Shown here: positions 1 through 64,000 of the stretch, piece after piece | How positions within the stretch are numbered: position 1 is the stretch's first letter | Layout: each line of letters begins with the position of its first letter | Source: Levilactobacillus bambusae | GTDB taxonomy: Bacteria > Bacillota > Bacilli > Lactobacillales > Lactobacillaceae | Direction: 5' to 3' | Assembly: GCF_003124125.1 (NCBI RefSeq) | Contig: NZ_QCXQ01000001.1 | Span: 186,001-250,000, forward strand | Length of the DNA stretch: 64,000 nucleotides | The notes under the pieces: generated by a model | What the model saw: the letters and a program-made list of their open reading frames with translations, nothing else | Databases searched by the model: none | Told to the model about the DNA's origin: nothing | Made by a program: the position numbers and the translations under genes

Positions 1-1296
1 AAGCGGTTAGTTGAATTGCAAAAGCAACTCGCTGACGTTTCTGAACGGGTTCATGAATTATCCGCCCGCTGGACGGCAGAAAAAGATGCGATTTCAGTCT
101 TAGGTCAAAAGAAGGCCGAGTTAGATCAAGCCAAACACGACTTAGAAACGGCCGAACAAAATTACGATCTCAACGCCGCAGCCGTTTTACAGCACGGAAC
201 CATCCCGAACCTAGAAGCAGAATTAGCGCAGTTAGAACAAACGGATCATTCGGATGATTGGTTGGTCTCAGAGTCCGTAACGGAGGGCGATATTGCCAAT
301 GTGGTCAGCCGAATGACCGGAATTCCGGTGGCCAAACTAGTGGCTGGGGAACGAGAAAAGCTGCTGCATTTGGCTGATCACCTCCACGAGCGGGTAGTGG
401 GTCAGGATCAAGCCGTTACGGCCGTTGCCGATGCGGTTATCCGCTCCCGGGCCGGTTTGCAGGACCCCCAAAAGCCCCTGGGATCCTTCCTCTTTCTGGG
501 CCCGACTGGAGTGGGAAAGACCGAGTTGGCTAAGGCTTTGGCCGAGGACCTGTTCGATTCGGAAAACCACATGGTTCGGATTGATATGTCAGAATACATG
601 GAAAAGGAGTCGGTTTCGCGGCTAATTGGGGCGGCACCTGGGTACATTGGCTACGAACAGGGCGGCCAATTAACTGAGGCGGTTCGCCGAAACCCCTATT
701 CGATCGTACTATTTGATGAAATTGAAAAGGCTAATCCGGACGTTTTTAATGTCTTGCTTCAGGTTTTGGATGATGGGCGCTTAACGGATGGGCAGGGTCG
801 AACGGTCGACTTTAAAAATACGATTTTGATTATGACATCGAACCTGGGTTCAGACGTTATCCTTGAGGGGACTGACGAGCAAGGGGTGATTAGTCAATCG
901 GCAAGGGAGGACGTTGCCAACCTGCTAAAGCAGTCGTTTCGCCCCGAGTTTTTAAACCGAATTGATGACGTCATTATGTTTACCCCGCTGAACCTTAAGG
1001 ATGTTGAACAGATTGTCGTTAAAATGGTTCAGGCGCTCTCTGATCGGTTAGCGGATCAAGATATTCAGCTAGTGATTAGCGACGAAGCAAAGAAGTGGTT
1101 GGCCCAAAATGGGTACGTGCCTGCATTTGGGGCCCGGCCACTCGCCCGGTACATTACAAATGCCGTGGAAACTCCGTTGGCGCGAGAAATTGTGGCGGGA
1201 CAGGTTGCACCGCATAGCCGCGTCACAATCAGTCTGGCAGATAACCAGTTGAACTTTACGACGACCCCGAGTCACCCCGAAGATGCTGATCTTTAA
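1..1296 (+). CDS. clpB: ATP-dependent chaperone ClpB, C-terminal part (cut by window start)
   Basis: ClpB is a hexameric AAA+ disaggregase that rescues aggregated proteins in the cytosol together with DnaK. The reading frame is open to base 1, so only about 431 C-terminal residues are visible. They hold the end of the middle/linker region (coiled-coil-like, residues 1-90) and the whole second AAA+ module: Walker A GPTGVGKT, Walker [10 protein letters not shown], sensor 1 TSN, arginine finger region [10 protein letters not shown] and sensor 2 GARPL. The C-terminal small domain is complete and ends in an acidic tail (HPEDADL). No clear poly-T terminator follows; a large inverted repeat lies 45 bases downstream. 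Confidence 0.95.
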
Positions 1297-1340
1297 TGGC
1301 TGACGGGGTGTGCCGAATGGATCGGATACTCGAATTTTAA

Positions 1341-1394
1341 TGGATCGTCAGTTAAACTCGGTTGCTTTTGGGGGCGGGTTTAACTGACGATCCA
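1341..1394. repeat. 17-bp perfect inverted repeat with 20-base loop downstream of clpB
   Basis: The arms 1341-1357 and 1378-1394 are exact reverse complements (TGGATCGTCAGTTAAAC and its complement). Neither strand has a T-run after the stem, so it is not a classical intrinsic terminator. It may be an mRNA 3'-end processing or protecting hairpin for clpB, or a protein-binding site. Confidence 0.7.
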
Positions 1395-1413
1395 GTTTCG
1401 TTATCGGGTGACC

Positions 1414-1427
1414 GGTATTCGAATACC
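1414..1427. repeat. 14-bp perfect palindrome upstream of dnaE
   Basis: GGTATTCGAATACC is a perfect palindrome between the large inverted repeat and the LexA-type box. It looks like a dimeric repressor site, but I cannot name the protein. Confidence 0.5.
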
Positions 1428-1440
1428 TATTAGATGGCTG

Positions 1441-1454
1441 CGAACGTGCGTTCA
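1441..1454 (+). promoter_or_regulatory. LexA/DinR-type SOS box upstream of dnaE
   Basis: CGAACGTGCGTTCA matches the Gram-positive DinR/LexA consensus CGAACRNRYGTTYC at 13 of 14 positions, with a perfect GAAC-N4-GTTC core. It lies just upstream of the presumed -35 region of dnaE, where a repressor would block transcription. Confidence 0.7.
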
Positions 1455-1461
1455 GTTTTGC

Positions 1462-1490
1462 TTTCGCCGAGCCTCAGGGTCTGATATAAT
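1462..1490 (+). promoter_or_regulatory. dnaE promoter
   Basis: A perfect -10 hexamer TATAAT lies at 1485-1490. The matching -35 (TTTCGC at 1462-1467, spacer 17) is weak. The start codon of dnaE is 35 bases downstream. Confidence 0.55.
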
Positions 1491-1524
1491 AGAAGCAATT
1501 ATTTTTCGGAAGGAAGGATCAGCT

Positions 1525-4500
1525 ATGCGCGTGGCACCACTCCAAGTGATGAGTTCGTTTAGTCTGCTTCAAAGTCCAACCCGGCTTAATGATCTGGTTC
1601 AAGCGGCCAAGGACCGGGGCTACCAAACGATTGCGTTAACGGATCGAAACGTCTTGTATGGCACCGTGGCGTTTTATCATGCCTGCCAGTCTGCGGGGGT
1701 TACTCCCATTATCGGACTGACGTTAACGACCGCCGGGATAATCGATGAAACAACGTTAACGGATTGGGTCTTTCTGGCTAAGGATTTCGTGGGATACCAG
1801 CACCTGATGAAGCTGTCAACCGCCTATCAAACGCGGGAAGATGAGACACCGCTTAAACTAAGCGAATTGACGGCACTTTTAGGGCATTTAATGGTGCTCA
1901 CGCCGGCTGATAGTGAAGTCACGCGTCAAATTAACGTGGGTCAGCGACAGGCCGTCACCCATGCGCTCCAGTGGTTAGCGGAAGCGGCGGATGAAGCCAG
2001 CGTCTATCTTGGGACTTCGATTGATCAGTCTCAAGCTTTGCGGGACGTCTTAAAGCAGGTTGCAGCAGACACTAACACCCGGGTTACGGCGCTAGACCCC
2101 GTGGACTATTTGGATGCGGATGATGCCTTTAGTACCACTGTTTTACGGGCCATTGACCGGGGAGAAGTTATTGCTAATCTAGGTCAGGCGAGCGATGTCA
2201 CGGGCGGCCACTGGTTGCGTTCGGTTACGGAACTCAGTCGGCGCTATGACGAGCTAAACGAACAGGAATTATTAGCTCAGACGGGTGACATTGCGGATCA
2301 GTGCCACGTGGAACTGCAGTTTAAGTCGCCACAATTACCCCAATATCAAACTCCGGGAAAAACGACATCGGCAGAATACTTGCGGGATCAATGCTTACAG
2401 GGACTCCGAACCCGGTTAGCTCACCTAGACGTAGACTCTCAGGCATACGTGGATCGGTTGAACCATGAATTAGAGGTCATTCACCGAATGGGGTTTGACG
2501 ATTACTTCTTAATTGTTTGGGACGTCATGAATTTTGCCCATCGGTCAGGAATTACAACTGGCCCGGGCCGGGGATCAGCTGCAGGTTCATTAGTTGCCTA
2601 CGTTCTTAGAATTACCGATGTGGATCCCATTGCTTACGGACTACTATTTGAGCGGTTCCTCAACGAAGAGCGTGCGCAGATGCCGGATATCGATTTGGAC
2701 ATTCCGGATAACCGGCGGGAGGAAGTTTTAGCGTACGTGCACCAAAAGTATGGGCATGAACGGGTCGCTCAGATTATTACGTTTGGGACCTTAGCGGCCA
2801 AGCAGGCGCTCAGAGATGTTGGCCGCACGTTTGGGCTGGCCCCCTATCAACAAGATCAGTGGAGCAAAGCCATCCCGAACGTGTTACACATTACTCTCCG
2901 GGAGGCATACGCTCAGTCGCAACCCCTCAAGAACTTAGTGGCGGATAGCCAGTTGAACCGGTTATTGTTTGAAACGGCCGTCAAGCTGGAGGGATTGCCT
3001 AGGCACTACTCGACACACGCTGCCGGGATTGTTCTGAGTGAACTTCCCCTAATTGAAACGGTGCCGTTACAAACTGGGTCAGAAGAGCTCTTAATGACGC
3101 AGTACACCAAGGACGCAGTTGAAGAAGTCGGACTGCTGAAAATGGATTTTTTGGGGTTGCGAAATTTAAGTATCATGGCGAATACTTTACGGATGATTAA
3201 ACAAGAAACCGGGCGGGAACTCGATTTAAGCAACGTTGACTTGAATGATCCGCAGACGTTAACCCTGTTTCAACGGGGGGAGACCAACGGGGTTTTCCAG
3301 TTTGAATCTAGTGGAATTAAAAGTGTCCTGCGTCAGTTAAAACCCGATTCCTTTGAACTGGTTGCGGCAGTTAACGCGCTTTATCGGCCCGGTCCCATGC
3401 AGAACATCGAAACCTTTATTAAGCGGAAGGCCGGTCAGGAAGTCGTTTCGTATCCCGATCCATCGTTAGCCCCAATTTTGGGACCGACCTACGGAATTTT
3501 AGTCTACCAGGAACAGGTTATGCAGGTGGCGTCCGTTATGGGCGGGTTTACCCTGGGTCAAGCCGATTTGCTGCGGAGGGCAATGTCCAAGAAGAAAAAG
3601 GGAACCATGGACGCCATGCAAAAGCAGTTTTTAGCGGGGGCCAAACGGAAGGGGTACCCGGATGGGGTGGCCCGGCAAACCTACGACTATATCGAACGGT
3701 TTGCTAACTACGGCTTTAACCGGTCCCATGCGATTGCCTATAGTAAAATGGCGTTTGAAATGGCCTACCTAAAGGCCCACTTTCCGGGGCCGTTCTATGC
3801 GGCACTGTTAAATTCAGTGCTAAACAATCCCACCAAAACCAAAACTTACCTCACGGAGGCGAAGCACCATGGGGTTCAAGTTCTACCACCTGACATCAAT
3901 CGCAGTCAGGCCTACTTCAGTTTAGCTGACGGGCAGCTGCTCTTTGGGCTGAGCTCCGTTAGGGGGGTGCGGCGGGATTTCTTGCGGGATGTCCTCAAGC
4001 AGCGACAGCAGAATGGGCCGTTTAAGGATTTGCGGGATTTTATTACCCGGATTGCGGATAAGTGGCGGAAGCCAGAATTAATTGCCGGATTAATTTACGC
4101 CGGGGCCTTTGACCAATTTGGGGCCAACCGGGCAGAATTGATTGCGGTACTCCCGGAGCTCATTAGTAGTATTGAACTCAGTGGGAATGACGTTGAACTT
4201 TTTGCTTCCTTAGCCCCCAAAATTAAATCGGTTCCGGATTTCCCCCTGATCGAAAAGCTGGCAAAGGAAAACGAGTATTTAGGGGCTTATCTGTCAGGTC
4301 ATCCGGTTGAACAGTACGACTCCCTCCGGACTAAGTATCAGTTAAATCCGGTTAGTGAACTAACGCCAAACAGCCAGGTCAGTTTATTGGTCTACGTGGT
4401 TAAAATTCGGGTGATTAGAACTAAAAAGGGGGATCAAATGGCCTTCTTGACGGCAAATGATGAGTCCGGGGATATTAGTATTACCCTCTTTCCCCGGACC

Positions 4501-4890
4501 TATAACCGGGTTGCCTCCTGGCTGCAGAGTGAGATGGTGATTTTAGTCCGGGGCCGAGTTGAGCAACGAAAGGGCTTGGCTGTCATTGCAGACCAGCTGG
4601 AGAATGCGGCGGACCTCATGCCCGCACCGTTGTCAGATGGGGACCGGTGGTTTTTACGGTTGGATGCTGAACATGAGCGTGCGGTCGTGATGCCGAAAAT
4701 TCAACAAATTATTAGGACCAATCCAGGGTCGACCCCGGTCATTCTCTTTGAACCGACTACCGACCGCAAATGGGTTTTAAACGCCAGCCACTCACTTAGC
4801 AATGACCCGAAAGTTAAGACCCAGTTGCAAGCTATTTTAGGTGAAGCGAACGTTGTTTACCAAGAAGCACTGGCACCCAACAATCACTGA
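1525..4890 (+). CDS. dnaE: DNA polymerase III alpha subunit DnaE
   Basis: This is the DnaE-type replicative polymerase, which in Firmicutes works beside PolC, chiefly extending primers on the lagging strand. I chose ATG 1525 (1121 residues) because AGGAAGGA precedes it; the open frame runs upstream to 1408 without family sequence. The N-terminal PHP domain (about 1-70) starts PLQVMSSFSLL and has TDRN where active PHP domains have His and Asp metal ligands, so it is probably not a nuclease. The polymerase core carries GPGRGSAAGSLVAY and the catalytic aspartates in PDIDLDIPDNRREE. A helix-hairpin-helix region and a C-terminal OB fold (KGDQMAFLTANDESGDI) follow. A LexA-type box suggests SOS control. 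Confidence 0.95.
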   Translation: MRVAPLQVMSSFSLLQSPTRLNDLVQAAKDRGYQTIALTDRNVLYGTVAFYHACQSAGVTPIIGLTLTTAGIIDETTLTDWVFLAKDFVGYQHLMKLSTAYQTREDETPLKLSELTALLGHLMVLTPADSEVTRQINVGQRQAVTHALQWLAEAADEASVYLGTSIDQSQALRDVLKQVAADTNTRVTALDPVDYLDADDAFSTTVLRAIDRGEVIANLGQASDVTGGHWLRSVTELSRRYDELNEQELLAQTGDIADQCHVELQFKSPQLPQYQTPGKTTSAEYLRDQCLQGLRTRLAHLDVDSQAYVDRLNHELEVIHRMGFDDYFLIVWDVMNFAHRSGITTGPGRGSAAGSLVAYVLRITDVDPIAYGLLFERFLNEERAQMPDIDLDIPDNRREEVLAYVHQKYGHERVAQIITFGTLAAKQALRDVGRTFGLAPYQQDQWSKAIPNVLHITLREAYAQSQPLKNLVADSQLNRLLFETAVKLEGLPRHYSTHAAGIVLSELPLIETVPLQTGSEELLMTQYTKDAVEEVGLLKMDFLGLRNLSIMANTLRMIKQETGRELDLSNVDLNDPQTLTLFQRGETNGVFQFESSGIKSVLRQLKPDSFELVAAVNALYRPGPMQNIETFIKRKAGQEVVSYPDPSLAPILGPTYGILVYQEQVMQVASVMGGFTLGQADLLRRAMSKKKKGTMDAMQKQFLAGAKRKGYPDGVARQTYDYIERFANYGFNRSHAIAYSKMAFEMAYLKAHFPGPFYAALLNSVLNNPTKTKTYLTEAKHHGVQVLPPDINRSQAYFSLADGQLLFGLSSVRGVRRDFLRDVLKQRQQNGPFKDLRDFITRIADKWRKPELIAGLIYAGAFDQFGANRAELIAVLPELISSIELSGNDVELFASLAPKIKSVPDFPLIEKLAKENEYLGAYLSGHPVEQYDSLRTKYQLNPVSELTPNSQVSLLVYVVKIRVIRTKKGDQMAFLTANDESGDISITLFPRTYNRVASWLQSEMVILVRGRVEQRKGLAVIADQLENAADLMPAPLSDGDRWFLRLDAEHERAVVMPKIQQIIRTNPGSTPVILFEPTTDRKWVLNASHSLSNDPKVKTQLQAILGEANVVYQEALAPNNH

Positions 4891-4961
4891 AATTATGATT
4901 GAACTATAAATAATAATTAATGGTTAGAATTTAAAACGGGTAATAAAAATCCGTTAAAATA

Positions 4962-4976
4962 AGGAAACCGCTTACT
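4962..4976 (+). promoter_or_regulatory. Candidate catabolite-responsive element (cre) upstream of pyk
   Basis: AGGAAACCGCTTACT fits the cre consensus WTGNAANCGNWNNCW at all positions except the second. It ends 44 bases before the pyk -35 hexamer, a position from which CcpA usually activates glycolytic promoters in lactic acid bacteria. Confidence 0.5.
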
Positions 4977-5020
4977 TTACAAAAAAAGGGCGGGATTAGG
5001 AGAAAACTTGTTGGAAGTAA

Positions 5021-5049
5021 CTGACACCAGTTTTTTAAAGTGCTAGAAT
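5021..5049 (+). promoter_or_regulatory. pyk promoter
   Basis: CTGACA (5021-5026) and TAGAAT (5044-5049) are separated by 17 bases. Transcription would start near 5056, giving a leader of about 85 bases with a small inverted repeat (AATTTG/CAAATT, about 5065-5083). This promoter shows that pyk is transcribed independently of dnaE. Confidence 0.7.
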
Positions 5050-5142
5050 ATTCGTGGAGCCAAATTTGAGCCAAACAAATTCTGGACATTTGCTCAGCAA
5101 GTGCCAGAGGTTTGTGCCATTATCAAAGGAGAGATATTTCTT

Positions 5143-6900
5143 ATGAAGAAAACCAAGATCGTAAGTACGCTTGGTCCTGCCAGTACGGATGTTGACACAA
5201 TTGTTAAATTAATCCAAGCCGGCGCAAACATTTTCCGTTTCAACTTTTCCCACGGTGATCACGAAGAACATTTAGGTCGGATGACTAACGTGCACGAAGC
5301 TGAAAAAATTACCGGAAAGACCGTTGGTATTATGTTAGATACTAAGGGTGCTGAAATTCGGACAACCGTTGAAAAGGAAGGTAAAATCCAATTCAACACC
5401 GGCGACCAGTTCCGGATTTCGATGGATGCTTCTATCGAAGGTGACCATGACAAGATTGCTGTCACTTACCCAGGCCTTTTTGACGATGTTCACGAAGGCG
5501 GTCACGTTTTGTTTGATGATGGTTTGCTTGATACCGTTGTTGATCAAAAGGATGACGCAACTAAGGAATTAGTTGTTACTGCCCAAAACAACGGGGTTTT
5601 AGGCTCACGTAAAGGGGTTAACGCTCCTGGTGTTTCCATTAACTTACCTGGGATTACCGAAAAGGATACGGATGACATTAACTTTGGTTTAGACCAAGGC
5701 ATTAACTTCATTGCGGCATCTTTTGTTCGTAAGCCACAAGATGTTTTAGACATTCGGGCCTTACTTGAAGCTAAAAACATGGAAGACGTTCAAATCTTCC
5801 CTAAGATCGAATCTCAAGAAGGAATCAACAACTTTGATGACATCATCAAGGTATCAGACGGTTTAATGATTGCTCGTGGTGACATGGGTGTTGAAATTCC
5901 AACTGAAAACGTACCGTTGGTTCAAAAGACTTTAATCCGGAAGTGTAACGAATTAGGCAAGCCAGTTATCACAGCAACCCAAATGCTTGATTCCATGGAG
6001 GAAAACCCACGTCCAACGCGTGCCGAAGCTTCTGACGTTGCTAACGCCGTCTTTGATGGTACGGATGCAACCATGCTTTCAGGTGAAAGTGCCAACGGGG
6101 ATTACCCAGTTGAAGCCGTTCAAACCATGGCTCGAATTGATCAAAAGGCTGAATCTGCTTTACCTGATTTCGGTCGTGATAACCCTAACTTTGCTACCGG
6201 TGATGTGACTGAATCATTAGGTGCTTCAGTTGCCAAGGTTGCTGATGAATTAGGAATCAAGACCATTGTGGCAGCCACTAAGTCAGGTTACACTGCCCGG
6301 ATGATTTCTAAGTACCGGCCAAATGCTGATATCTTAGCTATCACATTCGACGATCGTGTTCGTCGCGGGTTGATGGTTAACTGGGGAGTTTACCCAATCG
6401 TTGCTGACCAACCAGCTAACACGGATGACATGTTTGACTTAGCTGCTTCTAAGGCCGTTGAAACTGGATTAGCCAAGGAAGGCGATTTAATCTTAATCAC
6501 CGCAGGGGTTCCCGTTAACGAAACTGGGACAACTAACTTGATGAAGGTTCAATTAATCGGTTCAAAGCTGGTTCAAGGTCAAGGCGTTGGCGATGAAACC
6601 GTTATTGGCAAAGCCGTCATTGCACACAATGCTGACGAAGCCAACCAAAAGGCCGTTGAAGGTGGCGTATTAGTTACTTCTACAACGGACAAGGCTTACT
6701 TACCAGCCATTGAAAAATCCAGTGCTTTAATTGTTGAAAATGGTGGTTTAACTTCTCACGCTGCTGTTGTTGGAATTTCTATGGGAATTCCAGTAATTGT
6801 TGGTGCGACAGGCGCAACCGAAAAAATTTCCGATGGTGAAGTGATCACCGTTGATTCACGCCGTGGGATGGTTTACCATGGTGCATCAAACGCACTTTAA
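5143..6900 (+). CDS. pyk: Pyruvate kinase with C-terminal PEP-utilizer domain
   Basis: The enzyme converts phosphoenolpyruvate and ADP to pyruvate and ATP, the last ATP-forming step of glycolysis and of the phosphoketolase pathway. ATG 5143 follows AAAGGAGAG; the frame extends upstream only by non-family codons. The 585 residues include MKKTKIVSTLGPAS, the catalytic ARGDMGVEIP segment, ITATQMLDSM and an extra C-terminal phosphohistidine-type mobile domain (GGLTSHAAVVGISMGIPV, about 520-580), as in Bacillus and lactobacilli. In homofermentative lactobacilli pfkA sits just upstream. Here dnaE precedes pyk directly. Codon use is strongly biased, as expected for a highly expressed gene. Confidence 0.97.
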   Translation: MKKTKIVSTLGPASTDVDTIVKLIQAGANIFRFNFSHGDHEEHLGRMTNVHEAEKITGKTVGIMLDTKGAEIRTTVEKEGKIQFNTGDQFRISMDASIEGDHDKIAVTYPGLFDDVHEGGHVLFDDGLLDTVVDQKDDATKELVVTAQNNGVLGSRKGVNAPGVSINLPGITEKDTDDINFGLDQGINFIAASFVRKPQDVLDIRALLEAKNMEDVQIFPKIESQEGINNFDDIIKVSDGLMIARGDMGVEIPTENVPLVQKTLIRKCNELGKPVITATQMLDSMEENPRPTRAEASDVANAVFDGTDATMLSGESANGDYPVEAVQTMARIDQKAESALPDFGRDNPNFATGDVTESLGASVAKVADELGIKTIVAATKSGYTARMISKYRPNADILAITFDDRVRRGLMVNWGVYPIVADQPANTDDMFDLAASKAVETGLAKEGDLILITAGVPVNETGTTNLMKVQLIGSKLVQGQGVGDETVIGKAVIAHNADEANQKAVEGGVLVTSTTDKAYLPAIEKSSALIVENGGLTSHAAVVGISMGIPVIVGATGATEKISDGEVITVDSRRGMVYHGASNAL

Positions 6901-6937
6901 GTTGAAGAAATTCATCAAGCCCATGTGGTAAGGTGGT

Positions 6938-6970
6938 AAAAGGGTGTCCCATTACGGGGCACCCTTTTAT
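6938..6970 (+). terminator. Intrinsic terminator of pyk
   Basis: AAAGGGTGTCCC and GGGGCACCCTTTT form a strong stem with loop ATTAC, ending in a T-rich run. Confidence 0.85.
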
Positions 6971-7074
6971 TGTCTTTTGAGTCTGCAGCAATGATTTTAT
7001 GGGATTAAGGTCGAACTTTCGGGTAAAACCGTGTAAAATGAAGAGTAAATCTAAGATGAACGGAAGAACGATAA

Positions 7075-7974
7075 ATGCAAATAAGTGAAATGCTTGGTCG
7101 GATTGTAACGGGCAAGGTTACCGATGAAAACGATCAAAATTACTTTGTTCAAGTGGATGGAGCGACCTTTCTGCTGAATAAAACGGAAATTCAGAAGCCG
7201 TTAAAATTGGGCAGTCAGTTTAAGGGCTTCGCCTACGAAAATGAAACGCACCACATGCAGTTGACTCGGAATGCGCCTAAGGTTCAGGTTGATCATTATG
7301 CTTTTGGGACGGTAGTGAGGACACAACATAACCTCGGTGTGTTTGTGAATATTGGGCTCCCCAACAAGGATATCGTGGTGAGCGTTGATGATTTACCGAC
7401 CATTGCTGAAATTTGGCCTCAAACTGGGGATCAACTGATGATTGCCATTCGAGTTGATAGTAAGCACCGGATGTGGGGCGTGCTGGCCGATGAAGAAATC
7501 TTTCAGGCCATTGCCCAACCGGGTAATAAACACATGATGAACCGGGATGTGGAAGTGATTCCTTACCGGTTAAAGATGGCGGGAACCCGGGTTATCTCCA
7601 AGGGGTATCAACTCGGGTTTGTTCACCCGTCGGAACGGGAAAGGGAGCCCCGGTTAGGCGAACCCTTAAAGGCCCGTGTAATTGGTATTCATCAGGACGG
7701 GTCCCTCAACCTTTCGCTAAAACCCCGGGCCTATCAAGCAATTGATGATGACTCAGCGATGTTGTACGCTGCCTTGCAGCACTCCCAAACGGGTTCGTTA
7801 CCCTTTACGGATAAATCGAACCCCGATGAAATTAAAGCCTATTTTGGGTTAAGCAAGGGTGCGTTTAAGCGGGCCGTTGGACATTTACTAAAGGATCGCC
7901 AAATCGTTCAGAAGGATGGTCAGATTTCATTAGTTGAAGCAGCTGTGAATGACCAAGAACATCCTGAGGATTAG
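7075..7974 (+). CDS. cvfB: CvfB-family S1-like RNA-binding protein
   Basis: This 299-residue protein matches the CvfB/YitL family, RNA-binding proteins that affect RNA processing and virulence gene expression in staphylococci. The N-terminal half contains tandem S1-like OB folds (GRIVTGKVTDENDQNYFVQV at the start; AFGTVVRTQHNLGVFVNIGL at about residue 76). A third S1-type segment lies near residues 195-220. The C-terminal 60 residues form the usual winged helix (FGLSKGAFKRAVGHLLK). A -10-like TAAAAT lies at 7034-7039 with a poor -35. xerD starts three bases after the stop, so the two are co-transcribed. Confidence 0.88.
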   Translation: MQISEMLGRIVTGKVTDENDQNYFVQVDGATFLLNKTEIQKPLKLGSQFKGFAYENETHHMQLTRNAPKVQVDHYAFGTVVRTQHNLGVFVNIGLPNKDIVVSVDDLPTIAEIWPQTGDQLMIAIRVDSKHRMWGVLADEEIFQAIAQPGNKHMMNRDVEVIPYRLKMAGTRVISKGYQLGFVHPSEREREPRLGEPLKARVIGIHQDGSLNLSLKPRAYQAIDDDSAMLYAALQHSQTGSLPFTDKSNPDEIKAYFGLSKGAFKRAVGHLLKDRQIVQKDGQISLVEAAVNDQEHPED

Positions 7975-7977
7975 CCA

Positions 7978-8874
7978 ATGGATCATAAACGGGAAAAAAT
8001 TGAAAATTATTTGCAGGATCTGCGAGTTTCCCAGGGATTGAGCGACAATACGTGTCAAAGCTACCGGTTAGACTTAAAACAATTTAACCGATATTTAGAT
8101 CAGCAGTATATCTTGCGGTTTAGTGACGTCACTGAAGACGAGATTACCGGCTTTTTAGAGGAACAACATCAGATTGGAAAGTCACGGAATTCCGTTATTC
8201 GGATGGTTTCCTCCCTCCGAAAGTTTTTTAAATACCTGGTGGTTTTTGACCAGCTGGAGACTGACCCCATGACGAATGTGCAGGCGCCTAAGCAGGCTAG
8301 TCACTTACCCGCGGTCCTGACTCCGGCCGAAGTGGACCGGTTACTGGCAGCGCCAGACCCCAGTAAAAAGTTAGAATTGCGTGACCGGGCCATTTTGGAA
8401 GTTATGTATGCGACCGGCCTACGGGTAAGCGAATTGGTTCACCTTAAACTGGACGACCTACACTTAGAAATGGGTTTAATCCAAACCCTGGGTAAGGGGG
8501 ATAAGGAACGGATCGTTCCAATTGGGGACGTCGCAATTGACTGGATCAACCGATACTTAACGGATTGTCGGCCGCAGCTGGCCCGGGAAAATCGAAGCCC
8601 CTACCTTTTCTTAAACGCCCACGGGAGTGGATTAAGCCGACAGGCCATATGGCAAAAGATAAAGCACTACGTTACCATTGCGGGGATTAAGAAGGACGTC
8701 ACTCCCCACACGCTGCGGCACTCGTTTGCAACCCACATTCTGGAAAATGGTGCGGATCTAAGGATCGTCCAGGAATTGTTGGGGCATTCGGATATTTCAA
8801 CCACCCAGCTTTATACTCATTTATCTCAAAAACGGTTAACTGAGGTCTATGACCATTCTCATCCCCGGGCATAA
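7978..8874 (+). CDS. xerD: Tyrosine recombinase XerD
   Basis: XerD acts with XerC at the chromosomal dif site, activated by FtsK, to resolve chromosome dimers. The 298-residue protein has the N-terminal SAM-like core-binding domain (1-105) and the catalytic domain with the full set of active-site residues: Arg149 (ATGLRVSEL), Lys173 (LGKGDKERI), His244 and Arg247 (HTLRHSFATH), His270 (LLGHSDIS) and the nucleophile Tyr279. Its place before ribT-scpA-scpB identifies it as XerD rather than XerC, which is a separate gene at 38742. Confidence 0.95.
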   Translation: MDHKREKIENYLQDLRVSQGLSDNTCQSYRLDLKQFNRYLDQQYILRFSDVTEDEITGFLEEQHQIGKSRNSVIRMVSSLRKFFKYLVVFDQLETDPMTNVQAPKQASHLPAVLTPAEVDRLLAAPDPSKKLELRDRAILEVMYATGLRVSELVHLKLDDLHLEMGLIQTLGKGDKERIVPIGDVAIDWINRYLTDCRPQLARENRSPYLFLNAHGSGLSRQAIWQKIKHYVTIAGIKKDVTPHTLRHSFATHILENGADLRIVQELLGHSDISTTQLYTHLSQKRLTEVYDHSHPRA

Positions 8875-8915
8875 AACGAACTATAAGTTCTAACTAAGAA
8901 AGGCAGGTCGTTAGG

Positions 8916-9272
8916 GTGCTAGTTAAATATCGAACTGAATATCAAAAGCTTGCAATGGGTTTTTTATCCCTCCAACCGGACCTAAAGAGTTTACCATTAG
9001 TTCAATCAGAACTGAGTTGGTATACCGAAAGTCATGAACGGGCACTCTTTTTGTGGCGTGATAACCACGATAATTATAACGGGGTCATTGGAGTCGAACT
9101 AAGTACCGATTTTGTCGTGGTAAACGAAATGAGTTTAACGCCAGCGGCTAATAATGAGACGGATATCAATACGATTCTAGATGAATTAGACCGGGAGTAT
9201 CCGGATCAACGGGTGATGTGTACGCTGCCCTACGCCAACGAGGTAATGAGGTGGGAACAAGCACATGAGTGA
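8916..9272 (+). CDS. ribT: RibT-like GNAT-fold protein
   Basis: The 118-residue product resembles B. subtilis RibT, a GNAT-superfamily protein of uncertain substrate named for its link to the riboflavin operon. It starts MLVKYRTEYQKLAMGFLS, close to the RibT N-terminus. The start is GTG, with AGGCAGG eight bases upstream. The acetyl-CoA loop (usually Q/RxxGxG/A) is not conserved here; the matching region reads LTPAANNETDINTILDEL. Acetyltransferase activity is therefore doubtful. Its 3' end overlaps scpA by 8 bases. Confidence 0.75.
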   Translation: MLVKYRTEYQKLAMGFLSLQPDLKSLPLVQSELSWYTESHERALFLWRDNHDNYNGVIGVELSTDFVVVNEMSLTPAANNETDINTILDELDREYPDQRVMCTLPYANEVMRWEQAHE

Positions 9273-10020
9273 AACCTTTAACCAGCCGACCTTACACCTG
9301 GATGATTTTGACGGCCCGCTAGACTTATTACTGCACTTGATTAAGGCTTCAGAAATGGATGTTTATGATATTCAAATTTCAACCATCACGGAACAGTACG
9401 TCGGGTACCTAAATTCGATGCAGGATCATCAGCTCGATGTTGCGGGAGAATACTTTGTGATGGCGGCGACGTTGATGGCGATAAAAGCCAAGATGCTGCT
9501 GCCAAAGACCCCCGTACTTGCTGATCAAGAAGATGAGTATGAAGGCGATCCCCGTGAGGAATTAGTGACCCAATTACTGGAATACAAACGGTTTCAGGAA
9601 GCCGCCCATACCTTACAAGAACGGGAACGAGATCGGCAGCAACAGTTTACCCGGCCGGAAATGGCCGTGCCCAAGGGCCTAAACTTGCATTCGGTTCGAC
9701 CGGGATTAACGTTGGCGCGATTACAAACGGCATTTTTGGACATGGCCACCCGGGTTAAGGCGGAACAACCGATGACCCGAACGATTAACGGTGAACAATT
9801 TACGGTTGCGGGGCAAATGACGACAATTTTAACGCGGCTTAAAGAACGACCACAAACCCCCGTTGCGTTTAAACACTTATTTTCCAACCATCCTCAAATG
9901 GAGGAAGTGGTGACCACCTTTATTGCCCTGTTAGAATTGACCCGGCAGCATCAATTGATGTTGCAGCAAAAAACGGATGGGGCCCCTTTAGAATTAATGT
10001 ACGTAGAGAGTGAGACATAG
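9265..10020 (+). CDS. scpA: Segregation and condensation protein A
   Basis: ScpA is the kleisin subunit that joins SMC heads and, with ScpB, forms bacterial condensin for chromosome compaction and segregation. The 251-residue product shows the kleisin N-terminus [28 protein letters not shown], a charged middle, and the C-terminal winged helix that contacts the SMC cap. ATG 9265 overlaps the end of ribT and the gene is followed at once by scpB. This is the conserved Firmicute arrangement. Confidence 0.95.
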
Positions 10021-10021
10021 G

Positions 10022-10627
10022 ATGACAAACCTAGAACAAATTGAGGCCCTGCTATTTATTAGCGGGGATGAAGGGATTACGTTAGATCAACTCGTTCGGG
10101 CAACCGGATTTATGCGGCCGGCCGTTCATGATCTTTTGGAAACCCTATCCCAAAAATATGCGGTTAACCCGGATTCAGCCATCGAAGTTTTAATTTCGGA
10201 GGACCATTATCGGTTAGCCACCAAGGCGGAATTAAGCGATCTAGTCAAAAAATACTTTGAGACGCCGCTGTCCACGAGTTTATCACCAGCTTCGCTGGAA
10301 GTTTTAGCGATTGTCGCTTACCAGCAACCCATTACACGAATTGAAATTGATGAGATTCGGGGAGTTCAAAGCAGCTCCACCGTGCAAAAATTAGTGCTTC
10401 GCCGGTTAATTGATGCATCCGGGCGGTTAGATGAACCAGGGCGGCCCAAGGTTTATCAGACTACGCCGACCTTTTTAGACTACTTTGGGTTAAAGTCAAT
10501 CGATGAGTTACCGCCACTGCCAGATCAATCGGAGCCAGCAGAAGCTGACAGTAGTGAACTATTCCTAACGGCGTTTAACCAGCAGTTAGAAAGCTCGAGC
10601 GAAGATGAAGAATTAGGAGAAGAGTAA
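10022..10627 (+). CDS. scpB: Segregation and condensation protein B
   Basis: ScpB dimers bind the ScpA kleisin and regulate the SMC ATPase. I prefer ATG 10022 (201 residues, [18 protein letters not shown]) to the GTG four codons upstream, because family members start this way. Two winged-helix domains are visible (about 1-80 and 85-160), with [24 protein letters not shown] typical of the second. The C-terminus is acidic and low in complexity. The stop codon overlaps the rluB start (TAATG). Confidence 0.93.
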
Positions 10628-11352
10628 TGGAACGTTTACAAAAGGTACTTGCCCACGCGGGTGTTGCTTCAAGGCGCCAGTCCGAACAATTAATCGCCAG
10701 CGGTCACGTTAAGGTTAACGGTCAGGTTGTGACTGAACTTGGCGTCAAGGTTGGACTTCACGACGAGATTGCAGTGGATAATATTCCCATTGCGGCGGAA
10801 GAACCCATTTATATTTTACTAAACAAACCCCGCGGAGTGGTTTCTACGGCTAACGACGAGAAGGGGCGCAAAACGGTTTTGGATTGTATTGAGGGTGTTA
10901 GCCAGCGGATCTATCCGGTTGGTCGCTTAGATTATGATACGTCCGGGCTGCTATTATTAACCAACGACGGTCAGTTAGCTAATGAACTGACCCACCCTAA
11001 ATACGGGGTGGAGAAGGACTACGTGGCAAAGGTAGAAGGGATTCCCAGCAACGATGATATGAAAGCCTTACGTCAAGGGGTCGTCGTGGAGGGGAAACAA
11101 ACGGCCCCCGCTAAGGCCAAACTCAGATCAAGTGATAAAGAAAAGAAGACGGCAATCGTTTCACTAACGTTGCACGAAGGGCGTAACCATCAGGTTAAGA
11201 ACATGTTGGCTGCCGTTGGTCACCCGGTGGTTAAACTGACCCGGGAAAAATACGCGTTTTTAACGTTAGCGGGAGTTCAATCGGGCGATTTTCGCCGGTT
11301 GAATCCAAAGGAAGTTCAAGAGTTAAAGCGGATTGTGGCGCCAAAGAAATAA
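10627..11352 (+). CDS. rluB: 23S rRNA pseudouridine synthase RluB
   Basis: The enzyme isomerises a uridine of 23S rRNA in the peptidyl-transferase region (U2605 in E. coli numbering). The 241 residues contain an N-terminal S4 RNA-binding domain (RLQKVLAHAGVASRRQSEQL) and the RsuA-family catalytic motif GRLDYDTSGLLLLTNDG, whose Asp is the nucleophile. The length and the scpAB neighbourhood fit RluB. It is translationally coupled to scpB. Confidence 0.93.
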   Translation: MERLQKVLAHAGVASRRQSEQLIASGHVKVNGQVVTELGVKVGLHDEIAVDNIPIAAEEPIYILLNKPRGVVSTANDEKGRKTVLDCIEGVSQRIYPVGRLDYDTSGLLLLTNDGQLANELTHPKYGVEKDYVAKVEGIPSNDDMKALRQGVVVEGKQTAPAKAKLRSSDKEKKTAIVSLTLHEGRNHQVKNMLAAVGHPVVKLTREKYAFLTLAGVQSGDFRRLNPKEVQELKRIVAPKK

Positions 11353-11356
11353 GCAG

Positions 11357-11384
11357 TTGACATTTAGTAAGGATCTTTTATAAT
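11357..11384 (+). promoter_or_regulatory. Promoter of the FMN riboswitch-ribU transcript
   Basis: Consensus hexamers TTGACA (11357-11362) and TATAAT (11379-11384) are separated by 16 bases. Transcription would start near 11391, just before the aptamer. Confidence 0.85.
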
Positions 11385-11405
11385 AGTTAGTAAATAATTT
11401 AACAT

Positions 11406-11522
11406 GATCATCTTCAGGGCAGGGTGCAATTCCCGACCGGCGGTAATAGTCCGCGACCCGCGTGAGCGGTTGATTCGGTGCAACTCCGAAACCGACAGTA
11501 AAGTCTGGTAGGCAGAAGATGG
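11406..11522 (+). ncRNA. FMN riboswitch (RFN element)
   Basis: The conserved RFN blocks are all present: CATCTTCAGGGCAGGGTG, ATTCCCGACCGGCGGTAAT, AGTCCGCGACCC, GATTCGGTG, ACTCCGAAACCGACAGT, AAAGTCTGG and GCAGAAGATG closing helix P1. FMN binding stabilises P1. The bases 11508-11517 (GTAGGCAGAA) are exactly complementary to 11546-11555, which include the 5' arm of the following terminator, so they act as antiterminator when FMN is absent. The switch controls ribU downstream. Confidence 0.97.
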
Positions 11523-11542
11523 AACTGCGTCGACCACTGAAT

Positions 11543-11571
11543 GAGTTCTGCCTACGTGTAGAACTCTTTTT
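11543..11571 (+). terminator. Riboswitch-controlled terminator
   Basis: GAGTTCT (11543-11549) pairs with AGAACTC (11560-11566) and is followed by TTTTT. Its 5' arm overlaps the antiterminator pairing region. Confidence 0.92.
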
Positions 11572-11607
11572 GTGTCTCTGAAGGTGAGTTTCTAAGGAGG
11601 AACTCTA

Positions 11608-12204
11608 ATGGTTAACGGAACTCATCACACTCGATTTAGTGTTCGAACCATGGTTCAGGTGGCATTGTTTGCCTGTTGTGCGTATATCTTAATGTTTTTA
11701 TCGTTCCCAATCATTCCGTTTGTCAGTTACATGAAATTAGACTTTAGTGAAGTGGTGATCTTACTTGCAATGGTCATCTTAGGACCTACCGAGGCCATTT
11801 TAGTAAGCGCCATTGAAGCACTGCTATATTTTGTGACAACCGGGGTTGATATTCCTAACCTGATTGGTGTTGGGACCGCCTTTATTGCGGCCCTCGCCTT
11901 TATGCTCCCTATCTACTGGACGGCTAAGGCGTTAAAGAATCAGACCTTTTTAAGACGTGCAATCGTCTCGGTCCTGGTTGGAACCTTAACGTTAACAGTG
12001 GTCATGGCATTAGCTAACTGGTTGGTGATCACACCACTGTATCTGAACGTTCTGCACATGTCGATTGGGATGCCGTTAAGCAAGCTGGTTCTGTTAGGGG
12101 TAATCCCGTTTAACTTGCTTAAGGGTGTGATTATTGGGATCGTGTTTATCTTTATGATGCAGCGAATGAACGGCTGGATTGCGACCCACCGGAATCAATT
12201 TTAA
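11608..12204 (+). CDS. ribU: Riboflavin ECF transporter S component RibU
   Basis: RibU is the membrane substrate-binding subunit of an energy-coupling-factor transporter that imports riboflavin using the shared EcfAA'T module, which is not in this window. The 198-residue protein is very hydrophobic, with about six transmembrane segments. It carries FPIIPFVSYMKLDFSEVVILLA, typical of RibU. The FMN riboswitch directly upstream fixes the substrate. SD AAGGAGG precedes ATG 11608. No riboflavin biosynthesis genes lie nearby, so the cell may rely on uptake. Confidence 0.95.
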   Translation: MVNGTHHTRFSVRTMVQVALFACCAYILMFLSFPIIPFVSYMKLDFSEVVILLAMVILGPTEAILVSAIEALLYFVTTGVDIPNLIGVGTAFIAALAFMLPIYWTAKALKNQTFLRRAIVSVLVGTLTLTVVMALANWLVITPLYLNVLHMSIGMPLSKLVLLGVIPFNLLKGVIIGIVFIFMMQRMNGWIATHRNQF

Positions 12205-12214
12205 AAGATCCCTT

Positions 12215-12242
12215 AAAATCCGGTAATTAACCGGATTTTTTA
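12215..12242 (+). terminator. Terminator of ribU
   Basis: AAAATCCGG and CCGGATTTT pair across a 7-base loop and run into TTTTTT. Confidence 0.88.
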
Positions 12243-12271
12243 GTATGGTAAACTAATGGAGAAGGGGGGCA

Positions 12272-13309
12272 ATGAACGTGACACATTCGATCCTATGGTT
12301 ATTTGATCAGCATCAGGCCCGCCGGATTCGGGTAATTGAAAATACGTTTGCGGGTAAGAAAACAGTTTCTACGCTATTTTGGGGCCTGCGTTACGGTTTA
12401 TTGCCCCTGTTGGGAAGTCAAAAAAATCTGAACCGTCATCAATTGGAACGGGAAGTCCAAACTGAAATCGATGCGGGCCACGCGATTCGGACGAATCAGC
12501 AAATCCTGCTTACACCCACTGGTCAACAGCTGAAGACCGCAGGGTTGACCGAGGCCTATCATCCGCAATTTTATTCTGGCTGGCTTAACGTGGACCTAGG
12601 ACGCACCATGCAGCGGCTGCTACTGGCGGGCCAGGTTGTGTCAGAATATCGGGTGCACCAATCTCGGTATTTTCCGTATGAAACGGATTTTGAAACGATG
12701 GGGCAGGTTAAACAGTGGTTTAGGCGGAATAAGTCGGATTCACTGGGCCAGAAGTTTTATCAGGAATTAGAACGGGTATTGAACGGGGTTTCGGTACAGA
12801 CGGCGGACGACTTTGTTCGTCAGTTAATTGGTCATGATCAACCGGGCGAAACTTTAAGCCAAATTAGCCAGGCGAGTAAAATGCCGGTTGCAAGCATCCT
12901 AGCAGAACGCTTTGATGTTCTCACCCGGATGGCGCAACTTGGATCCGCCGGGGAGCTTCCACTAATCCAGGATCTTGTCGGCGACCTAGTACGGTTTCCG
13001 CTCAGTCGGGGAGCCATGACAACGTTTAATCAGTTTCAAAGGGGCCGGACGTTAGGCGAAATTGCCCAACAGTATGGTCTGAAAATTGGTACGGTGCGAG
13101 AACACCTTTTAGAGGCGGCGATTATCTTGCCCCTGGCACAATTTCCCTATGCCGCGCTGTTAGGAAGCCGAACGGATCAACTCCGGCAGCTCTATCCGGA
13201 TGAGGCCCAGATGGATGATTGGCAGTTTCAAGACATAATGGAAGCTGGATTAGACTGGGACTTTTTTTGGTTTCGGCTGTACCAGGTATGGAGGACGAAG
13301 GAAACATGA
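12272..13309 (+). CDS. ypbB: YpbB-like helix-turn-helix protein encoded before recQ
   Basis: The 345-residue product corresponds by position and features to B. subtilis YpbB, encoded directly upstream of the RecQ-family helicase RecS. Its exact function is not established. The C-terminal third has a helicase-associated helix-turn-helix segment (FQRGRTLGEIAQQYGLKIGTVREHLLEA, about residues 255-282), which in other proteins follows RecQ-type helicases. The N-terminal part has no motif I recognise. SD GGGGGG precedes ATG 12272. The stop overlaps the recQ start (ATGA), so the pair is translationally coupled and probably works together in DNA repair. Confidence 0.75.
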   Translation: MNVTHSILWLFDQHQARRIRVIENTFAGKKTVSTLFWGLRYGLLPLLGSQKNLNRHQLEREVQTEIDAGHAIRTNQQILLTPTGQQLKTAGLTEAYHPQFYSGWLNVDLGRTMQRLLLAGQVVSEYRVHQSRYFPYETDFETMGQVKQWFRRNKSDSLGQKFYQELERVLNGVSVQTADDFVRQLIGHDQPGETLSQISQASKMPVASILAERFDVLTRMAQLGSAGELPLIQDLVGDLVRFPLSRGAMTTFNQFQRGRTLGEIAQQYGLKIGTVREHLLEAAIILPLAQFPYAALLGSRTDQLRQLYPDEAQMDDWQFQDIMEAGLDWDFFWFRLYQVWRTKET

Positions 13310-14742
13310 GTGAACAATTGGAATCCCAACTTTACGAGGCGTTAGACCGGGAGTTTGGGTTTAAAACCTTTCGAACGGGACAGCTAGAAAGCCTAGCTTC
13401 GTTAATGCAGGGGCGCGATACGTTGGCAGTTCTGCCAACCGGAGCGGGGAAAACCTTAATCTACGAGTTATATGCCACGATCAAATCGGGAACGGTCCTC
13501 GTGATATCGCCCTTGCTGTCGCTCATGCAGGACCAGGTCGGCCGGCTACAAGCAGCAGGGCGACGAAAGACCGTTGCGTTAACGTCATTAACCGATTTAG
13601 CCGAACGACGAAGCCAAATTCAGCGGTTAGATCAGTATCGGATCGTTTTTTTATCTCCCGAAATGTTAGTTCGAACGGAAATTCAGGAGCGACTGCGGCA
13701 GATGAACATCAGTTTGTTCGTGGTCGATGAGGCCCACTGCATTACCCAGTGGGGTCCCGATTTCCGCCCAGAATACCTCTTGCTCGGTCAGGCCAGAAAG
13801 ATGCTAAACCAGCCCCTGACCTTAATGCTAACGGCCACCGCCTCTTCAAAAACTCAGGAGCAAATTATCCAACGGTTGGGGGTTCCAAATGCCAACCGGA
13901 TCATGACGTCCGTGAACCGGGCAAATATCTTTTTGGCCGTTGAAACGGTTAGTTCTGATCGGGAAAAGGGTCAACGGCTAGCGGACTTAGTTCGGAGTTT
14001 GCCCAAGCCTGGCGTCGTTTACTTTTCTAGTAAGCGGGCGGCAAACCAAGTGGCGGCGAACTTAAATGAGCTGGAAAATGTTGAGGCGTCCCCGTACCAC
14101 GCAGATTTAGACGGGGAACAGCGGTATAAAATTCAACAGCAATTTATGGCTGGTCAGCTTAACGTTATTTGTGCAACTAGTGCGTTTGGCATGGGGATTG
14201 ATAAAGCTGATATTCGGTTCGTCATCCATTATCATCTGCCGACCGACTTAGAAAATTATTCCCAAGAAATTGGCCGGGCCGGCCGCGATGGTCAGCCCAG
14301 TCTTGCGATTCTGCTTTACCAACCCGGGGACGAACAATTTGCTTGGAGCCTAAGCCAAGCGAGTATCCCGGACGAAGCACTGATTCAACGGTTTTATCAG
14401 CACCCATCTCAATTTCATGGTCAAGATGAACAGGTCGATCTCCTTAAATTTTACCAAGCTCATGGGGTTAACGAGTTGGCAGCCCAGCAACTCTTTAGTG
14501 ACCGAATGAAGGCCCGGCGAACCGCAATTCAGGAAATGATGACGTTTGTCACCACCCAGGGATGTCGGCGGGAGATTTTACTGCAAAAGTTTCAACCGGC
14601 ACCCTATCCGACACATAATGCCGAGTGCTGTAACGGAGAGGACACGCCGGTGCCAACGCTGCTCGGTTCACAAACCGAGCAAAAACCAACCCAGACGGTT
14701 AAAGGCAACTGGCAGAGCCGGTTGGCCAGCTTATTTTTATAA
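13306..14742 (+). CDS. recQ: RecQ-family ATP-dependent DNA helicase (RecS type)
   Basis: This is a 3'-5' superfamily 2 helicase acting in recombinational repair and replication restart. ATG 13306 follows GAGGACGAAGGAAAC and overlaps the preceding stop. The 478 residues contain RecQ motif 0 (FGFKTFRTGQLESL), Walker A LPTGAGKT, DEAH box VVDEAHC, motif III LTATA and motif VI QEIGRAGRDGQ. A partial zinc/RQC region follows (CRREILLQKFQ...CC). It lacks the HRDC domain of E. coli RecQ, like the short Firmicute RecS proteins. Confidence 0.92.
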   Translation: MSEQLESQLYEALDREFGFKTFRTGQLESLASLMQGRDTLAVLPTGAGKTLIYELYATIKSGTVLVISPLLSLMQDQVGRLQAAGRRKTVALTSLTDLAERRSQIQRLDQYRIVFLSPEMLVRTEIQERLRQMNISLFVVDEAHCITQWGPDFRPEYLLLGQARKMLNQPLTLMLTATASSKTQEQIIQRLGVPNANRIMTSVNRANIFLAVETVSSDREKGQRLADLVRSLPKPGVVYFSSKRAANQVAANLNELENVEASPYHADLDGEQRYKIQQQFMAGQLNVICATSAFGMGIDKADIRFVIHYHLPTDLENYSQEIGRAGRDGQPSLAILLYQPGDEQFAWSLSQASIPDEALIQRFYQHPSQFHGQDEQVDLLKFYQAHGVNELAAQQLFSDRMKARRTAIQEMMTFVTTQGCRREILLQKFQPAPYPTHNAECCNGEDTPVPTLLGSQTEQKPTQTVKGNWQSRLASLFL

Positions 14743-14821
14743 AAGTATTAACAAAAGGAATAGCGTTTTCATTTTGTTCGTATGGTACAATAGCGAGTGT
14801 AAGTTTTAGGGAGGTTGAACG

Positions 14822-15457
14822 ATGAATCAGAAACATGATGAACAAAATACGGATAAACCGTGGGATCAGACGTTTGCTGATGACCGTGACGATCAAGGTA
14901 ACCTGTCTCGGACCCGCATCCACAAACAAAATCATAACAATGCCTTGGTAACAACCATTCTAGTTGCCATTATCGTGCTCATTGCACTAGTATCACTCGT
15001 ATACGGCCTAGCCCGTCAGAGTGCTGCTAACCGACCCGCAAATGACGATCAGGTAGCGGCAACGGCCACTAAAAAAAGTTCGGCCAGCGAATCGGCAGCG
15101 GATAAAAAGAAGGCAGCTTCAATGTCTGCGGCTTCTTCTAAGAAGTCCGAATCTGAAAAGGCAGCGTCGGAAAAAGAGGCCAGCGAGAGGCAAAAATCTT
15201 CAACGGAATCGAGTAGTAAAGCCTCGAGTTCGACTTCAAGTAGTCAGGAAAGCGAAACGACCACTTCCAGTTCAACGGCAGAGAACAGCTCGTCTACCAC
15301 ACAATCTTCGGATACCCAATACGCTACCGTTCAAGCAGGTCAAGGAGTTTATCGGGTAGCAGCCAACGCCGGTATTTCAGAAGAAAAACTATTGGCTTTG
15401 AACGGGTTAAGTTCAGCGTCACAAATTCACCCTGGTCAAAAACTACGCGTTCGGTAG
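14822..15457 (+). CDS. Membrane-anchored LysM-domain protein (YpbE-like)
   Basis: This 211-residue protein has a charged cytoplasmic N-terminus (1-40), one transmembrane anchor (about 41-65, TTILVAIIVLIALVSLVYGL) and a long Ser/Lys/Glu/Ala-rich low-complexity linker (about 80-160). It ends in a LysM peptidoglycan-binding domain (VYRVAANAGISEEKLLALNG to HPGQKLRVR). It probably tethers the membrane to the cell wall. Its position between recS and cmk matches B. subtilis ypbE. SD GGGAGG precedes ATG 14822, and a TACAAT -10-like hexamer lies about 35 bases upstream. Confidence 0.85.
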   Translation: MNQKHDEQNTDKPWDQTFADDRDDQGNLSRTRIHKQNHNNALVTTILVAIIVLIALVSLVYGLARQSAANRPANDDQVAATATKKSSASESAADKKKAASMSAASSKKSESEKAASEKEASERQKSSTESSSKASSSTSSSQESETTTSSSTAENSSSTTQSSDTQYATVQAGQGVYRVAANAGISEEKLLALNGLSSASQIHPGQKLRVR

Positions 15458-15498
15458 TGGTATTGGTCAGGAATTTTTATGTTTAGGAGCGCTTTAAA

Positions 15499-16197
15499 GT
15501 GGAGAAACAGGGATTACAAGTTGCAATAGATGGGCCAGCGTCAGCTGGAAAAAGTACGGTTGCCAAACAGGTTGCTAAACGATTCCATTACGTTTACTGC
15601 GATACCGGGGCAATGTACCGGGCAACCACTCTCAAAGCTATGAGTACCAACGTTCCGTTAGATGACGATGACGCCGTGAGCGCCATGTTAGAAGAAACGA
15701 CCATCACTTTTCGGCCGGCTGATCCGGTTCAACGAGTACTTTTGGATGGGGAAGATGTTACAATGGCCATTCGGTCTGAAGCCGTCACAAATAACGTTTC
15801 CACCGTTTCGATGTTAAGCAACGTGCGAGCTGAGTTGACTGAGCGGATGAGAGAAATTGCGCAGGCCGGCGGAATTGTGATGGATGGCCGGGATATTGGC
15901 ACATCGGTACTACCCAATGCGGACGTCAAGATTTTCATGGTTGCCAGCGTTGACGAACGGGCTGAACGGCGGTTTAAGGATAACGCTGAAAAGGGGATCC
16001 ATACACCGCTAGACGTTTTAAAGACGGAAATCGAAACTCGGGACCACAAAGATTCAACCCGGAAGGTATCACCGTTAACCCAGGCTGAGGATGCTGTGCG
16101 GCTGGATACGACGTCGATGAGCATTGACGCGGTTGTCAATCGGGTATGTGAAATCATTGAACAAACAATTAAACAAAAAGAATCTGAAGAGAACTAA
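15499..16197 (+). CDS. cmk: Cytidylate kinase
   Basis: The enzyme phosphorylates CMP and dCMP with ATP for nucleotide recycling. The 232 residues show the P-loop DGPASAGKSTVAKQ near the N-terminus, CDTGAMYRATT, the CMP-binding DGRDIGTSVLPNA segment and the lid motif RDHKDSTRKVSPL. The start is GTG 15499 with AGGAGC eight bases upstream; no ATG fits the family N-terminus. The cmk-rpsA-der order is conserved in Firmicutes. Confidence 0.95.
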   Translation: MEKQGLQVAIDGPASAGKSTVAKQVAKRFHYVYCDTGAMYRATTLKAMSTNVPLDDDDAVSAMLEETTITFRPADPVQRVLLDGEDVTMAIRSEAVTNNVSTVSMLSNVRAELTERMREIAQAGGIVMDGRDIGTSVLPNADVKIFMVASVDERAERRFKDNAEKGIHTPLDVLKTEIETRDHKDSTRKVSPLTQAEDAVRLDTTSMSIDAVVNRVCEIIEQTIKQKESEEN

Positions 16198-16268
16198 CTT
16201 AGGACTAGCTTTTATCACCATTTTCAGCTAAAATGGTTATTAGAGTTGTCGCAAGGAGGAAATTTCGC

Positions 16269-17570
16269 ATGAGTGAAAATGGTACGAGCAATGAAAGCAA
16301 TGACATGCTCAACGCTTTAAACAGCGTTGAAGAAGTCAAGATTGGTGATGTTGTTAAGGGTGAAATCTTAGCAATTGACGAAGACCAACAATTAATCGTC
16401 GGAATCGGCGAAACGGGCATCGAAGGTGTCGTTCCTAAAAAAGAAATCATGGCTGATAACGATCAACCATTTAAAGTCGGTGACGTCTTAGATCTTGTTG
16501 TTGTTTCCAAGATTGGAAACGATAAGGAAGGCGGAAGTTACCTGTTATCACAACGTCGGCTTGCACAACGTCAGGTTTGGGATGATATTCAAAAGGCATT
16601 CGAAGCTGGCGAAACAATCACAGCCCCAGTAACCCAAGTGGTTAAGGGTGGACTTGTTGTTGACGCTGGCGTTCGTGGTTTTGTACCTGCATCAATGGTT
16701 TCGGATCACTTTGTTGAAGATTTAAACCAATTCAAGGGTCAAAACCTTGAATTTAAGATCATTGAAGTGAACCCAGCCGAAAACCGGTTGATCTTAAGTC
16801 ACCGGGCAATCGTACAGGCTGAACGTGAAGAAAAGAAGCAAGAATTGATGGCAACCTTGGCTGCCGGCGATGTTGTTGAAGGAACCGTAGCTCGCTTAAC
16901 TAACTTCGGGGCCTTCGTTGACCTCGGTGGTGTTGATGGGTTAGTTCACGTTTCTGAAATTTCATACGACCGGGTTAACAAGCCAACTGACGTCTTAAAG
17001 ACTGGTGAAAAGGTCACCGTTAAGGTTCTTTCCATCGATCCAGATCGGGACCGGATCTCATTATCAATCAAGCAAACACTCCCATCTCCATGGGATGGAA
17101 TTGAAGACAAGGCTGCCGTTGGTACTGTTCTTGAAGGAACGGTTAAACGCTTAGTTGACTTTGGGGCCTTCGTTGAAGTCTTCCCAGGTGTCGAAGGTCT
17201 GGTTCATATTTCCCAGATTTCACACAAACACATTGATAACCCATCTGACGTGTTATCAGTTGGCGATAAGGTGCAAGTTAAGGTCTTAGACGTACGTCCT
17301 GAAGATCACCGACTTGGCTTATCCATGAAGGCTTTGGAAGAAGCTCCTGAAGGGGCTGATGAAGAAGAAAGCCACAGCAACAATAACAGTAATCGCAGTG
17401 AAAGCCACCGGAACAGTGGACGGTCTAACAACCGTCGCAGCAACAACAACCGGTCACGTTCACGTGAAACTTCAATTGCTAACGCTCCAGAAGAATCAAC
17501 CGGATTTACTTTGGGTGATTTGATTGGTGACGCATTGAAGAACGATGATGACGATAACGACAACGACTAA
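16269..17570 (+). CDS. rpsA: 30S ribosomal protein S1 homologue
   Basis: S1 homologues bind mRNA and assist translation initiation; in Firmicutes the protein has fewer S1 domains than in E. coli. ATG 16269 has AAGGAGG nine bases upstream; the open frame reaches 16233 without support. The 433 residues hold four S1 domains, at about 20-90, 105-175, 195-265 (GTVARLTNFGAFVDLGGVDGLVH) and 280-350 (GTVKRLVDFGAFVEVFPGVEGLVH). A low-complexity Asn/Ser/Arg tail ends in an acidic D/N repeat. Codon use is that of a highly expressed gene. Confidence 0.93.
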   Translation: MSENGTSNESNDMLNALNSVEEVKIGDVVKGEILAIDEDQQLIVGIGETGIEGVVPKKEIMADNDQPFKVGDVLDLVVVSKIGNDKEGGSYLLSQRRLAQRQVWDDIQKAFEAGETITAPVTQVVKGGLVVDAGVRGFVPASMVSDHFVEDLNQFKGQNLEFKIIEVNPAENRLILSHRAIVQAEREEKKQELMATLAAGDVVEGTVARLTNFGAFVDLGGVDGLVHVSEISYDRVNKPTDVLKTGEKVTVKVLSIDPDRDRISLSIKQTLPSPWDGIEDKAAVGTVLEGTVKRLVDFGAFVEVFPGVEGLVHISQISHKHIDNPSDVLSVGDKVQVKVLDVRPEDHRLGLSMKALEEAPEGADEEESHSNNNSNRSESHRNSGRSNNRRSNNNRSRSRETSIANAPEESTGFTLGDLIGDALKNDDDDNDND

Positions 17571-17608
17571 TTCGATTTAGTTATTGTGTGAATCGCATAT
17601 GATATGAT

Positions 17609-17647
17609 GAAAGGGAGGACAAACGCTTTCGCGTGTGCCTCCCTTTC
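17609..17647 (+). other. Stable hairpin between rpsA and der
   Basis: GAAAGGGAGG (17609-17618) and CCTCCCTTTC (17638-17647) form a perfect 10-bp stem, extended by an inner stem CAAACGC/GCGTGTG. There is no long T-run. A TATGAT hexamer ends at 17608, so the hairpin may be the 5' end of the der transcript rather than a terminator. Confidence 0.6.
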
Positions 17648-17697
17648 GTTAGTTTACGACTAAATATCAACGATAAACAGAAAGTGAGGGGAAAAGT

Positions 17698-19005
17698 ATG
17701 GCAGATCCAATTGTAGCAATTGTTGGCCGACCAAACGTTGGTAAGTCAACGTTATTTAACCGGATTGCTGGTGATCGGATTTCGATTGTTGAAGATACGC
17801 CGGGGGTTACCCGTGACCGGATTTATACCCATGCTAATTGGCTGGGACATGACTTTCGAATGATTGATACCGGTGGAATTGAAATTGGCGATGAACCCTT
17901 TGTGACTCAAATTCAGGCGCAGGCCGAAGTCGCCATCGATGAAGCAGATGTCATCGTCTTCGTTGTCAGTGCCCGTGAAGGACTAACGGACGCTGATGAA
18001 AAGGTTGCTAAAATTCTCTACCGGTCGGATAAACCTGTGGTGTTAGCCGTTAATAAAGCGGATAACCTTGAAATGCGGGAGGATATTTATGACTTTTATT
18101 CGCTTGGATTCGGGGACCCGTATCCCATTTCCAGTGTCCACGGAACCGGGGTTGGGGATCTTTTAGATGCTGTTATTGATGGATTTCCTGACGAAGAAAA
18201 ACAGGAAGAGGATCACTCGATTCGGTTTAGCCTTATTGGTCGTCCCAACGTCGGTAAATCATCGTTAGTCAATAAGATGCTTGGTGAGGATCGGGTGATT
18301 GTGTCAAACATCGCTGGGACCACCAGGGACGCCATTGACACTAAGTTTACGGCTGACGGTAGTGAATTTACCATGGTGGATACCGCTGGGATTCGGAAGC
18401 GGGGGAAGGTTTACGAAAATACTGAACGTTACTCCGTGATGCGGGCCATGAAGGCGATTGATGAATCCGATGTCGTCTTAGTTGTTTTAAACGCAGAGGA
18501 AGGCATTCGGGAGCAGGATAAGAAGGTCGCGGGTTATGCTCACGAAGCGGGCCGGGGAATTATTATCGTTGTGAACAAGTGGGATGCCTTAAAGAAGGAT
18601 ACGCATACGATCGATGATTTTGAAGCCTTTATACGGCAGCAGTTTGAGTATCTAAGCTACGCACCGATCGTCTTCGTTTCGGCAAAAACCGGGCAGCGGT
18701 TGGATCGGTTGCCAGCGATGATTAAACGCGTCTCCGAGAACCATAATAAACGGGTTCAGTCATCAACGCTGAATGACGTGATTATGGACGCCATTGCCCT
18801 GAACCCAACGCCGTCCGTCAACGGCAAACGACTGCGGGTATACTATGCCACCCAAGTTGCAGTTGGGCCGCCAACCTTTATTGTGTTCGTGAACGATCCC
18901 GAAATGATGCATTTTTCGTACGAACGGTTCCTGGAAAATCAGATTCGGGCCCACTTCGATTTTGAGGGTACGCCAATTCACCTGATTGAGCGCGCCCGAA
19001 AGTAG
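17698..19005 (+). CDS. der: Ribosome biogenesis GTPase Der (EngA)
   Basis: Der is an essential GTPase for 50S ribosomal subunit assembly. The 435-residue protein has its two characteristic tandem G domains: [11 protein letters not shown] with DTGG and NKAD (about 9-125), and [11 protein letters not shown] with DTAG and NKWD (about 180-300). The C-terminal KH-like domain follows. SD GTGAGGGG precedes ATG 17698. Confidence 0.97.
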
Positions 19006-19247
19006 GCGTTATGACGCGTAAGCCGGCGGTTTTAGTTGAAATTACGGCCAAATTAGTTAAAATGTGGTCAAATTCACTGACTTTTTGATAAAAACCGCTA
19101 AAACCCTTGATAGAATAGGCTTCGTGTGCTATCTTTGATTAAGAAATGATACGACAGGTCGTTATTATTTCATCGCTTTCAACAGGGTTGAAGGTGATCC
19201 TAAGATTGGTGATTCGTCATCACTCTTCACTGGGAGGTGAATTTGAC

Positions 19248-19523
19248 ATGGCAAACAAGGCACAATTAGTTAACGATGTTGCAACTGCAACTGGTTTAAC
19301 CAAGAAGGATGCAACTGCTGCAGTTGATGCAGTGTTTGATTCTATCCAAGCTACTTTAGCTGAAGGCGAAAAGGTACAACTTATCGGCTTTGGTAACTTC
19401 GAAGTACGTGAACGCGCCGCTCGTAAGGGCCGCAACCCACAAACTGGAGAAGAAATTCAAATTCCTGCAAGCAAAGTCCCTGCATTTAAGCCAGGTAAGG
19501 CTTTGAAGGATGCTGTTAAATAA
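19248..19523 (+). CDS. hup: DNA-binding protein HU
   Basis: HU is the small histone-like protein that bends and compacts the nucleoid. ATG 19248 follows TGGGAGGTG and gives 91 residues starting [13 protein letters not shown], with the DNA-binding arm [24 protein letters not shown]. The frame open from 19146 is leader, not protein. The 240-base region upstream holds several small inverted repeats and a TAGAAT -10-like hexamer near 19111, so the mRNA has a long structured leader. Confidence 0.97.
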
Positions 19524-19546
19524 AGTTCTCTTTATTGACAGTTGTG

Positions 19547-19578
19547 GCCAGTGCGGCGTAATGTCGGGCTGGCTTTTT
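19547..19578 (+). terminator. Terminator of hup
   Basis: GCCAGTGCGGC pairs imperfectly with GTCGGGCTGGC and is followed by TTTTT. Confidence 0.75.
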
Positions 19579-19610
19579 GTATCCATAAAACAATCAAGGG
19601 GGAATGGCAG

Positions 19611-20870
19611 ATGAGCTATGCCGAACAGGCCCTAGATCAACTGGAAAAGGGGCAACTTGACGACTTTAAAAAGGCTTACAATTCAGCACTTCGTCATGAT
19701 GATGATGAAACGCTGTTTAGTTTGGCCGAAGAACTATATGGACTGGGATTTTTAAACCAGTCCCGGCGAATTTATGAAAAATTGCTCAAACAGTACCCTG
19801 ACGAAGATGAACTGCGGACTAACTTGGCTGACATTGCCATTGATGAAGATAAAACGGACGTAGCGCTTGATTACCTTAATCAAATTAAGCCAGAGTCAAC
19901 GGCGTACGTCCAGGCGCTGCTAGTCTCTGCCGATTTGTACCAAACTCAGGGACTATTTGAGGTCAGTCAGCAAAAGCTCTTAGAAGCGCAGGATATAGCT
20001 CCTGAAGAGCCCGTTATTACGTTTGCCTTAGCCGAACTTTACTTTAACATGCGGGAATTTAATCGGGCCGTTCCCCTATACCTCGACCTCATCAAATCCG
20101 GCGTAACCAACCTGTCGCGGGTGAATCTCGTCGAACGGCTGGGGGTTTCGTATGCCGAGGCGGGCCGATTTGAACAGGCCATCGGATATTTGGAGCAAAT
20201 TCACGAGGGGGATATGACTCCCGACGTGCAGTTTGAACTTGGGTTTACCTACCTCCAACTAGAGGATTTTGAGCGGGCTGCTAAGGTGTTAGGTGCCCTG
20301 CAAGAAAGCGACAGTCAGTACTCGTCCCTATATCCGTACTTGGGGATGGCACTGGAACAGTTAAATCAACTAGATGAAGCCTTAAAAATGGTTCAAGTCG
20401 GTTTAGGTGTCGACCAATATAACGAGAAGCTGTGGCGGCAGGCTGCCCACTTAGCGACCCGGGTGAGTGATGAAAGCCTAGCTGAAACATACCTTAAGAA
20501 GGCCACGGAACTTGATCCAGATGACCTCACAGCGGCACTAGAGTTAAGCAACCTCTACGTGAAGCAGGGTCGGTGGCAAGAAACCATTGACCTATTGTTA
20601 GCGGATACCGCGTCGGACGACTTAGATCCCCAGTTTTTCTGGAACCTAGCGACCGCCTATACGCATGAAGAACAATATGAACAGGCAGCTAAGTACTATG
20701 ATGAGGCCCGACCATACTTTATGGACCAGCCCGACTTCTTAAAGCCAGCCATTTATTTCTACCGTGAGATGGGGCAGACTGACGTTGTTCGCGAACTGCT
20801 GTCGCGTTATGTTCAGCTGGTTCCTGACGATGAAGAAATGCAGTATATGTGGGAAGCCTACGAAAACTAA
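19611..20870 (+). CDS. Tetratricopeptide repeat protein (YpiA-like)
   Basis: The 419-residue soluble protein consists almost wholly of TPR-type helical repeats, for example EEPVITFALAELYFNMREFN, YPYLGMALEQLNQLDEALK and PQFFWNLATAYTHEEQYEQ. It resembles the Firmicute YpiA family, whose role is not established; TPR proteins normally mediate protein contacts. ATG 19611 (MSYAEQALDQLEKG) has GGGGGAATGGCAG upstream; the preceding codons overlap the hup terminator and are not part of it. No signal peptide or membrane segment is seen. Confidence 0.85.
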   Translation: MSYAEQALDQLEKGQLDDFKKAYNSALRHDDDETLFSLAEELYGLGFLNQSRRIYEKLLKQYPDEDELRTNLADIAIDEDKTDVALDYLNQIKPESTAYVQALLVSADLYQTQGLFEVSQQKLLEAQDIAPEEPVITFALAELYFNMREFNRAVPLYLDLIKSGVTNLSRVNLVERLGVSYAEAGRFEQAIGYLEQIHEGDMTPDVQFELGFTYLQLEDFERAAKVLGALQESDSQYSSLYPYLGMALEQLNQLDEALKMVQVGLGVDQYNEKLWRQAAHLATRVSDESLAETYLKKATELDPDDLTAALELSNLYVKQGRWQETIDLLLADTASDDLDPQFFWNLATAYTHEEQYEQAAKYYDEARPYFMDQPDFLKPAIYFYREMGQTDVVRELLSRYVQLVPDDEEMQYMWEAYEN

Positions 20871-20883
20871 CGTTGGAACGGGA

Positions 20884-20942
20884 AACCATACTAAAAGGAT
20901 CAATGAAATCTGAATGATTTCATTGATCCTTTTAGTATGGTT
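20884..20942. terminator. Bidirectional hairpin with a perfect 27-bp stem
   Basis: Arms 20884-20910 and 20916-20942 are exact reverse complements around a 5-base loop (TGAAT). The stem contains the A and T tracts needed for termination on both strands (ACTAAAAGG/CCTTTTAGT). It lies between the convergent TPR gene and the recombinase-like gene, and its right arm reaches the minus-strand stop codon. Confidence 0.8.
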
Positions 20943-21765
20943 AGTCCATTTTTGCTAACAACTGTTGGTAATAGGTTAGGGAGGTCGGGTCCAGCCGCAA
21001 TTGATCGGCTAGCGCCATGTTGCTCAATGTCCGGTGGGTCCGAAGAAAATTAAGCACGTAACTTCGGTATAACTTACTGGGCGCCAATGAAAAACCAACG
21101 TATGCTTCGTCTGATTTTAGGTATTTATGCAGGCCAGGGAGAGTGAGATGGGGATCAGCACTAAACCGTTGCTTTAAAAACCAGTCGTCGGATTGCTGCT
21201 TGACTTGGATGGGAGCCAAAAACTGATTAAATTGGTTGAAAAAAGGCTGGTTAACTTTCATCCATGGATCATTTTGGTGGGTTGCAGCAAATCCCGGTGT
21301 TAGAAATTCGTCACTCGTAAAACCCTGACTAGATAGCAGCAGGGTTAGTCGCGTATACCAGGCTAATTGGTCGTCCCTGAGCAGGGCGTCCAACTGATAT
21401 AGCCAAGTAATGGTTGCCGCTAAATTAGTTTCTAAGGGTTGATGAGCCAGTGTCAGGGTGGGTAAGTGGGGCGTTTTACCGTTAAGAAATAGGAACTTAA
21501 AGTAGGTAGTTAACTGGGAACGAATCCGGTTATAGGTGGAGTTTTCAATGTGACGTTTGGTTTGAAGCATCATCAGGTAGTCCTCGAGGTCACGATCTAG
21601 CAGGGTGGCAACCCGATGGTCACTTTGGTAGCCCGTGTTGAATTCGGAAAGGTAATGAAATAAATCGGCTAGGGTGGCACTGTAATCACGAATTGTAATT
21701 TCTTTTCGGCCCCGCCGCATTAATTCGGCTTCAAACGAATCTTGGTAGGGATAATGAGTGGTCAT
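20941..21765 (-). CDS. Tyrosine-recombinase-like protein lacking catalytic residues
   Basis: The 274-residue protein (ATG 21765, SD GGAGG; the upstream TTG is less likely) has the layout of a phage-integrase-type recombinase. There is a SAM-like N-terminal core-binding domain (about 10-100, with STYNRIRSQLTTYFKFLFLNG) followed by a domain aligning loosely to the catalytic fold. The key motifs are lost. The place of GLRVSEL reads GFTSDEF, with Thr150 instead of Arg. No HxLRH motif is present (LAPSKLYRSYVLNFL), and LGH is replaced by LRL. It probably binds DNA without cutting it. It recalls the XerD-like proteins encoded near scpA in streptococci, reported not to act at dif. Confidence 0.65.
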   Translation of the reverse strand: MTTHYPYQDSFEAELMRRGRKEITIRDYSATLADLFHYLSEFNTGYQSDHRVATLLDRDLEDYLMMLQTKRHIENSTYNRIRSQLTTYFKFLFLNGKTPHLPTLTLAHQPLETNLAATITWLYQLDALLRDDQLAWYTRLTLLLSSQGFTSDEFLTPGFAATHQNDPWMKVNQPFFNQFNQFLAPIQVKQQSDDWFLKQRFSADPHLTLPGLHKYLKSDEAYVGFSLAPSKLYRSYVLNFLRTHRTLSNMALADQLRLDPTSLTYYQQLLAKMD

Positions 21766-21821
21766 GAAATCCGCCTCCAATGTTTAAAAGTTCATTCTTA
21801 CTTTAACTTAAATTATAACAC

Positions 21822-21852
21822 AAAAAAGGTGACCGCAAACCCCGCGGTCACC
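21822..21852 (-). terminator. Terminator of yitT
   Basis: GGTGACCGC (21828-21836) and GCGGTCACC (21844-21852) pair perfectly. Read on the minus strand, the stem is followed by six T residues. Confidence 0.88.
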
Positions 21853-21867
21853 AAACCCCTAAAGAAC

Positions 21868-22776
21868 TTAACTATTTTTATGCTTAAATAACCGACGTTG
21901 GGGAACTTGATAGGAAAAACCTTCACCAATGGCTTGGTGAACGTCGTTAATTGTAACGAAGGCCTGCTCATCATACCGAGCAATGATTAACCGCAGCGTA
22001 TGAAGTTCGTTTGGCGCAATCACAACGTAAATCATTTTTCGCTCAGCGTGCGAATACCCACCTTCAGCTTCGATTAAACTCACGCCACGTTCCAACTCAT
22101 CCATAATTGCATTTGTAATTTCCTGATAGTTTTTACTGACAATGTAGATCCCCTTAGCGGAATAAGCGCCATCTTGGATGACATCAACTAGGTGAGCAAA
22201 AATATAGGAATAAATTAGAGTGTACGCCATGTGAAAAATATCAATATAAACAAGTGACAGGAGTAAAACGAGCACATCAACGGCCAGTAGGGTGCGACCC
22301 ATGGGAATTCCCCTAAACCGTTCTAAAAGCCGGGCAATGATATCAGTTCCACCCGTTGTCCCCCCGTAACGATACACAACCCCGCTCCCTAATCCTCCGA
22401 TTAGACCGGCCCCTAAAGCGGCTAATAAGAGGTCGTTATGTAAGTCAATTTGGATGGGAATCCGCTGCCAAATCCATAACCAAGCCGCCAACATTGCGGT
22501 TCCGTAGACGGTATAAATGAGGGATCGCCGTCCGAGGTAGCGGTAACCAATCCATATAAGGGGCAAGTTAATGATTAACGTTGAGTAGGCGGGATCAATA
22601 TGCCAAAGAGAGCGTAAAATCAACGTAATCCCGGTAACGCCGCCATCCGCTAAGTGGTTAGCAATATTAAAGTAAACGAGCCCGAAAGCATACATTGCGG
22701 TCCCAATTCCAATCATTAGGAAATCAAGGGACCGGACGGACTCCTCCTTTTTCTTTTCTTTAATTGTTTGTGACAT
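21868..22776 (-). CDS. yitT: YitT-family membrane protein
   Basis: The 302-residue protein (ATG 22776, SD GGGAGG on the minus strand) has about five or six transmembrane segments with the family motif GLGSGVVYRYGGTTGGTDIIA. A cytosolic C-terminal domain (about 220-300, IMDELERGVSLIEAEGGYS and MIYVVIAPNELHTLR) matches DUF2179. The substrate of this family is not known. It is monocistronic, with a terminator just downstream, and divergent from cca. Confidence 0.88.
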   Translation of the reverse strand: MSQTIKEKKKEESVRSLDFLMIGIGTAMYAFGLVYFNIANHLADGGVTGITLILRSLWHIDPAYSTLIINLPLIWIGYRYLGRRSLIYTVYGTAMLAAWLWIWQRIPIQIDLHNDLLLAALGAGLIGGLGSGVVYRYGGTTGGTDIIARLLERFRGIPMGRTLLAVDVLVLLLSLVYIDIFHMAYTLIYSYIFAHLVDVIQDGAYSAKGIYIVSKNYQEITNAIMDELERGVSLIEAEGGYSHAERKMIYVVIAPNELHTLRLIIARYDEQAFVTINDVHQAIGEGFSYQVPQRRLFKHKNS

Positions 22777-22942
22777 AAAATACCTCCCGGCAAGATGATT
22801 GATAGTCCCATCATAGCACAGCTTCAATGGTGATCCTATTTTGGAATTCGATTTCCATGATAATCGAGAATCTGTTAAGATAAAAGGGAAAATAAGTTAG
22901 TTTGTTTGTTAGTTTGGCGAGATAAAAGAGGGTGAAGATAGG

Positions 22943-24142
22943 ATGAAATTAGAAGAGTTGCCAATTGAATTTGAACAGGCCCGGCCTGTGTTACAAACCC
23001 TTGAATCAGCTGGCTTTGAAGCCTACTTCGTGGGCGGGTGTGTCCGAGATACCATTTTAGGCAAACCGCTGCATGACGTGGATATCGCCACCAGTGCCTA
23101 TCCAGAAGAGGTTAAACGGTTATTTAGCCGGACGGTGGATACTGGAATCGATCATGGAACCGTCATGATTTTAGACCATGGCACAGGATACGAAACGACG
23201 ACGTTTCGGTCTGAGTCAACGTACACCGATTTTCGACGGCCGGATGAGGTCACCTTTGTCCGTGATTTAGCGGAAGATTTAAAGCGACGGGATTTTACGA
23301 TCAATGCATTGGCCATGAAGGAAGACGGCACCGTTATTGACTTGTTTAATGGTCTAGCCGACTTGGAACACCACGTCATCCGGGCCGTGGGCAACCCAGA
23401 GGAACGCTTTCACGAAGATGCATTACGCATGATGAGGGCGGTCCGGTTTGCGTCCCAATTAGCCTTTAACATCGAGCCAGAAACTCAGCAGGCTATTAAG
23501 GATAATGCAGCATTACTAACTAAAATTGCTGTCGAACGAATTCAAGTCGAACTCATTAAACTCTTAACGGGAAAGGCTCCCCAAATGGGATGGAGCCCCT
23601 TTATGCAAACGAATCTGGCGACTTATTGTCCAACCTTTGCTGCGTATCCCGCCGGCCTTTCCCGAATTTCCAACCGGTTGACCCAAGCCTGTCCCGATGA
23701 ATTATCAGCTTGGACCTTACTTGCGACGGCTTTTCAATTAACTAGTACGGAAACGGCCGGTTTTATGCGGACTTGGAAGACGTCTAACGTGTTAAACCAG
23801 GCCGTAGTGCTGGCTACGAAGGCTGCCGAAACCTTACTTCAAGAATCACTAGCGACGACAATGCTGTACCGGACGGGGCGGGCGAACCTTCTTGCGGCTA
23901 ACTTTGTTGCACACGAATTAGGTGCCCCAGACCGTCAACCTGAACTCGAACAAGCCTATGACGAGCTTCCGATTAAAACCAAAAAAGAATTAGCAATTAC
24001 GGGACGCGACCTCATTCAGACCGGAATTCAACCGGGTCCGCAGCTGGGACAGATCTTAGCCAACCTAGAGCAGCAGGTCGTTTTGGGACAGATAGCCAAC
24101 GATCCAACCCAGCTATTAGCTGCCGCTAAACAAACTGATTAA
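22943..24142 (+). CDS. cca: CCA tRNA nucleotidyltransferase
   Basis: The enzyme adds or repairs the 3' CCA end of tRNAs using CTP and ATP. The 399-residue class II protein shows the nucleotidyltransferase motif YFVGGCVRDTILGKPLHDVDIATSA with its two catalytic aspartates (about 28-52). RRDFTINALAM, EERFHEDALRMMRAVRFASQ and NTP-selecting residues follow, then a helical C-terminal body. It starts an operon with the ABC-F gene 15 bases downstream. Confidence 0.95.
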   Translation: MKLEELPIEFEQARPVLQTLESAGFEAYFVGGCVRDTILGKPLHDVDIATSAYPEEVKRLFSRTVDTGIDHGTVMILDHGTGYETTTFRSESTYTDFRRPDEVTFVRDLAEDLKRRDFTINALAMKEDGTVIDLFNGLADLEHHVIRAVGNPEERFHEDALRMMRAVRFASQLAFNIEPETQQAIKDNAALLTKIAVERIQVELIKLLTGKAPQMGWSPFMQTNLATYCPTFAAYPAGLSRISNRLTQACPDELSAWTLLATAFQLTSTETAGFMRTWKTSNVLNQAVVLATKAAETLLQESLATTMLYRTGRANLLAANFVAHELGAPDRQPELEQAYDELPIKTKKELAITGRDLIQTGIQPGPQLGQILANLEQQVVLGQIANDPTQLLAAAKQTD

Positions 24143-24157
24143 TAAGAGAGTGAATTT

Positions 24158-26044
24158 ATGCAAACATTGCGCGCTAACCATCTTCACCGAACCTATGGTG
24201 AAAAAACACTATTTGAAGATTTAAACTTTATCATTAACGAAAACGACCGAATTGGGTTAATCGGGGTCAACGGCACGGGAAAAACGTCCCTGCTTAACAC
24301 CTTAGCCGACGAGGTTCTGGATCAGTCTGGCGACATTGAGACCCCTAAGGATTATTCCATCGGTTATCTCAAACAGGTCCCTGAATTAGACCCTAACCTT
24401 TCAGTTATGGATGCTGTTTTTGCGGGATCCCAATCTGTTTTCAAAACCATTCGCTACTACCAGAAGGTTTTGGCCGATTACGGAAATCATCCGGATGATC
24501 CAAAGCTGCAGCAAAAATACGCGGATGCTGAAGCCCGGATGAATGAAGAAGATGCCTGGACCGCTGAAAGTGACGTTAAAACTATTCTAACGCAGCTTAA
24601 AATTACGAACCTAGATCAAAAGGTTGGCACACTTTCCGGGGGCCAGCTTAAACGGGTCGGATTAGCGCAGGTGCTCATCCAAGCCCCCGATTTACTATTG
24701 TTAGATGAACCGACGAACCACTTGGATTTTGATTCCATTGATTGGTTAGAAAGCTACTTAGCTACCTATAAGGGTGCATTGCTAGTGGTTACTCATGACC
24801 GTTACTTCTTAGACCAAATTGCCAATCAAATATGGGAATTGTCGTTTGGAAGCTTATACACGTACGCAGGAAACTATCAGGATTACGTCAGTGAAAAGGC
24901 CAGTCGGTTGGATTTAGAAGAGGCTGCGGAACGAAAACAACAGAAATTATATAAGCAGGAACTCGCTTGGATGAAGGCCGGGGCTAAAGCTCGGTCTACC
25001 AAACAGAACGCGCGGATTAACCGGTTTAACGAAATCGAAGGCAGTCTGGGAACCCGACAGGTAGACCATGACGTCGCCATCAATCTAGGTCAACAGCGAC
25101 TCGGTAAAAAAGTAATTGAGTTAAAAAATGCTAACCTGATGTTTGATAATAAAGTCATTTTGAATGATTTTAGTGAGTTAATTCAGGGTGGCGAACGAAT
25201 TGGAATTAGCGGTGAAAATGGGGCCGGTAAATCCAGCTTACTCAACGTAATTGCGGGTAATCTCACCTTGGATTCAGGGACGATTGAGATTGGTGAAACC
25301 GTTAAGATGGCGTACTATACCCAGCAAATTGAGGAAATTCCCGGGGATAAACGCATGATTAACTACTTGAATGATGTTGCGGATCATGTGACGAATAAAA
25401 ACGGTGAAACGGTCAGTGCGGCCGAACTTCTGGAACAGTTCTTATTCCCTCGATTTATGCATGGAACTCTCATACGAAAGCTATCCGGGGGTGAAAAACG
25501 GCGGCTTTACCTCCTCAAATTATTGATGGGGCAACCCAACGTCCTGTTACTGGATGAACCGACCAATGACCTTGATATTAGTACGTTAACCGTATTGGAA
25601 AACTACGTCCAAAATTTCAACGGAACCGTCATCACAGTTTCCCATGATCGTTACTTTCTCGATAAAGTTGCTGACCGAATTTTAATGTTTGACGGCAACG
25701 GTAAAATTGACCGGTATAGTGGTCAATTTACGGATTTACTAACTAAGCGGGCTCAAAAACCAGCCGCGGATGACAGTAAGACCGAAAAGAAAGCGAAGGG
25801 AAAGCCTAAGGCCAAGCCAGCGGAAAAGGTGAAATTAACCTATGCCGAACAGCAGGAATGGGACGGGATCGAATCAGTCATTGACCAGCTTGAAACTAAG
25901 AAGGCCGAAATTGAAGCTGACATGAGCCAAAATGGCATGAATTACGATAAGTTGGCTGATTTACAACAGCAGTTAGAACAAGTGGATGCCGACATTGACG
26001 ATAAGATGGCTCGCTGGGATTATTTAAGTCAGTACGTCAATTAG
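24158..26044 (+). CDS. ABC-F family ribosome-associated ATPase
   Basis: This 628-residue protein has two fused ABC domains and no membrane segment, as in translation factors that act in the ribosomal E site. Domain 1 shows GVNGTGKTSL, LSGGQLKR and LLDEPTNHLDF. The linker (about 230-310) is rich in Lys and Arg. Domain 2 shows GENGAGKSSL, LSGGEKRR and LLDEPTNDLDI. A C-terminal coiled coil (about 560-628) follows a Lys/Ala-rich hinge, which favours the Uup/YfmR subgroup over EttA. Resistance-type ABC-Fs usually have longer linkers, so a housekeeping role is likely. Confidence 0.88.
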   Translation: MQTLRANHLHRTYGEKTLFEDLNFIINENDRIGLIGVNGTGKTSLLNTLADEVLDQSGDIETPKDYSIGYLKQVPELDPNLSVMDAVFAGSQSVFKTIRYYQKVLADYGNHPDDPKLQQKYADAEARMNEEDAWTAESDVKTILTQLKITNLDQKVGTLSGGQLKRVGLAQVLIQAPDLLLLDEPTNHLDFDSIDWLESYLATYKGALLVVTHDRYFLDQIANQIWELSFGSLYTYAGNYQDYVSEKASRLDLEEAAERKQQKLYKQELAWMKAGAKARSTKQNARINRFNEIEGSLGTRQVDHDVAINLGQQRLGKKVIELKNANLMFDNKVILNDFSELIQGGERIGISGENGAGKSSLLNVIAGNLTLDSGTIEIGETVKMAYYTQQIEEIPGDKRMINYLNDVADHVTNKNGETVSAAELLEQFLFPRFMHGTLIRKLSGGEKRRLYLLKLLMGQPNVLLLDEPTNDLDISTLTVLENYVQNFNGTVITVSHDRYFLDKVADRILMFDGNGKIDRYSGQFTDLLTKRAQKPAADDSKTEKKAKGKPKAKPAEKVKLTYAEQQEWDGIESVIDQLETKKAEIEADMSQNGMNYDKLADLQQQLEQVDADIDDKMARWDYLSQYVN

Positions 26045-26059
26045 AAGGGTGGTTTTACC

Positions 26060-27010
26060 GTGTTAGAAGACGCCTATTTACAGTTAGAAGAAGATGTTTT
26101 AACCCGGGGGCATCAGAAGGGTGATCGGACAGGGACGGGAACGTTAAGCCTATTCGGTTACCAAATGCGCTTCGATCTTAGTCAAGGATTTCCATTATTG
26201 ACGACCAAAAAAGTGCCGTTCGGACTAATCAAAAGCGAATTACTTTGGTTTTTGAAGGGTGATACCAACATTCGATTTTTATTAGAGCACCACAACCATA
26301 TTTGGGATGAGTGGGCCTTCGAAAAATGGGTGACTTCTGATGAATATACCGGTCCAGATATGACGGACTTTGGGCACCGCCATTTGACGGATGCGGTCTT
26401 TAATGAACAATATCAAACGCAAAAACAACTCTTTTGCGATCAAATTTTAGCTGACGACCATTTTTCCGCTAAATACGGCGATTTAGGGCTGGTTTACGGC
26501 AGCCAATGGCGGGCGTGGAAAACCAGTCGGGGAGAGACCATCGATCAATTAGGGAATGTGATTGAAACCATTAAGAATAATCCGGATTCCCGGCGGATGA
26601 TTGTCTCTGCATGGAATCCAGAAGATGTCCCAACCATGGCGCTGCCACCGTGTCACACCTTATTCCAGTTTTACGTTAACGATGGTAAACTGAGCTGTCA
26701 GCTTTATCAGCGGAGTGCGGACATCTTTTTAGGGGTCCCCTTTAACATTGCCAGCTACGCCCTTTTGACCTCACTCATTGCGAAGGAATGTGGGTTAATG
26801 CCCGGTGAGTTTGTCCATACGTTAGGGGATGCCCACATTTATTCCAACCACATTGAACAGGTGAAGACTCAACTGCAACGGACACCGCACGCCGCACCGA
26901 CCCTCTGGTTAAATCCCGATAAGGAAAGTATTTTTGACTATGATATGACGGACATTAAAATTCAAAATTACGACGCTTACCCCGCCATTAAGGCACCGGT
27001 AGCGGTATAG
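26060..27010 (+). CDS. thyA: Thymidylate synthase
   Basis: The enzyme methylates dUMP to dTMP using methylene-tetrahydrofolate. The 316-residue length matches the L. casei enzyme, including the insertion typical of lactobacilli (about 85-140). The nucleophile Cys is in [12 protein letters not shown], and the dUMP-binding arginines are in [11 protein letters not shown] and [14 protein letters not shown]. The start is GTG 26060 with AAGGGTGG upstream. dfrA follows 11 bases later and regenerates the folate that thyA oxidises. Confidence 0.97.
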
Positions 27011-27021
27011 GGAGGACTGAC

Positions 27022-27507
27022 ATGTTAGCATTTTTATGGGCCGAGGATGCGGAAGGCGGAATTGGCAAGGACGGACAACTCCCATGGAGTTTAAGCGACG
27101 ATATGGCTTTTTTTAAGCAAACTACGGTGGGCAATACCATTGTTGCGGGCACTAAAACCTACGCCAGTTTTCACCGACCACTTCCCAACCGAACAAACAT
27201 TGTTTTAACCCATCAATCCGACGACCAATTTCCAGACGGAGTCATCGTCTGTCATACCGTACCGGAGTTATTAAAGGTCACTGAGGCCAGTGAAACACCC
27301 GTGTACGTCGTTGGCGGGGCGGACATTTTTTCCCAGTTGATGCCGTATGCGACGGATCTGCTTCGGACCAAAATTGAAGCCACCTATGGTAGTGATACTT
27401 TCATGTCGCCCATTAACTATGAAGACTTTGACCTATTAGCGAGTCAAACGGTTGCTGCCACCGAGAGTGACCCAGAGCATACGTTTGAGCATTGGCGCCG
27501 GCGCTAG
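27022..27507 (+). CDS. dfrA: Dihydrofolate reductase
   Basis: The NADPH-dependent enzyme reduces dihydrofolate to tetrahydrofolate. The 161-residue protein has FLWAEDAEGGIGKDGQLPW (Asp near the LPW motif for substrate protonation), VGNTIVAGTKTYASF for NADPH binding and PVYVVGGADIFSQ. SD GGGAGG precedes ATG 27022. It forms a two-gene folate operon with thyA. Confidence 0.96.
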   Translation: MLAFLWAEDAEGGIGKDGQLPWSLSDDMAFFKQTTVGNTIVAGTKTYASFHRPLPNRTNIVLTHQSDDQFPDGVIVCHTVPELLKVTEASETPVYVVGGADIFSQLMPYATDLLRTKIEATYGSDTFMSPINYEDFDLLASQTVAATESDPEHTFEHWRRR

Positions 27508-27523
27508 TAAGATTGAATGAAAT

Positions 27524-27547
27524 CCAGTATAAAGTCTGTTATACTGG
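27524..27547. promoter_or_regulatory. 8-8-8 inverted repeat over the degV promoter region
   Basis: CCAGTATA (27524-27531) and TATACTGG (27540-27547) are perfect inverted arms with an 8-base spacer. The right arm contains TATACT, a good -10 hexamer. The arrangement suggests an operator covering the promoter of degV. No T-run follows, so it is unlikely to be the dfrA terminator. Confidence 0.45.
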
Positions 27548-27631
27548 TCATATCCTGTTGATCGGATCGATTAATAGAAATTCGCTTGATAAGCGATTTA
27601 CAATAAGCCAGAAAGAGTGGTAATTGAACCG

Positions 27632-28483
27632 ATGTCTAGAATTAAAATTGTGACAGATTCTTCCGCCGGCTTAACGGATGAAGAAGTAAAAGAAAATAAC
27701 ATCACGATTGTTCCCCTGACCGTTATGGTTGATGGGACCATCTACGTTGAACGTGAATCAATTACAAACGATGAATTTATAACAAAAATGGAAACGGCTA
27801 AAGCACTACCCAAAACCAGTCAACCCTCACTGGGGGCCTTTGTTGAAACGTTTGATCGGCTTGGCGAAGATGGCAGCAGTGTCATCTGTATTGACATGTT
27901 AGAAGCCATCAGTGGAACTGTTCATGCGGCTGAGCAAGCAGCAACCCTATCAAAGACAGACGTAACCGTAATTGATAGTCAGACCACCGACCGAGCACTG
28001 GCCTTTCAAGTTCTTGAAGCCGCAAAGTTAGCCAATGAAGGGGCAGACAAACAAACTATTATTGATGCCGTTGCTAAGGTACGGGACCATACCAAGCTTT
28101 ACATGGGGATCGTTAACTTAGATAACATCGTTAAGGGGGGCCGTTTAAGTAAGGCTGCCGGGGCTATCACTTCACTTTTGAACATTAAAATTGTGCTGGA
28201 AGTAACTGATGGTGAACTCAAAATTCGTTCTAAGGGCCGGGGAATGAAGAACATCAAGAAATACTTTGATAAGGTGATTGATCAAATGGCCCATACCCCC
28301 AATATCCGTCAAATTGGGATTTCTCACGCGGATGGGCTGGATTCGGCTAACAAACTGGCTGAACGATTGGCACCGTTATTCCCAAACGTTAATATTTTAG
28401 TTCGGGAAACGGTTCCTATTATTGCCACCTACGCTGGGGTGGGTGCCTTCGCGTTAATGTATGAAACTGACCCAACTGCATAA
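27632..28483 (+). CDS. DegV-family fatty-acid-binding protein
   Basis: DegV/FakB proteins bind a fatty acid and present it to the kinase FakA for phospholipid synthesis. I chose ATG 27632 (283 residues, MSRIKIVTDSSAGLT) because the family begins there; a GTG five codons upstream has no spaced SD. The fold markers are TDSSAGLT, KTSQPSLGAF, VICIDMLEAISGTVHAA, GIVNLDNIVKGGRLSKAAG and a conserved C-terminal GVGAFALMY. Which fatty acid it binds cannot be told from sequence. Confidence 0.9.
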   Translation: MSRIKIVTDSSAGLTDEEVKENNITIVPLTVMVDGTIYVERESITNDEFITKMETAKALPKTSQPSLGAFVETFDRLGEDGSSVICIDMLEAISGTVHAAEQAATLSKTDVTVIDSQTTDRALAFQVLEAAKLANEGADKQTIIDAVAKVRDHTKLYMGIVNLDNIVKGGRLSKAAGAITSLLNIKIVLEVTDGELKIRSKGRGMKNIKKYFDKVIDQMAHTPNIRQIGISHADGLDSANKLAERLAPLFPNVNILVRETVPIIATYAGVGAFALMYETDPTA

Positions 28484-28493
28484 GTACGCAGTT

Positions 28494-28542
28494 AAAAAGC
28501 TACGGGTAACCACATTCATGATGGTAACCCATAGCTTTTTTA
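28494..28542 (+). terminator. Terminator of degV
   Basis: AAAAAGCTACGGGTAACC and GGTAACCCATAGCTTTTTT form an almost perfect 18-bp stem followed by T residues. Confidence 0.88.
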
Positions 28543-28638
28543 ATTTTTTGTTTTGTTTGATTCGTTTTTTTACACTTCGAAAGCGGACTGGGTTAAAGTG
28601 AGTGGTAAATTGAAACCCTTAGATAAGGAGCGAACAAG

Positions 28639-29562
28639 ATGCGATTTAAAGAGAATTTTGCGATTGCGGGAATCTTTGTCGCAGTGATAGGAGTCGTATT
28701 TGGGGCCTTACTGGTTTTTCATCCCGGACGAACAACTAATCAGGTAACTTCCAAGACGGAACCGACTCACGTCCAAGCGGCAACGCTAACGGCACTCGGT
28801 GATTCTTTAACCTATGGGACCGGGGATCCAACTAATGCTGGCGGCTATGTCAGTCGCATTAAAACGAAGGAACAAAAGGCCCATCAGATTAAGCTGACAA
28901 CGCATAACGAAGGTAAAGCGGGGGACCGGAGCGATCAGATCGACACCCGGCTACTTCAAACACCAAGTATCCAAAAAAACGTTAGGACAGCGAATGTGAT
29001 TACCTTAACGGTTGGCGGAAATGATCTTTTGCAAACGTTGATGGCCCATTCAAGTATGTCTGCCGATTCAGACGTTACCCAGACCATTGCTAAAAATCGC
29101 CAGCAGTACCAAACCCGGTTAACTAAGTTAATGCGGGATATCCGGCACTATAATCCCAATGCGCCCATATTTGTATTTAGTATCTATAATCCGTTGTACG
29201 TTTATTTTGCAAACGTATCCGCAATTTCTACTGCGGTCTCAGAATGGAATTCAACGACGCAAGCGGTACTTAACCAGCAGTCGAATACCCACTTTGTATC
29301 CATTGACCGGCAATTGTCCCACGGGCAGTACCAAACAACCAGTGAACAGCAAAAGCTTGTGGCGCAGGATAAACGGGAAAATAGCGGCACCGTTAACTTA
29401 AGTGAAGTCGAAGCGGCTGCCCAAAAGAATCAAAATACTGAACGTAATACGTACTTATCGACCACCGATCACTTTCACCCGAATTCTAAGGGCTACGATG
29501 TGATGGCCAACCAGTTATTCCAAGCAATGTCCAAGCACGACGCCTGGTCAATTAAGAAATAG
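28639..29562 (+). CDS. SGNH/GDSL-family hydrolase, membrane anchored (YpmR-like)
   Basis: The 307-residue protein starts with an uncleaved or signal-type hydrophobic segment (about 7-28) and then an extracytoplasmic SGNH hydrolase domain. Block I is TALGDSLTYGTG with the catalytic Ser, block III is TVGGNDLLQTL and block V is DHFHPNSKGYD with the Asp-His pair. It is probably an esterase or lipase acting outside the membrane. The order degV-ypmR-ypmS-yozE matches B. subtilis and other lactobacilli, and ypmS follows after 14 bases. Confidence 0.87.
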   Translation: MRFKENFAIAGIFVAVIGVVFGALLVFHPGRTTNQVTSKTEPTHVQAATLTALGDSLTYGTGDPTNAGGYVSRIKTKEQKAHQIKLTTHNEGKAGDRSDQIDTRLLQTPSIQKNVRTANVITLTVGGNDLLQTLMAHSSMSADSDVTQTIAKNRQQYQTRLTKLMRDIRHYNPNAPIFVFSIYNPLYVYFANVSAISTAVSEWNSTTQAVLNQQSNTHFVSIDRQLSHGQYQTTSEQQKLVAQDKRENSGTVNLSEVEAAAQKNQNTERNTYLSTTDHFHPNSKGYDVMANQLFQAMSKHDAWSIKK

Positions 29563-29576
29563 GGGGATTGAATCTA

Positions 29577-30164
29577 ATGAGAACTACGCCCACCCGTAAT
29601 CGGTGGAAGCTGGCCTTTTTTACACTGTTAGGGGTCATTGTGGCTGTCATCCTATACTTGGGGTTGGTGGTCTTTTCCCCGGTTAATCAGCCGACTCCAG
29701 ACCGGCAGACCCAAACGGAAAAAACGTCCTTTGACGTCTCACTGACCAAACAGCAGTTGAATGGACTGTCCACTTACTACCTGAACAAGCTACAAAAAGA
29801 CCAGGACATGAAATATCATTTTAAAGTTACTGATCAGGCCGTTGTAACGGGGACGACAAAAATTCTGGGTGCAAACGTTAACTTTGTTTTAGTGATGACC
29901 CCAACCGTTCTACCGAATGGTAATATTCAATTAAAGGCCAAATCACTTTCGGCAGGATCACTACCAATTCCAATTAAACTGGTAATGACTTATATTTCCC
30001 ATAACTATACCCTACCAAAGTGGGTAGCGTTAAATAGTCATGAAAAAACCATTACGCTTGATCTATCCCGGGTTGGTGGTAAAAACGGGGTTAATTACTC
30101 AGCTGAAAAAATTGATTTAAATGGTAAAGGACAGTTAGACTTTAAGGTAATTGTACCTAAGTAA
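29577..30164 (+). CDS. YpmS-family membrane-anchored protein
   Basis: The 195-residue protein has one N-terminal transmembrane segment (about 11-35, WKLAFFTLLGVIVAVILYLGLVV). An extracellular domain with alternating beta strands (DVSLTKQQLNGLSTYYLNKLQ, INFVLVMTPTVL-like repeats, WVALNSHEKTITLDLS) is typical of DUF2140/YpmS. ATG 29577 has AGGGGG ten bases upstream; a TTG three codons earlier is too close to the SD. The function is unknown. Linkage to a GDSL hydrolase suggests a shared envelope role. Confidence 0.83.
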   Translation: MRTTPTRNRWKLAFFTLLGVIVAVILYLGLVVFSPVNQPTPDRQTQTEKTSFDVSLTKQQLNGLSTYYLNKLQKDQDMKYHFKVTDQAVVTGTTKILGANVNFVLVMTPTVLPNGNIQLKAKSLSAGSLPIPIKLVMTYISHNYTLPKWVALNSHEKTITLDLSRVGGKNGVNYSAEKIDLNGKGQLDFKVIVPK

Positions 30165-30175
30165 GGAGGCCATTT

Positions 30176-30400
30176 ATGGGCAGCATGACGTTTTATCAGT
30201 TCTTAATGACACAACGGAATCCTAATACTCAAGATGAGGTGGGGCAATTTGCCAATAACGCCTTTTATGATACGGAGTTTCCGAAGCAATCAACTGATTT
30301 TGATGAAGTTTCAAAATATTTAGAAGAAAATGCTCCTTATTTACCCTCAATGACCATTTTTGATGATGCCTGGCAATCCTATCAGGTGGTTCTTCAATAG
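30176..30400 (+). CDS. yozE: YozE SAM-like family protein
   Basis: The 74-residue protein matches the UPF0346/YozE family, a small helical SAM-like fold of unknown function. Marker residues are MTFYQFLMTQRNP, FANNAFYDTEFPKQSTDFDEVSKYLEEN and MTIFDDAWQSY. SD GGAGG precedes ATG 30176 and the gene closes the ypmR-ypmS-yozE operon. Confidence 0.92.
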   Translation: MGSMTFYQFLMTQRNPNTQDEVGQFANNAFYDTEFPKQSTDFDEVSKYLEENAPYLPSMTIFDDAWQSYQVVLQ

Positions 30401-30406
30401 GGGGGA

Positions 30407-30459
30407 TTTTAAAAAGGCGACCGGCGAAATGAATTAACTCGCCAGCCGCCTTTTTAAAA
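30407..30459. terminator. Bidirectional terminator between yozE and the AraC gene
   Basis: TTTTAAAAAGGCG... (30407-30427) pairs with its near-perfect complement at 30439-30459. A- and T-tracts flank both sides, fitting two convergent genes. Confidence 0.85.
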
Positions 30460-30467
30460 CCCAGTCA

Positions 30468-31367
30468 TTATTTAGGTGCTGAAAAGGGAGTTGAATTTAA
30501 TTTTCGGTATTCCTTTGGCGTTTGATGCATGTGCTCCTTAAATGTTTTACTAAAATAGGCGCTATTGTTGAATCCGGTCTGAAACGCAATATCAGTAATG
30601 GCGTCGGACGACTCCCGCAATAAGCGTTTAGCTTGCTCGAGACGGTAGGTCATTAAACAATCCATAGGGGTTTGATGACAAACAGTTTTAAAAATTCGGG
30701 TCGTTTCCCGTGGACTCAGTTGAATACAATCTGCAAGTTTTGAAAGTGTAATTTTCTCGGGGTAGTGACTGTAAATAAAGTTTAGAACCTGTTTGACCCG
30801 TTTATAAGGATAGTCATTTACCGAAGTCTGTTGGTTCTGAGATTGAACAATTTGCATTAATAATAACCAGGCTTGGGATAGTAAATCCCGAATTTCCATT
30901 TCCATATCTGGTTGTTCGTTCATGGACGTTAACCGTTTTAATAGCGCAATGAAGGCGTTATTCAGATCATTAACCGGCTTAATTACAATAACGTCAATAT
31001 CATGATTTTTAAGGATCGGATCTAGATACTTCGTTTCAAAAATACTTCGATAATAGCCAGCTAAAAGGATCGGATGAAAGAGATGAGCGTGTTCAATTGC
31101 CTCCCCAGCTTCCGTTAGTCGGCCTTTCTTAGTCATCACATTAGTATTAATAAAGTAGGCCTCGCCCTGATTAATGTGATAGGTCCGTTTAGCCGTTTCG
31201 ATTTTAATGCTCCCCCGGTAGGCGTAGTCAAGTTCCAATTCTTCATGCCAATGCCACGGAATAACGGTGTCGGTTAGGTGGCGTTCATGCATGGTATACG
31301 GAAACTCATAGGTAATCCCTTGAACCTTTTCCACTCCGTTCTTATCCTGTTCAAAGGCCAATGTCAT
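30468..31367 (-). CDS. AraC-family transcriptional regulator
   Basis: The 299-residue protein has an N-terminal cupin-like sensing domain (about 20-160, PWHWHEELELDYAYRGSI) and a C-terminal AraC DNA-binding domain with two helix-turn-helices (about 195-290, ITLSKLADCIQLSPRETTRIFK and ITDIAFQTGFNNSAYFSKTFKEHM). SD GGAGAGGG precedes the ATG. It is divergent from an aldo/keto reductase gene that it probably controls. Two direct repeats in the shared intergenic region are a likely operator. The inducer is not evident. Confidence 0.9.
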   Translation of the reverse strand: MTLAFEQDKNGVEKVQGITYEFPYTMHERHLTDTVIPWHWHEELELDYAYRGSIKIETAKRTYHINQGEAYFINTNVMTKKGRLTEAGEAIEHAHLFHPILLAGYYRSIFETKYLDPILKNHDIDVIVIKPVNDLNNAFIALLKRLTSMNEQPDMEMEIRDLLSQAWLLLMQIVQSQNQQTSVNDYPYKRVKQVLNFIYSHYPEKITLSKLADCIQLSPRETTRIFKTVCHQTPMDCLMTYRLEQAKRLLRESSDAITDIAFQTGFNNSAYFSKTFKEHMHQTPKEYRKLNSTPFSAPK

Positions 31368-31421
31368 TTTATAATCCCTCTCCTTAAATATAATAATTTC
31401 CCTAAAAGTGTCTTAATTATT

Positions 31422-31453
31422 ATAGTCTATCGTCATAAAAATGATAGTCCATC
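31422..31453 (+). promoter_or_regulatory. Candidate AraC-type operator: two direct repeats 22 bp apart
   Basis: ATAGTCTATC (31422-31431) and ATAGTCCATC (31444-31453) differ at one base and are spaced by about two helical turns, as is usual for AraC half-sites. The right copy overlaps the expected -35 of the reductase gene, whose -10 may be TATGCT at 31468-31473 with an extended TG. Confidence 0.6.
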
Positions 31454-31505
31454 AAAATTAATTTTGCTATGCTAGACCCACTGAATATTAGTAGGAGGAC
31501 AAAAA

Positions 31506-32348
31506 ATGAATAATTTAGAACTAAACAATGGCCAAACAATCCCGCAATTGGGGTTAGGCGTTTTTCTGGTGGAAAACGAAAGCGACCTTAAACAATCGAT
31601 TTCTAACGCCCTAAATGACGGTTACCAGCATTTTGATACAGCTGCCATTTACCACAATGAAGCTGGGGTAGGCGAAGCACTTGCTGGAAGCGACATTCAC
31701 CGGGACGACTTATTTATTACGTCGAAGGTTTGGAACCAACATACTACTTATGATGAAACAATTGCAGCGTTTCATGAATCCCTGAGAAAGCTCCAAACGG
31801 ATTACCTTGATTTGTATCTCATTCACTGGCCAAGCGAAGGTTATCTTGAGAAGTGGCGGGCATTAGAAGATCTCTACCAAGACGGACTAGTGAAGTCCAT
31901 CGGAGTATCCAACTTTGAAAAACCACATCTCGATAAGTTGTTAGCCTCAGCAAGGGTTAAGCCGGCCGTAGATCAAATTGAAACCCATCCGTACTTCCAA
32001 CAAACGGAGCTACACGAGTACCTGACTAAATTGGGGATTGCACATGAAGCGTGGGGTCCCCTCGGACAGGGTAAAAGCGGGGTGATGTCGGATCCCGTGC
32101 TAACTACCATTGCGGCCCAGCATGGAAAGAGCGTTGCTCAAGTTATTTTACGTTGGCACTTACAGCGAAACACCATTGTGATTCCTAAGTCCATCCATGC
32201 CAAGCGAATTGCCGAAAACATTGATGTCTTTAATTTTAGCTTAACTCCCGGTGAAATGGAGCAGATTGCGCATTTAGATAAAAACCAGCGGGGGTCCGAA
32301 GATCCGAATAACGAAGTTTGGTTAACCAATTCTTTAACAATGAGCTAA
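31506..32348 (+). CDS. Aldo/keto reductase (2,5-diketogluconate reductase type)
   Basis: The 280-residue NADPH-dependent TIM-barrel oxidoreductase has the catalytic tetrad context: FDTAAIYHNE (Asp, Tyr), LFITSKVW (Lys) and LYLIHWP (His). The cofactor-binding IPKSIHAKRIAENI is near the C-terminus. Substrates cannot be predicted; relatives reduce aldehydes, methylglyoxal or diketogluconate. SD AGGAGG precedes ATG 31506. The divergent AraC gene implies regulated expression. Confidence 0.9.
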   Translation: MNNLELNNGQTIPQLGLGVFLVENESDLKQSISNALNDGYQHFDTAAIYHNEAGVGEALAGSDIHRDDLFITSKVWNQHTTYDETIAAFHESLRKLQTDYLDLYLIHWPSEGYLEKWRALEDLYQDGLVKSIGVSNFEKPHLDKLLASARVKPAVDQIETHPYFQQTELHEYLTKLGIAHEAWGPLGQGKSGVMSDPVLTTIAAQHGKSVAQVILRWHLQRNTIVIPKSIHAKRIAENIDVFNFSLTPGEMEQIAHLDKNQRGSEDPNNEVWLTNSLTMS

Positions 32349-32398
32349 TCAAAGAATTCAAGAAGTCATCATTAAGATGACCAGAATTACAAAAAATA

Positions 32399-32450
32399 GA
32401 GAGAACGACTGGGTTCGATGTTTTTAATCGAATTTTGGTCGCTCTCTTTG
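32399..32450 (+). terminator. Terminator of the aldo/keto reductase gene
   Basis: GAGAGAACGACTGGGTTCGAT pairs imperfectly with ATCGAATTTTGGTCGCTCTC and is followed by a T-rich stretch. Confidence 0.7.
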
Positions 32451-32607
32451 TTTGGTTATCGGCCGCCTCGTTTTTCGGACTAATAGTTAGATTTTATGGG
32501 TTCAAACAATTTTTCTTTTGAACGATTGCGGCCAGCAGAGGGCCAATAAACATGTTAAAATGGAACGGACGTTAAGATAACGGGAAGTTAAAGGAGTTTA
32601 CAAACTT

Positions 32608-33483
32608 ATGGCAACAATTCAATGGTTCCCCGGTCACATGGCAAAGGCCATCCGGCAGGTAGAGGAAAATTTAAAACTGGTCGACATCGTGTTTGAGCTC
32701 GTGGATGCTCGGATTCCCGCATCATCTCGGAATCCAGAAATTGAACGGCTAATTAAGGATAAACCCCACTTGATTATTATGACTAAGATGGATTTAGCTG
32801 ATCCGAGGGAAACTTCGGCGTGGTTGAGTTACTTTAAGTCCATTGGCCAACCCGCTATTGCGGTAGACTCACGAGCCAATATTACGGCAAAGCAAATCAC
32901 TAAGATTACTGAGGGGATTTTAGCCGAAAAAATGGCCAACGAGCAACAAAAGGGGTTAAAGGAACGGCCAATGAGGGCCATGACCGTTGGGATTCCCAAC
33001 GTCGGGAAGTCGACCCTACTTAACCACATCGTTAAAAAGAAGGTTGCCCCGGTTGGGGATCGTCCCGGGGTAACGAAGGGTCAGCAGTGGTTACGGTCAA
33101 CTAAAAAGCTGGAACTTTTAGATACCCCCGGTATTTTATGGCCAAAATTTGATGATCAGATTATTGGCCAAAAATTGGCGTTGACGGGGGCCATTAAGGA
33201 CAGCATTTATGCTAAGGATGACGTAGCATTATATGCGGTTCACTACTTCCGGCAGGCTCATCCCGCTGAATTTATGGCACGGTATAAGTTGTCGTCAGCG
33301 GATATGGATCAGTCTGACGTTGATTTACTCCTAACCCTAACTAAAAACATTGGGATGAAGGACGATTATTTGCGTTCCAGTGAACGGGTCATATTAGATG
33401 CTCGCCGTAGTAAAATTGCACCCTTTACCCTAGATCCTGTTCCAGAAGGTGAAATTAGTGAGTCAAAAACAACCAACAATTAA
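32608..33483 (+). CDS. rbgA: Ribosome biogenesis GTPase RbgA (YlqF)
   Basis: RbgA is a circularly permuted GTPase needed for a late step of 50S assembly. In its 291 residues the G4 motif TKMDLAD (about 53-59) comes before G1 [12 protein letters not shown] (about 126-137) and G3 DTPG (about 172), the hallmark of permutation. The N-terminus [10 protein letters not shown] is a family signature. SD AAAGGAG precedes ATG 32608. Its 3' end overlaps rnhB. Confidence 0.96.
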
Positions 33484-34240
33484 TGAGGTCAAGCAGCAAT
33501 TATTAGCCGTTATAAGCCTTGATGACCCGATTTTGACCAACTATGCAGCTGATGAACGAAAGGGCGTCCAGAGGGCCTTAAAACAGACTCAACAGCGCAT
33601 TCAAACCGCACTGGACGCTGAGAAGGCCTTTCAAGCACGCCTCCGGTTTGAGCGCCGGTTTTGGTCCCGCCATGAAGTCGTAGCCGGTGTCGATGAGGTT
33701 GGTAGGGGCCCCTTAGCCGGGCCTGTGATTACAGCTGCGGTAATCTTACCCCATAACTTTGATGTACCGCTGGTGAATGATTCTAAGCAGCTAACCGAAA
33801 AAACGCGTGAGGCCTTGTACCCACAAATTCTGGCGCAGGCGGAAGCCGTTAGTATTGGAGTGGGTAGCAGCCAGTTAATTGACCAAATTAATATTTATGA
33901 GGCAACCCGGGTAGCCATGAAGCGGGCGGTAGATGGTCTAGCCATTCAGCCGACGCAACTCATTGTGGATGCCATGAACATCCCCATTGACATTGACCAG
34001 ACCCGCTTAATTAAGGGGGATGCCAAAAGCGCTAGCGTTTCAGCGGCCAGTATTGTTGCGAAGGTATACCGGGATCACCTCATGGCCACCTATGATCAGA
34101 TTTACCCCGGCTATGGGTTTGCCAGTAACGCAGGTTACGGTACGAAGACTCATTTATTAGGTTTAGCCAATTATGGGGTTACTCCAATTCACCGAAAGAC
34201 ATTTGAACCAGTTAAGAAACATTTACATGTGGGTAAATAA
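33458..34240 (+). CDS. rnhB: Ribonuclease HII
   Basis: The enzyme cuts the RNA strand of RNA-DNA hybrids and single ribonucleotides in DNA. I favour GTG 33458 (260 residues), since AAGGTG lies six bases upstream inside rbgA; GTG 33449 is possible. The catalytic core is [21 protein letters not shown] (Asp-Glu pair), with [35 protein letters not shown] and GYGTKTH following. The N-terminal 60 residues form the Firmicute extension. The rbgA-rnhB-dprA-topA order is conserved. Confidence 0.95.
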
Positions 34241-34272
34241 AAGGCGCCTCAGTATTGCTGGGCGCCTTTTTC
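34240..34272. terminator. Bidirectional terminator between rnhB and the sunset-domain gene
   Basis: AAAGGCGCC (34240-34248) pairs with GGCGCCTTT (34261-34269), followed by T residues on the plus strand and by the rnhB stop-side A tract on the minus strand. Confidence 0.85.
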
Positions 34273-34294
34273 CTATGCAAGTTTAACTTTTGGA

Positions 34295-35104
34295 TTAACG
34301 TAATGATTTCCGGTAGCCCGCTGCTTGTGCTTCGGCCTCGGTATTAAAATAAATGGCGTTGGAGGCCTTCATATGATAATCAGCCTGTGAGTAAGCATGA
34401 TAAATCTTGCTATTCTTATTACCCACAAAGTGTGGGGCATCAGCTGTATTCACATCCCCAGTTTCCTGGTAGGATCGGTTTGTCGTTTTGCTTGTTTGTG
34501 TCTCCTGGGCCCTTGTGGTTGATGCAGATGCGACTTCTTGCGCAGTCTTACGCGAGGCTGATCTTGAAGCGGCCATTAGACTGCTTGACTCGGATCGGCT
34601 TTCAGATTGACTGACGGACTCAGCCTTTTCTGAGGCTGCCTTAGCCTTGCTTTCAGATTCAGCTTGAGCCTTCTTTTCAGAACTTGCTTCAGCTGCCCGC
34701 CGGCTTTCAGAAGTGGAGCTGGCCTTTTTTGCCGCAGCCTTTTTCTTACTTTCACTCTCAGCTTGAGCCTTTTCCTGCGACTCTTTTTTAGCTTCAGCAG
34801 CTTTCTTAGCCACCGCAGCTTTTGTTGCTGCCTTCTTCTTCGATTCGGCGGCAGCATGACGCGATTCCGAGTTAGAAGAAGCCACTTCTTCCTGTTTATC
34901 GTTAGCTAATTGCGCCTTCGTTTCAGTATGGGGTGCGGCGACACCGAGCAGCATAACAGCAATAAAACCCGTTCCAATTTTCTTCCAGCTAAACCATTTT
35001 GACGCCGGCCGTTTAAATACTTTTTTAAACGGTAAAACGAAAATCCCAATAAGAACGTATAAAAATAACATCACACAAAAAAACATTAAAAAATTATAAA
35101 CCAA
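34295..35104 (-). CDS. Membrane protein with Ala/Lys/Ser-rich stalk and C-terminal sunset-type domain
   Basis: The 269-residue protein has two hydrophobic segments near the N-terminus (about 4-26 and 47-62) and a very low-complexity, probably coiled-coil stalk rich in Ala, Lys, Glu and Ser (about 75-205). The C-terminal module contains FVGNKNSKIYHAYSQADYHM and YFNTEAEAQAAGYRKSLR. That module looks like the sunset/Ada-type small domain found at the ends of secreted Firmicute proteins, although the usual Cys ligands are absent. It is probably surface exposed. The interrupted terminator and dprA neighbours give no functional hint. Confidence 0.7.
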   Translation of the reverse strand: MVYNFLMFFCVMLFLYVLIGIFVLPFKKVFKRPASKWFSWKKIGTGFIAVMLLGVAAPHTETKAQLANDKQEEVASSNSESRHAAAESKKKAATKAAVAKKAAEAKKESQEKAQAESESKKKAAAKKASSTSESRRAAEASSEKKAQAESESKAKAASEKAESVSQSESRSESSSLMAASRSASRKTAQEVASASTTRAQETQTSKTTNRSYQETGDVNTADAPHFVGNKNSKIYHAYSQADYHMKASNAIYFNTEAEAQAAGYRKSLR

Positions 35105-35319
35105 AATAACCTCCTGTGATCCCCCAGATCAGCCGTTTTAATAATTTCCCAATACCAACTTTTAGTGTCATTCGGGTCTGGACAATTGTTTTAAAAACGT
35201 ATAAATGCCTATCTTGAGATTATTTCACAATCTTTCAATTCCCGCAAGAATAGATTAAAAGAAATAAATAAAAGTCGAAAAAATGACGGACTTATGGGTA
35301 AAACAATGGGGGGATTTAG

Positions 35320-36198
35320 ATGAGACAACGTGATTTTTGGGTTCGGCTAAAATTGGCAGACGGCATTGGGATAACGGGTGAGGCCAAAGTATGGCGTGCA
35401 CTAGCTCCCGACGGTCAATTAGCAACTGATTGGGATCAGCCGGCTGAAAAGCTGGCGGAATGGGCGGAACTAACTGGGCGTTCAAAGTTACGTTTTATCC
35501 AGAGTTGGACCGGACCAGCACTGGAACAGCAGGCCGCCATAAACCTAACCCGTAACCGGGTTTGTACGATTGATGATGTTAATTATCCGCAGTGGCTGCG
35601 AGAAATTTATGCCCCACCGGTAGCCCTATTTTACAGGGGGGATTTTACACTCTTACGTCAGCCGTTGTTAGCGGTAGTTGGTTCCCGAAAGCATTCTTTC
35701 TATGCACTTGATGTTCTCCGTCAGCTTCTTCCTGACGTGATGGCGGCTGGAGTGGTTATTGTCTCTGGTCTGGCCCAGGGAGTCGACACCCTCAGTCACC
35801 AGGCAGCCTTAGCTTACCAGGGGAAAACGGTGGCGGTTATCGGAACCGGGCTAGATCGCTGCTATCCAGCCGGTAACCAGGCACTAATGACCGAACTCAT
35901 GACGAATCATTTAGTGATGAGTGAGTACCCCTTAGGCAGTCGGGGCCTGCCGTACCACTACCCGGAGCGTGATCGTATTCTGGCGGGGCTTTGTCAGACG
36001 GTCTTGGTGGTAGAGGCGGCCGAACATTCTGGAAGTCTGATTACGGCTAACAGTGCCCTGGCCGAAAATCGAAACGTCTTAGCGGTTCCGGGGGCAATTA
36101 ACGCTCCGTTTTCGGCTGGAACGAATGCCTTGATTGCGGCGGGGGCAAAGCCTGTATTGACGAGTCAGGATATTTTAGATGACCTGCAACTAGGCTGA
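35320..36198 (+). CDS. dprA: DNA-processing protein DprA
   Basis: DprA binds incoming single-stranded DNA and loads RecA during natural transformation. The 292-residue protein has an N-terminal SAM-like part and a Rossmann-like DprA/Smf domain: VVGSRKHSFYALDVLRQLL, VIVSGLAQGVDTLSHQAAL, TVAVIGTGLDRCYPAGN, SEYPLGSRGLPYHYPERDRI and EHSGSLITANSALAENRNV. The short C-terminus lacks the winged helix seen in longer homologues. SD GGGGGG precedes ATG 35320. The rnhB-dprA-topA position is typical. Competence genes for uptake are not in this window. Confidence 0.95.
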   Translation: MRQRDFWVRLKLADGIGITGEAKVWRALAPDGQLATDWDQPAEKLAEWAELTGRSKLRFIQSWTGPALEQQAAINLTRNRVCTIDDVNYPQWLREIYAPPVALFYRGDFTLLRQPLLAVVGSRKHSFYALDVLRQLLPDVMAAGVVIVSGLAQGVDTLSHQAALAYQGKTVAVIGTGLDRCYPAGNQALMTELMTNHLVMSEYPLGSRGLPYHYPERDRILAGLCQTVLVVEAAEHSGSLITANSALAENRNVLAVPGAINAPFSAGTNALIAAGAKPVLTSQDILDDLQLG

Positions 36199-36468
36199 TT
36201 TTTTAGTCGTTAGCCATATAATAGTAGAATTTTTTAGTTGTTATTTTGAGAAGTTAGCCTATAGTTAAGAGGTACAACCAATTTAGCTTCCGTCATACCA
36301 ACGTTTTGACGGCTTCATTCGCTTGATTTTGAGGCCTAGAAATGATGATTTGGTTGACAAACTGGGCGCAAGTGAAATACACTGACGTAGATTTACCACA
36401 AACTAATCATAATAATAAACAATTAAATGAAACCGCTAGCCAAACGATTTTTTAGTTGACTAGCATAT
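36197..36468 (+). repeat. Three AATTTTTTAGT-type direct repeats between dprA and topA
   Basis: GATTTTTTAGTCGTTAGCCATAT (36197-36219, about 20 of 23 bases), AATTTTTTAGTTG (36228-36240) and GATTTTTTAGTTGACTAGC (36446-36464, then ATAT) share a core. The 284-base gap also has a hairpin CCGTCA/TGACGG near 36290-36313, a possible dprA terminator. A TTGACA-N18-TACACT promoter candidate for topA starts near 36354. Confidence 0.45.
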
Positions 36469-36482
36469 GAAGGAGTAATTGG

Positions 36483-38606
36483 ATGGCTACGACAAAATCC
36501 AAAACCACAGCAACCACTAAACCAAAAGCAAAACGAAAAAAGCCACGGAAAAAGCTAGTTATTGTAGAATCCCCCGCTAAGGCTAAGACCATTGAGAAGT
36601 ACCTTGGCCGAACCTACAAAGTTGTCCCAAGCTTAGGGCACGTTCGGGACCTCCCAAAAAGTTCAATGGGGGTAGACGTTGAGAATAATTACGATCCCCA
36701 CTATATTTCCATCCGGGGTAAGGGTGACGTCATTAAAGAACTGCGCGCCGATGCAAAAAAAGCGTCGAAAGTGTACCTGGCATCTGATCCGGATCGGGAG
36801 GGAGAATCAATTGCTTGGCATCTCTCACACGTTCTTAATTTAGATATTGAGGATCAAAACCGGGTAACGTTTAATGAAATTACGAAGGATGCCGTCAAGG
36901 AAGCTTTCAAAACTCCCCGAACCATTGACATGGATCTAGTTGATTCTCAGCAGGCCCGTCGGATTTTAGACCGTTTGGTTGGCTACTCGATCTCTCCATT
37001 ACTTTGGAAAAAGGTTAAGAAGGGGTTATCTGCCGGGCGGGTTCAGTCAATTGCCTTAGCGCTCATTATTAAGCGGGAAGAAGAAATCAAAACCTTCAAA
37101 CCCCAAGAATACTGGACAATCGAATCTAAGTTTAAAAAGGGCCGTCAGACCTTTACCGCCAACTTTTACGGGTTAGCAGGTAAGAAGATGGATCTTCCCA
37201 ATAACGAATCCGTTCAAAAAGTGTTGCAGCAAATCGATCCCAAAGGTGATTTTGATATTACGAAGGTCATCCGAAAGGAACGTAAGCGGTCACCACAGCC
37301 GCCGTACACGACAAGTACTATGCAGCAGGATGCTAACCGGCGCTTAAACTTTCGGTCACGAAAGACCATGATGGCTGCTCAACAGCTGTATGAGGGAATC
37401 AACTTGGGCAAGGATGGTAACCAGGGGTTAATTACCTATATGCGGACCGATTCTACGCGGATTTCCTCCCTGGCTAAGCATGAGGCCTCCACGTTCCTGC
37501 ACGACCGGTACGGGGCAGAATATGCGGCAACCAAACCGATTAAGGGAAAGTTACCCGAAGGGGCACAGGATGCCCACGAAGCGATTCGGCCAACTTCGGT
37601 TACCCGGACGCCAGAAAGCGTGAAGGATTTCCTAACGAAGGATCAGTACCGACTGTACTCCTTAATCTGGACTCGCTTTTTAGCTAGTCAAATGACGAAC
37701 GCAATTATGGATACTATGACGGTCACCATTGAACAAAACGGGGTAACCTTCCGGGCCAACGGTTCCAAACTCAAATTTGATGGATTTTTAAAGGTCTTTA
37801 AGGATAGCAAGGAGAAAGATAACGTTCTGCCCGACCTTGAAGAAGGGGAAACCGTTAAGTTAGCAAATACTAACCCGGCCCAGCATTTTACCCAGCCGCC
37901 CGCACGATACTCTGAAGCCAACCTAATTAAGGCCTTGGAAGAAAATGGGGTCGGCCGGCCGTCAACCTATGCGCCAACGTTGGATACCATTCAAAAACGG
38001 TACTACGTTAAATTGGTTGGTCGCCGGTTTGAACCAACCGAGCTTGGCGAAATCGTGAATGAAATTATTCAGGATTACTTCCCAGACATTGTAAACGTTG
38101 GGTTTACCGCCGAACTCGAAACGGAACTCGATGAGATCGAAGAGGGGAAGGAAGACTGGGTCAAGGTCATTGATGACTTTTACCGGCCGTTTGCTAACGA
38201 AGTTTCCACGGCCGAAGAATCACTGGATAAAATTCAGATTAAGGACGAGCCCGCCGGCTTTAATTGTGACATCTGTGGGGCCCCAATGGTCATTAAAATG
38301 GGCCGTTACGGAAAGTTCTATGCTTGTTCCCGGTTCCCGGAGTGCCGCAACACCAAACCCATCGTGAAAGAGATTGGGGTTGTTTGTCCAAAATGCGGCA
38401 AAGGTCAGGTCATTGAACGCAAGTCCAAGAAAAACCGGGTCTTCTATGGCTGCAGCCGCTATCCCGACTGTGACTTTGTTTCATGGGATAAACCGGTTGG
38501 GCGTAATTGTCCCGTTGATAAACACTTCTTGGTCGAAAAGAAGGTTAAGGGTGGCGTTCAAGTTGTCTGTCCAAACGGGGATTACGAGGAACCCGTTCAA
38601 AAATAA
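36483..38606 (+). CDS. topA: DNA topoisomerase I
   Basis: This type IA topoisomerase relaxes negative supercoils. The 707-residue protein begins with a Lys/Thr-rich basic tail, then the TOPRIM domain ([35 protein letters not shown]). The catalytic tyrosine is in [14 protein letters not shown], and the strand-gate motif is [22 protein letters not shown]. Three C-terminal zinc-finger units follow, the first two with four Cys ([24 protein letters not shown]). The third (CPVDKHF...CPNGDYE) lacks two ligands. SD AAGGAG precedes ATG 36483. Confidence 0.97.
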
Positions 38607-38617
38607 ACCGTTTCTTT

Positions 38618-38648
38618 GCGAAACCACAAGGTTGGTTTCGCTTTTTTT
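38618..38648 (+). terminator. Terminator of topA
   Basis: GCGAAACC (38618-38625) pairs with GGTTTCGC (38634-38641), followed by seven T residues. Confidence 0.88.
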
Positions 38649-38741
38649 GCCGGTTAATGTAAGCGAAACCATTTTTTTCGATCAGTGCTTGTATTTTGAA
38701 AACGGGTTTGCTAAAGTTGATTTTAAGGGGGATGGCATACC

Positions 38742-39704
38742 GTGGATTTAAAAACCAGTCAGCAGGATCAGGCTGACGCCTATTTACGTTATTTAATGGC
38801 TGAAAGACAGTATTCCGATAAGACGGTGACGGCCTACCAACAAGATATTCATCACTTTTTTAAGTGGTTGGATGATTCTGGCGGCCGAATCCCCTTTGAT
38901 CAGATTGATCATGGAACCGTAGATGCCTACCTGAATTCCCTTTATGACCACAACTATGCTCGAACCACGGTCGCTAGGCGAATTTCTAGTTTGCGTTCGT
39001 TTTTCAACTATCTAACCAGACAGCACGTTGTGGATAAAGATCCCTTCGCCTACGTCCGGCTTAAAAAGCACCAGGATCACTTGCCCCGATTCTTTTACGA
39101 GCAGGAAATGGATGCCCTATTTAAAGCGGCCGCTACCGGCTCAGAAGACCCGCTCCTTAATCAACGTAACTCTGCTATCTTAGAGGTTCTTTACGGAACG
39201 GGGATTCGGGTTGGGGAACTCTGCCTTCTGACCCTACCCGATGTGGATCTCCAGATGCGGAGTATGCTCATTCACGGTAAGGGGAATAAAGAACGGCTAG
39301 TTCCGTTTGGCCAGTCCGCTAAACGAGCGTTAGAAAGTTATCTAACCCAAGCCCGGCCAAAATTAATGGCAAAAAAGCATCTCGAACACCCCACAGTTTT
39401 TGTCAACGATCTTGGCGGTCCCTTAACCGAGGCGGGGGTGGAATACATTCTTAATCAGGTGATTAAACAAAGCAGTTTAACGGCTAATATTCACCCCCAT
39501 ATGCTTCGGCATACGTTTGCCACTCACATGTTAGAACACGGCGCCGATTTACGGAGTGTTCAGGAACTATTGGGACATAGTAGTTTATCAACAACTCAAA
39601 TTTATACTCACGTTACCCGGGATAATCTGCAAAAATCATACCGGCAGTTTTTCCCCAGGGCCAAGTCGACTTCAGAGCAGTCACGAAAGGATGACCTCAA
39701 TTGA
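38742..39704 (+). CDS. xerC: Tyrosine recombinase XerC
   Basis: XerC is the partner of XerD in dimer resolution at dif. The 320-residue protein has a SAM-like N-domain and an intact catalytic set: Arg156 (GTGIRVGEL), Lys180 (IHGKGNKERL), His253 and Arg256 (HPHMLRHTFATH), His279 (LLGHSSLS) and Tyr288. The start is GTG 38742 preceded by GGGGG. Its location after topA fits XerC. In many lactobacilli hslV-hslU-codY follow; here an epimerase-like gene starts inside the stop region instead. Confidence 0.95.
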   Translation: MDLKTSQQDQADAYLRYLMAERQYSDKTVTAYQQDIHHFFKWLDDSGGRIPFDQIDHGTVDAYLNSLYDHNYARTTVARRISSLRSFFNYLTRQHVVDKDPFAYVRLKKHQDHLPRFFYEQEMDALFKAAATGSEDPLLNQRNSAILEVLYGTGIRVGELCLLTLPDVDLQMRSMLIHGKGNKERLVPFGQSAKRALESYLTQARPKLMAKKHLEHPTVFVNDLGGPLTEAGVEYILNQVIKQSSLTANIHPHMLRHTFATHMLEHGADLRSVQELLGHSSLSTTQIYTHVTRDNLQKSYRQFFPRAKSTSEQSRKDDLN

Positions 39705-40579
39705 TAATATTACACGATGATTTTTTAACGGTTCAAATTGATCAGATGGGCGCTGAGTTAATCAGCGTTAAGGATAATGAGTCTCAAATTGAATATATGT
39801 GGCAGGCTGATTCCACTTTTTGGGGCCGCCATGCCCCGATTTTGTTCCCCATCGTTGGCCGCTTACACGACGATCAGTACCAGTTACAGGATCAAACTTA
39901 CGGGTTAACCCAACACGGGTTTGCTCGGGATCGGGACTTCACCGTGGTGAGTCAAACGCCAACTAAAGTGATATTAGAGCAGCGAGCGGACGCAGAGACA
40001 AAGCAGAAGTATCCGTTTGACTATCAGTTAACGGTGACGTTTGAATTAAAGGCTCACGAGCTGCAGGTGGCCATGACCGTTATGAACCCGAATCAGCAAG
40101 AATTACCATTCTCAATCGGTGCCCACCCCGGGTTTAACGTTCCCTTAGACACCGCCGGGGGAAGTTTTACCGATTATCAGGTAACCGTGGCCCCAAAGCG
40201 GGTTTACGATCGAATTCCGCTGAGCGGTCCTTACAGTGAGGTTAATCAGCAGGTTACCGATGACTTTCGCCAGCCAAAGGGATTGAATCACCAAGCCTTT
40301 GACCAGGACGCCAAAATTTTAGCCCTGAACGGTGAAGAAACTACCGTAATGTTAAGCTCAACAAAAGACGACCATGGAGTTGCCTTACACGTCGGCGGTG
40401 CCCCATACGTCGGAATTTGGTCGCCGTACCCTAAGGAAGCCCCGTTTGTCTGTATTGAACCTTGGTGGGGAATTGCAGATCCGGTTGACCATGACGGTAA
40501 TTTTTTGACTAAGCCAGGATTAAACCGGTTAGCAGCCAACCAGCAGTTTACCGCCGCTTACAGTATTTCATACTTTTAA
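39701..40579 (+). CDS. Aldose 1-epimerase-like protein (LacX type)
   Basis: The 292-residue protein belongs to the galactose mutarotase superfamily, LacX-like subgroup, proposed to interconvert sugar anomers; substrates are not known. Motifs are MGAELISVKD, FWGRHAPILFPIVGRLHDD, LTQHGFARDRDF, FSIGAHPGFNVPL (catalytic His) and PFVCIEPWWGI. The start is TTG 39701 (MIILHDDFLTVQI), overlapping the xerC stop with AAAGGA upstream, so it is coupled to xerC. No ATG fits the family N-terminus. Confidence 0.87.
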   Translation: MIILHDDFLTVQIDQMGAELISVKDNESQIEYMWQADSTFWGRHAPILFPIVGRLHDDQYQLQDQTYGLTQHGFARDRDFTVVSQTPTKVILEQRADAETKQKYPFDYQLTVTFELKAHELQVAMTVMNPNQQELPFSIGAHPGFNVPLDTAGGSFTDYQVTVAPKRVYDRIPLSGPYSEVNQQVTDDFRQPKGLNHQAFDQDAKILALNGEETTVMLSSTKDDHGVALHVGGAPYVGIWSPYPKEAPFVCIEPWWGIADPVDHDGNFLTKPGLNRLAANQQFTAAYSISYF

Positions 40580-40581
40580 AC

Positions 40582-40613
40582 AAAAAATCCCGATGCCAGA
40601 GCACCGGGATTTT
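40582..40613. terminator. Bidirectional terminator between the epimerase gene and plsY
   Basis: AAATCCCG (40585-40592) pairs with CGGGATTT (40605-40612). An A-run on the left serves as the T-run for the minus strand. Confidence 0.8.
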
Positions 40614-40617
40614 ATGG

Positions 40618-41247
40618 CTATTTAGACCGTTGTTTTTCACGTCGTTCGTGAAGGGCCCAACCAAGCCCAAAGTGGACCTGATTTTCGGTCCCGTCTTTTA
40701 GTCGGACAATGTTGCTTCGGTGTTTATAGAATATGAACACCGTCAAGACTAACGCTAACGCAGTTAATAACCAGTCATGGTAAAACAGGGTTGCGATGGT
40801 TGTTAGGGTAAAGGCAATCATACTCGCAACGCTAACGATGCTGGTAATTAAGATTAACAAAACCCAACAACCAGCCGCAAATAAGAATAGGGTTGGGCTA
40901 TAGGCAAGGAGCATCCCTGCAGACGTGGCTACCGCTTTGCCCCCCTTAAAGCCATCAAAAATAGAAAAAGTGTGGCCTAAAATCGCCGCAAGTCCAAAAA
41001 TTAACGGACTAACTGTTGTGACATGGAAAAAGGTCGGTAAAAGGGTCGCTAAGGTTCCCTTAGAAATATCTAAAATCATCACGATGGAACCAGCAACCGG
41101 GCCTAAGACCCGAAAGGTGTTCGTTGTACCAATGTTACCGGAACCTGATTGACGAATATCCACATGAAAGAAAATTTTTCCAATCCAAACCCCACTTGGA
41201 ATGGACCCCATTAAGTACGCAAGTATTAATAACCCAAAGATCTTCAC
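40618..41247 (-). CDS. plsY: Glycerol-3-phosphate acyltransferase PlsY
   Basis: PlsY is the membrane enzyme that moves the acyl group from acyl-phosphate to glycerol-3-phosphate, the first step of phospholipid synthesis. The 209-residue protein has about five transmembrane segments and the three family motifs SIPSGVWIGKIF, GSGNIGTTNTFRVLG and GFKGGKAVATSAG. It is divergent from parE, the usual arrangement in lactobacilli. A possible minus-strand promoter TTGGTT-N18-TAAACT lies near 41330-41360. Confidence 0.95.
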   Translation of the reverse strand: MKIFGLLILAYLMGSIPSGVWIGKIFFHVDIRQSGSGNIGTTNTFRVLGPVAGSIVMILDISKGTLATLLPTFFHVTTVSPLIFGLAAILGHTFSIFDGFKGGKAVATSAGMLLAYSPTLFLFAAGCWVLLILITSIVSVASMIAFTLTTIATLFYHDWLLTALALVLTVFIFYKHRSNIVRLKDGTENQVHFGLGWALHERREKQRSK

Positions 41248-41471
41248 CTTGTAGCCTCCATTTATTGATTCATCAGGGAATTAACCCAGCTGCAGTTTCC
41301 GTTACTTGTGAAAACGGAAGGTCGCTAATAGTTTATCATTTTTTAGTCGGGACAACCAAACTTTCTGAGATCAATAAGAAGATAGCTCCCATTTTCAAAT
41401 CGCTGTGGTATGATGATAAAGTTGCGAAGTTAGGCTTTCCGTGGTTAAACCGGGATGATAATCAGCAATCT

Positions 41472-41483
41472 GAACGTACGTTC
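41472..41483 (+). promoter_or_regulatory. LexA/DinR-type SOS box upstream of parE-parC
   Basis: GAACGTACGTTC is a perfect palindrome with the GAAC-N4-GTTC core. With its flanks (TGAACGTACGTTCG) it closely follows the DinR consensus. It ends nine bases before the -35 hexamer of the parE promoter. The rest of the 312-base plsY-parE gap holds only promoter-like sequence. Confidence 0.65.
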
Positions 41484-41492
41484 GATTTTTAC

Positions 41493-41520
41493 TTGAAAAA
41501 TGACGTTAAGTCTGTAAAAA
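41493..41520 (+). promoter_or_regulatory. parE promoter
   Basis: TTGAAA (41493-41498) and TAAAAA (41515-41520) are 16 bases apart, directly after the LexA-type box and about 40 bases before the GTG start. Confidence 0.5.
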
Positions 41521-41559
41521 TAAGTAAATTAATTCTATTATGAAAGGCAGATCGGTGAA

Positions 41560-43566
41560 GTGGCAAAAAACAAGCAAGAATATGATGACTCCTCCATCCA
41601 GGTGCTTCATGGCCTTGAAGCGGTTCGAAAACGGCCGGGGATGTACATTGGCTCGACTGACGCGCGTGGTCTCCACCACCTCGTTTACGAAATTGTCGAC
41701 AATGCCATTGACGAAGCCCTTGCTGGTTACGGAAAAGAAATTAACGTCGTGATTCACGCGGATAATAGTATCACCGTTGTGGACCATGGCCGAGGAATGC
41801 CTACTGGGATGCATGCATCGGGTATTCCAACCATTGAAGTTATTTTAACGGTCCTTCATGCCGGGGGAAAGTTTGGTCAGAGTGACGGCTATAAAACTTC
41901 CGGTGGCCTGCACGGTGTCGGCTCCAGCGTCGTGAACGCACTCTCTACCTCATTGACGGTTACCGTTGTCCGGGACGGAGTACGCTACGAAGAAAAGTTT
42001 AAGGATGGCGGCCACCCCGTTGGAACCTTAAAGAAGCTAGGGAAGACCCGGGCAGGTTCCGGAACTACCCTGACGTTTAAGCCGGACCCCAGTGTCTTTA
42101 CAACGACGGTCTATAACTTTAATACCTTAGCAGAACGGTTACGGGAATCTGCCTTCTTGCTCCGGGGGGTCAAAATTACCTTAACGGACGAACGAGAAGG
42201 GCAGGAGCGGACCGAAGAGTATTTGTTCAACGAAGGAATTAAACAGTTCGTTGAATTCCTTAATGAAGATAAGGATACCCTTGGCAACGTGATGTACTTT
42301 GATGGCAGCAAGGAGGGCATTGAGGTCGAAGTCGCCGCTCAGTATAATGACGGTTACTCTGAAAACCTCCTGTCCTTTGTCAACAATGTCCGAACTAAGG
42401 ACGGTGGAACCCATGAAGTGGGCTTCAGAAGTGCTTGGACTAAAGCCTTTAATGATTACGGCCGAAAAGTGGGCCTGTTAAAGGAAAAGGATAAGAATTT
42501 AGAGGGTTCCGATGTTCGTGAAGGACTCTCAGCGGTGCTTTCGCTTCGGGTACCAGAGGAGCTGCTTGAATTTGAGGGCCAGACGAAGGAAAAACTCGGA
42601 ACCCCAGAAGCCCGGTCAATCGTTGATAACGTCGTCTTTGAGAAGTTAGGTTACTACCTCATGGAAAACGGCGAATTTGCTCAGAATATGATTCATAAGG
42701 CATTGCGCGCTAGGACTGCCCGGGTAGCTGCCAGAAAGGCCCGGGATGAGAGCCGAAACGGTAAAAAGCATAAAAAGAAGGAACGTTTGCTATCGGGTAA
42801 GCTCACCCCTGCTCAATCTAAGGACGCTAAAAAGAATGAATTATTCTTAGTCGAAGGGGATTCCGCGGGTGGCTCTGCCAAGCAGGGCCGGAACCGGAAG
42901 TTTCAAGCAATCCTGCCGCTCCGGGGAAAGGTATTAAATACCGAACGGGCCAAGCTCGATGACATCATGAAAAACGAAGAAATCAGCACCATGATCTATA
43001 CTATCGGCGCTGGGGTCGGAGCCGAATTTAACATCGACGACGCAAATTACGACAAGGTTATCATTATGACCGATGCGGATGATGACGGCGCCCACATTCA
43101 AATCCTACTGCTGACGTTCTTCTACGAGTATATGCGGCCGTTAATTGATGCTGGTCGTGTATACATTGCGATGCCACCGCTGTACCGGATTCAAAAAAAG
43201 GTGGGGAAGCAAAATAAAATTGCCTACGCTTGGACTAACGAAGAATTAAACCAAAAAACCAAGCAGATTGGTAAGGGATACCACCTCCAACGCTACAAGG
43301 GGTTAGGTGAAATGGATGCCGAACAACTCTGGGAAACCACTATGGACCCGGATTACCGGACCCTGATTCAGGTCAAAATTGACGATCCAGCCCTCGCAGA
43401 ACGGCGCGTAACGACCCTGATGGGAAATAAAGTCGAACCCCGGCGAAAATGGATTGAAGAAAACATTGAGTTTAACCAGGAAGATGATGGAAGTATCCTG
43501 GATGATACCATGCTGAATGAAACTCACAGTATTGATCCCATTCAGGTTAACTCAGATGCAGAATAA
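41560..43566 (+). CDS. parE: DNA topoisomerase IV subunit B
   Basis: ParE is the ATPase subunit of topoisomerase IV, which decatenates daughter chromosomes. The 668 residues contain the GHKL ATPase motifs (EIVDNAIDEALAGYG, VVDHGRGMPTG, GGLHGVGSSVVNALS) and the TOPRIM part (LFLVEGDSAGGSAKQGRNRKF, TDADDDGAHI). The QGR form of the EGDSAGGSAKQGR motif separates it from GyrB, which usually has QAR. The start is GTG 41560 with AAAGG 12 bases upstream. parC follows after 20 bases. Confidence 0.96.
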   Translation: MAKNKQEYDDSSIQVLHGLEAVRKRPGMYIGSTDARGLHHLVYEIVDNAIDEALAGYGKEINVVIHADNSITVVDHGRGMPTGMHASGIPTIEVILTVLHAGGKFGQSDGYKTSGGLHGVGSSVVNALSTSLTVTVVRDGVRYEEKFKDGGHPVGTLKKLGKTRAGSGTTLTFKPDPSVFTTTVYNFNTLAERLRESAFLLRGVKITLTDEREGQERTEEYLFNEGIKQFVEFLNEDKDTLGNVMYFDGSKEGIEVEVAAQYNDGYSENLLSFVNNVRTKDGGTHEVGFRSAWTKAFNDYGRKVGLLKEKDKNLEGSDVREGLSAVLSLRVPEELLEFEGQTKEKLGTPEARSIVDNVVFEKLGYYLMENGEFAQNMIHKALRARTARVAARKARDESRNGKKHKKKERLLSGKLTPAQSKDAKKNELFLVEGDSAGGSAKQGRNRKFQAILPLRGKVLNTERAKLDDIMKNEEISTMIYTIGAGVGAEFNIDDANYDKVIIMTDADDDGAHIQILLLTFFYEYMRPLIDAGRVYIAMPPLYRIQKKVGKQNKIAYAWTNEELNQKTKQIGKGYHLQRYKGLGEMDAEQLWETTMDPDYRTLIQVKIDDPALAERRVTTLMGNKVEPRRKWIEENIEFNQEDDGSILDDTMLNETHSIDPIQVNSDAE

Positions 43567-43586
43567 GGATGAAAGGAGATTAGCCA

Positions 43587-46052
43587 ATGAGTGAGGCAAA
43601 CGAACCTACCGGCCAAAAAATTGAAGATCTCACCCTCGAAGATATTATGGGGGATCGATTTGGCCGTTATTCAAAGTCCATTATTCAAGAACGGGCCTTA
43701 CCGGATATCCGGGACGGTTTAAAACCGGTTCAACGTCGGATTCTGTTCTCGATGAACAAAGACGGCAATACGTATGAAAAAGCCTTTCGGAAATCGGCCA
43801 AGGCAGTCGGAAACGTCATGGGAAATTTTCACCCACACGGTGACAGTTCAATTTATGAGGCCTTAAACCGGATGAGCCAAGATTGGAAGGTCAGAGAGCC
43901 CTTAATTGAAATGCACGGGAATAATGGATCGATGGACGGTGATCCGCCTGCTGCCATGCGGTACACGGAAGCTCGGTTAAGCAAAATTGCGAGTGAAATG
44001 TTGCAAGACATCGATAAAGACACCGTAGACATGGTGTTAAACTTTGATGATACTGAATATGAACCCACGGTCTTACCGGCTCGGTTCCCAAACTTATTAA
44101 TTAACGGGGCCACTGGAATTTCAGCGGGGTACGCCACTAACATTCCACCGCATAACCTGGGCGAAGTCCTAGATGCGTTAGACTACCTTATCATGCACCC
44201 AAACGCTTCATTAGACAGCCTCATGCAGTTTGTTCCTGGACCAGATTTTCCAACGGGTGGGATCGCCCAAGGTAAGGATGGTATTCGGAAGGCCTATGAA
44301 ACGGGTAAGGGAAAGATTGTCGTCCGGTCAAAGACTCGAATTGACGATCTACGCGGAAATAAACAGCAAATTACCGTGACTGAAGTTCCCTATGAGGTCA
44401 ATAAGGCCCAGTTAGTTAAAAAGATCGATGAGATTCGCCTGTTAAAGAAGGTCGAGGGCATCTCTGAAGTCCGGGATGAAACGGATCGTAACGGGCTACA
44501 GATTGCCATTGAACTAAAACGGGATGCGGATGCCAACGGGATCTTGAACTACCTGTTTAAGAACACGGAACTCCAAGTGAACTATTCGTTTAACATGGTG
44601 GCAATTAACCACATGCGGCCAGAGCACGTGGGGTTAAAGACTATTTTAACGTCCTACCTTGAACATCAAAGCGACGTTGTCACCCGGCGGACCAAGTACG
44701 ACCTTAAGAAGGCATTGGACCGACAGCACATTGTGGAAGGGCTAATTAAGGCGCTATCCATTTTGGACCAAGTGATCAAAACGATTCGAGCCAGTAAAAA
44801 TCGCCGGGATGCACGGGATAACTTAGTTGCTCAGTATGAGTTCTCCGAACGACAAGCAGACGCTATCGTGGCCCTGCAACTTTATCGCTTAACGAATACT
44901 GACGTGACTGAATTACAACGTGAGCATGATTCATTGGCTAAGCAAATCGAGGAGGATCAACGAATTCTGGAGGATCCCAAGGAATTGCGGAAGGTTTTAC
45001 GCCGTGAATTAAAGGCGATTGCAAAAGAATACCGCAATCCACGCCGGACTGAAATCCAAGACGAAATTGCGGAAATTCAAATTAAAACGACGGTCACCGT
45101 TCCTGACGAACAAGTGGTCGTTATGGTTAGTCGGGACGGCTACCTTAAACGGTCTGGTGTGCGATCCTATAACGCATCGGATCCAGAAGATAACGGTTTA
45201 AAGGACGAAGACTTCTCGATTTTTACCGCAGAGTTAAGCACGCTAGACCACTTGTTTATGTTTACCAACAAGGGGAATTTAATCTACCGACCGATTCACG
45301 AAATTGCTGATGCAAAGTGGAAGGAAACGGGTGAACATATTTCCCAGATGATTGGGTTGGCCGGGGATGAACGAATTTTAAAGACGTTCGCCTTCAAATC
45401 CCTGAATGAAACGGGAGCCTTTGTCATCGCCACAAATGACGGTTACATCAAACAAACTAGTTTTGCCGACCTTACCCCCGGCCGATCTTACCGGTCGAAG
45501 GCCATGACCTACGAAAAGTTAAAGTCCGATGGGGCTGAAGTTGTCGCAATTGATTACGTCACAGCCGATCAGGAAACAACTGAACAAGTATTGCTGATGT
45601 CTTACGACGGATTAGCTTTGCGTTACCCACTAGAAGAAGTTTCAACGAGTGGCGCTCGATCGACTGGGGTCAAGTCCATGAACCTAGGGGACGAAGATTA
45701 CGTGGTCAACATGCAATTGGTTCACGACGATGATACCGTAGCCTTAATGACTCAGCGCGGAGCATTTAAACGGATGGCCGTTTCAGAAATTCCGGAAACG
45801 AGCCGTGCAAGAAAGGGCGTTATTGTTCTTCGGGAACTCAAACGTGATCCGCACCGGATTGTTGACTTTATTCGGTTAGTTGGTAATTCTCCCGTCGAAG
45901 TCCTAACTTCCCGGAAGAAAACCCATGATATTTTGCCAACTGATCATTCTGAAAGCAGCCGCTATTCTAACGGAAGCTTCGTCATTGATGTGGATACCGA
46001 GGGAACCCCCGTTAGTCTCCGAATCAAACCCATTGATTTAGTATTAAGTTAA
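43587..46052 (+). CDS. parC: DNA topoisomerase IV subunit A
   Basis: ParC is the DNA-cutting subunit of topoisomerase IV. The 821 residues include the quinolone-resistance region ([19 protein letters not shown]) with the Ser and Glu of susceptible enzymes, and the active-site Tyr in [11 protein letters not shown] coiled coil with the C-gate follows, then a C-terminal beta-pinwheel (about 500-810) with imperfect repeats such as [29 protein letters not shown] and [22 protein letters not shown] precedes ATG 43587. Confidence 0.96.
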
Positions 46053-46178
46053 GGTTAATAATAACAATTCATTGCATTTCGTCCTGTTTAATCTTATGAT
46101 ATCTTTGAGGATATGGTTATATAAATGATTAGTTATTTTGAAAACATCATGACCATAGCGAGTTAAGGGGCGAAAGAA

Positions 46179-47141
46179 ATGAAAACAAAACAGGAAACGA
46201 TCTTTTCATCGAAAACATTGACCTATTTTTTGCAACTTGCTGAAACAATGAATTACACTCAGGCTGCACAAATCTTAGGGATTACCCAACCAGCTTTAAC
46301 CCAGCAAATTAAGAAATTAGAGCGAACAGTGGGGGCACCCCTCTTTTATTCCGTAGGAAAAAAGCTACGGTTATCTGATGCAGGCTATACCATGCTGGAT
46401 GCCACCCACCAAATTTACGGGATTTTGAACCAGGCAACGGATGAAATTCAACGTTCAACCAGTGCTACACAAGGCGAAATTAGCATTGGATTACTAGCCT
46501 CCATTGAAGATTCCGTTTTTGAAGATTTTGCCATTCAAGCCTATCGGAACACACCGGACATTAAGATTAGTTTCCATATGCTGACGCGGAAGGAAATTTG
46601 GGAGAACCTAGAAAATAACCGAATTGACTTAGCCGTCATGTATTTGCCCGATGGGTCCATTAAAAATTGGAAGCCGTATGAGTCAAGCAAGATTATTTCG
46701 GACGATTTGCTTTATATTCACCATGACGCCCATTTTGCCGGTCGGAAACGTATTAAGCTGAAGGACACAAACCAAGCACCTTGGGTAATGTATCCAGCGG
46801 ATTACTACCTCAACTTGGTCCTTCGGGAAGCTTATAAGAACCACCTCGAGGATTTACCCAAAACGGTTGCGAGTTTTACGACTCCCAATCAACTATTGAA
46901 ATTCTCGATGGAGACGGGGACGGCAACAGCCTTGCCAAACTCTTTCATGGTTGGTAGAACAAATCTACCGAATACCTGGACCGCTAAGTTTGATCCGAAC
47001 ATTCACTTTGACTTAGCGTTTGTCTACCGTAAGGAAAAGGCGGAAATTCCCCGAATAAATCGGTTCTTACTGCAATTTGATCATTATTTGGCGGAAAAAG
47101 ACTATATTTCACGGTTACAACTTTTAAATCAACCTAAATAA
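46179..47141 (+). CDS. LysR-family transcriptional regulator
   Basis: The 320-residue protein has an N-terminal winged helix-turn-helix (about 14-75, YFLQLAETMNYTQAAQILGITQPALTQQIKKLE) and a periplasmic-binding-like effector domain (about 100-305). SD AAGGGG precedes ATG 46179. It is followed 14 bases later by ppaC in the same direction, so the two are probably co-transcribed. LysR proteins more often face their target gene divergently. The effector and targets cannot be told from sequence. Confidence 0.9.
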   Translation: MKTKQETIFSSKTLTYFLQLAETMNYTQAAQILGITQPALTQQIKKLERTVGAPLFYSVGKKLRLSDAGYTMLDATHQIYGILNQATDEIQRSTSATQGEISIGLLASIEDSVFEDFAIQAYRNTPDIKISFHMLTRKEIWENLENNRIDLAVMYLPDGSIKNWKPYESSKIISDDLLYIHHDAHFAGRKRIKLKDTNQAPWVMYPADYYLNLVLREAYKNHLEDLPKTVASFTTPNQLLKFSMETGTATALPNSFMVGRTNLPNTWTAKFDPNIHFDLAFVYRKEKAEIPRINRFLLQFDHYLAEKDYISRLQLLNQPK

Positions 47142-47155
47142 AGGAGAGGTTACTT

Positions 47156-48085
47156 ATGAGTAAAGAATTAGTTTTTGGTCACCAAAAACCAGATACTGAT
47201 GCGATTGTCGCTGCGAAGGCATTTGCATACCTACAAAATAAATTAGGCAAGGACGTTGAGGCAGTTGCCTTGGGAGAACCTAATGCCGAAACGGTTTTTG
47301 CATTAAACCATTTTGCTGAACCAATGCCAAGAATTATTAAAGCTGCTAAACCAGAAGTTGATGAAGTGATGTTAGTGGACCATAACGAACCCCAACAAAG
47401 TGTGAGCGATTTAGCCGACGTTACGGTAACGGACGTCGTGGATCACCACCGGATTAACGGATTTAATACGGCTCAGCCCTTAAATTACCGGGCCGAAGCT
47501 ATTGGTTGTACCAGTACCATCATTACCGAAATGTTTATTGAGGAGAAAATTGATATTCCGGTTCAATTAGCCGGTTTAATGCTTTCAGCCATCATTTCGG
47601 ATACCTTACTTTTGAAGTCCCCAACAACGACGGATAAGGATCGGGAAATTGCCCGGTTCTTAGCTCAAATTGCGGACATTGATATGGAAAGTTACGGAAT
47701 TGATTTATTGAAGGCTGGGACTGACCTAGCTTCTAAGTCTGATAAAGAGTTAATTGATACGGATGCTAAGTCTTATGATTTAAACGGGACTAACACCCGC
47801 ATTGCACAAATCAATACCGTTGACTTAAACGATGTTTTATCCCGCGAAGACGGGATAAAACAAGCGATGAGTGACGAAATGGCTAGTGATAATTATCAAT
47901 TGTTCCTCGTGTTAGCCACTAACGTACTTGATAGTAATTCAGAATTAATTGTTGTTGGTGATCACCAAGACCTAGTTGAAAAAGCATTCAATACGAAGCT
48001 TAATAACGGCCAAGCTAATCTTCCAGGAGTTGTTTCACGGAAGAAACAATTAGTTCCACCATTAACTGAAACTTTTAACGCCTAA
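47156..48085 (+). CDS. ppaC: Manganese-dependent inorganic pyrophosphatase
   Basis: This family II pyrophosphatase hydrolyses pyrophosphate to drive biosynthetic reactions. The 309-residue DHH-superfamily protein has FGHQKPDTDAIVAA, the metal-binding LVDHNE, the DHH motif TDVVDHHRI and the C-terminal substrate motif GVVSRKKQLVPPL. SD AAGGAGAGG precedes the ATG. Codon use suggests high expression, unlike the LysR gene just before it, so it may also have its own promoter inside that gene. Confidence 0.96.
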   Translation: MSKELVFGHQKPDTDAIVAAKAFAYLQNKLGKDVEAVALGEPNAETVFALNHFAEPMPRIIKAAKPEVDEVMLVDHNEPQQSVSDLADVTVTDVVDHHRINGFNTAQPLNYRAEAIGCTSTIITEMFIEEKIDIPVQLAGLMLSAIISDTLLLKSPTTTDKDREIARFLAQIADIDMESYGIDLLKAGTDLASKSDKELIDTDAKSYDLNGTNTRIAQINTVDLNDVLSREDGIKQAMSDEMASDNYQLFLVLATNVLDSNSELIVVGDHQDLVEKAFNTKLNNGQANLPGVVSRKKQLVPPLTETFNA

Positions 48086-48104
48086 CTAAGCGTTTTAAGA
48101 CGGC

Positions 48105-48146
48105 AAAGCAATGTATTCCGGCGTTTGGAGGAATACATTGCTTTTT
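48105..48146 (+). terminator. Terminator of ppaC
   Basis: AAAGCAATGTATTCC (48105-48119) and its exact complement (48130-48144) form a 15-bp stem with T residues after it. Confidence 0.88.
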
Positions 48147-48231
48147 AGTTGCTTTTTTTCATCAAATGATTAAACTTAGGAGAAACCAGCTAGGGGCTGG
48201 TTTGGGTTAGTATGATGAGGAGGAGAGTTAT

Positions 48232-48678
48232 ATGGCAGAAAAGCATAATGAGACAGATGAAGAGTTACGTGAACGTTTAACTCCAGAGGAATATGAAGTT
48301 ACTCAGCATGCCGCTACGGAACGACCATTTAGTGGTAAATATGATGACTTCTATAAGCCAGGAATCTACGTTGATGTTGTCAGTGGTCAACCATTATTTA
48401 GTTCTACCGACAAATATGATGCAGGTTGTGGTTGGCCATCGTTTACTCATCCTATTAATCAGGGTAATGTTGAGACAGATACGGATACGTCACATGGAAT
48501 GGTCCGTGAAGAAGTTCGGAGTCAAGAAGCCAACTCTCACCTGGGTCACGTTTTTAATGATGGCCCTAAAGACGACGGGGGCCTGCGGTACTGTATTAAC
48601 TCCGCTGCACTCCGGTTTATCCCTAAGGATCAGCTTGAAGCCCAAGGGTACGGTCAATATTTGAAGCTTTTTAACTAA
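48232..48678 (+). CDS. msrB: Peptide methionine-R-sulfoxide reductase MsrB
   Basis: MsrB reduces the R epimer of methionine sulfoxide in oxidised proteins. The 148-residue protein has [21 protein letters not shown] and the catalytic Cys in [13 protein letters not shown]. The two CxxC zinc motifs of some MsrBs are absent ([15 protein letters not shown]), as in the zinc-free type. SD AGGAGGAGAG precedes ATG 48232. msrA follows after 13 bases. Confidence 0.96.
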
Positions 48679-48691
48679 GGGGGAACTTAAA

Positions 48692-49222
48692 ATGTCTGAA
48701 ACTGCAATTTTTGCGGGTGGTTGTTTTTGGTGCATGGTTAAGCCGTTTGATCAAATGCCTGGGATTGAAAAGGTCGTCTCAGGTTATACCGGAGGCCACG
48801 TTCCTAATCCCACTTACCAACAAGTAGCGAGCCATAAGACGGGGCACACTGAGGCCGTTGAAATTACGTTTGACCCTAAAATCATTAGTTATAACGATCT
48901 GCTCAACATCTATTGGCACCAAACGGACCCAACTGATGCAAGCGGCCAGTTCCAAGACCGGGGTGACAGCTACCGGCCCGTCATTTTTGTGAACAGCCCG
49001 GAACAACGTAAGGAAGCTGAAGCCTCTAAGAAAGCGTTACAGGCCAGTGGCGAATTTGACGCTCCGATTGTGACCCAAATCGAAGATTCTCAGCCGTTTT
49101 ATCCGGCCGAAGAAGAACACCAAGACTTCTACAAAAAAAATCCACTTCGCTACCAGATTGAAGAAATGGGTGGCCGTGAACAATTCTTGAAGCAGCACTG
49201 GCAAAAGGATCAGCAAAAATAG
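48692..49222 (+). CDS. msrA: Peptide methionine-S-sulfoxide reductase MsrA
   Basis: MsrA reduces the S epimer of methionine sulfoxide, complementing MsrB. The 176-residue protein carries the catalytic Cys in [11 protein letters not shown], then [53 protein letters not shown]-like residues (written here as [10 protein letters not shown]) and the C-terminal HQDFYKKNP. It shares an operon with msrB. Confidence 0.96.
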
Positions 49223-49233
49223 ATGTGTTGCTT

Positions 49234-49266
49234 AAAAGCTTGAGATCTAATATCTCAAGCTTTTTT
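49234..49266 (+). terminator. Terminator of msrBA
   Basis: AAAAGCTTGAGAT and ATCTCAAGCTTTT pair perfectly (13 bp, 5-base loop), followed by further T residues. Confidence 0.9.
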
Positions 49267-49323
49267 ATTTGGATCCGACTGCGTTATACTAACTGAATTA
49301 GATGATCTAGGGGGCTTTAAGTT

Positions 49324-49674
49324 ATGGTACTGGTACAAACTAAAATTGTTTTTCACGTTGATGAGCTCAACAAATGGCCCGAAGTTTTAAGCAATGTAAC
49401 TAACGTTTTAATGGATTTGGCACAGCATGATGATCATCACATTCAAATGGTGGTAGTGGCCAACGGCGATGGAATCATGGGATATTTAATTCCATCAATT
49501 AATGATCAAATTAGCGAGTTGGCCAAAACCGTAGAATTCCACGCATGTCACAATTCGATGGTTAGCCACGGGTTAAATAGCGCTCGGATTCCATCAGGCG
49601 TTCATATTGTCCCAGTTGGCGTCATTGACTTGGCGAGTCTTCAAGACAATGGTTATCGGTATCTGAAACCTTAA
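49324..49674 (+). CDS. DsrE-family protein
   Basis: The 116-residue protein has the DsrE/DsrF-like fold (KIVFHVDELNKWPEVLSNVTNVLMDL, MVVVANGDGIMGYL, KTVEFHACHNSMVSHGL). One conserved Cys sits in FHACHNSM, the place used for sulfur relay in some members. No partner sulfur-transfer genes are nearby, so the function is open. SD GGGGGCT lies before ATG 49324. Confidence 0.85.
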   Translation: MVLVQTKIVFHVDELNKWPEVLSNVTNVLMDLAQHDDHHIQMVVVANGDGIMGYLIPSINDQISELAKTVEFHACHNSMVSHGLNSARIPSGVHIVPVGVIDLASLQDNGYRYLKP

Positions 49675-49680
49675 TGTGAA

Positions 49681-49770
49681 TCAGCTGCCAAAGACGCGAA
49701 ACCAAAACACTGAAATTGATGCACCAATTAATAGGATGACGAGGATCAATTTAAGCCATTTTGTTAACAT
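49681..49770 (-). CDS. 29-residue single-pass membrane peptide
   Basis: On the minus strand an ATG at 49770 is preceded by CAAAGGAAG (49778-49786), a good SD seven bases away. It opens a frame of 29 codons ending in TGA at 49681. The product starts MLTKWLKLILVILLIGA and ends FWFRVFGS: a short basic N-terminus, about 18 hydrophobic residues and a basic end. I do not recognise a family. It lies convergent to the DsrE gene, with no visible terminator between them, and close to the dif-like site. It could be a real small membrane protein or a chance frame; the SD favours the former. Confidence 0.55.
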   Translation of the reverse strand: MLTKWLKLILVILLIGASISVFWFRVFGS

Positions 49771-49881
49771 TAAAAAACTTCCTTTGAATGAATTAGAGAA
49801 CTCTAGTTACAACAATTATAACGAGAGATGCCAATAAAGTGTAAAAAAAGCAAAGTATTGGCAAATTTTGTTTTTGCCTAT

Positions 49882-49909
49882 TCTTTTAATAATATATATT
49901 ATGTAAAGT
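49882..49909 (+). other. dif: Candidate chromosomal dif site
   Basis: The 28 bases match my recollection of B. subtilis dif at 22 positions. The central 6 bases plus the right arm (positions 10-28 of the site, ending TTATGTAAAGT) match at all but one base. The XerD-type half TTATGTAAA is intact; the left XerC half is weaker. It sits in gene-free DNA where the predominant coding orientation changes from plus to minus. XerC and XerD are encoded at 38742 and 7978. Confidence 0.65.
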
Positions 49910-50560
49910 AGAATTTATAGTTTAAATATTATCGTCTGAACCTTGCTCCCCCTTATTAGTCAATTTCCCAAACCGGTAAATTCAACTGACGATCACCAAT
50001 GATCCAAGTCATGGTTTACCAGACCTTGAGTGCTGTACTTTGATCACAGCTTTTTAACGAGCTAATTCTTAAATTTATTTTACTAATCTGAACATGCACT
50101 GAGGTTTAAACCGATCCAGCGACATTAATATATCTAATTCGAGCTGGCTTTATTTATGGTTCCAACCCAGTTATTTTGATCGAACGACTTAATCTGCTTG
50201 AGAAATGCATTCTGATGTCGTTTAAAGATGTTTAGTGATCAACTACTAATAAAAACGTTGAGTTTACGGTTAACCAGTCAGTCAAGCACCGTTCAATTAA
50301 ACTAAAATTAAGCTGATTAGTAACTTAATTGAGACGTTATTTTGATGTCAGTTAATCACTTAAATGCCGTTGTGACGGCTTTTAGAGCTTATTTCAACCC
50401 AATTTCACTATTAACCATTAGGTATTTTTCAGAGATCGCAATGAATTGAACCAATCTTTTATAAGTTTGGAATTTATCATTAAGTGGTTGATTACCAAAT
50501 CAAAGGCCCTAAGATCATTGATGCCAATTTATGTTAGTGGAAATGAAAATAAATGGACTA

Positions 50561-50590
50561 CTTTCATTAAAACACTAATTTTAATGAAAG
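50561..50590. repeat. 12-bp perfect inverted repeat in the gene-free stretch
   Basis: CTTTCATTAAAA (50561-50572) and TTTTAATGAAAG (50579-50590) surround the loop CACTAA. There is no T-run, so it is not an obvious terminator. Confidence 0.55.
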
Positions 50591-50731
50591 ATGAATGGAA
50601 ACAAATGCGGGGGACTTTCTTATAGCTTCGTAACGTTGGTTAAGCTTCCTTTAATTCCCGATCGGATGTCTGCCCAATGACGTTGATATCCGTTACAGTG
50701 GGAATAATCAATTTTAAAAGGAGCTGATTGG

Positions 50732-51244
50732 ATGATGCGTTGGAGTGTTGTTCTTGTGACCTGGTTTATTCTCGGCCTTGCTATCGTCGCGGTTCTAACG
50801 ACGGCAAAATCACACCGAATCGTGAAGTTACTTAGTTTAGGTTACCTGATGACAGGTGTTTTTCTTCTCTTCTCCCCGCTTTCCATTACTGGAATGCAGA
50901 TTTCCGTCATGCCATGGGGTCTCGGTCGGACGAATTTGACTAATATTCAAACCACGATGTCCCTCTCCTACTTTGAAAATATCTTACTAACGATTCCGTT
51001 GGGCCTATTAATTGCCCGATTTTTCCCCCGGATGTCGCTTGTTGGTAAAATTGGGGTCGGGCTGTTTGTTGGGGCTAGCATTGAAATTACCCAGCACTAT
51101 CTCTCCCATGAAATCTTCATTAACCGGAGCTCAGATATCAATGATGTCTTGGCTAACGGATTAGGTATTGTTATTGGAATGGTTTTCTTCAGTTTGATGG
51201 CTTACGTTATCCTTCACAAAAAGCAGTCCCCAGTTAAAGCGTAG
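50732..51244 (+). CDS. VanZ-like family membrane protein
   Basis: The 170-residue protein has about four or five transmembrane segments and the VanZ-type motif ASIEITQHYLSHEIFINRSSDINDVLANGLG near its C-terminal third. VanZ relatives have been linked to low-level teicoplanin resistance, but most homologues have no assigned role. SD AAAGGAGC precedes ATG 50732. It stands alone between the gene-free stretch and the convergent citG. Confidence 0.85.
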   Translation: MMRWSVVLVTWFILGLAIVAVLTTAKSHRIVKLLSLGYLMTGVFLLFSPLSITGMQISVMPWGLGRTNLTNIQTTMSLSYFENILLTIPLGLLIARFFPRMSLVGKIGVGLFVGASIEITQHYLSHEIFINRSSDINDVLANGLGIVIGMVFFSLMAYVILHKKQSPVKA

Positions 51245-51276
51245 CGTTGGGGCGTAAAACGCGTTTAGATCCATAA

Positions 51277-51336
51277 AAATAGGGCGACTGGCCGGTTCGA
51301 TTATACGTTAATCGGACTTGGTCAGTCGCCCTATTT
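51277..51336. terminator. Bidirectional terminator between the VanZ gene and citG
   Basis: AAATAGGGCGACTG (51277-51290) and CAGTCGCCCTATTT (51323-51336) are exact complements, and the inner bases (GGCCGGTTCGATTA/TAATCGGACTTGGT) pair further. Confidence 0.85.
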
Positions 51337-51373
51337 GATTAAAGTTTGCTTATCTTGAGTCAGATGTTTCCGG

Positions 51374-52219
51374 TTAATCTAAGAGTCCCTCACGTTTACC
51401 TAAAAAAATCGTGATAATTAAAAGGTCCGCTGACCCTCCCAGGCTCAACTTTTTCTGATCAAAAGTCTGACAAATCTGCTGCATTTTATGCCGTCCCTCT
51501 GTCGTTTGACTGGCCCCTAAGTTGAAATATTCCTGAAATTGCTGGTGGGCCCATGGCAAAATGGCAGCCGTCCCCGCCCTCTTAATCAGGTTACTATCTT
51601 CAGAGTTTAAGGCAATCATCATTAAGGTATCTAGTAAGCAGGCGTTAGTTGTTCCCTGAGCTTGCCGTAAGTAGGGTAAACTAACGGTCGAAACAACCGG
51701 AAACCCAGCCTCAGCCTCACCTCGGCTACCGGTCTTGCCGTACTTTAAGTATTGGCGTTCACCAGCCGTTAAACGGGCGGGATCCTTCTCATTTAGATGG
51801 GCAAAATCATGGGCCACGAGACCTGTAAGCATCGCCTGGACGACCCGTATCACCTCAGATGTTTGGGCCTCATCGCCAGCATAGGCCGAAGCCGTCACTA
51901 AAATTCCGAGCGCAAAGATGGCACCCTTATGGGTATTGACCCCATTAGTTGCTGCAAACATGGTTTGCTCCGCCTGAATCCCGGCAGGACGAATCGCCGC
52001 AAAAAGCTTTGGGCTGGCCGCTTCCTTGTAGTTACGGCCAATGGTTTCGCAAGTTTCAAAGTATGGAACCAAACTGGTTGCACTATTAATGAAGGTAAAG
52101 ACGTCCATATCCGGGTGTGGGCCCTGAGATACAGGGTCCACAAGGCCGGGTTTAGGCGTGACACTCACTTCTGCTAATAGCGATTGAACAGCCATTTGGG
52201 CGAGATTTAGGTGTGCCAT
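51374..52219 (-). CDS. citG: Triphosphoribosyl-dephospho-CoA synthase CitG
   Basis: CitG makes the precursor of the citrate lyase prosthetic group from ATP and dephospho-CoA. The 281-residue protein shows the family motifs VSVTPKPGLVDPVSQGPHPDMD, GVNTHKGAIFALG, YLKYGKTGSRGEAEAGFP and the C-terminal LSLGGSADLLIITIFL. Its start overlaps the citX stop (TAATG), so the two are coupled. It is the last gene of the citrate lyase cluster. Confidence 0.95.
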   Translation of the reverse strand: MAHLNLAQMAVQSLLAEVSVTPKPGLVDPVSQGPHPDMDVFTFINSATSLVPYFETCETIGRNYKEAASPKLFAAIRPAGIQAEQTMFAATNGVNTHKGAIFALGILVTASAYAGDEAQTSEVIRVVQAMLTGLVAHDFAHLNEKDPARLTAGERQYLKYGKTGSRGEAEAGFPVVSTVSLPYLRQAQGTTNACLLDTLMMIALNSEDSNLIKRAGTAAILPWAHQQFQEYFNLGASQTTEGRHKMQQICQTFDQKKLSLGGSADLLIITIFLGKREGLLD

Positions 52220-52764
52220 TAAACTTTACCCCCTCCTTGGATCGTCGACCAATATAACGCGCTAATGGCCGCTTGAAGGTCAGCGATAGAGTGAGTTCGG
52301 CTCCTAGCGCACTCCTTAGCTGGCTTTTGGCACAGAAAGCACTGCCGAACGGGTAAGTGTAAATCGCGTCGGGACAATGTCTGACCATTGGACATGATGT
52401 CAACGTCAAAGAGCCGCCCAAGTGAAGCTCGATCCTCAAAGTGAACCCCCAGCGTTTTGGCCTCCCTTAGGGTTCCTTTCGTTAGCCGAATAAAGGCCTC
52501 CTTGCCAGTTGGTCGATCCCAAATTGCAATTTTAACGGGGTTGAGCCTAGCCAAGTCGCTTAAGAGGTCCCCCAAGCCTTGATCAAATAATCGGCTTAGC
52601 TCGACATTATTTTTTATGGGTCCTGGAACGTTTAATTTAACCGCAATGATAACGTTCGACGGGTAACAGGTCATAAGAGAGCCTTGATAGGCCGCCCGGG
52701 CATCCTTATTTGTCAAAACCTGGGTAATCTCTTGGGGTTTACCCCTGATAAAAATTGATTTCAT
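52219..52764 (-). CDS. citX: Holo-ACP synthase CitX (citrate lyase)
   Basis: CitX transfers the triphosphoribosyl-dephospho-CoA precursor onto the acyl carrier protein CitD. I chose ATG 52764 (181 residues, MKSIFIRGKPQEITQVL) because AAAGGTGAG lies at the right distance; the open frame upstream has a poorer start. Motifs include VIIAVKLNVPGPIKN, EDRASLGRLFDVDI and the Cys-containing QCFLCQKPAKECARSRTH. A hairpin separates it from citF. Confidence 0.93.
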   Translation of the reverse strand: MKSIFIRGKPQEITQVLTNKDARAAYQGSLMTCYPSNVIIAVKLNVPGPIKNNVELSRLFDQGLGDLLSDLARLNPVKIAIWDRPTGKEAFIRLTKGTLREAKTLGVHFEDRASLGRLFDVDIMSNGQTLSRRDLHLPVRQCFLCQKPAKECARSRTHSIADLQAAISALYWSTIQGGGKV

Positions 52765-52821
52765 ATTTTTCTCACCTTTTTTGAATGCCACCATCATCTA
52801 CGTTTTTTAAAATAAGGGAAA

Positions 52822-52858
52822 GCCCCCAAACGATCTGCCAAGGCAGCGGTTTGGGGGC
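52822..52858 (-). terminator. Hairpin between citF and citX (possible attenuator)
   Basis: GCCCCCAAAC (52822-52831) pairs with GTTTGGGGGC (52849-52858), with an inner TGCC/GGCA stem. On the minus strand it is followed by TTTCCCTTATTTT, an imperfect T-run. It may end part of the citCDEF transcripts before citXG. Confidence 0.7.
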
Positions 52859-52864
52859 AATCAC

Positions 52865-54403
52865 TTAATCCTTTACTTCTTTGATTTGATCAATAATTGT
52901 ACCGTCGCGGTACTCAACTAATGCGACAGTCCGATCGGTATATTCAAGGGGTTTAGGTTCCCCCACAATTTTTTCTGCCTCAGCTTGTAAATCAGCAATT
53001 GACACCAATTTCATACCGGGAACTTGGTTAAACCGATCAATGAGGTCCTGCCGTTTAGGGTTAACTGCAATCCCTCGTTCGGTAACGACAACGTCAACGG
53101 AATCACCTGGGGTAACAACCGTTGCGACATCCTTAACCACGGTGGCATTCCGTCCCCGGACCAACGGGGAACAGATAATGGTGAGTTTGGCGGTCGCCGC
53201 ATCTTGGTGGCCTCCGACTGCGCCACGAATGACACCATCTGACCCTGTCATCACGTTCACGTTGAAGTTCGTATCAACTTCAAGGGCACTTAGGATAACG
53301 ACATCTAACTGATCAACCATGGCCCCTTTATTATCGGGATCAGCGTACCAAGAAGCATCAATTTCCTGTTGATTTTTATTATCCGCCATTGATGAGGCCG
53401 CGCCTTTATCGAAGTCTTGGACGTCCATTACCTTATCCACTAGGCCTTCCTTTAACAGATCAATCATTGGTGAGGTAATCCCGCCTAAGGTGAAGGAAGC
53501 CTTGATATGATTTTCAACCATGGATTCCTTTAAGTAACGGGTTACCGCTAACGCTGCCCCACCCGAACCGGTTTGAAACGAGAAACCATCCTGAAAGTAC
53601 TGGGAATTAGTAATCACACTGTTAACCATTTCGGCAATTTTAAGTTCCTTTGGATCCTTAGTGAACCGAGTTGCACCCGAACCAATTTTATCGGGATCCC
53701 CAACTTTGTCAACCTCAACAACGTAGTCAACCTGAGTCTGCTTAATGGAGGCTGGGGTATTAGGATAGCTAACGAGGTTATCCGTTAATAAAACAACCTT
53801 ATTCGCATATTGCGCATCCATTAGGGCGTAACCGAGTGACCCGAATACTGCGTCCCCATACATCCCGTTAGCATTTCCTAGCCGATCGGCGTTCGGAACC
53901 CCTAAGAAGGCGACGTCAATCTTAATGTCACCATTTTCAATGGCCCGAGCTCGTCCACCGTGGGAACGGAAGATGACGGGAGCCTTTAGGGCACCGTGAG
54001 AAACGGCATCCCCAAGACTGCCTCGCATCCCTGAACTGGTAATGTGAGTTACCGTTCCGCTATTGATGGCCTTAACGACCGTATCATTCATCACGTTTGT
54101 TAAGGATGAAGGCGCTAAGGTAAGATCCTTAATTCCTAAGTCCATAATAATGCCCATTACCCGGTTAAAGACAAAGTCGCCTTCCCGGAAGTGGTGGTGA
54201 AACGAAATGGTCATTCCATCGTGAACGTTATTTTTTACGACGGCTTCTAAATCATCGGTCACCTTGTCATTTCCGGTTGTTACCCGGACAACGGGTGCCG
54301 TCCGTTGGATTTCCGGGTGGCCAATCTCAGTTGATTCAAACGGCCGATAATTTAAGTCGGACATAATCTGATCGGGTAGTTCCCGGTTTAAACTATTTTT
54401 CAA
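52865..54403 (-). CDS. citF: Citrate lyase alpha subunit (citrate CoA-transferase)
   Basis: CitF exchanges acetyl for citryl on the ACP thioester in the citrate lyase complex. The 512-residue protein has [69 protein letters not shown] and [23 protein letters not shown]. The start is TTG 54403 with GGAGGG nine bases upstream, inside the end of citE (11-base overlap). The order citC-citD-citE-citF matches other lactic acid bacteria. Confidence 0.96.
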
Positions 54404-55307
54404 TGTAGTTTCCCTCCTGATCCACTAAATGTGAAGCCTTGGCTAACCGCATCACGCGTTCGGCCCGTAATACAACCGGCCGATCAACCATCTGACCGTT
54501 CATGGAGATAACGCCAGACCCCTTTTGATGGGCGGCCTCAATGGCAGCAATCACGTTTTGGGCGTCCTTGATCTCCTTTTTGCTTGGTGCATAAATGGCG
54601 TTAACCATCGGAATCTGTCGTGGATTAACTAAGGATTTCCCATCATAGCCTAACTGGTGGATGTATTCCGTTTCACGCTTAAACCCATCAACGTCATCCA
54701 TATTAGTAAATACCGTATCAAAGGCAGCAATTCCCGCTGCTCGGGCGGCGTGCAGGACCATATTCCGGGCAAATTCAAGTTCACGCCCGTCCTTGTAACG
54801 GTGGGTCTTCATATCCGTCGTATAGTCTTCCGCTGATAGAGCAATTCCAATCATGCGGTCGGATGCGGCAGCAATTTCCGGCGCGTTTAAAACACCCTTG
54901 GCACTTTCAATGGCGGCCATCAAGTGCGTTGACCCTACTGGAAGGTTAAATTGTTCTTCGGCCTTGACAACTTCAGCCTCTAATTGCTGAATCATCTCAG
55001 CTGACTCCGTCTTAGGCAGCCGAATAACATCAATCCCAGCCTTGACCATGGCCTTAATGTCATTTTGATAGTACGGGGTATCGAGTCCGTTAATTCGGAC
55101 AACCAGTTCGGCATCCCCGTAGTCAACGGTGTGGAGCGCCTCAAAAACCAGATCCCGAGCCGCATCCTTTTCCGTCATGGAGACCGCATCCTCTAAGTCA
55201 AACATGATGGAATCCGCCCCGTAAATTCCGGCGTCCTTTACCATGCCGGGGTTATTACCCGGAACAAACATCATTGTACGGCGTAATCGTTCCTTACTTT
55301 CCGTCAT
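54393..55307 (-). CDS. citE: Citrate lyase beta subunit (citryl-ACP lyase)
   Basis: CitE cleaves citryl-ACP to acetyl-ACP and oxaloacetate. The 304-residue TIM-barrel protein of the HpcH/CitE family starts [17 protein letters not shown] at ATG 55307 after GGGAGG. It shows [21 protein letters not shown] (metal-binding Glu and Asp), [31 protein letters not shown] and [14 protein letters not shown]. The ATG overlaps the citD stop, giving tight coupling. Confidence 0.96.
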
Positions 55308-55600
55308 TATAGAACCTCCCATGCTGGCTCGTTGACCGTATCTAGGGCGCGTTGGGCTGCGGCAATTGTTCGCGCCTTAATGACACAGTCTAGAGCGCCC
55401 TTATCAACGGCCTTAACGTTAACATCGGTAATGTTGAAATCCGTTAAAACGGTCGTAATGACCCGGCGAATGTCATCACCAAAACTTTTGGCTACTTCTG
55501 AATCAAGGTCAATTTGAATGCCATTTGTTCCCTTACTGAGCATAATTTGAATGTCTGAGGATTCTAACGTTCCGGCGAGTGCCGTTTTTTTAATTTCCAT
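55307..55600 (-). CDS. citD: Citrate lyase gamma subunit (acyl carrier protein)
   Basis: CitD carries the 2'-(5''-phosphoribosyl)-3'-dephospho-CoA group that holds the acetyl or citryl thioester. The 97-residue protein has the attachment Ser in GTLESSDIQIML and the family end region NEPAWEVL. I chose the ATG at 55600 over a TTG one codon upstream. It starts inside the end of citC. Confidence 0.95.
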   Translation of the reverse strand: MEIKKTALAGTLESSDIQIMLSKGTNGIQIDLDSEVAKSFGDDIRRVITTVLTDFNITDVNVKAVDKGALDCVIKARTIAAAQRALDTVNEPAWEVL

Positions 55601-56636
55601 CAATCTTCATTCCTTTCTTAATTCGTTTCTGAAGGTCGGTTAAATGCTCCTGAATGTACTTGGCAGTGGTATCTGGAACCAATACCGCGAGGTGGGTTAA
55701 ATCGTCAGCCGCAATCATTTCACGAACGGTTCGGGCGGAAATAACATCATGGTTAGCGCTACGTCGTTCGATAACCTTTACTGCTACTTCCGGTGGGAGT
55801 TCCCGCTGCAAAACGGAATTGTAGATAGCGGTCGTCCGGGATCGTGGTTCACTACCAACGTACCGGGTAGTAATGTGCCGTTCCTTTGCAACCCAGTTCT
55901 TAAAGATTCGGGCATCTAAAGTTGTTTGATAAGTAATCTCTTTTTCGGGACTGGTTAAGAAGTACGCCGGGAAGGTGGCGTAACTCACCATGTAATCCCC
56001 CCCGCTGACCACTAGCACGTTGTTAAGGTCAGCCAATCCCGCAGTTACGAGTCCCACCCGCTCTTCGGTGGTAAATAGCGAGGAATCCGTATTGACCACA
56101 AAGACGTAAACGGCGTCTGCTTCTTCGGCCGCCCGTTCAACGAGGTACCGGTGCCCCCGCGTAAATGGATTGGCATTCATGACAATCCCAGCAATGCTTT
56201 GACCCGGTAGTTGGGGAATGGTATCTAAGTATGTCTGAATCGTGACGTCCCCTGTTTCGAGTAGGGCGCCGTCAGCTGATTGGGCCAACTCAGAAAATCC
56301 AAGGTGTTGAAAGCTCTGCGAATATTGGGGCTTAGTGAAGACAAAAACATGAAAGATTCCCCGTTGAGCTAATCGCGCGAGTAGTTCGGTGACAATCATA
56401 TTAAAGTAGGTTCCCTGCGTTTGGTTTTGATTGCAGACCCCAATATACTTTAGAACGTTATTAGAAACCGATCCGGTCGCCACTAACCGATCCCCATCAA
56501 AAATTCCGACCGTTTCATCAATAACGCTGGTCTCCGTAGTTGAAAAATTTGAAATCCCTAAGGATTGTAGGAAGGTTTGCCATTCATTAAAGGTCCCCTC
56601 CTGATTTAAATATAGATCGACAACTTGACCGGCCAC
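55590..56636 (-). CDS. citC: Citrate lyase ligase (acetate:SH-citrate lyase ligase)
   Basis: CitC acetylates the CitD prosthetic thiol with acetate and ATP to activate the lyase. The 348-residue protein has an N-terminal GNAT-like part (about 25-120, TETSVIDETVGIFDGDRLVATGS) and a nucleotidyltransferase domain with the HxGH-type motif MNANPFTRGHRYLVERAA and the late ISARTVREM. The start is GTG 56636 with GGGGTGA upstream. It is first in the cit operon and divergent from citI. Confidence 0.94.
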   Translation of the reverse strand: MAGQVVDLYLNQEGTFNEWQTFLQSLGISNFSTTETSVIDETVGIFDGDRLVATGSVSNNVLKYIGVCNQNQTQGTYFNMIVTELLARLAQRGIFHVFVFTKPQYSQSFQHLGFSELAQSADGALLETGDVTIQTYLDTIPQLPGQSIAGIVMNANPFTRGHRYLVERAAEEADAVYVFVVNTDSSLFTTEERVGLVTAGLADLNNVLVVSGGDYMVSYATFPAYFLTSPEKEITYQTTLDARIFKNWVAKERHITTRYVGSEPRSRTTAIYNSVLQRELPPEVAVKVIERRSANHDVISARTVREMIAADDLTHLAVLVPDTTAKYIQEHLTDLQKRIKKGMKIDGN

Positions 56637-56698
56637 CGTTAGTCACCCCACTTTCGTACAAACTTGTACCTTTATTCACGAATCGTTTTGCACCGTTG

Positions 56699-56727
56699 AT
56701 TATAGCGCTATTTTTTAAAATTGTAAA
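56699..56727 (-). promoter_or_regulatory. citC operon promoter
   Basis: On the minus strand TTTACA (56727-56722) and TATAAT (56704-56699) are 17 bases apart. Repeat A of the presumed CitI operator lies immediately upstream of this -35. Confidence 0.75.
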
Positions 56728-56802
56728 ATTAAAGTTATATTTTTAATATTGTCGATTAATATTTTTGATTTTTCAAAAATAAAGTTACTATTTTTAAACA
56801 TT
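56728..56802. promoter_or_regulatory. Two AT-rich direct repeats in the citC-citI intergenic region (candidate CitI operators)
   Basis: Repeat A (56728-56750, AAAGTTATATTTTTAATATT core) and repeat B (56778-56802, AAAGTTACTATTTTTAAACATT core) begin their AAAGTTA exactly 50 bases apart, about five helical turns. The CitI regulator of Weissella paramesenteroides is known to bind AT-rich sites in this position. The citI -10 (TATAAT) is at 56823-56828. Confidence 0.6.
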
Positions 56803-56846
56803 ATAAAAAATCCAGCTTATGCTATAATTAAAGGCAACATCAAACA

Positions 56847-57812
56847 ATGGAGGTTCCCATGGAGAATATTGAACAGCGTAAGCAGCAGGCGCTAATCGCC
56901 CAGGATTTTTATCTATCCCATATGTCAATTGCGGATCTCTCAAAGAAGTATCACCTAAGCCGCTATTTAATTACCAAGGGGTTAGATGAAGCAATGGAAA
57001 CGGGCTTGGTTGACATTAAAATTAATGCCCCCCTTGCCCGGAACTATGAATTAGAGGCTTCGCTTAAAAAACAGTTTCCGGTCCCTAATATTTACATCTT
57101 AAAGGATGCTGACAATCCAAATCATAACGCCGAAAACGTGATTCAATTTGCGGCGGGACAGGCCCAACTCCTGATTGAAGAAAGCCATATCGTTGGTTTG
57201 GCTTGGGGCGCAACCGTTTTTGATATGATTGATCACTGCCGAAGTACCGTTCGGGATGATCTCACTTTTACGCAGTTTATGGGTGAAAACATGCGGTATA
57301 ACTCATTAGCGGGTTCCATGCGAATGGTTGAGAAGGCCGCTTCAAAGTTTAACGCCCACTACGTGACTATGGTTGGGCCCCTCTATATGGTTAATGATGA
57401 GGGTCGCCAACTCCTCCAGCAGGAACCCGCAGTTGCCCCGACGTTTAGTGTGGCCTCCCGAATGGATTGTATTCTAACGGGGATTGGAACACTTGCTTCG
57501 GTTGACTCCATCAGCGCATGGCGCAATAATAAGTCAGCAATTTTTCCGGGTATCGATCCGAATGAAATCGTGGGAATGCTCTATGGACGGCCATATGATA
57601 TTAACGGCACGCTTCTGAATCAAAATGACGATAAGGTGTTAGGCGTAGACATGAATACCATTATGGCGGTCCCACGTCGACTAGGAGTCATTAAGAGCAA
57701 GTTTAAGAGTCGTGCCGCTCTGGGAGCGTTACGTGGCGGCCTGCTAACGGATGCCATTATGGATGAGGCCGTAGCCAATCGAATTCTAATGGAAGCCAAC
57801 CAGACCGAATAA
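56847..57812 (+). CDS. citI: CitI-type citrate operon regulator (SorC/DeoR family)
   Basis: The 321-residue protein has an N-terminal helix-turn-helix (about 10-50, MSIADLSKKYHLSRYLITKGLDEA) and a SorC-type sugar-binding-like effector domain (about 60-315, HIVGLAWGATVFDMI, GIGTLASVDSIS). In Weissella, CitI senses citrate and activates the cit operon; the position divergent to citC suggests the same here. ATG 56847 is preceded closely by an AAAGG element; a second ATG at codon 5 (MENIEQ) has GGAGG at a better distance and may be the true start. Confidence 0.9.
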   Translation: MEVPMENIEQRKQQALIAQDFYLSHMSIADLSKKYHLSRYLITKGLDEAMETGLVDIKINAPLARNYELEASLKKQFPVPNIYILKDADNPNHNAENVIQFAAGQAQLLIEESHIVGLAWGATVFDMIDHCRSTVRDDLTFTQFMGENMRYNSLAGSMRMVEKAASKFNAHYVTMVGPLYMVNDEGRQLLQQEPAVAPTFSVASRMDCILTGIGTLASVDSISAWRNNKSAIFPGIDPNEIVGMLYGRPYDINGTLLNQNDDKVLGVDMNTIMAVPRRLGVIKSKFKSRAALGALRGGLLTDAIMDEAVANRILMEANQTE

Positions 57813-57856
57813 AAACCGCTCAGTATTAGGAAATTCCTAATCTGAACGGTTTTTTA
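57812..57856 (+). terminator. Terminator of citI
   Basis: AAAACCGCTCAGTATTAGGA pairs with TCCTAATCTGAACGGTTTTT with few mismatches, ending in T residues. Confidence 0.85.
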
Positions 57857-57907
57857 TTTGGCCCTTTCAAATCTTCTTGGGATGATTTATCATTTTAAAT
57901 CCCAGCC

Positions 57908-57937
57908 TTGCATTATCAATGATTAATTCGATATGAT
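57908..57937 (+). promoter_or_regulatory. Promoter of the putative toxin mRNA
   Basis: TTGCAT (57908-57913) and TATGAT (57932-57937) are 18 bases apart. A start near 57944 would give a leader of about 110 bases before the toxin ATG and a transcript of about 275 bases to the terminator at 58184-58218. Confidence 0.55.
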
Positions 57938-57987
57938 ATACCTATCGTCAACCAAGGGAGTAGCTACCCAAGCATGGCGAGAGCGAG

Positions 57988-58047
57988 TTTATTAAACGGT
58001 TTAGCCTTCCCAATCGCGAATAAGGGGGCGAGAACATGTTTAATAAA
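57988..58047 (+). promoter_or_regulatory. Leader pairing that could mask the toxin ribosome-binding site
   Basis: TTTATTAAAC (57988-57997) and GTTTAATAAA (58038-58047) are exact complements. The second copy abuts the SD AGAGGTGA (58048-58055). Between them a smaller stem GCC-CCC/GGGGGC can form. Such sequestration of the SD in the full-length mRNA is common in type I toxin genes. Confidence 0.55.
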
Positions 58048-58055
58048 AGAGGTGA

Positions 58056-58157
58056 ATGGGCATTTACCTAGCATGGACATTGCTAGTATTGTCGCGCGCC
58101 GCAATTGGCTTTGCCAAAGCTTACGCGATAATAAAAAAAGCTAACCACAACGGTTAG
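58056..58157 (+). CDS. 33-residue hydrophobic peptide, putative type I toxin
   Basis: ATG 58056 directly follows AGAGGTGA and opens 33 codons to TAG 58157. The product starts MGIYLAWTLLVLSRAAI and continues GFAKAYAIIKKANHNG: one potential membrane helix (about 3-26) and a basic polar tail. Its size equals that of Fst from pAD1, but I see no sequence match to Fst, TxpA or BsrG. Around it are a promoter, a structured leader, a terminator and a convergent antisense RNA. A 56-codon frame (57974-58144) overlaps it without a well-placed SD and is less likely. The spacing from SD to ATG is short. Confidence 0.55.
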   Translation: MGIYLAWTLLVLSRAAIGFAKAYAIIKKANHNG

Positions 58158-58158
58158 C
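58133..58158 (-). terminator. Terminator of the antisense RNA
   Basis: GCTAACC (58140-58146) and GGTTAGC (58152-58158) pair perfectly; on the minus strand seven T residues follow (58139-58133). Confidence 0.85.
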
Positions 58159-58183
58159 CACCCAATAACCGAAACTCGCGACG

Positions 58184-58218
58184 GAACGGAGCCAGTGCAA
58201 TGGCTTCGTTCTTTTAAT
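58184..58218 (+). terminator. Terminator of the putative toxin mRNA
   Basis: GAACGGAGCCA (58184-58194) pairs with TGGCTTCGTTC (58201-58211) with one G-U pair, then TTTTAATTT follows on the plus strand. Confidence 0.75.
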
Positions 58219-58231
58219 TTCGATTACGGTT

Positions 58232-58260
58232 ATTATAGCATGGTAGATTACTCATGACAA
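58232..58260 (-). promoter_or_regulatory. Promoter of the antisense RNA
   Basis: On the minus strand TTGTCA (58260-58255) and a perfect TATAAT (58237-58232) are separated by exactly 17 bases. This is stronger than the opposing toxin promoter, as expected for an antitoxin RNA made in excess. Confidence 0.75.
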
Positions 58261-58360
58261 GAAGTGACGTCTTGACGCCAGTTGGCCAACCTCCCCTAAA
58301 AATGACTACCGAAATAATTATAAGTATTGAACAGCCACAATCTTTCCGGATAGCTAGACT

Positions 58361-58403
58361 AACAAACTCCCCCACCCGAGTCATCGAGTGAGGGAGTTTG
58401 TTT
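58361..58403 (-). terminator. Terminator of the dehydrogenase-transporter operon
   Basis: AACAAACTCCCCCACCCGAG pairs with CGAGTGAGGGAGTTTGTT with minor mismatches, just downstream of the transporter on the minus strand. Confidence 0.7.
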
Positions 58404-58424
58404 AGTGAAGCGAACCTTTAAGTT

Positions 58425-59846
58425 TTACCACATTCCGATCAGTTTCATCCATAGACCACCAATTCCGATCCAAATGATCAGGTAAACGGGGCCTAAAATG
58501 GCGTTCATTCGCCACCAATCCGATTGTTTGACGTAACCGGCCGCAAATAATACGCTGGCCGGGCCATTAGCGTAGTGGGTAGTTGATGCAAAGATACTTC
58601 CCGTAAAAGCTAACGCCATTGCGGCTAAAGATCCGGGAGTTCCGGCAGATAGTAAAATAGCGAGCAAGGCTGGGTACATGGCCGTCACGTGAGCTGTTCC
58701 GCTCGCAAATAAGTAGTGACTGTAGAAGTAGAAGAGGATAACAATCACGAACACAATAGCCCAGTTATACCCCTTCAAGGCACTCCCCATTGCGTTAGAT
58801 AACCATGTAATTAAGCCTAATTTATTTAATTCGTTTGCCATAAAAATTAGCACTGAAAACCAAATCAACGTACTCCACGCTCCGGTCTCGTGTAAAATAT
58901 CACTTACATCCAGAACACCCGTTACGAGTAACGCCGAAACCGCTAAGAAAGCGACTAAGGTGGCATCCATTCCCGTTAGACTGGAGGTCATCCACAGGAC
59001 GAGGGCGACCACAAAGACCCCAGCCATGATTTTTTCGGCCGTACTCATTTTTCCCTGTGTCTTTAACTGATCCTCGGCCCAAGCCTTAGCGTTGGGCGTC
59101 TCCTTAATTTCTGGTGGATACATCTTGTAGATTAACCACGGAATAACAATAATACTAATGATTGCTGGAACAATTGCGGCGATTAACCATTCCATCCATG
59201 AAATATGAATTCCCCGTTGGCCCGCCATCGAAACGGCTAACACATTGGGAGCCATAGCCGTCATAAAGGTGGCTGCCGCAATAATATCACTATGAAAGGC
59301 AATAAAAGAGAGGTAGGCGCCTAGTTTACGTGAGGACGCCTGATCATTTGGGTGAGAATCAAAGGCGTTAGCTAAGGATTCCATGATGGGGAAAACGATT
59401 CCCCCAACCCGGGCGGTACTACTTGGCGTTGCAGGAGCGGTCACAAAGTCAACTGCCATTAATGAATAGGCTAAGCCCGTTGTTTTCCGGCCAAACCATT
59501 TAATGAAAAGGTAAGCAATCCGACTGCCCAGTCCCGTTTTAATAAATCCTCGGGACATAAAGTACGCGGCCACAATCATCCAAACGGTATTATTACCAAA
59601 GGCTTCCGCCCCTTCGTCCATGGTCGTAATACCAGCTAAGACCATTAGCGAGAAACCAACAATGGTTACCCCCGCGATGGGTAGCGGCTGCGTAATACAA
59701 CCTACAATTGTTGCAACGAAAATTGCCAGCATGTACCAAGCGTTTAAAGCAATCCCTTCCGGTCGGATTGGGGTACACGCCCAAATAATGAGCCCAATTA
59801 AAATTGGCCAGGCCCATTTTTTCCATTGAAATTTTGCAAGAGTCAT
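58425..59846 (-). CDS. DASS-family di/tricarboxylate transporter (CitT-like)
   Basis: The 473-residue membrane protein has about 12 hydrophobic segments and belongs to the divalent anion:sodium symporter family, close to plant 2-oxoglutarate/malate translocator and E. coli CitT. Visible marks are MADxVTAPATPSSTARVGGIVFPIM (residues about 130-155), FIAFHSDIIAAATFMTAMAPN and HYLFASGTAHVTAMYPALLAI. CitT exchanges citrate for succinate. Beside citrate lyase genes, a citrate uptake or exchange role is likely, but malate or 2-oxoglutarate are possible. It follows the dehydrogenase gene by 17 bases in one operon. Confidence 0.9.
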   Translation of the reverse strand: MTLAKFQWKKWAWPILIGLIIWACTPIRPEGIALNAWYMLAIFVATIVGCITQPLPIAGVTIVGFSLMVLAGITTMDEGAEAFGNNTVWMIVAAYFMSRGFIKTGLGSRIAYLFIKWFGRKTTGLAYSLMAVDFVTAPATPSSTARVGGIVFPIMESLANAFDSHPNDQASSRKLGAYLSFIAFHSDIIAAATFMTAMAPNVLAVSMAGQRGIHISWMEWLIAAIVPAIISIIVIPWLIYKMYPPEIKETPNAKAWAEDQLKTQGKMSTAEKIMAGVFVVALVLWMTSSLTGMDATLVAFLAVSALLVTGVLDVSDILHETGAWSTLIWFSVLIFMANELNKLGLITWLSNAMGSALKGYNWAIVFVIVILFYFYSHYLFASGTAHVTAMYPALLAILLSAGTPGSLAAMALAFTGSIFASTTHYANGPASVLFAAGYVKQSDWWRMNAILGPVYLIIWIGIGGLWMKLIGMW

Positions 59847-59863
59847 GATGTTCTCTCCCTACT

Positions 59864-60796
59864 TTAGATAGCGGCCTGCTCAACAATTTGTTTGAGCATT
59901 GCCGCTGAGTTCTGCATTTTCTCTAATTCTGAATCCGAAAGTGGCATCGTTAAGGTGGTAGCCCCATTTCGGTTAATGATAGCTGGCGACCCACAGTAGA
60001 CCCCGGAAATCCCGTATTCACCGTCGAGTGCAGTGCCTACGGAAAGGACCAAGTTCTCATTATTAAAAATGGCCTTAGTTAACGTGGCTAAGCTGGTGGC
60101 AACCCCATAGAAAGTGGCCCCCTTTTGACTAATGATTTGGCCGCCCTTGGTCCGCACGTCAGCTTCAATTTGATCTAGATCAGCATTAGTGATCCCGTGA
60201 TCCACCGCATACTTTCGAAGCGGTTGGTCCTTAACGGTTGCTTCATCATACGCAGCAAATTCACTATCACCATGTTCGCCAAGCACGTAGGCGTTCACCT
60301 CTAGGACGCTTACCCCTAACGTATGGGCCAGCGCAACTTGCAATCTGGCACTATCCAGTGAGGTTCCCGTTCCGATAATTCGATTCTTTGGAAACCCAGA
60401 AAGTTTGGCCGTGGCAGTCGTTAAGACGTCAACCGGGTTGGCCGATACTAAAAAGATCCCGTGAAAACCACTCTGAACGATTGGTTCAACAATCGCCTTG
60501 AGAATCGTCATATTTTTATTAACCAGGTCTAACCGGCTTTCCCCGGGTTTACGTGGGACACCCGCGGTGATTACCGCAATATCTGCGTCGCTTGCCTCGG
60601 AATATGATCCACCGTGTACATCAACGTTACCGTTAAAGGCGGTCACGTCTTCAAGATCCAATGAATCGCCGTTACTCTTACCAGGCTTTGTGTCAACGAT
60701 CACGAGTTCATCGACCAGGTGTTGTTGAATCGCCGAAAACGCGAAACTGGAACCAACCGCGCCATCGCCGGCTAAAATTACCTTTTTATGTGTCAT
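59864..60796 (-). CDS. LDH/MDH-family 2-hydroxyacid dehydrogenase, probably malate dehydrogenase
   Basis: This 310-residue NAD-dependent enzyme has the LDH fold: VILAGDGAVGSSFAF for NAD, and the catalytic residues Arg88 (GESRLDL), Asp148 and Arg151 (SLDSAR) and His175 (GEHGDSE). At the substrate-specificity position (Gln102 in LDH numbering) it has Arg82 in AGVPRKPGESR. Arg there selects oxaloacetate in malate dehydrogenases, and the Gln to Arg change is known to turn an LDH into an MDH. With citrate lyase next door, reduction of oxaloacetate to malate is plausible. An unusual L-LDH or hydroxyacid dehydrogenase remains possible. Confidence 0.85.
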   Translation of the reverse strand: MTHKKVILAGDGAVGSSFAFSAIQQHLVDELVIVDTKPGKSNGDSLDLEDVTAFNGNVDVHGGSYSEASDADIAVITAGVPRKPGESRLDLVNKNMTILKAIVEPIVQSGFHGIFLVSANPVDVLTTATAKLSGFPKNRIIGTGTSLDSARLQVALAHTLGVSVLEVNAYVLGEHGDSEFAAYDEATVKDQPLRKYAVDHGITNADLDQIEADVRTKGGQIISQKGATFYGVATSLATLTKAIFNNENLVLSVGTALDGEYGISGVYCGSPAIINRNGATTLTMPLSDSELEKMQNSAAMLKQIVEQAAI

Positions 60797-60867
60797 TTAG
60801 GTACCTCCAATATTTTCTATTTTAACGAGCGCTAAAACCGACCCGATATGTTTCTCATTTCACAAAA

Positions 60868-60896
60868 AGTATAGGCTACTTCATCCACTTTTTCAA
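60868..60896 (-). promoter_or_regulatory. Promoter of the dehydrogenase-transporter operon
   Basis: On the minus strand TTGAAA (60896-60891) and TATACT (60873-60868) are 17 bases apart. Upstream, at about 60897-61010, lies AT-rich sequence with TATTTTTACAAT, similar to the TATTTTTAAACATT of the citC-citI operators. The 317-base gap to the next gene holds only these two divergent promoters. Confidence 0.65.
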
Positions 60897-61020
60897 TATT
60901 TTTTAAAATTTGGCGTCTATTTTGCATTATTTTAAAATGATGTTTATAAACATTGCAAATTTAACCCTATTTTTACAATAGTTTCGACTTAAAAAATATT
61001 TTACTAATGAGTCATTATTT

Positions 61021-61049
61021 TTTACTTCAATCCCAAATCGGATTATACT
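61021..61049 (+). promoter_or_regulatory. Promoter of the GsiB-like gene
   Basis: TTTACT (61021-61026) and TATACT (61044-61049) are 17 bases apart. An imperfect inverted repeat CAACCGAAT-GTT-ATTCGTTTG (61071-61091) lies between the start site and the SD. Confidence 0.55.
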
Positions 61050-61113
61050 ATGAATCATCTTATAGCTGTTCAACCGAATGTTATTCGTTTGATTCTAAGG
61101 GAGGTAATTAGAT

Positions 61114-61308
61114 ATGGCAGAAAACAAGAAGATGTCTCGTCAAGAAGCAGGTCACAAGGGTGGAGAAGTTACATCACAACGTCACGGTAAGGAATTTTAC
61201 CAGGACATTGGTCACGAAGGCGGCGAAACTACCGCCCAAACTCATGGATCAGAATTTTACCATGAAATTGGTGAAAAAGGTGGCCACGAGAGTCACAAAC
61301 GTTCTTAA
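61114..61308 (+). CDS. GsiB-like KGG-repeat general stress protein
   Basis: The 64-residue very hydrophilic protein has three repeats of the stress-induced KGG type: EAGHKGGEVTSQRHGKEFYQ, DIGHEGGETTAQTHGSEFYH and EIGEKGGHESHKRS. B. subtilis GsiB and plant LEA group 1 proteins share this repeat and protect against drying or other stress; the mechanism is not certain. SD GGGAGG precedes ATG 61114. It has its own promoter and terminator. Confidence 0.9.
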   Translation: MAENKKMSRQEAGHKGGEVTSQRHGKEFYQDIGHEGGETTAQTHGSEFYHEIGEKGGHESHKRS

Positions 61309-61371
61309 TTGATTCCATCACTAAGCAACTGACTTTAATTACAGCTATAAGATGCTAATTACAGCAAAAAA

Positions 61372-61413
61372 TCGCTGCGTTTACTAAAAAATAGTAAACG
61401 CAGCGACTTTTTT
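61372..61413. terminator. Bidirectional terminator after the GsiB-like gene
   Basis: TCGCTGCGTTTACTA (61372-61386) and its exact complement (61392-61406) surround AAAAA. T-runs follow on the plus strand, and A residues precede for the minus strand. Confidence 0.9.
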
Positions 61414-61421
61414 TATTTTTA

Positions 61422-62219
61422 TCATTCATTAGCCAGTTGAGCCAAAAAGTCTAGGAGCACCTGGTTAAATTGTTCAGGCTGTTCGGCCATCACCAAGTGG
61501 CCCGCCTCGGGAATCACAACCGACGAACCATGTTCTGCTAACCTCGCCGTCACTTCGGCAAAATCGGAATCGTAGTACGGCGATTGACCACCGGCGACCA
61601 CTAACAACGGTATCTGCAGCTCGCTAATAATGTCACGCCAGTCTTGAAAGGCGTGGTCAACCAGCAAATCATAGTTCGTGTCTGGATTATAGGGATTTTC
61701 AGCCGCCTGCTGCTTCATTCCGGCAAATAAAGTGGAATTGATTTGATGTGCCGTTGCCTTCCCTAGCGGAAACCTCAAGTAACCGGGAAAACTATCCCAG
61801 CCCAACTCTTTAAACCCAAATGGCCACGATTGATCAGCTATCATTTTAGGCGTTTGATCAATATCAACAACTCCCCGAACGTGAGCTTGGCCAACGAGAC
61901 TAATTAGGGCAAAAATCGTTGAGGCCCCCATGGAATTACCGATTAGGACGGGACGGTCTAGTTTGAGCGCCGTCATTAACTCTTGAACGTCTAGGGCGTG
62001 CCGACTCATGCGCTGCCCCCTCCCCGTTCGCTGCGACTCCCCCTGATTACGCGCATCGATGTTAATAACCCGGTATCCAGCGGCCGTTAATGCCTGAACG
62101 GTAGGTGAAAAGACAACTCGATTTGCCCCAATCCCCGACAACAAAACGATGGGGCTTCCCGTTCGTTCCCCTAGGTCATCGTATTTGATCATGACGTGAT
62201 CACTTGTTTTAAACTGCAT
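61422..62219 (-). CDS. Alpha/beta hydrolase
   Basis: The 265-residue protein (ATG 62219 with GGGAGG upstream; the longer open frame overlaps the xerS region and is not supported) has the alpha/beta-hydrolase pattern. The oxyanion region is PIVLLSGIGANRVVF, the nucleophile elbow GNSMGAS holds the catalytic Ser, and the catalytic His is in EAGHLVMAEQPEQF. The acid is probably in YYDSDFAE or nearby. The substrate is unknown. It is transcribed divergently from xerS. Confidence 0.88.
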   Translation of the reverse strand: MQFKTSDHVMIKYDDLGERTGSPIVLLSGIGANRVVFSPTVQALTAAGYRVINIDARNQGESQRTGRGQRMSRHALDVQELMTALKLDRPVLIGNSMGASTIFALISLVGQAHVRGVVDIDQTPKMIADQSWPFGFKELGWDSFPGYLRFPLGKATAHQINSTLFAGMKQQAAENPYNPDTNYDLLVDHAFQDWRDIISELQIPLLVVAGGQSPYYDSDFAEVTARLAEHGSSVVIPEAGHLVMAEQPEQFNQVLLDFLAQLANE

Positions 62220-62311
62220 GGTTAACCTCCCGACTTTTTCCTTAATTATACACGTTATTCTAAAAATCCTAGTCTTGTTTTTCTGGGCTAAAGTCGGTAA
62301 AATAAAGGAAG

Positions 62312-62325
62312 CAAACATATGTTTG
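62312..62325. promoter_or_regulatory. 14-bp palindrome overlapping the xerS ribosome-binding region
   Basis: CAAACATATGTTTG is a perfect palindrome that differs from a DinR box (CGAACATATGTTCG) by one symmetric change. It directly precedes the SD GGAGG (62325-62329). A TAAAAT -10-like hexamer lies at 62298-62303. Confidence 0.4.
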
Positions 62326-62337
62326 GAGGATGATGAG

Positions 62338-63396
62338 TTGCAAAAAAGCGACTACTTAAACTTAATTGACCGGGAGCTCGTGTCTTCCCCCTGGTATATT
62401 CAGGAATACTATCAGGCTAAGGCCACCGTTCCATTATCTCCAGCAACGCTTTACCAGTATTTAACGGAATACCGTCGCTTCTTTGAATGGTTAATCCAGG
62501 AGGGTGTCACCCCTGTCAAAAAATATTGCGATGTTACCTTAGAAACGCTTGAACACTTAAAAAAAGAAGATATTGAGTTATATAAATCGTACTTATTGAA
62601 CCGAACCAAGGAAAATGGTCGATCCCTATCGCGTCGATCCATTAACCGATCCCTAAATGCACTTTCCTCTCTCTTTAAGTACCTCACGGAGGATACCGAA
62701 AACTCGGACGGCGAACCCTATTTTTACCGTAATGTGATGCGCAAGGTTCATTTAGTTCGGGATAACGAAACTTACGCAACCCGGGCAGCCAATATCAAAT
62801 CCGAACTCATGCTGGGGACAGATGACCATGACTATTTGGACTATATTGATCGGACGTATGAAACGACCCTGTCACCAACCCAAATGCGTTATTTTAAACG
62901 TGATAAACTCCGCGATTTAGCGATTAACGCCCTTTTACTAGGGAGTGGAATCCGGGTATCCGAAGCAGCGAACGCCAATGTTGACCAGCTAAATCTTAAG
63001 GTTGCAACCCTTGGTGTCACACGAAAAGGTGGGATGCGCGATACCGTTCCAATTGCTCCTTGGACGCTCCCCTTCATTCAAGCGTATATGGAGCAACGGG
63101 AGACCTTATACCACCCCCAATCAACCGAAAAAGCTTTATTTCTAACAACCTACCGGGGAAAGGGATCCCGAATGACCTCCAGCTCCATTGAAAAAATGGT
63201 TAGTAAATATTCGGCTGCCTTTAAGGTTCGGGTGACACCCCACAAACTCCGGCACACCCTAGCCTCTAAGCTATATCTAGCAACTAAGAATGAGCAATTG
63301 GTCGCTACCCAGCTTGGGCAGAATACGACAACTGCCACAGGACTCTACACCCATATTATTGACGACGAACAACGCAAGGGTCTGGATAAAATGTAA
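62338..63396 (+). CDS. xerS: Tyrosine recombinase XerS
   Basis: XerS is the single recombinase that resolves chromosome dimers in streptococci and lactococci. The start is TTG 62338, eight bases after GGAGG, giving 352 residues; pneumococcal XerS has 356 and begins alike (PWYxxEYYQxK). Shared blocks are LNALSSLFKYLTED, GEPYFYRNVMRKV, KVRVTPHKLRHTLASKLY and LYTHIIDDEQ. Catalytic residues Arg206, Lys230, His302, Arg305 and Tyr337 are present. The usual LGH reads LGQ (Gln328), so one conserved His is missing. It is unusual beside intact xerC and xerD genes. Confidence 0.92.
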   Translation: MQKSDYLNLIDRELVSSPWYIQEYYQAKATVPLSPATLYQYLTEYRRFFEWLIQEGVTPVKKYCDVTLETLEHLKKEDIELYKSYLLNRTKENGRSLSRRSINRSLNALSSLFKYLTEDTENSDGEPYFYRNVMRKVHLVRDNETYATRAANIKSELMLGTDDHDYLDYIDRTYETTLSPTQMRYFKRDKLRDLAINALLLGSGIRVSEAANANVDQLNLKVATLGVTRKGGMRDTVPIAPWTLPFIQAYMEQRETLYHPQSTEKALFLTTYRGKGSRMTSSSIEKMVSKYSAAFKVRVTPHKLRHTLASKLYLATKNEQLVATQLGQNTTTATGLYTHIIDDEQRKGLDKM

Positions 63397-63400
63397 CACT

Positions 63401-63442
63401 AAATAACGGGATGCCTTCCACATAGGAGGCATCCCGTTATTT
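63401..63442. terminator. Bidirectional terminator between xerS and the CPBP-like gene
   Basis: AAATAACGGGATGCC (63401-63415) and GGCATCCCGTTATTT (63428-63442) are exact complements between two convergent genes. Confidence 0.88.
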
Positions 63443-63495
63443 AGTAGTGGAATGATTTGGTTTTTACCCGTAGCATCTTAACGACTAAACCAGGT

Positions 63496-64000
63496 TTACA
63501 TGACGGCAAGAAGTGCTAAATTGACTATTACACGCATCCCCCATACCGCCCAAAAGTTATTTTGGGTTCTAGCATATAACAAGCTAAAGAGGATGACGGG
63601 ACTTAATGTCCAAAAAGCGCCGGCCGAAAACATAGGTAATTCAGGGTGCCAGCTTAAATAAGTCATGTATAACAAGGTCGTTAACCCAATACAACTGACT
63701 AGGCAGGCGTGTCGTGAAAGGCCAAGCTTAGTAAAGAAGTACGGAAAAAGGCGGCCCTGTAGATAATAATGGAACAGCACGGTTTCAAAGAAGGGATTAA
63801 TTAAAATACCAAAAACTAAAAGTAACCCCATCTGCCATCCGTGCTGGGGCGTCAAAATCACGGGACTAACGAATCCAGACCGGAATAACCCCGCCGTGAC
63901 GGCGATAAAGGCAGCCGCAAATAATAATAATTGAGTGAGGTCCCGCACGCCAAAGTGTTCAGCACTTTCGGAGAGGTAAATACTTAGCATGCCGATAAAG
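63496..64000 (-). CDS. CPBP-like membrane protein, possibly cut by window end
   Basis: The visible product (about 164 residues from an ATG at 63990) has about five hydrophobic segments. NPFFETVLFHYYLQGRLFPYF resembles the EExxxR motif region of CPBP intramembrane proteases, but only one Glu remains and the Arg is shifted. FWAVWGMRVIVNL resembles the last motif. It is therefore probably a degenerate or divergent CPBP protein without proven protease activity. The frame is open past 63990 to base 64000, so the true start may lie outside the window. Confidence 0.6.
   Translation of the reverse strand, partial: FIGMLSIYLSESAEHFGVRDLTQLLLFAAAFIAVTAGLFRSGFVSPVILTPQHGWQMGLLLVFGILINPFFETVLFHYYLQGRLFPYFFTKLGLSRHACLVSCIGLTTLLYMTYLSWHPELPMFSAGAFWTLSPVILFSLLYARTQNNFWAVWGMRVIVNLALLAVM

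What the first reader, a model, noticed from the sequence alone, without database searches (positions are those of the whole stretch)
57908..58260. Putative type I toxin-antitoxin locus with an unrecognised 33-residue membrane peptide
Seen directly: a short hydrophobic frame with an SD (58056-58157); a plus-strand promoter candidate and terminator; and on the minus strand a TTGTCA-N17-TATAAT promoter and a perfect hairpin with T7 that bound a convergent RNA of about 93 bases overlapping the 3' end of the frame. This is the layout of Fst/par and txpA/ratA systems. The peptide does not resemble the toxins I know, so it may be a new family. It sits between citI and a convergent operon, outside any visible prophage or plasmid remnant.
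Basis: partly seen in the sequence, partly recalled or inferred. Interest (0 to 1): 0.88.

Follow-up and report, generated by a model that had tools for sequence, protein, structure and literature searches.

The report
Candidate lactobacillus toxin-antitoxin peptide family
A tiny unannotated gene for a membrane peptide, paired with a predicted opposing antisense RNA, looks like one member of a large family of type I toxin-antitoxin-like loci in lactobacilli that the libraries searched do not name; whether the peptide is toxic has not been tested.

Summary
Comparison supports the interpretation. The peptide has relatives in 91 of 397 Lactobacillaceae genomes (E<=0.01), on chromosomes, plasmids and at least one prophage contig, with no convincing match in five libraries. 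The frame is under purifying selection (pN/pS 0.35; other sense frames 1.14-1.25). An antisense promoter scoring >=9 of 12 stands after the stop in 77% of 117 loci (shuffles 19%), and the last toxin codons double as the antisense terminator. A repeat beside the leader SD recurs in the 3' UTR; on average each antisense RNA fits its own 5' UTR better than others' (0.681 of 1, p 4e-6). Of 116 loci, 57 have a start behind a 7-base SD; 52 of these are out of frame with the toxin. Best reading: a new family of type I toxin-antitoxin loci with par-like repeat pairing and a hok/mok-like leader. Transcripts, coupling and toxicity are inferred. It is not Fst: signature and terminator layout differ.

The parts
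58056..58157 (+). 33-codon hydrophobic, C-terminally basic peptide (putative toxin)
   Evidence: family and selection:
58036..58071 (+). 11-codon leader ORF, out of frame, overlapping the toxin start (MFNKRGEWAFT); my choice by eye, the script picked another start (57974) for this locus
   Evidence: read; equivalent start behind a strong SD in relatives:
58022..58032 (+). leader SD-like AAGGGGGCGAG, partly paired to upstream GCCTTCCC in the predicted fold
58048..58054 (+). toxin SD-like AGAGGTG inside the leader ORF
   Evidence: second SD peak near -110 in relatives:
57908..57937 (+). weak sense promoter candidate TTGCAT-18-TATGAT
   Evidence: read; upstream promoter-like sites >=10 in 19 of 116 relatives against 3.8% of shuffles:
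57953..57971 (+). 5' stretch with a copy of the repeat (CAAGGGAGTAGCTACCCAA), within a predicted hairpin
57983..57990 (+). GCGAGTTT, predicted long-range partner of AAACTCGC in the 3' UTR
   Evidence: family test of 5'-3' pairing:
57995..58020 (+). 5' copy of the direct repeats, directly upstream of the leader SD
   Evidence: 20 of 2000 shuffles and 15 of 2046 other windows score as high; family:
58149..58181 (+). 3' copy of the direct repeats (58149-58173, then TCGCGA 58176-58181), opposite the antisense RNA
58183..58212 (+). sense terminator hairpin, short T-tract
58232..58260 (-). antisense promoter TTGTCA-17-TATAAT with TG
58133..58225 (-). predicted antisense RNA (antitoxin), ~93 nt; start inferred from the -10
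58133..58159 (-). antisense terminator (hairpin plus T7) lying in the toxin's last codons and stop

Best explanation
A free-standing type I toxin-antitoxin locus of a new family. RNA I (from about 57944) carries a short leader ORF overlapping the start of a 33-residue single-helix membrane peptide. Its 5' UTR folds so that the leader SD is masked. RNA II (about 93 nt, convergent, stronger promoter) covers the sense terminator, the 3' copy of the direct repeats and the last codons of the toxin, ending in a terminator embedded in those codons. Because the repeats recur next to the leader SD, RNA II can also pair there and block leader translation and hence toxin translation. The same 3' repeat can pair inside RNA I with an upstream complement, a long-range closed form. 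If RNA II falls, the peptide is made and acts on the membrane. Supported here by comparison: translated frame, antisense promoter and terminator, better pairing of RNA II with its own 5' UTR. Inferred: transcripts, leader-toxin coupling, toxicity, membrane insertion.
For: Family in 91 of 397 Lactobacillaceae genomes, 20 of 40 genera (9 of the 91 have only matches above E 1e-3). pN/pS 0.35 in frame against 1.14-1.25 in the other sense frames (100 loci, 233 non-independent pairs); one Ala in 100 of 100 with a free third base. Antisense promoter score >=10 in 50 of 117 loci against 3.9% of shuffles; 62 of the 69 scoring >=9.5 have the -10 end at +70 to +85; the sense strand there equals shuffles. 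Antisense A-run plus hairpin in 109 of 117; Ala codons GCT/GCC/GCA/GCG 32/31/35/10 at column 25 but 88/8/0/0 at column 32. RNA II against own 5' UTR: mean percentile 0.681, 13 of 69 at >=0.95, p 4e-6; 5'-3' long-range 0.770, 11 of 69, p 2e-10; three controls 0.518-0.527 (69 representatives). SD-side repeat, 3' repeat and an upstream complement change together (by eye). 52 of 57 starts behind a 7-base SD are out of frame with the toxin; 38 would be expected by chance. 35 of the 91 genomes carry two or more matches (my count).
Against: No transcript or toxicity data. The sense promoter is weak. For the window locus alone the repeat evidence is modest: percentile 0.719, 0.949 and 0.868, p about 0.01; its leader was picked by eye. 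An unanchored repeat test was weak (own pair ranked first in 5 of 115). In one search the reverse-complement control was also raised (0.697, 28 of 115), which I read as the 5'-3' pairing, and the terminator-region control slightly (0.568, p 0.008). With weaker SDs counted, 25 of 106 best starts are in frame with the toxin, and out-of-frame ones (81 of 106) are little above the two-thirds expected. In 59 of 116 loci no start codon, ATT, ATC and CTG included, lies 3-12 bases after a second SD. 12 of 116 loci have no ATG, GTG or TTG in the toxin frame (one, L139, holds masked bases).
Confidence: 0.75

Rival explanations
1. A small membrane protein with an ordinary cellular role, repressed by a cis-antisense RNA, not toxic at natural levels.
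For: The comparative data show a translated, antisense-controlled peptide, not a toxic one; the window copy is the only one found in its genome.
Against: Patchy distribution, several matches in 35 of 91 genomes, plasmid and prophage carriage fit selfish or addiction loci better than a housekeeping peptide.
Confidence: 0.17
2. A diverged Fst/par locus whose toxin has drifted beyond recognition.
For: Convergent RNAs, direct repeats, masked SD, 33 residues, Gram-positive host: as described for par in PMC7472228.
Against: PxxxG in 0 of 117 peptides, Trp in the last 14 residues in 11 of 117; no Pfam toxin family among the hits of 19 members at E<=1; separate terminators, with RNA II running into the toxin codons; leader ORF.
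Confidence: 0.12
3. A structured non-coding RNA or bare intergenic hairpins; the frame is incidental.
For: Strong folds; part of the peptide's conservation comes from the antisense terminator.
Against: In-frame purifying selection also holds outside the terminator: pN/pS 0.52 (columns 8-17) and 0.26 (columns 18-25) against 0.86-2.23 in shifted frames.
Confidence: 0.03

Closest known systems
par/Fst of pAD1 and its homologues, including Lpt of Lacticaseibacillus (PMC7472228 sections 1, 2, 4 read; PMC5608710 and PMC8003834 passages)
   Same: Two convergent RNAs; antitoxin pairs with the toxin mRNA at direct repeats near the start; intramolecular masking of the SD; small membrane peptide with charged tail.
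   Different: No PxxxG and no conserved Trp; no shared bidirectional terminator: each RNA has its own, and RNA II ends inside the toxin codons, whereas the par overlap does not reach the coding region (PMC4147584 passage); added leader ORF.
hok/mok/sok of R1 (PMC4147584 passages; PMC7472228 section 4)
   Same: Leader ORF overlapping the toxin start; antisense RNA aimed at the leader; an mRNA form that must open first (5'-3' pairing in hok is recalled).
   Different: RNA II is convergent at the 3' end here and reaches the leader region through repeats; unrelated peptide. Coupling not tested.
txpA/ratA (PMC4147584 passage), yonT/SR6 (start of abstract of PMC5848175 in a search listing), bsrG/SR4 (PMC6562991 passages; the 3' overlap is recalled) and C. 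difficile prophage type I loci (PMC7699646 passages)
   Same: Antitoxin overlaps the toxin mRNA at the 3' end; for C. difficile, hydrophobic peptide with lysine-rich tail on prophages.
   Different: No common family found by the profile libraries; direct-repeat targeting of a leader SD is not described in the passages I saw.

Membership tests
Type I toxin-antitoxin system (general) | Small peptide frame under selection | tested here: met
Type I toxin-antitoxin system (general) | Antisense RNA gene with promoter and terminator | tested here: met
   By sequence and conservation only; no transcript data
Type I toxin-antitoxin system (general) | Antisense RNA complementary to its own toxin mRNA, better than to those of other loci | tested here: met
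   As a trend over loci; not significant for the window locus alone (0.719)
Type I toxin-antitoxin system (general) | Peptide toxic, neutralised by the RNA | not testable with these tools
   needs expression in laboratory strains
Fst/par | Toxin signature: Trp between TM helix and charged tail, P/D/S/TxxxG in the TM | tested here: not met
   PxxxG 0 of 117, [PDST]xxxG 16 of 117, Trp in last 14 residues 11 of 117; no Fst_toxin hit in 19 members or in the genome. The review notes that Fst of pAD1 itself lacks the Trp
Fst/par | Shared bidirectional terminator | tested here: not met
   two separate terminators in the window, 58183-58212 (+) and 58159-58133 (-)
Fst/par | Direct repeats at the SD region and in the antisense gene | tested here: met
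Fst/par | 5' stem-loop masking the SD | tested here: inconclusive
   predicted in the window fold; CCCCTC in 45 of 116 relatives, median place -164, before the SD peak at -140; not probed
hok/mok | Overlapping leader ORF | tested here: inconclusive
   57 of 116 loci have a start behind a 7-base or longer SD, 52 of them out of frame; translation of the leader not tested and its peptide not conserved
hok/mok | Leader translation required for toxin translation | not testable with these tools
   needs reporter fusions
hok/mok | Hok-like peptide | tested here: not met
   no Pfam hit for the window peptide and no toxin family among the hits of 19 members

The most novel reading that the evidence does not exclude
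A previously undescribed type I toxin family, found so far only in Lactobacillaceae, spread among chromosomes, plasmids and prophages. It is controlled by a three-element RNA switch (upstream complement, SD-side repeat, 3' repeat) in which the antisense RNA mimics the upstream complement, its terminator is written in the toxin's own codons, and the toxin is reached only through an out-of-frame leader, in some loci from a non-standard start codon.
Probability: 0.5. Interest if true: 0.82.

Novelty: new variant of a known kind. Interest (0 to 1): 0.72.

Why it matters
If toxic, this adds a common addiction-type family to genomes of food, gut and urogenital lactobacilli that annotation passes over: no listed plasmid record had a feature under the match (that gene table is incomplete by its own description). 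Its many diverged copies give a natural set for testing how antisense specificity evolves, and it offers a compact case of codons doing double duty as a terminator on the other strand. It could bear on plasmid stability in species used as probiotics and give native tools for plasmid retention.

Tried and rejected
An unanchored repeat search between 5' and 3' regions was noisy and inflated by tandem copies; it led to anchored windows, chosen after seeing the sequences, so the duplex test on 69 representatives under 60% identity carries more weight, though its windows were set with the same knowledge. In one search the reverse-complement control was raised (0.697, 28 of 115), as was slightly the terminator-region control (0.568); far upstream was not (0.533). 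A programmed frameshift from leader to toxin was set aside because leaders lie in both other frames (49 and 32; 31 and 21 behind strong SDs). A gap test of the site in the genus failed: citI relatives in 14 other genomes are only 52-56% identical, with neither this element nor the transporter in the stretches held, up to about 1.5 kb each side. Rfam: no match reached its gathering score in the window region; in 20 relatives the matches at E<=0.1 were tRNA, tmRNA and others away from the element. No structure was predicted: a single short helix would say little. GenBank phages gave no match to two queries.

Literature: nine searches. I saw listings with starts of abstracts, capped (15 of 16; 12 of 30; 12 of 40; 10 of 104), and then three sections of PMC7472228 and passages of PMC10832526, PMC8003834, PMC4147584, PMC5643018, PMC5521070, PMC5608710, PMC7699646 and PMC6562991. 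None of this reports the family. The peptide-string search gave four papers, each holding only 'akayaii', which I take as chance (listing only). Fozo 2010 and the T1TAdb paper are not held, so prior mention there is not excluded.

Rows dropped: of 130 distinct hits I kept the 117 at E < 1e-5 other than L093, whose frame looked wrong (count); loci near contig ends or holding N fell out in some calls (n = 115, 116 or 117); one search used 100 ungapped ones, one search used 108. Shuffles are my own simple ones (single bases or blocks of two), not exact dinucleotide shuffles; searches compare with other loci instead.

Full report
Observation. The sense promoter is weak (TTGCAT-18-TATGAT, 8 of 12, my reading). 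The predicted sense RNA is unusually structured (z -6.25), the antisense RNA less so (z -3.42); the 5' part alone is unremarkable (z -1.87).

A family. One copy was found in the window's genome. A single-sequence search found matches at E<=1 in 61 of 301 Lactobacillaceae genomes. A 19-row profile found matches at E<=0.01 in 91 of 397 (20 of 40 genera; 9 of the 91 only above E 1e-3). A draw of the order gave 25 of 395, 24 of them in the family; the one outside (E 0.003) is doubtful. In the genus 13 of 36 match at E<=0.1, but only three, the window's genome among them, strongly. A scan of the genome-contig collection (84,980 species genomes by its description) with the pattern AYxIIKKAN gave 43 confirmed loci of 77 pattern matches, all with Lactobacillaceae names: Fructi-, Loigo-, Limosi-, Pauci-, Lenti-, Compani-, Ligi-, Agri-, Furfuri-, Lacticasei- and Lactobacillus. 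Plasmid records: 9 with the window peptide, 19 with one relative and 3 with another, none with a feature listed under the match. GenBank phages: none for two queries. IMG/VR: 17 loci; in the one I examined, L231, neighbours match a phage transcriptional activator, HNH endonuclease and terminase small subunit (8 of 9 ORFs of 90 or more codons searched). In one search, 35 of the 91 genomes carry two or more matches (my count), some a few hundred bases apart.

It is translated, by inference from selection. Over 100 loci and 233 pairs at 70-97% identity, pN/pS is 0.35 in the toxin frame and 1.14-1.25 in the other two sense frames; the three antisense frames give 1.14, 1.16 and 0.41, the last because its degenerate positions coincide with those of the toxin frame. 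Alanine 25 is invariant in 100 of 100 while its third base is nearly free (1.89 bits).

The antisense gene is conserved. In 117 loci the best minus-strand promoter 60-150 bases after the toxin stop scores 9.38 on average against 7.44 in shuffles; 50 reach 10 or more (43% against 3.9%); of 69 scoring 9.5 or more, 62 have the -10 end at +70 to +85; the sense strand there behaves like shuffles (7.55 against 7.59). An antisense A-run plus hairpin is present in 109 of 117. The toxin's last codons are bent to it: Ala at column 25 uses GCT/GCC/GCA/GCG 32/31/35/10, Ala at column 32 uses 88/8/0/0; Ile at column 28 is ATA in 96 of 108 codons there; Lys at columns 30-31 is AAA 186, AAG 17 (all 17 at column 31), against 44 and 17 at column 24 (p 0.0003).

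How the antisense RNA could find the start. A repeat lies directly upstream of the leader SD and again about 15-35 bases after the toxin stop. Own pairs match better than pairs across loci (mean percentile 0.766, 40 of 115 at 0.95 or more; the reverse-complement control is raised too, 0.697). In 69 representatives under 60% identity, RNA II binds its own 5' UTR better than others' on average (0.681, p 4e-6), and the mRNA's own 5' and 3' ends pair better (0.770, p 2e-10); three controls lie at 0.518-0.527. In a 14-member alignment three elements change together: upstream AGUAACUU with SD-side and 3' AAGUUACG in most, AGCAGUUU or AGUAGUUU with AAACUACG or AAACUAUG in L109 and L062 (my reading of the alignment); of the pairs predicted there, 10 of 18 in the 3' part and 3 of 13 in the 5' part show double changes. 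In the window the repeats are 57995-58020 and 58149-58173 (20 of 2000 shuffles and 15 of 2046 other windows score as well), and the fold pairs 57983-57990 with the 3' UTR. Taken alone the window locus is not outstanding (percentiles 0.719, 0.949 and 0.868).

Leader. SD-like motifs peak near -140 and -110 from the toxin stop; both occur in 46 of 116 loci against 4% of shuffles. Counting any SD of four bases or more, the best start is out of frame in 81 of 106 loci that have one, of 116, little above chance; but behind an SD of seven bases or more it is out of frame in 52 of 57, where 38 would be expected, and 56 of the 57 lie at -150 to -115. In the window I take 58036-58071 as the leader; the script picked another start there. 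Toxin frames lack ATG in 65 of 116 and ATG, GTG and TTG in 12, and in 59 of 116 no candidate start lies 3-12 bases after a second SD. I infer translational coupling as in hok/mok, where translation of mok is required for hok (PMC4147584, passages); it is not shown here, and how the toxin starts in many loci is open.

What it is not. No convincing match in Pfam, NCBIfam, PADLOC, PHROGs or PDB: only weak hits of one or two of 19 members (best Pfam 0.0037). Fst traits from PMC7472228 (sections 1, 2, 4 read) fail on the peptide signature, the shared terminator and the family profile. It resembles par in repeat pairing and hok in the leader, but is a member of neither. The median best 19-residue hydropathy is 1.92 (1.55 in the window; 88 of 116 reach 1.6) and the last 14 residues carry a median charge of +3, in keeping with a membrane helix with a basic tail.

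Place. No close relative holds the same site, so how it came there is unknown.

Verdict. Conserved design makes a type I toxin-antitoxin family the best explanation (0.75); the untested steps are transcription, leader coupling and, above all, toxicity.

Noticed in passing
L006 (stops at 126 minus, 1265 minus, 1587 plus, 2699 plus; strand-own coordinates): Two convergent pairs of different subtypes of this family stand in a row, as if a two-locus unit had been duplicated.
   Followed up: partly
L009, L021, L045, L030, L113 and others: 12 of 116 toxin frames have no ATG, GTG or TTG; other start codons at the expected place, or decay, are possible.
   Followed up: partly
window 61114-61308: Small KGG-repeat stress-type protein (Pfam KGG; LEA_5 below its cut-off).
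   Followed up: no
window 58361-58402: Imperfect inverted repeat after the transporter gene, likely its terminator; a weak partial match at G000:C1:354232 (E 0.16).
   Followed up: no
L231 4001-4063: Family member between a phage activator and HNH/terminase genes on an IMG/VR contig; host probably a Limosilactobacillus, guessed from a matching peptide family member.
   Followed up: partly
L009, L023, L045: In this subgroup the repeat is built on TTCCGGAA, so direct and inverted relations coincide.
   Followed up: no
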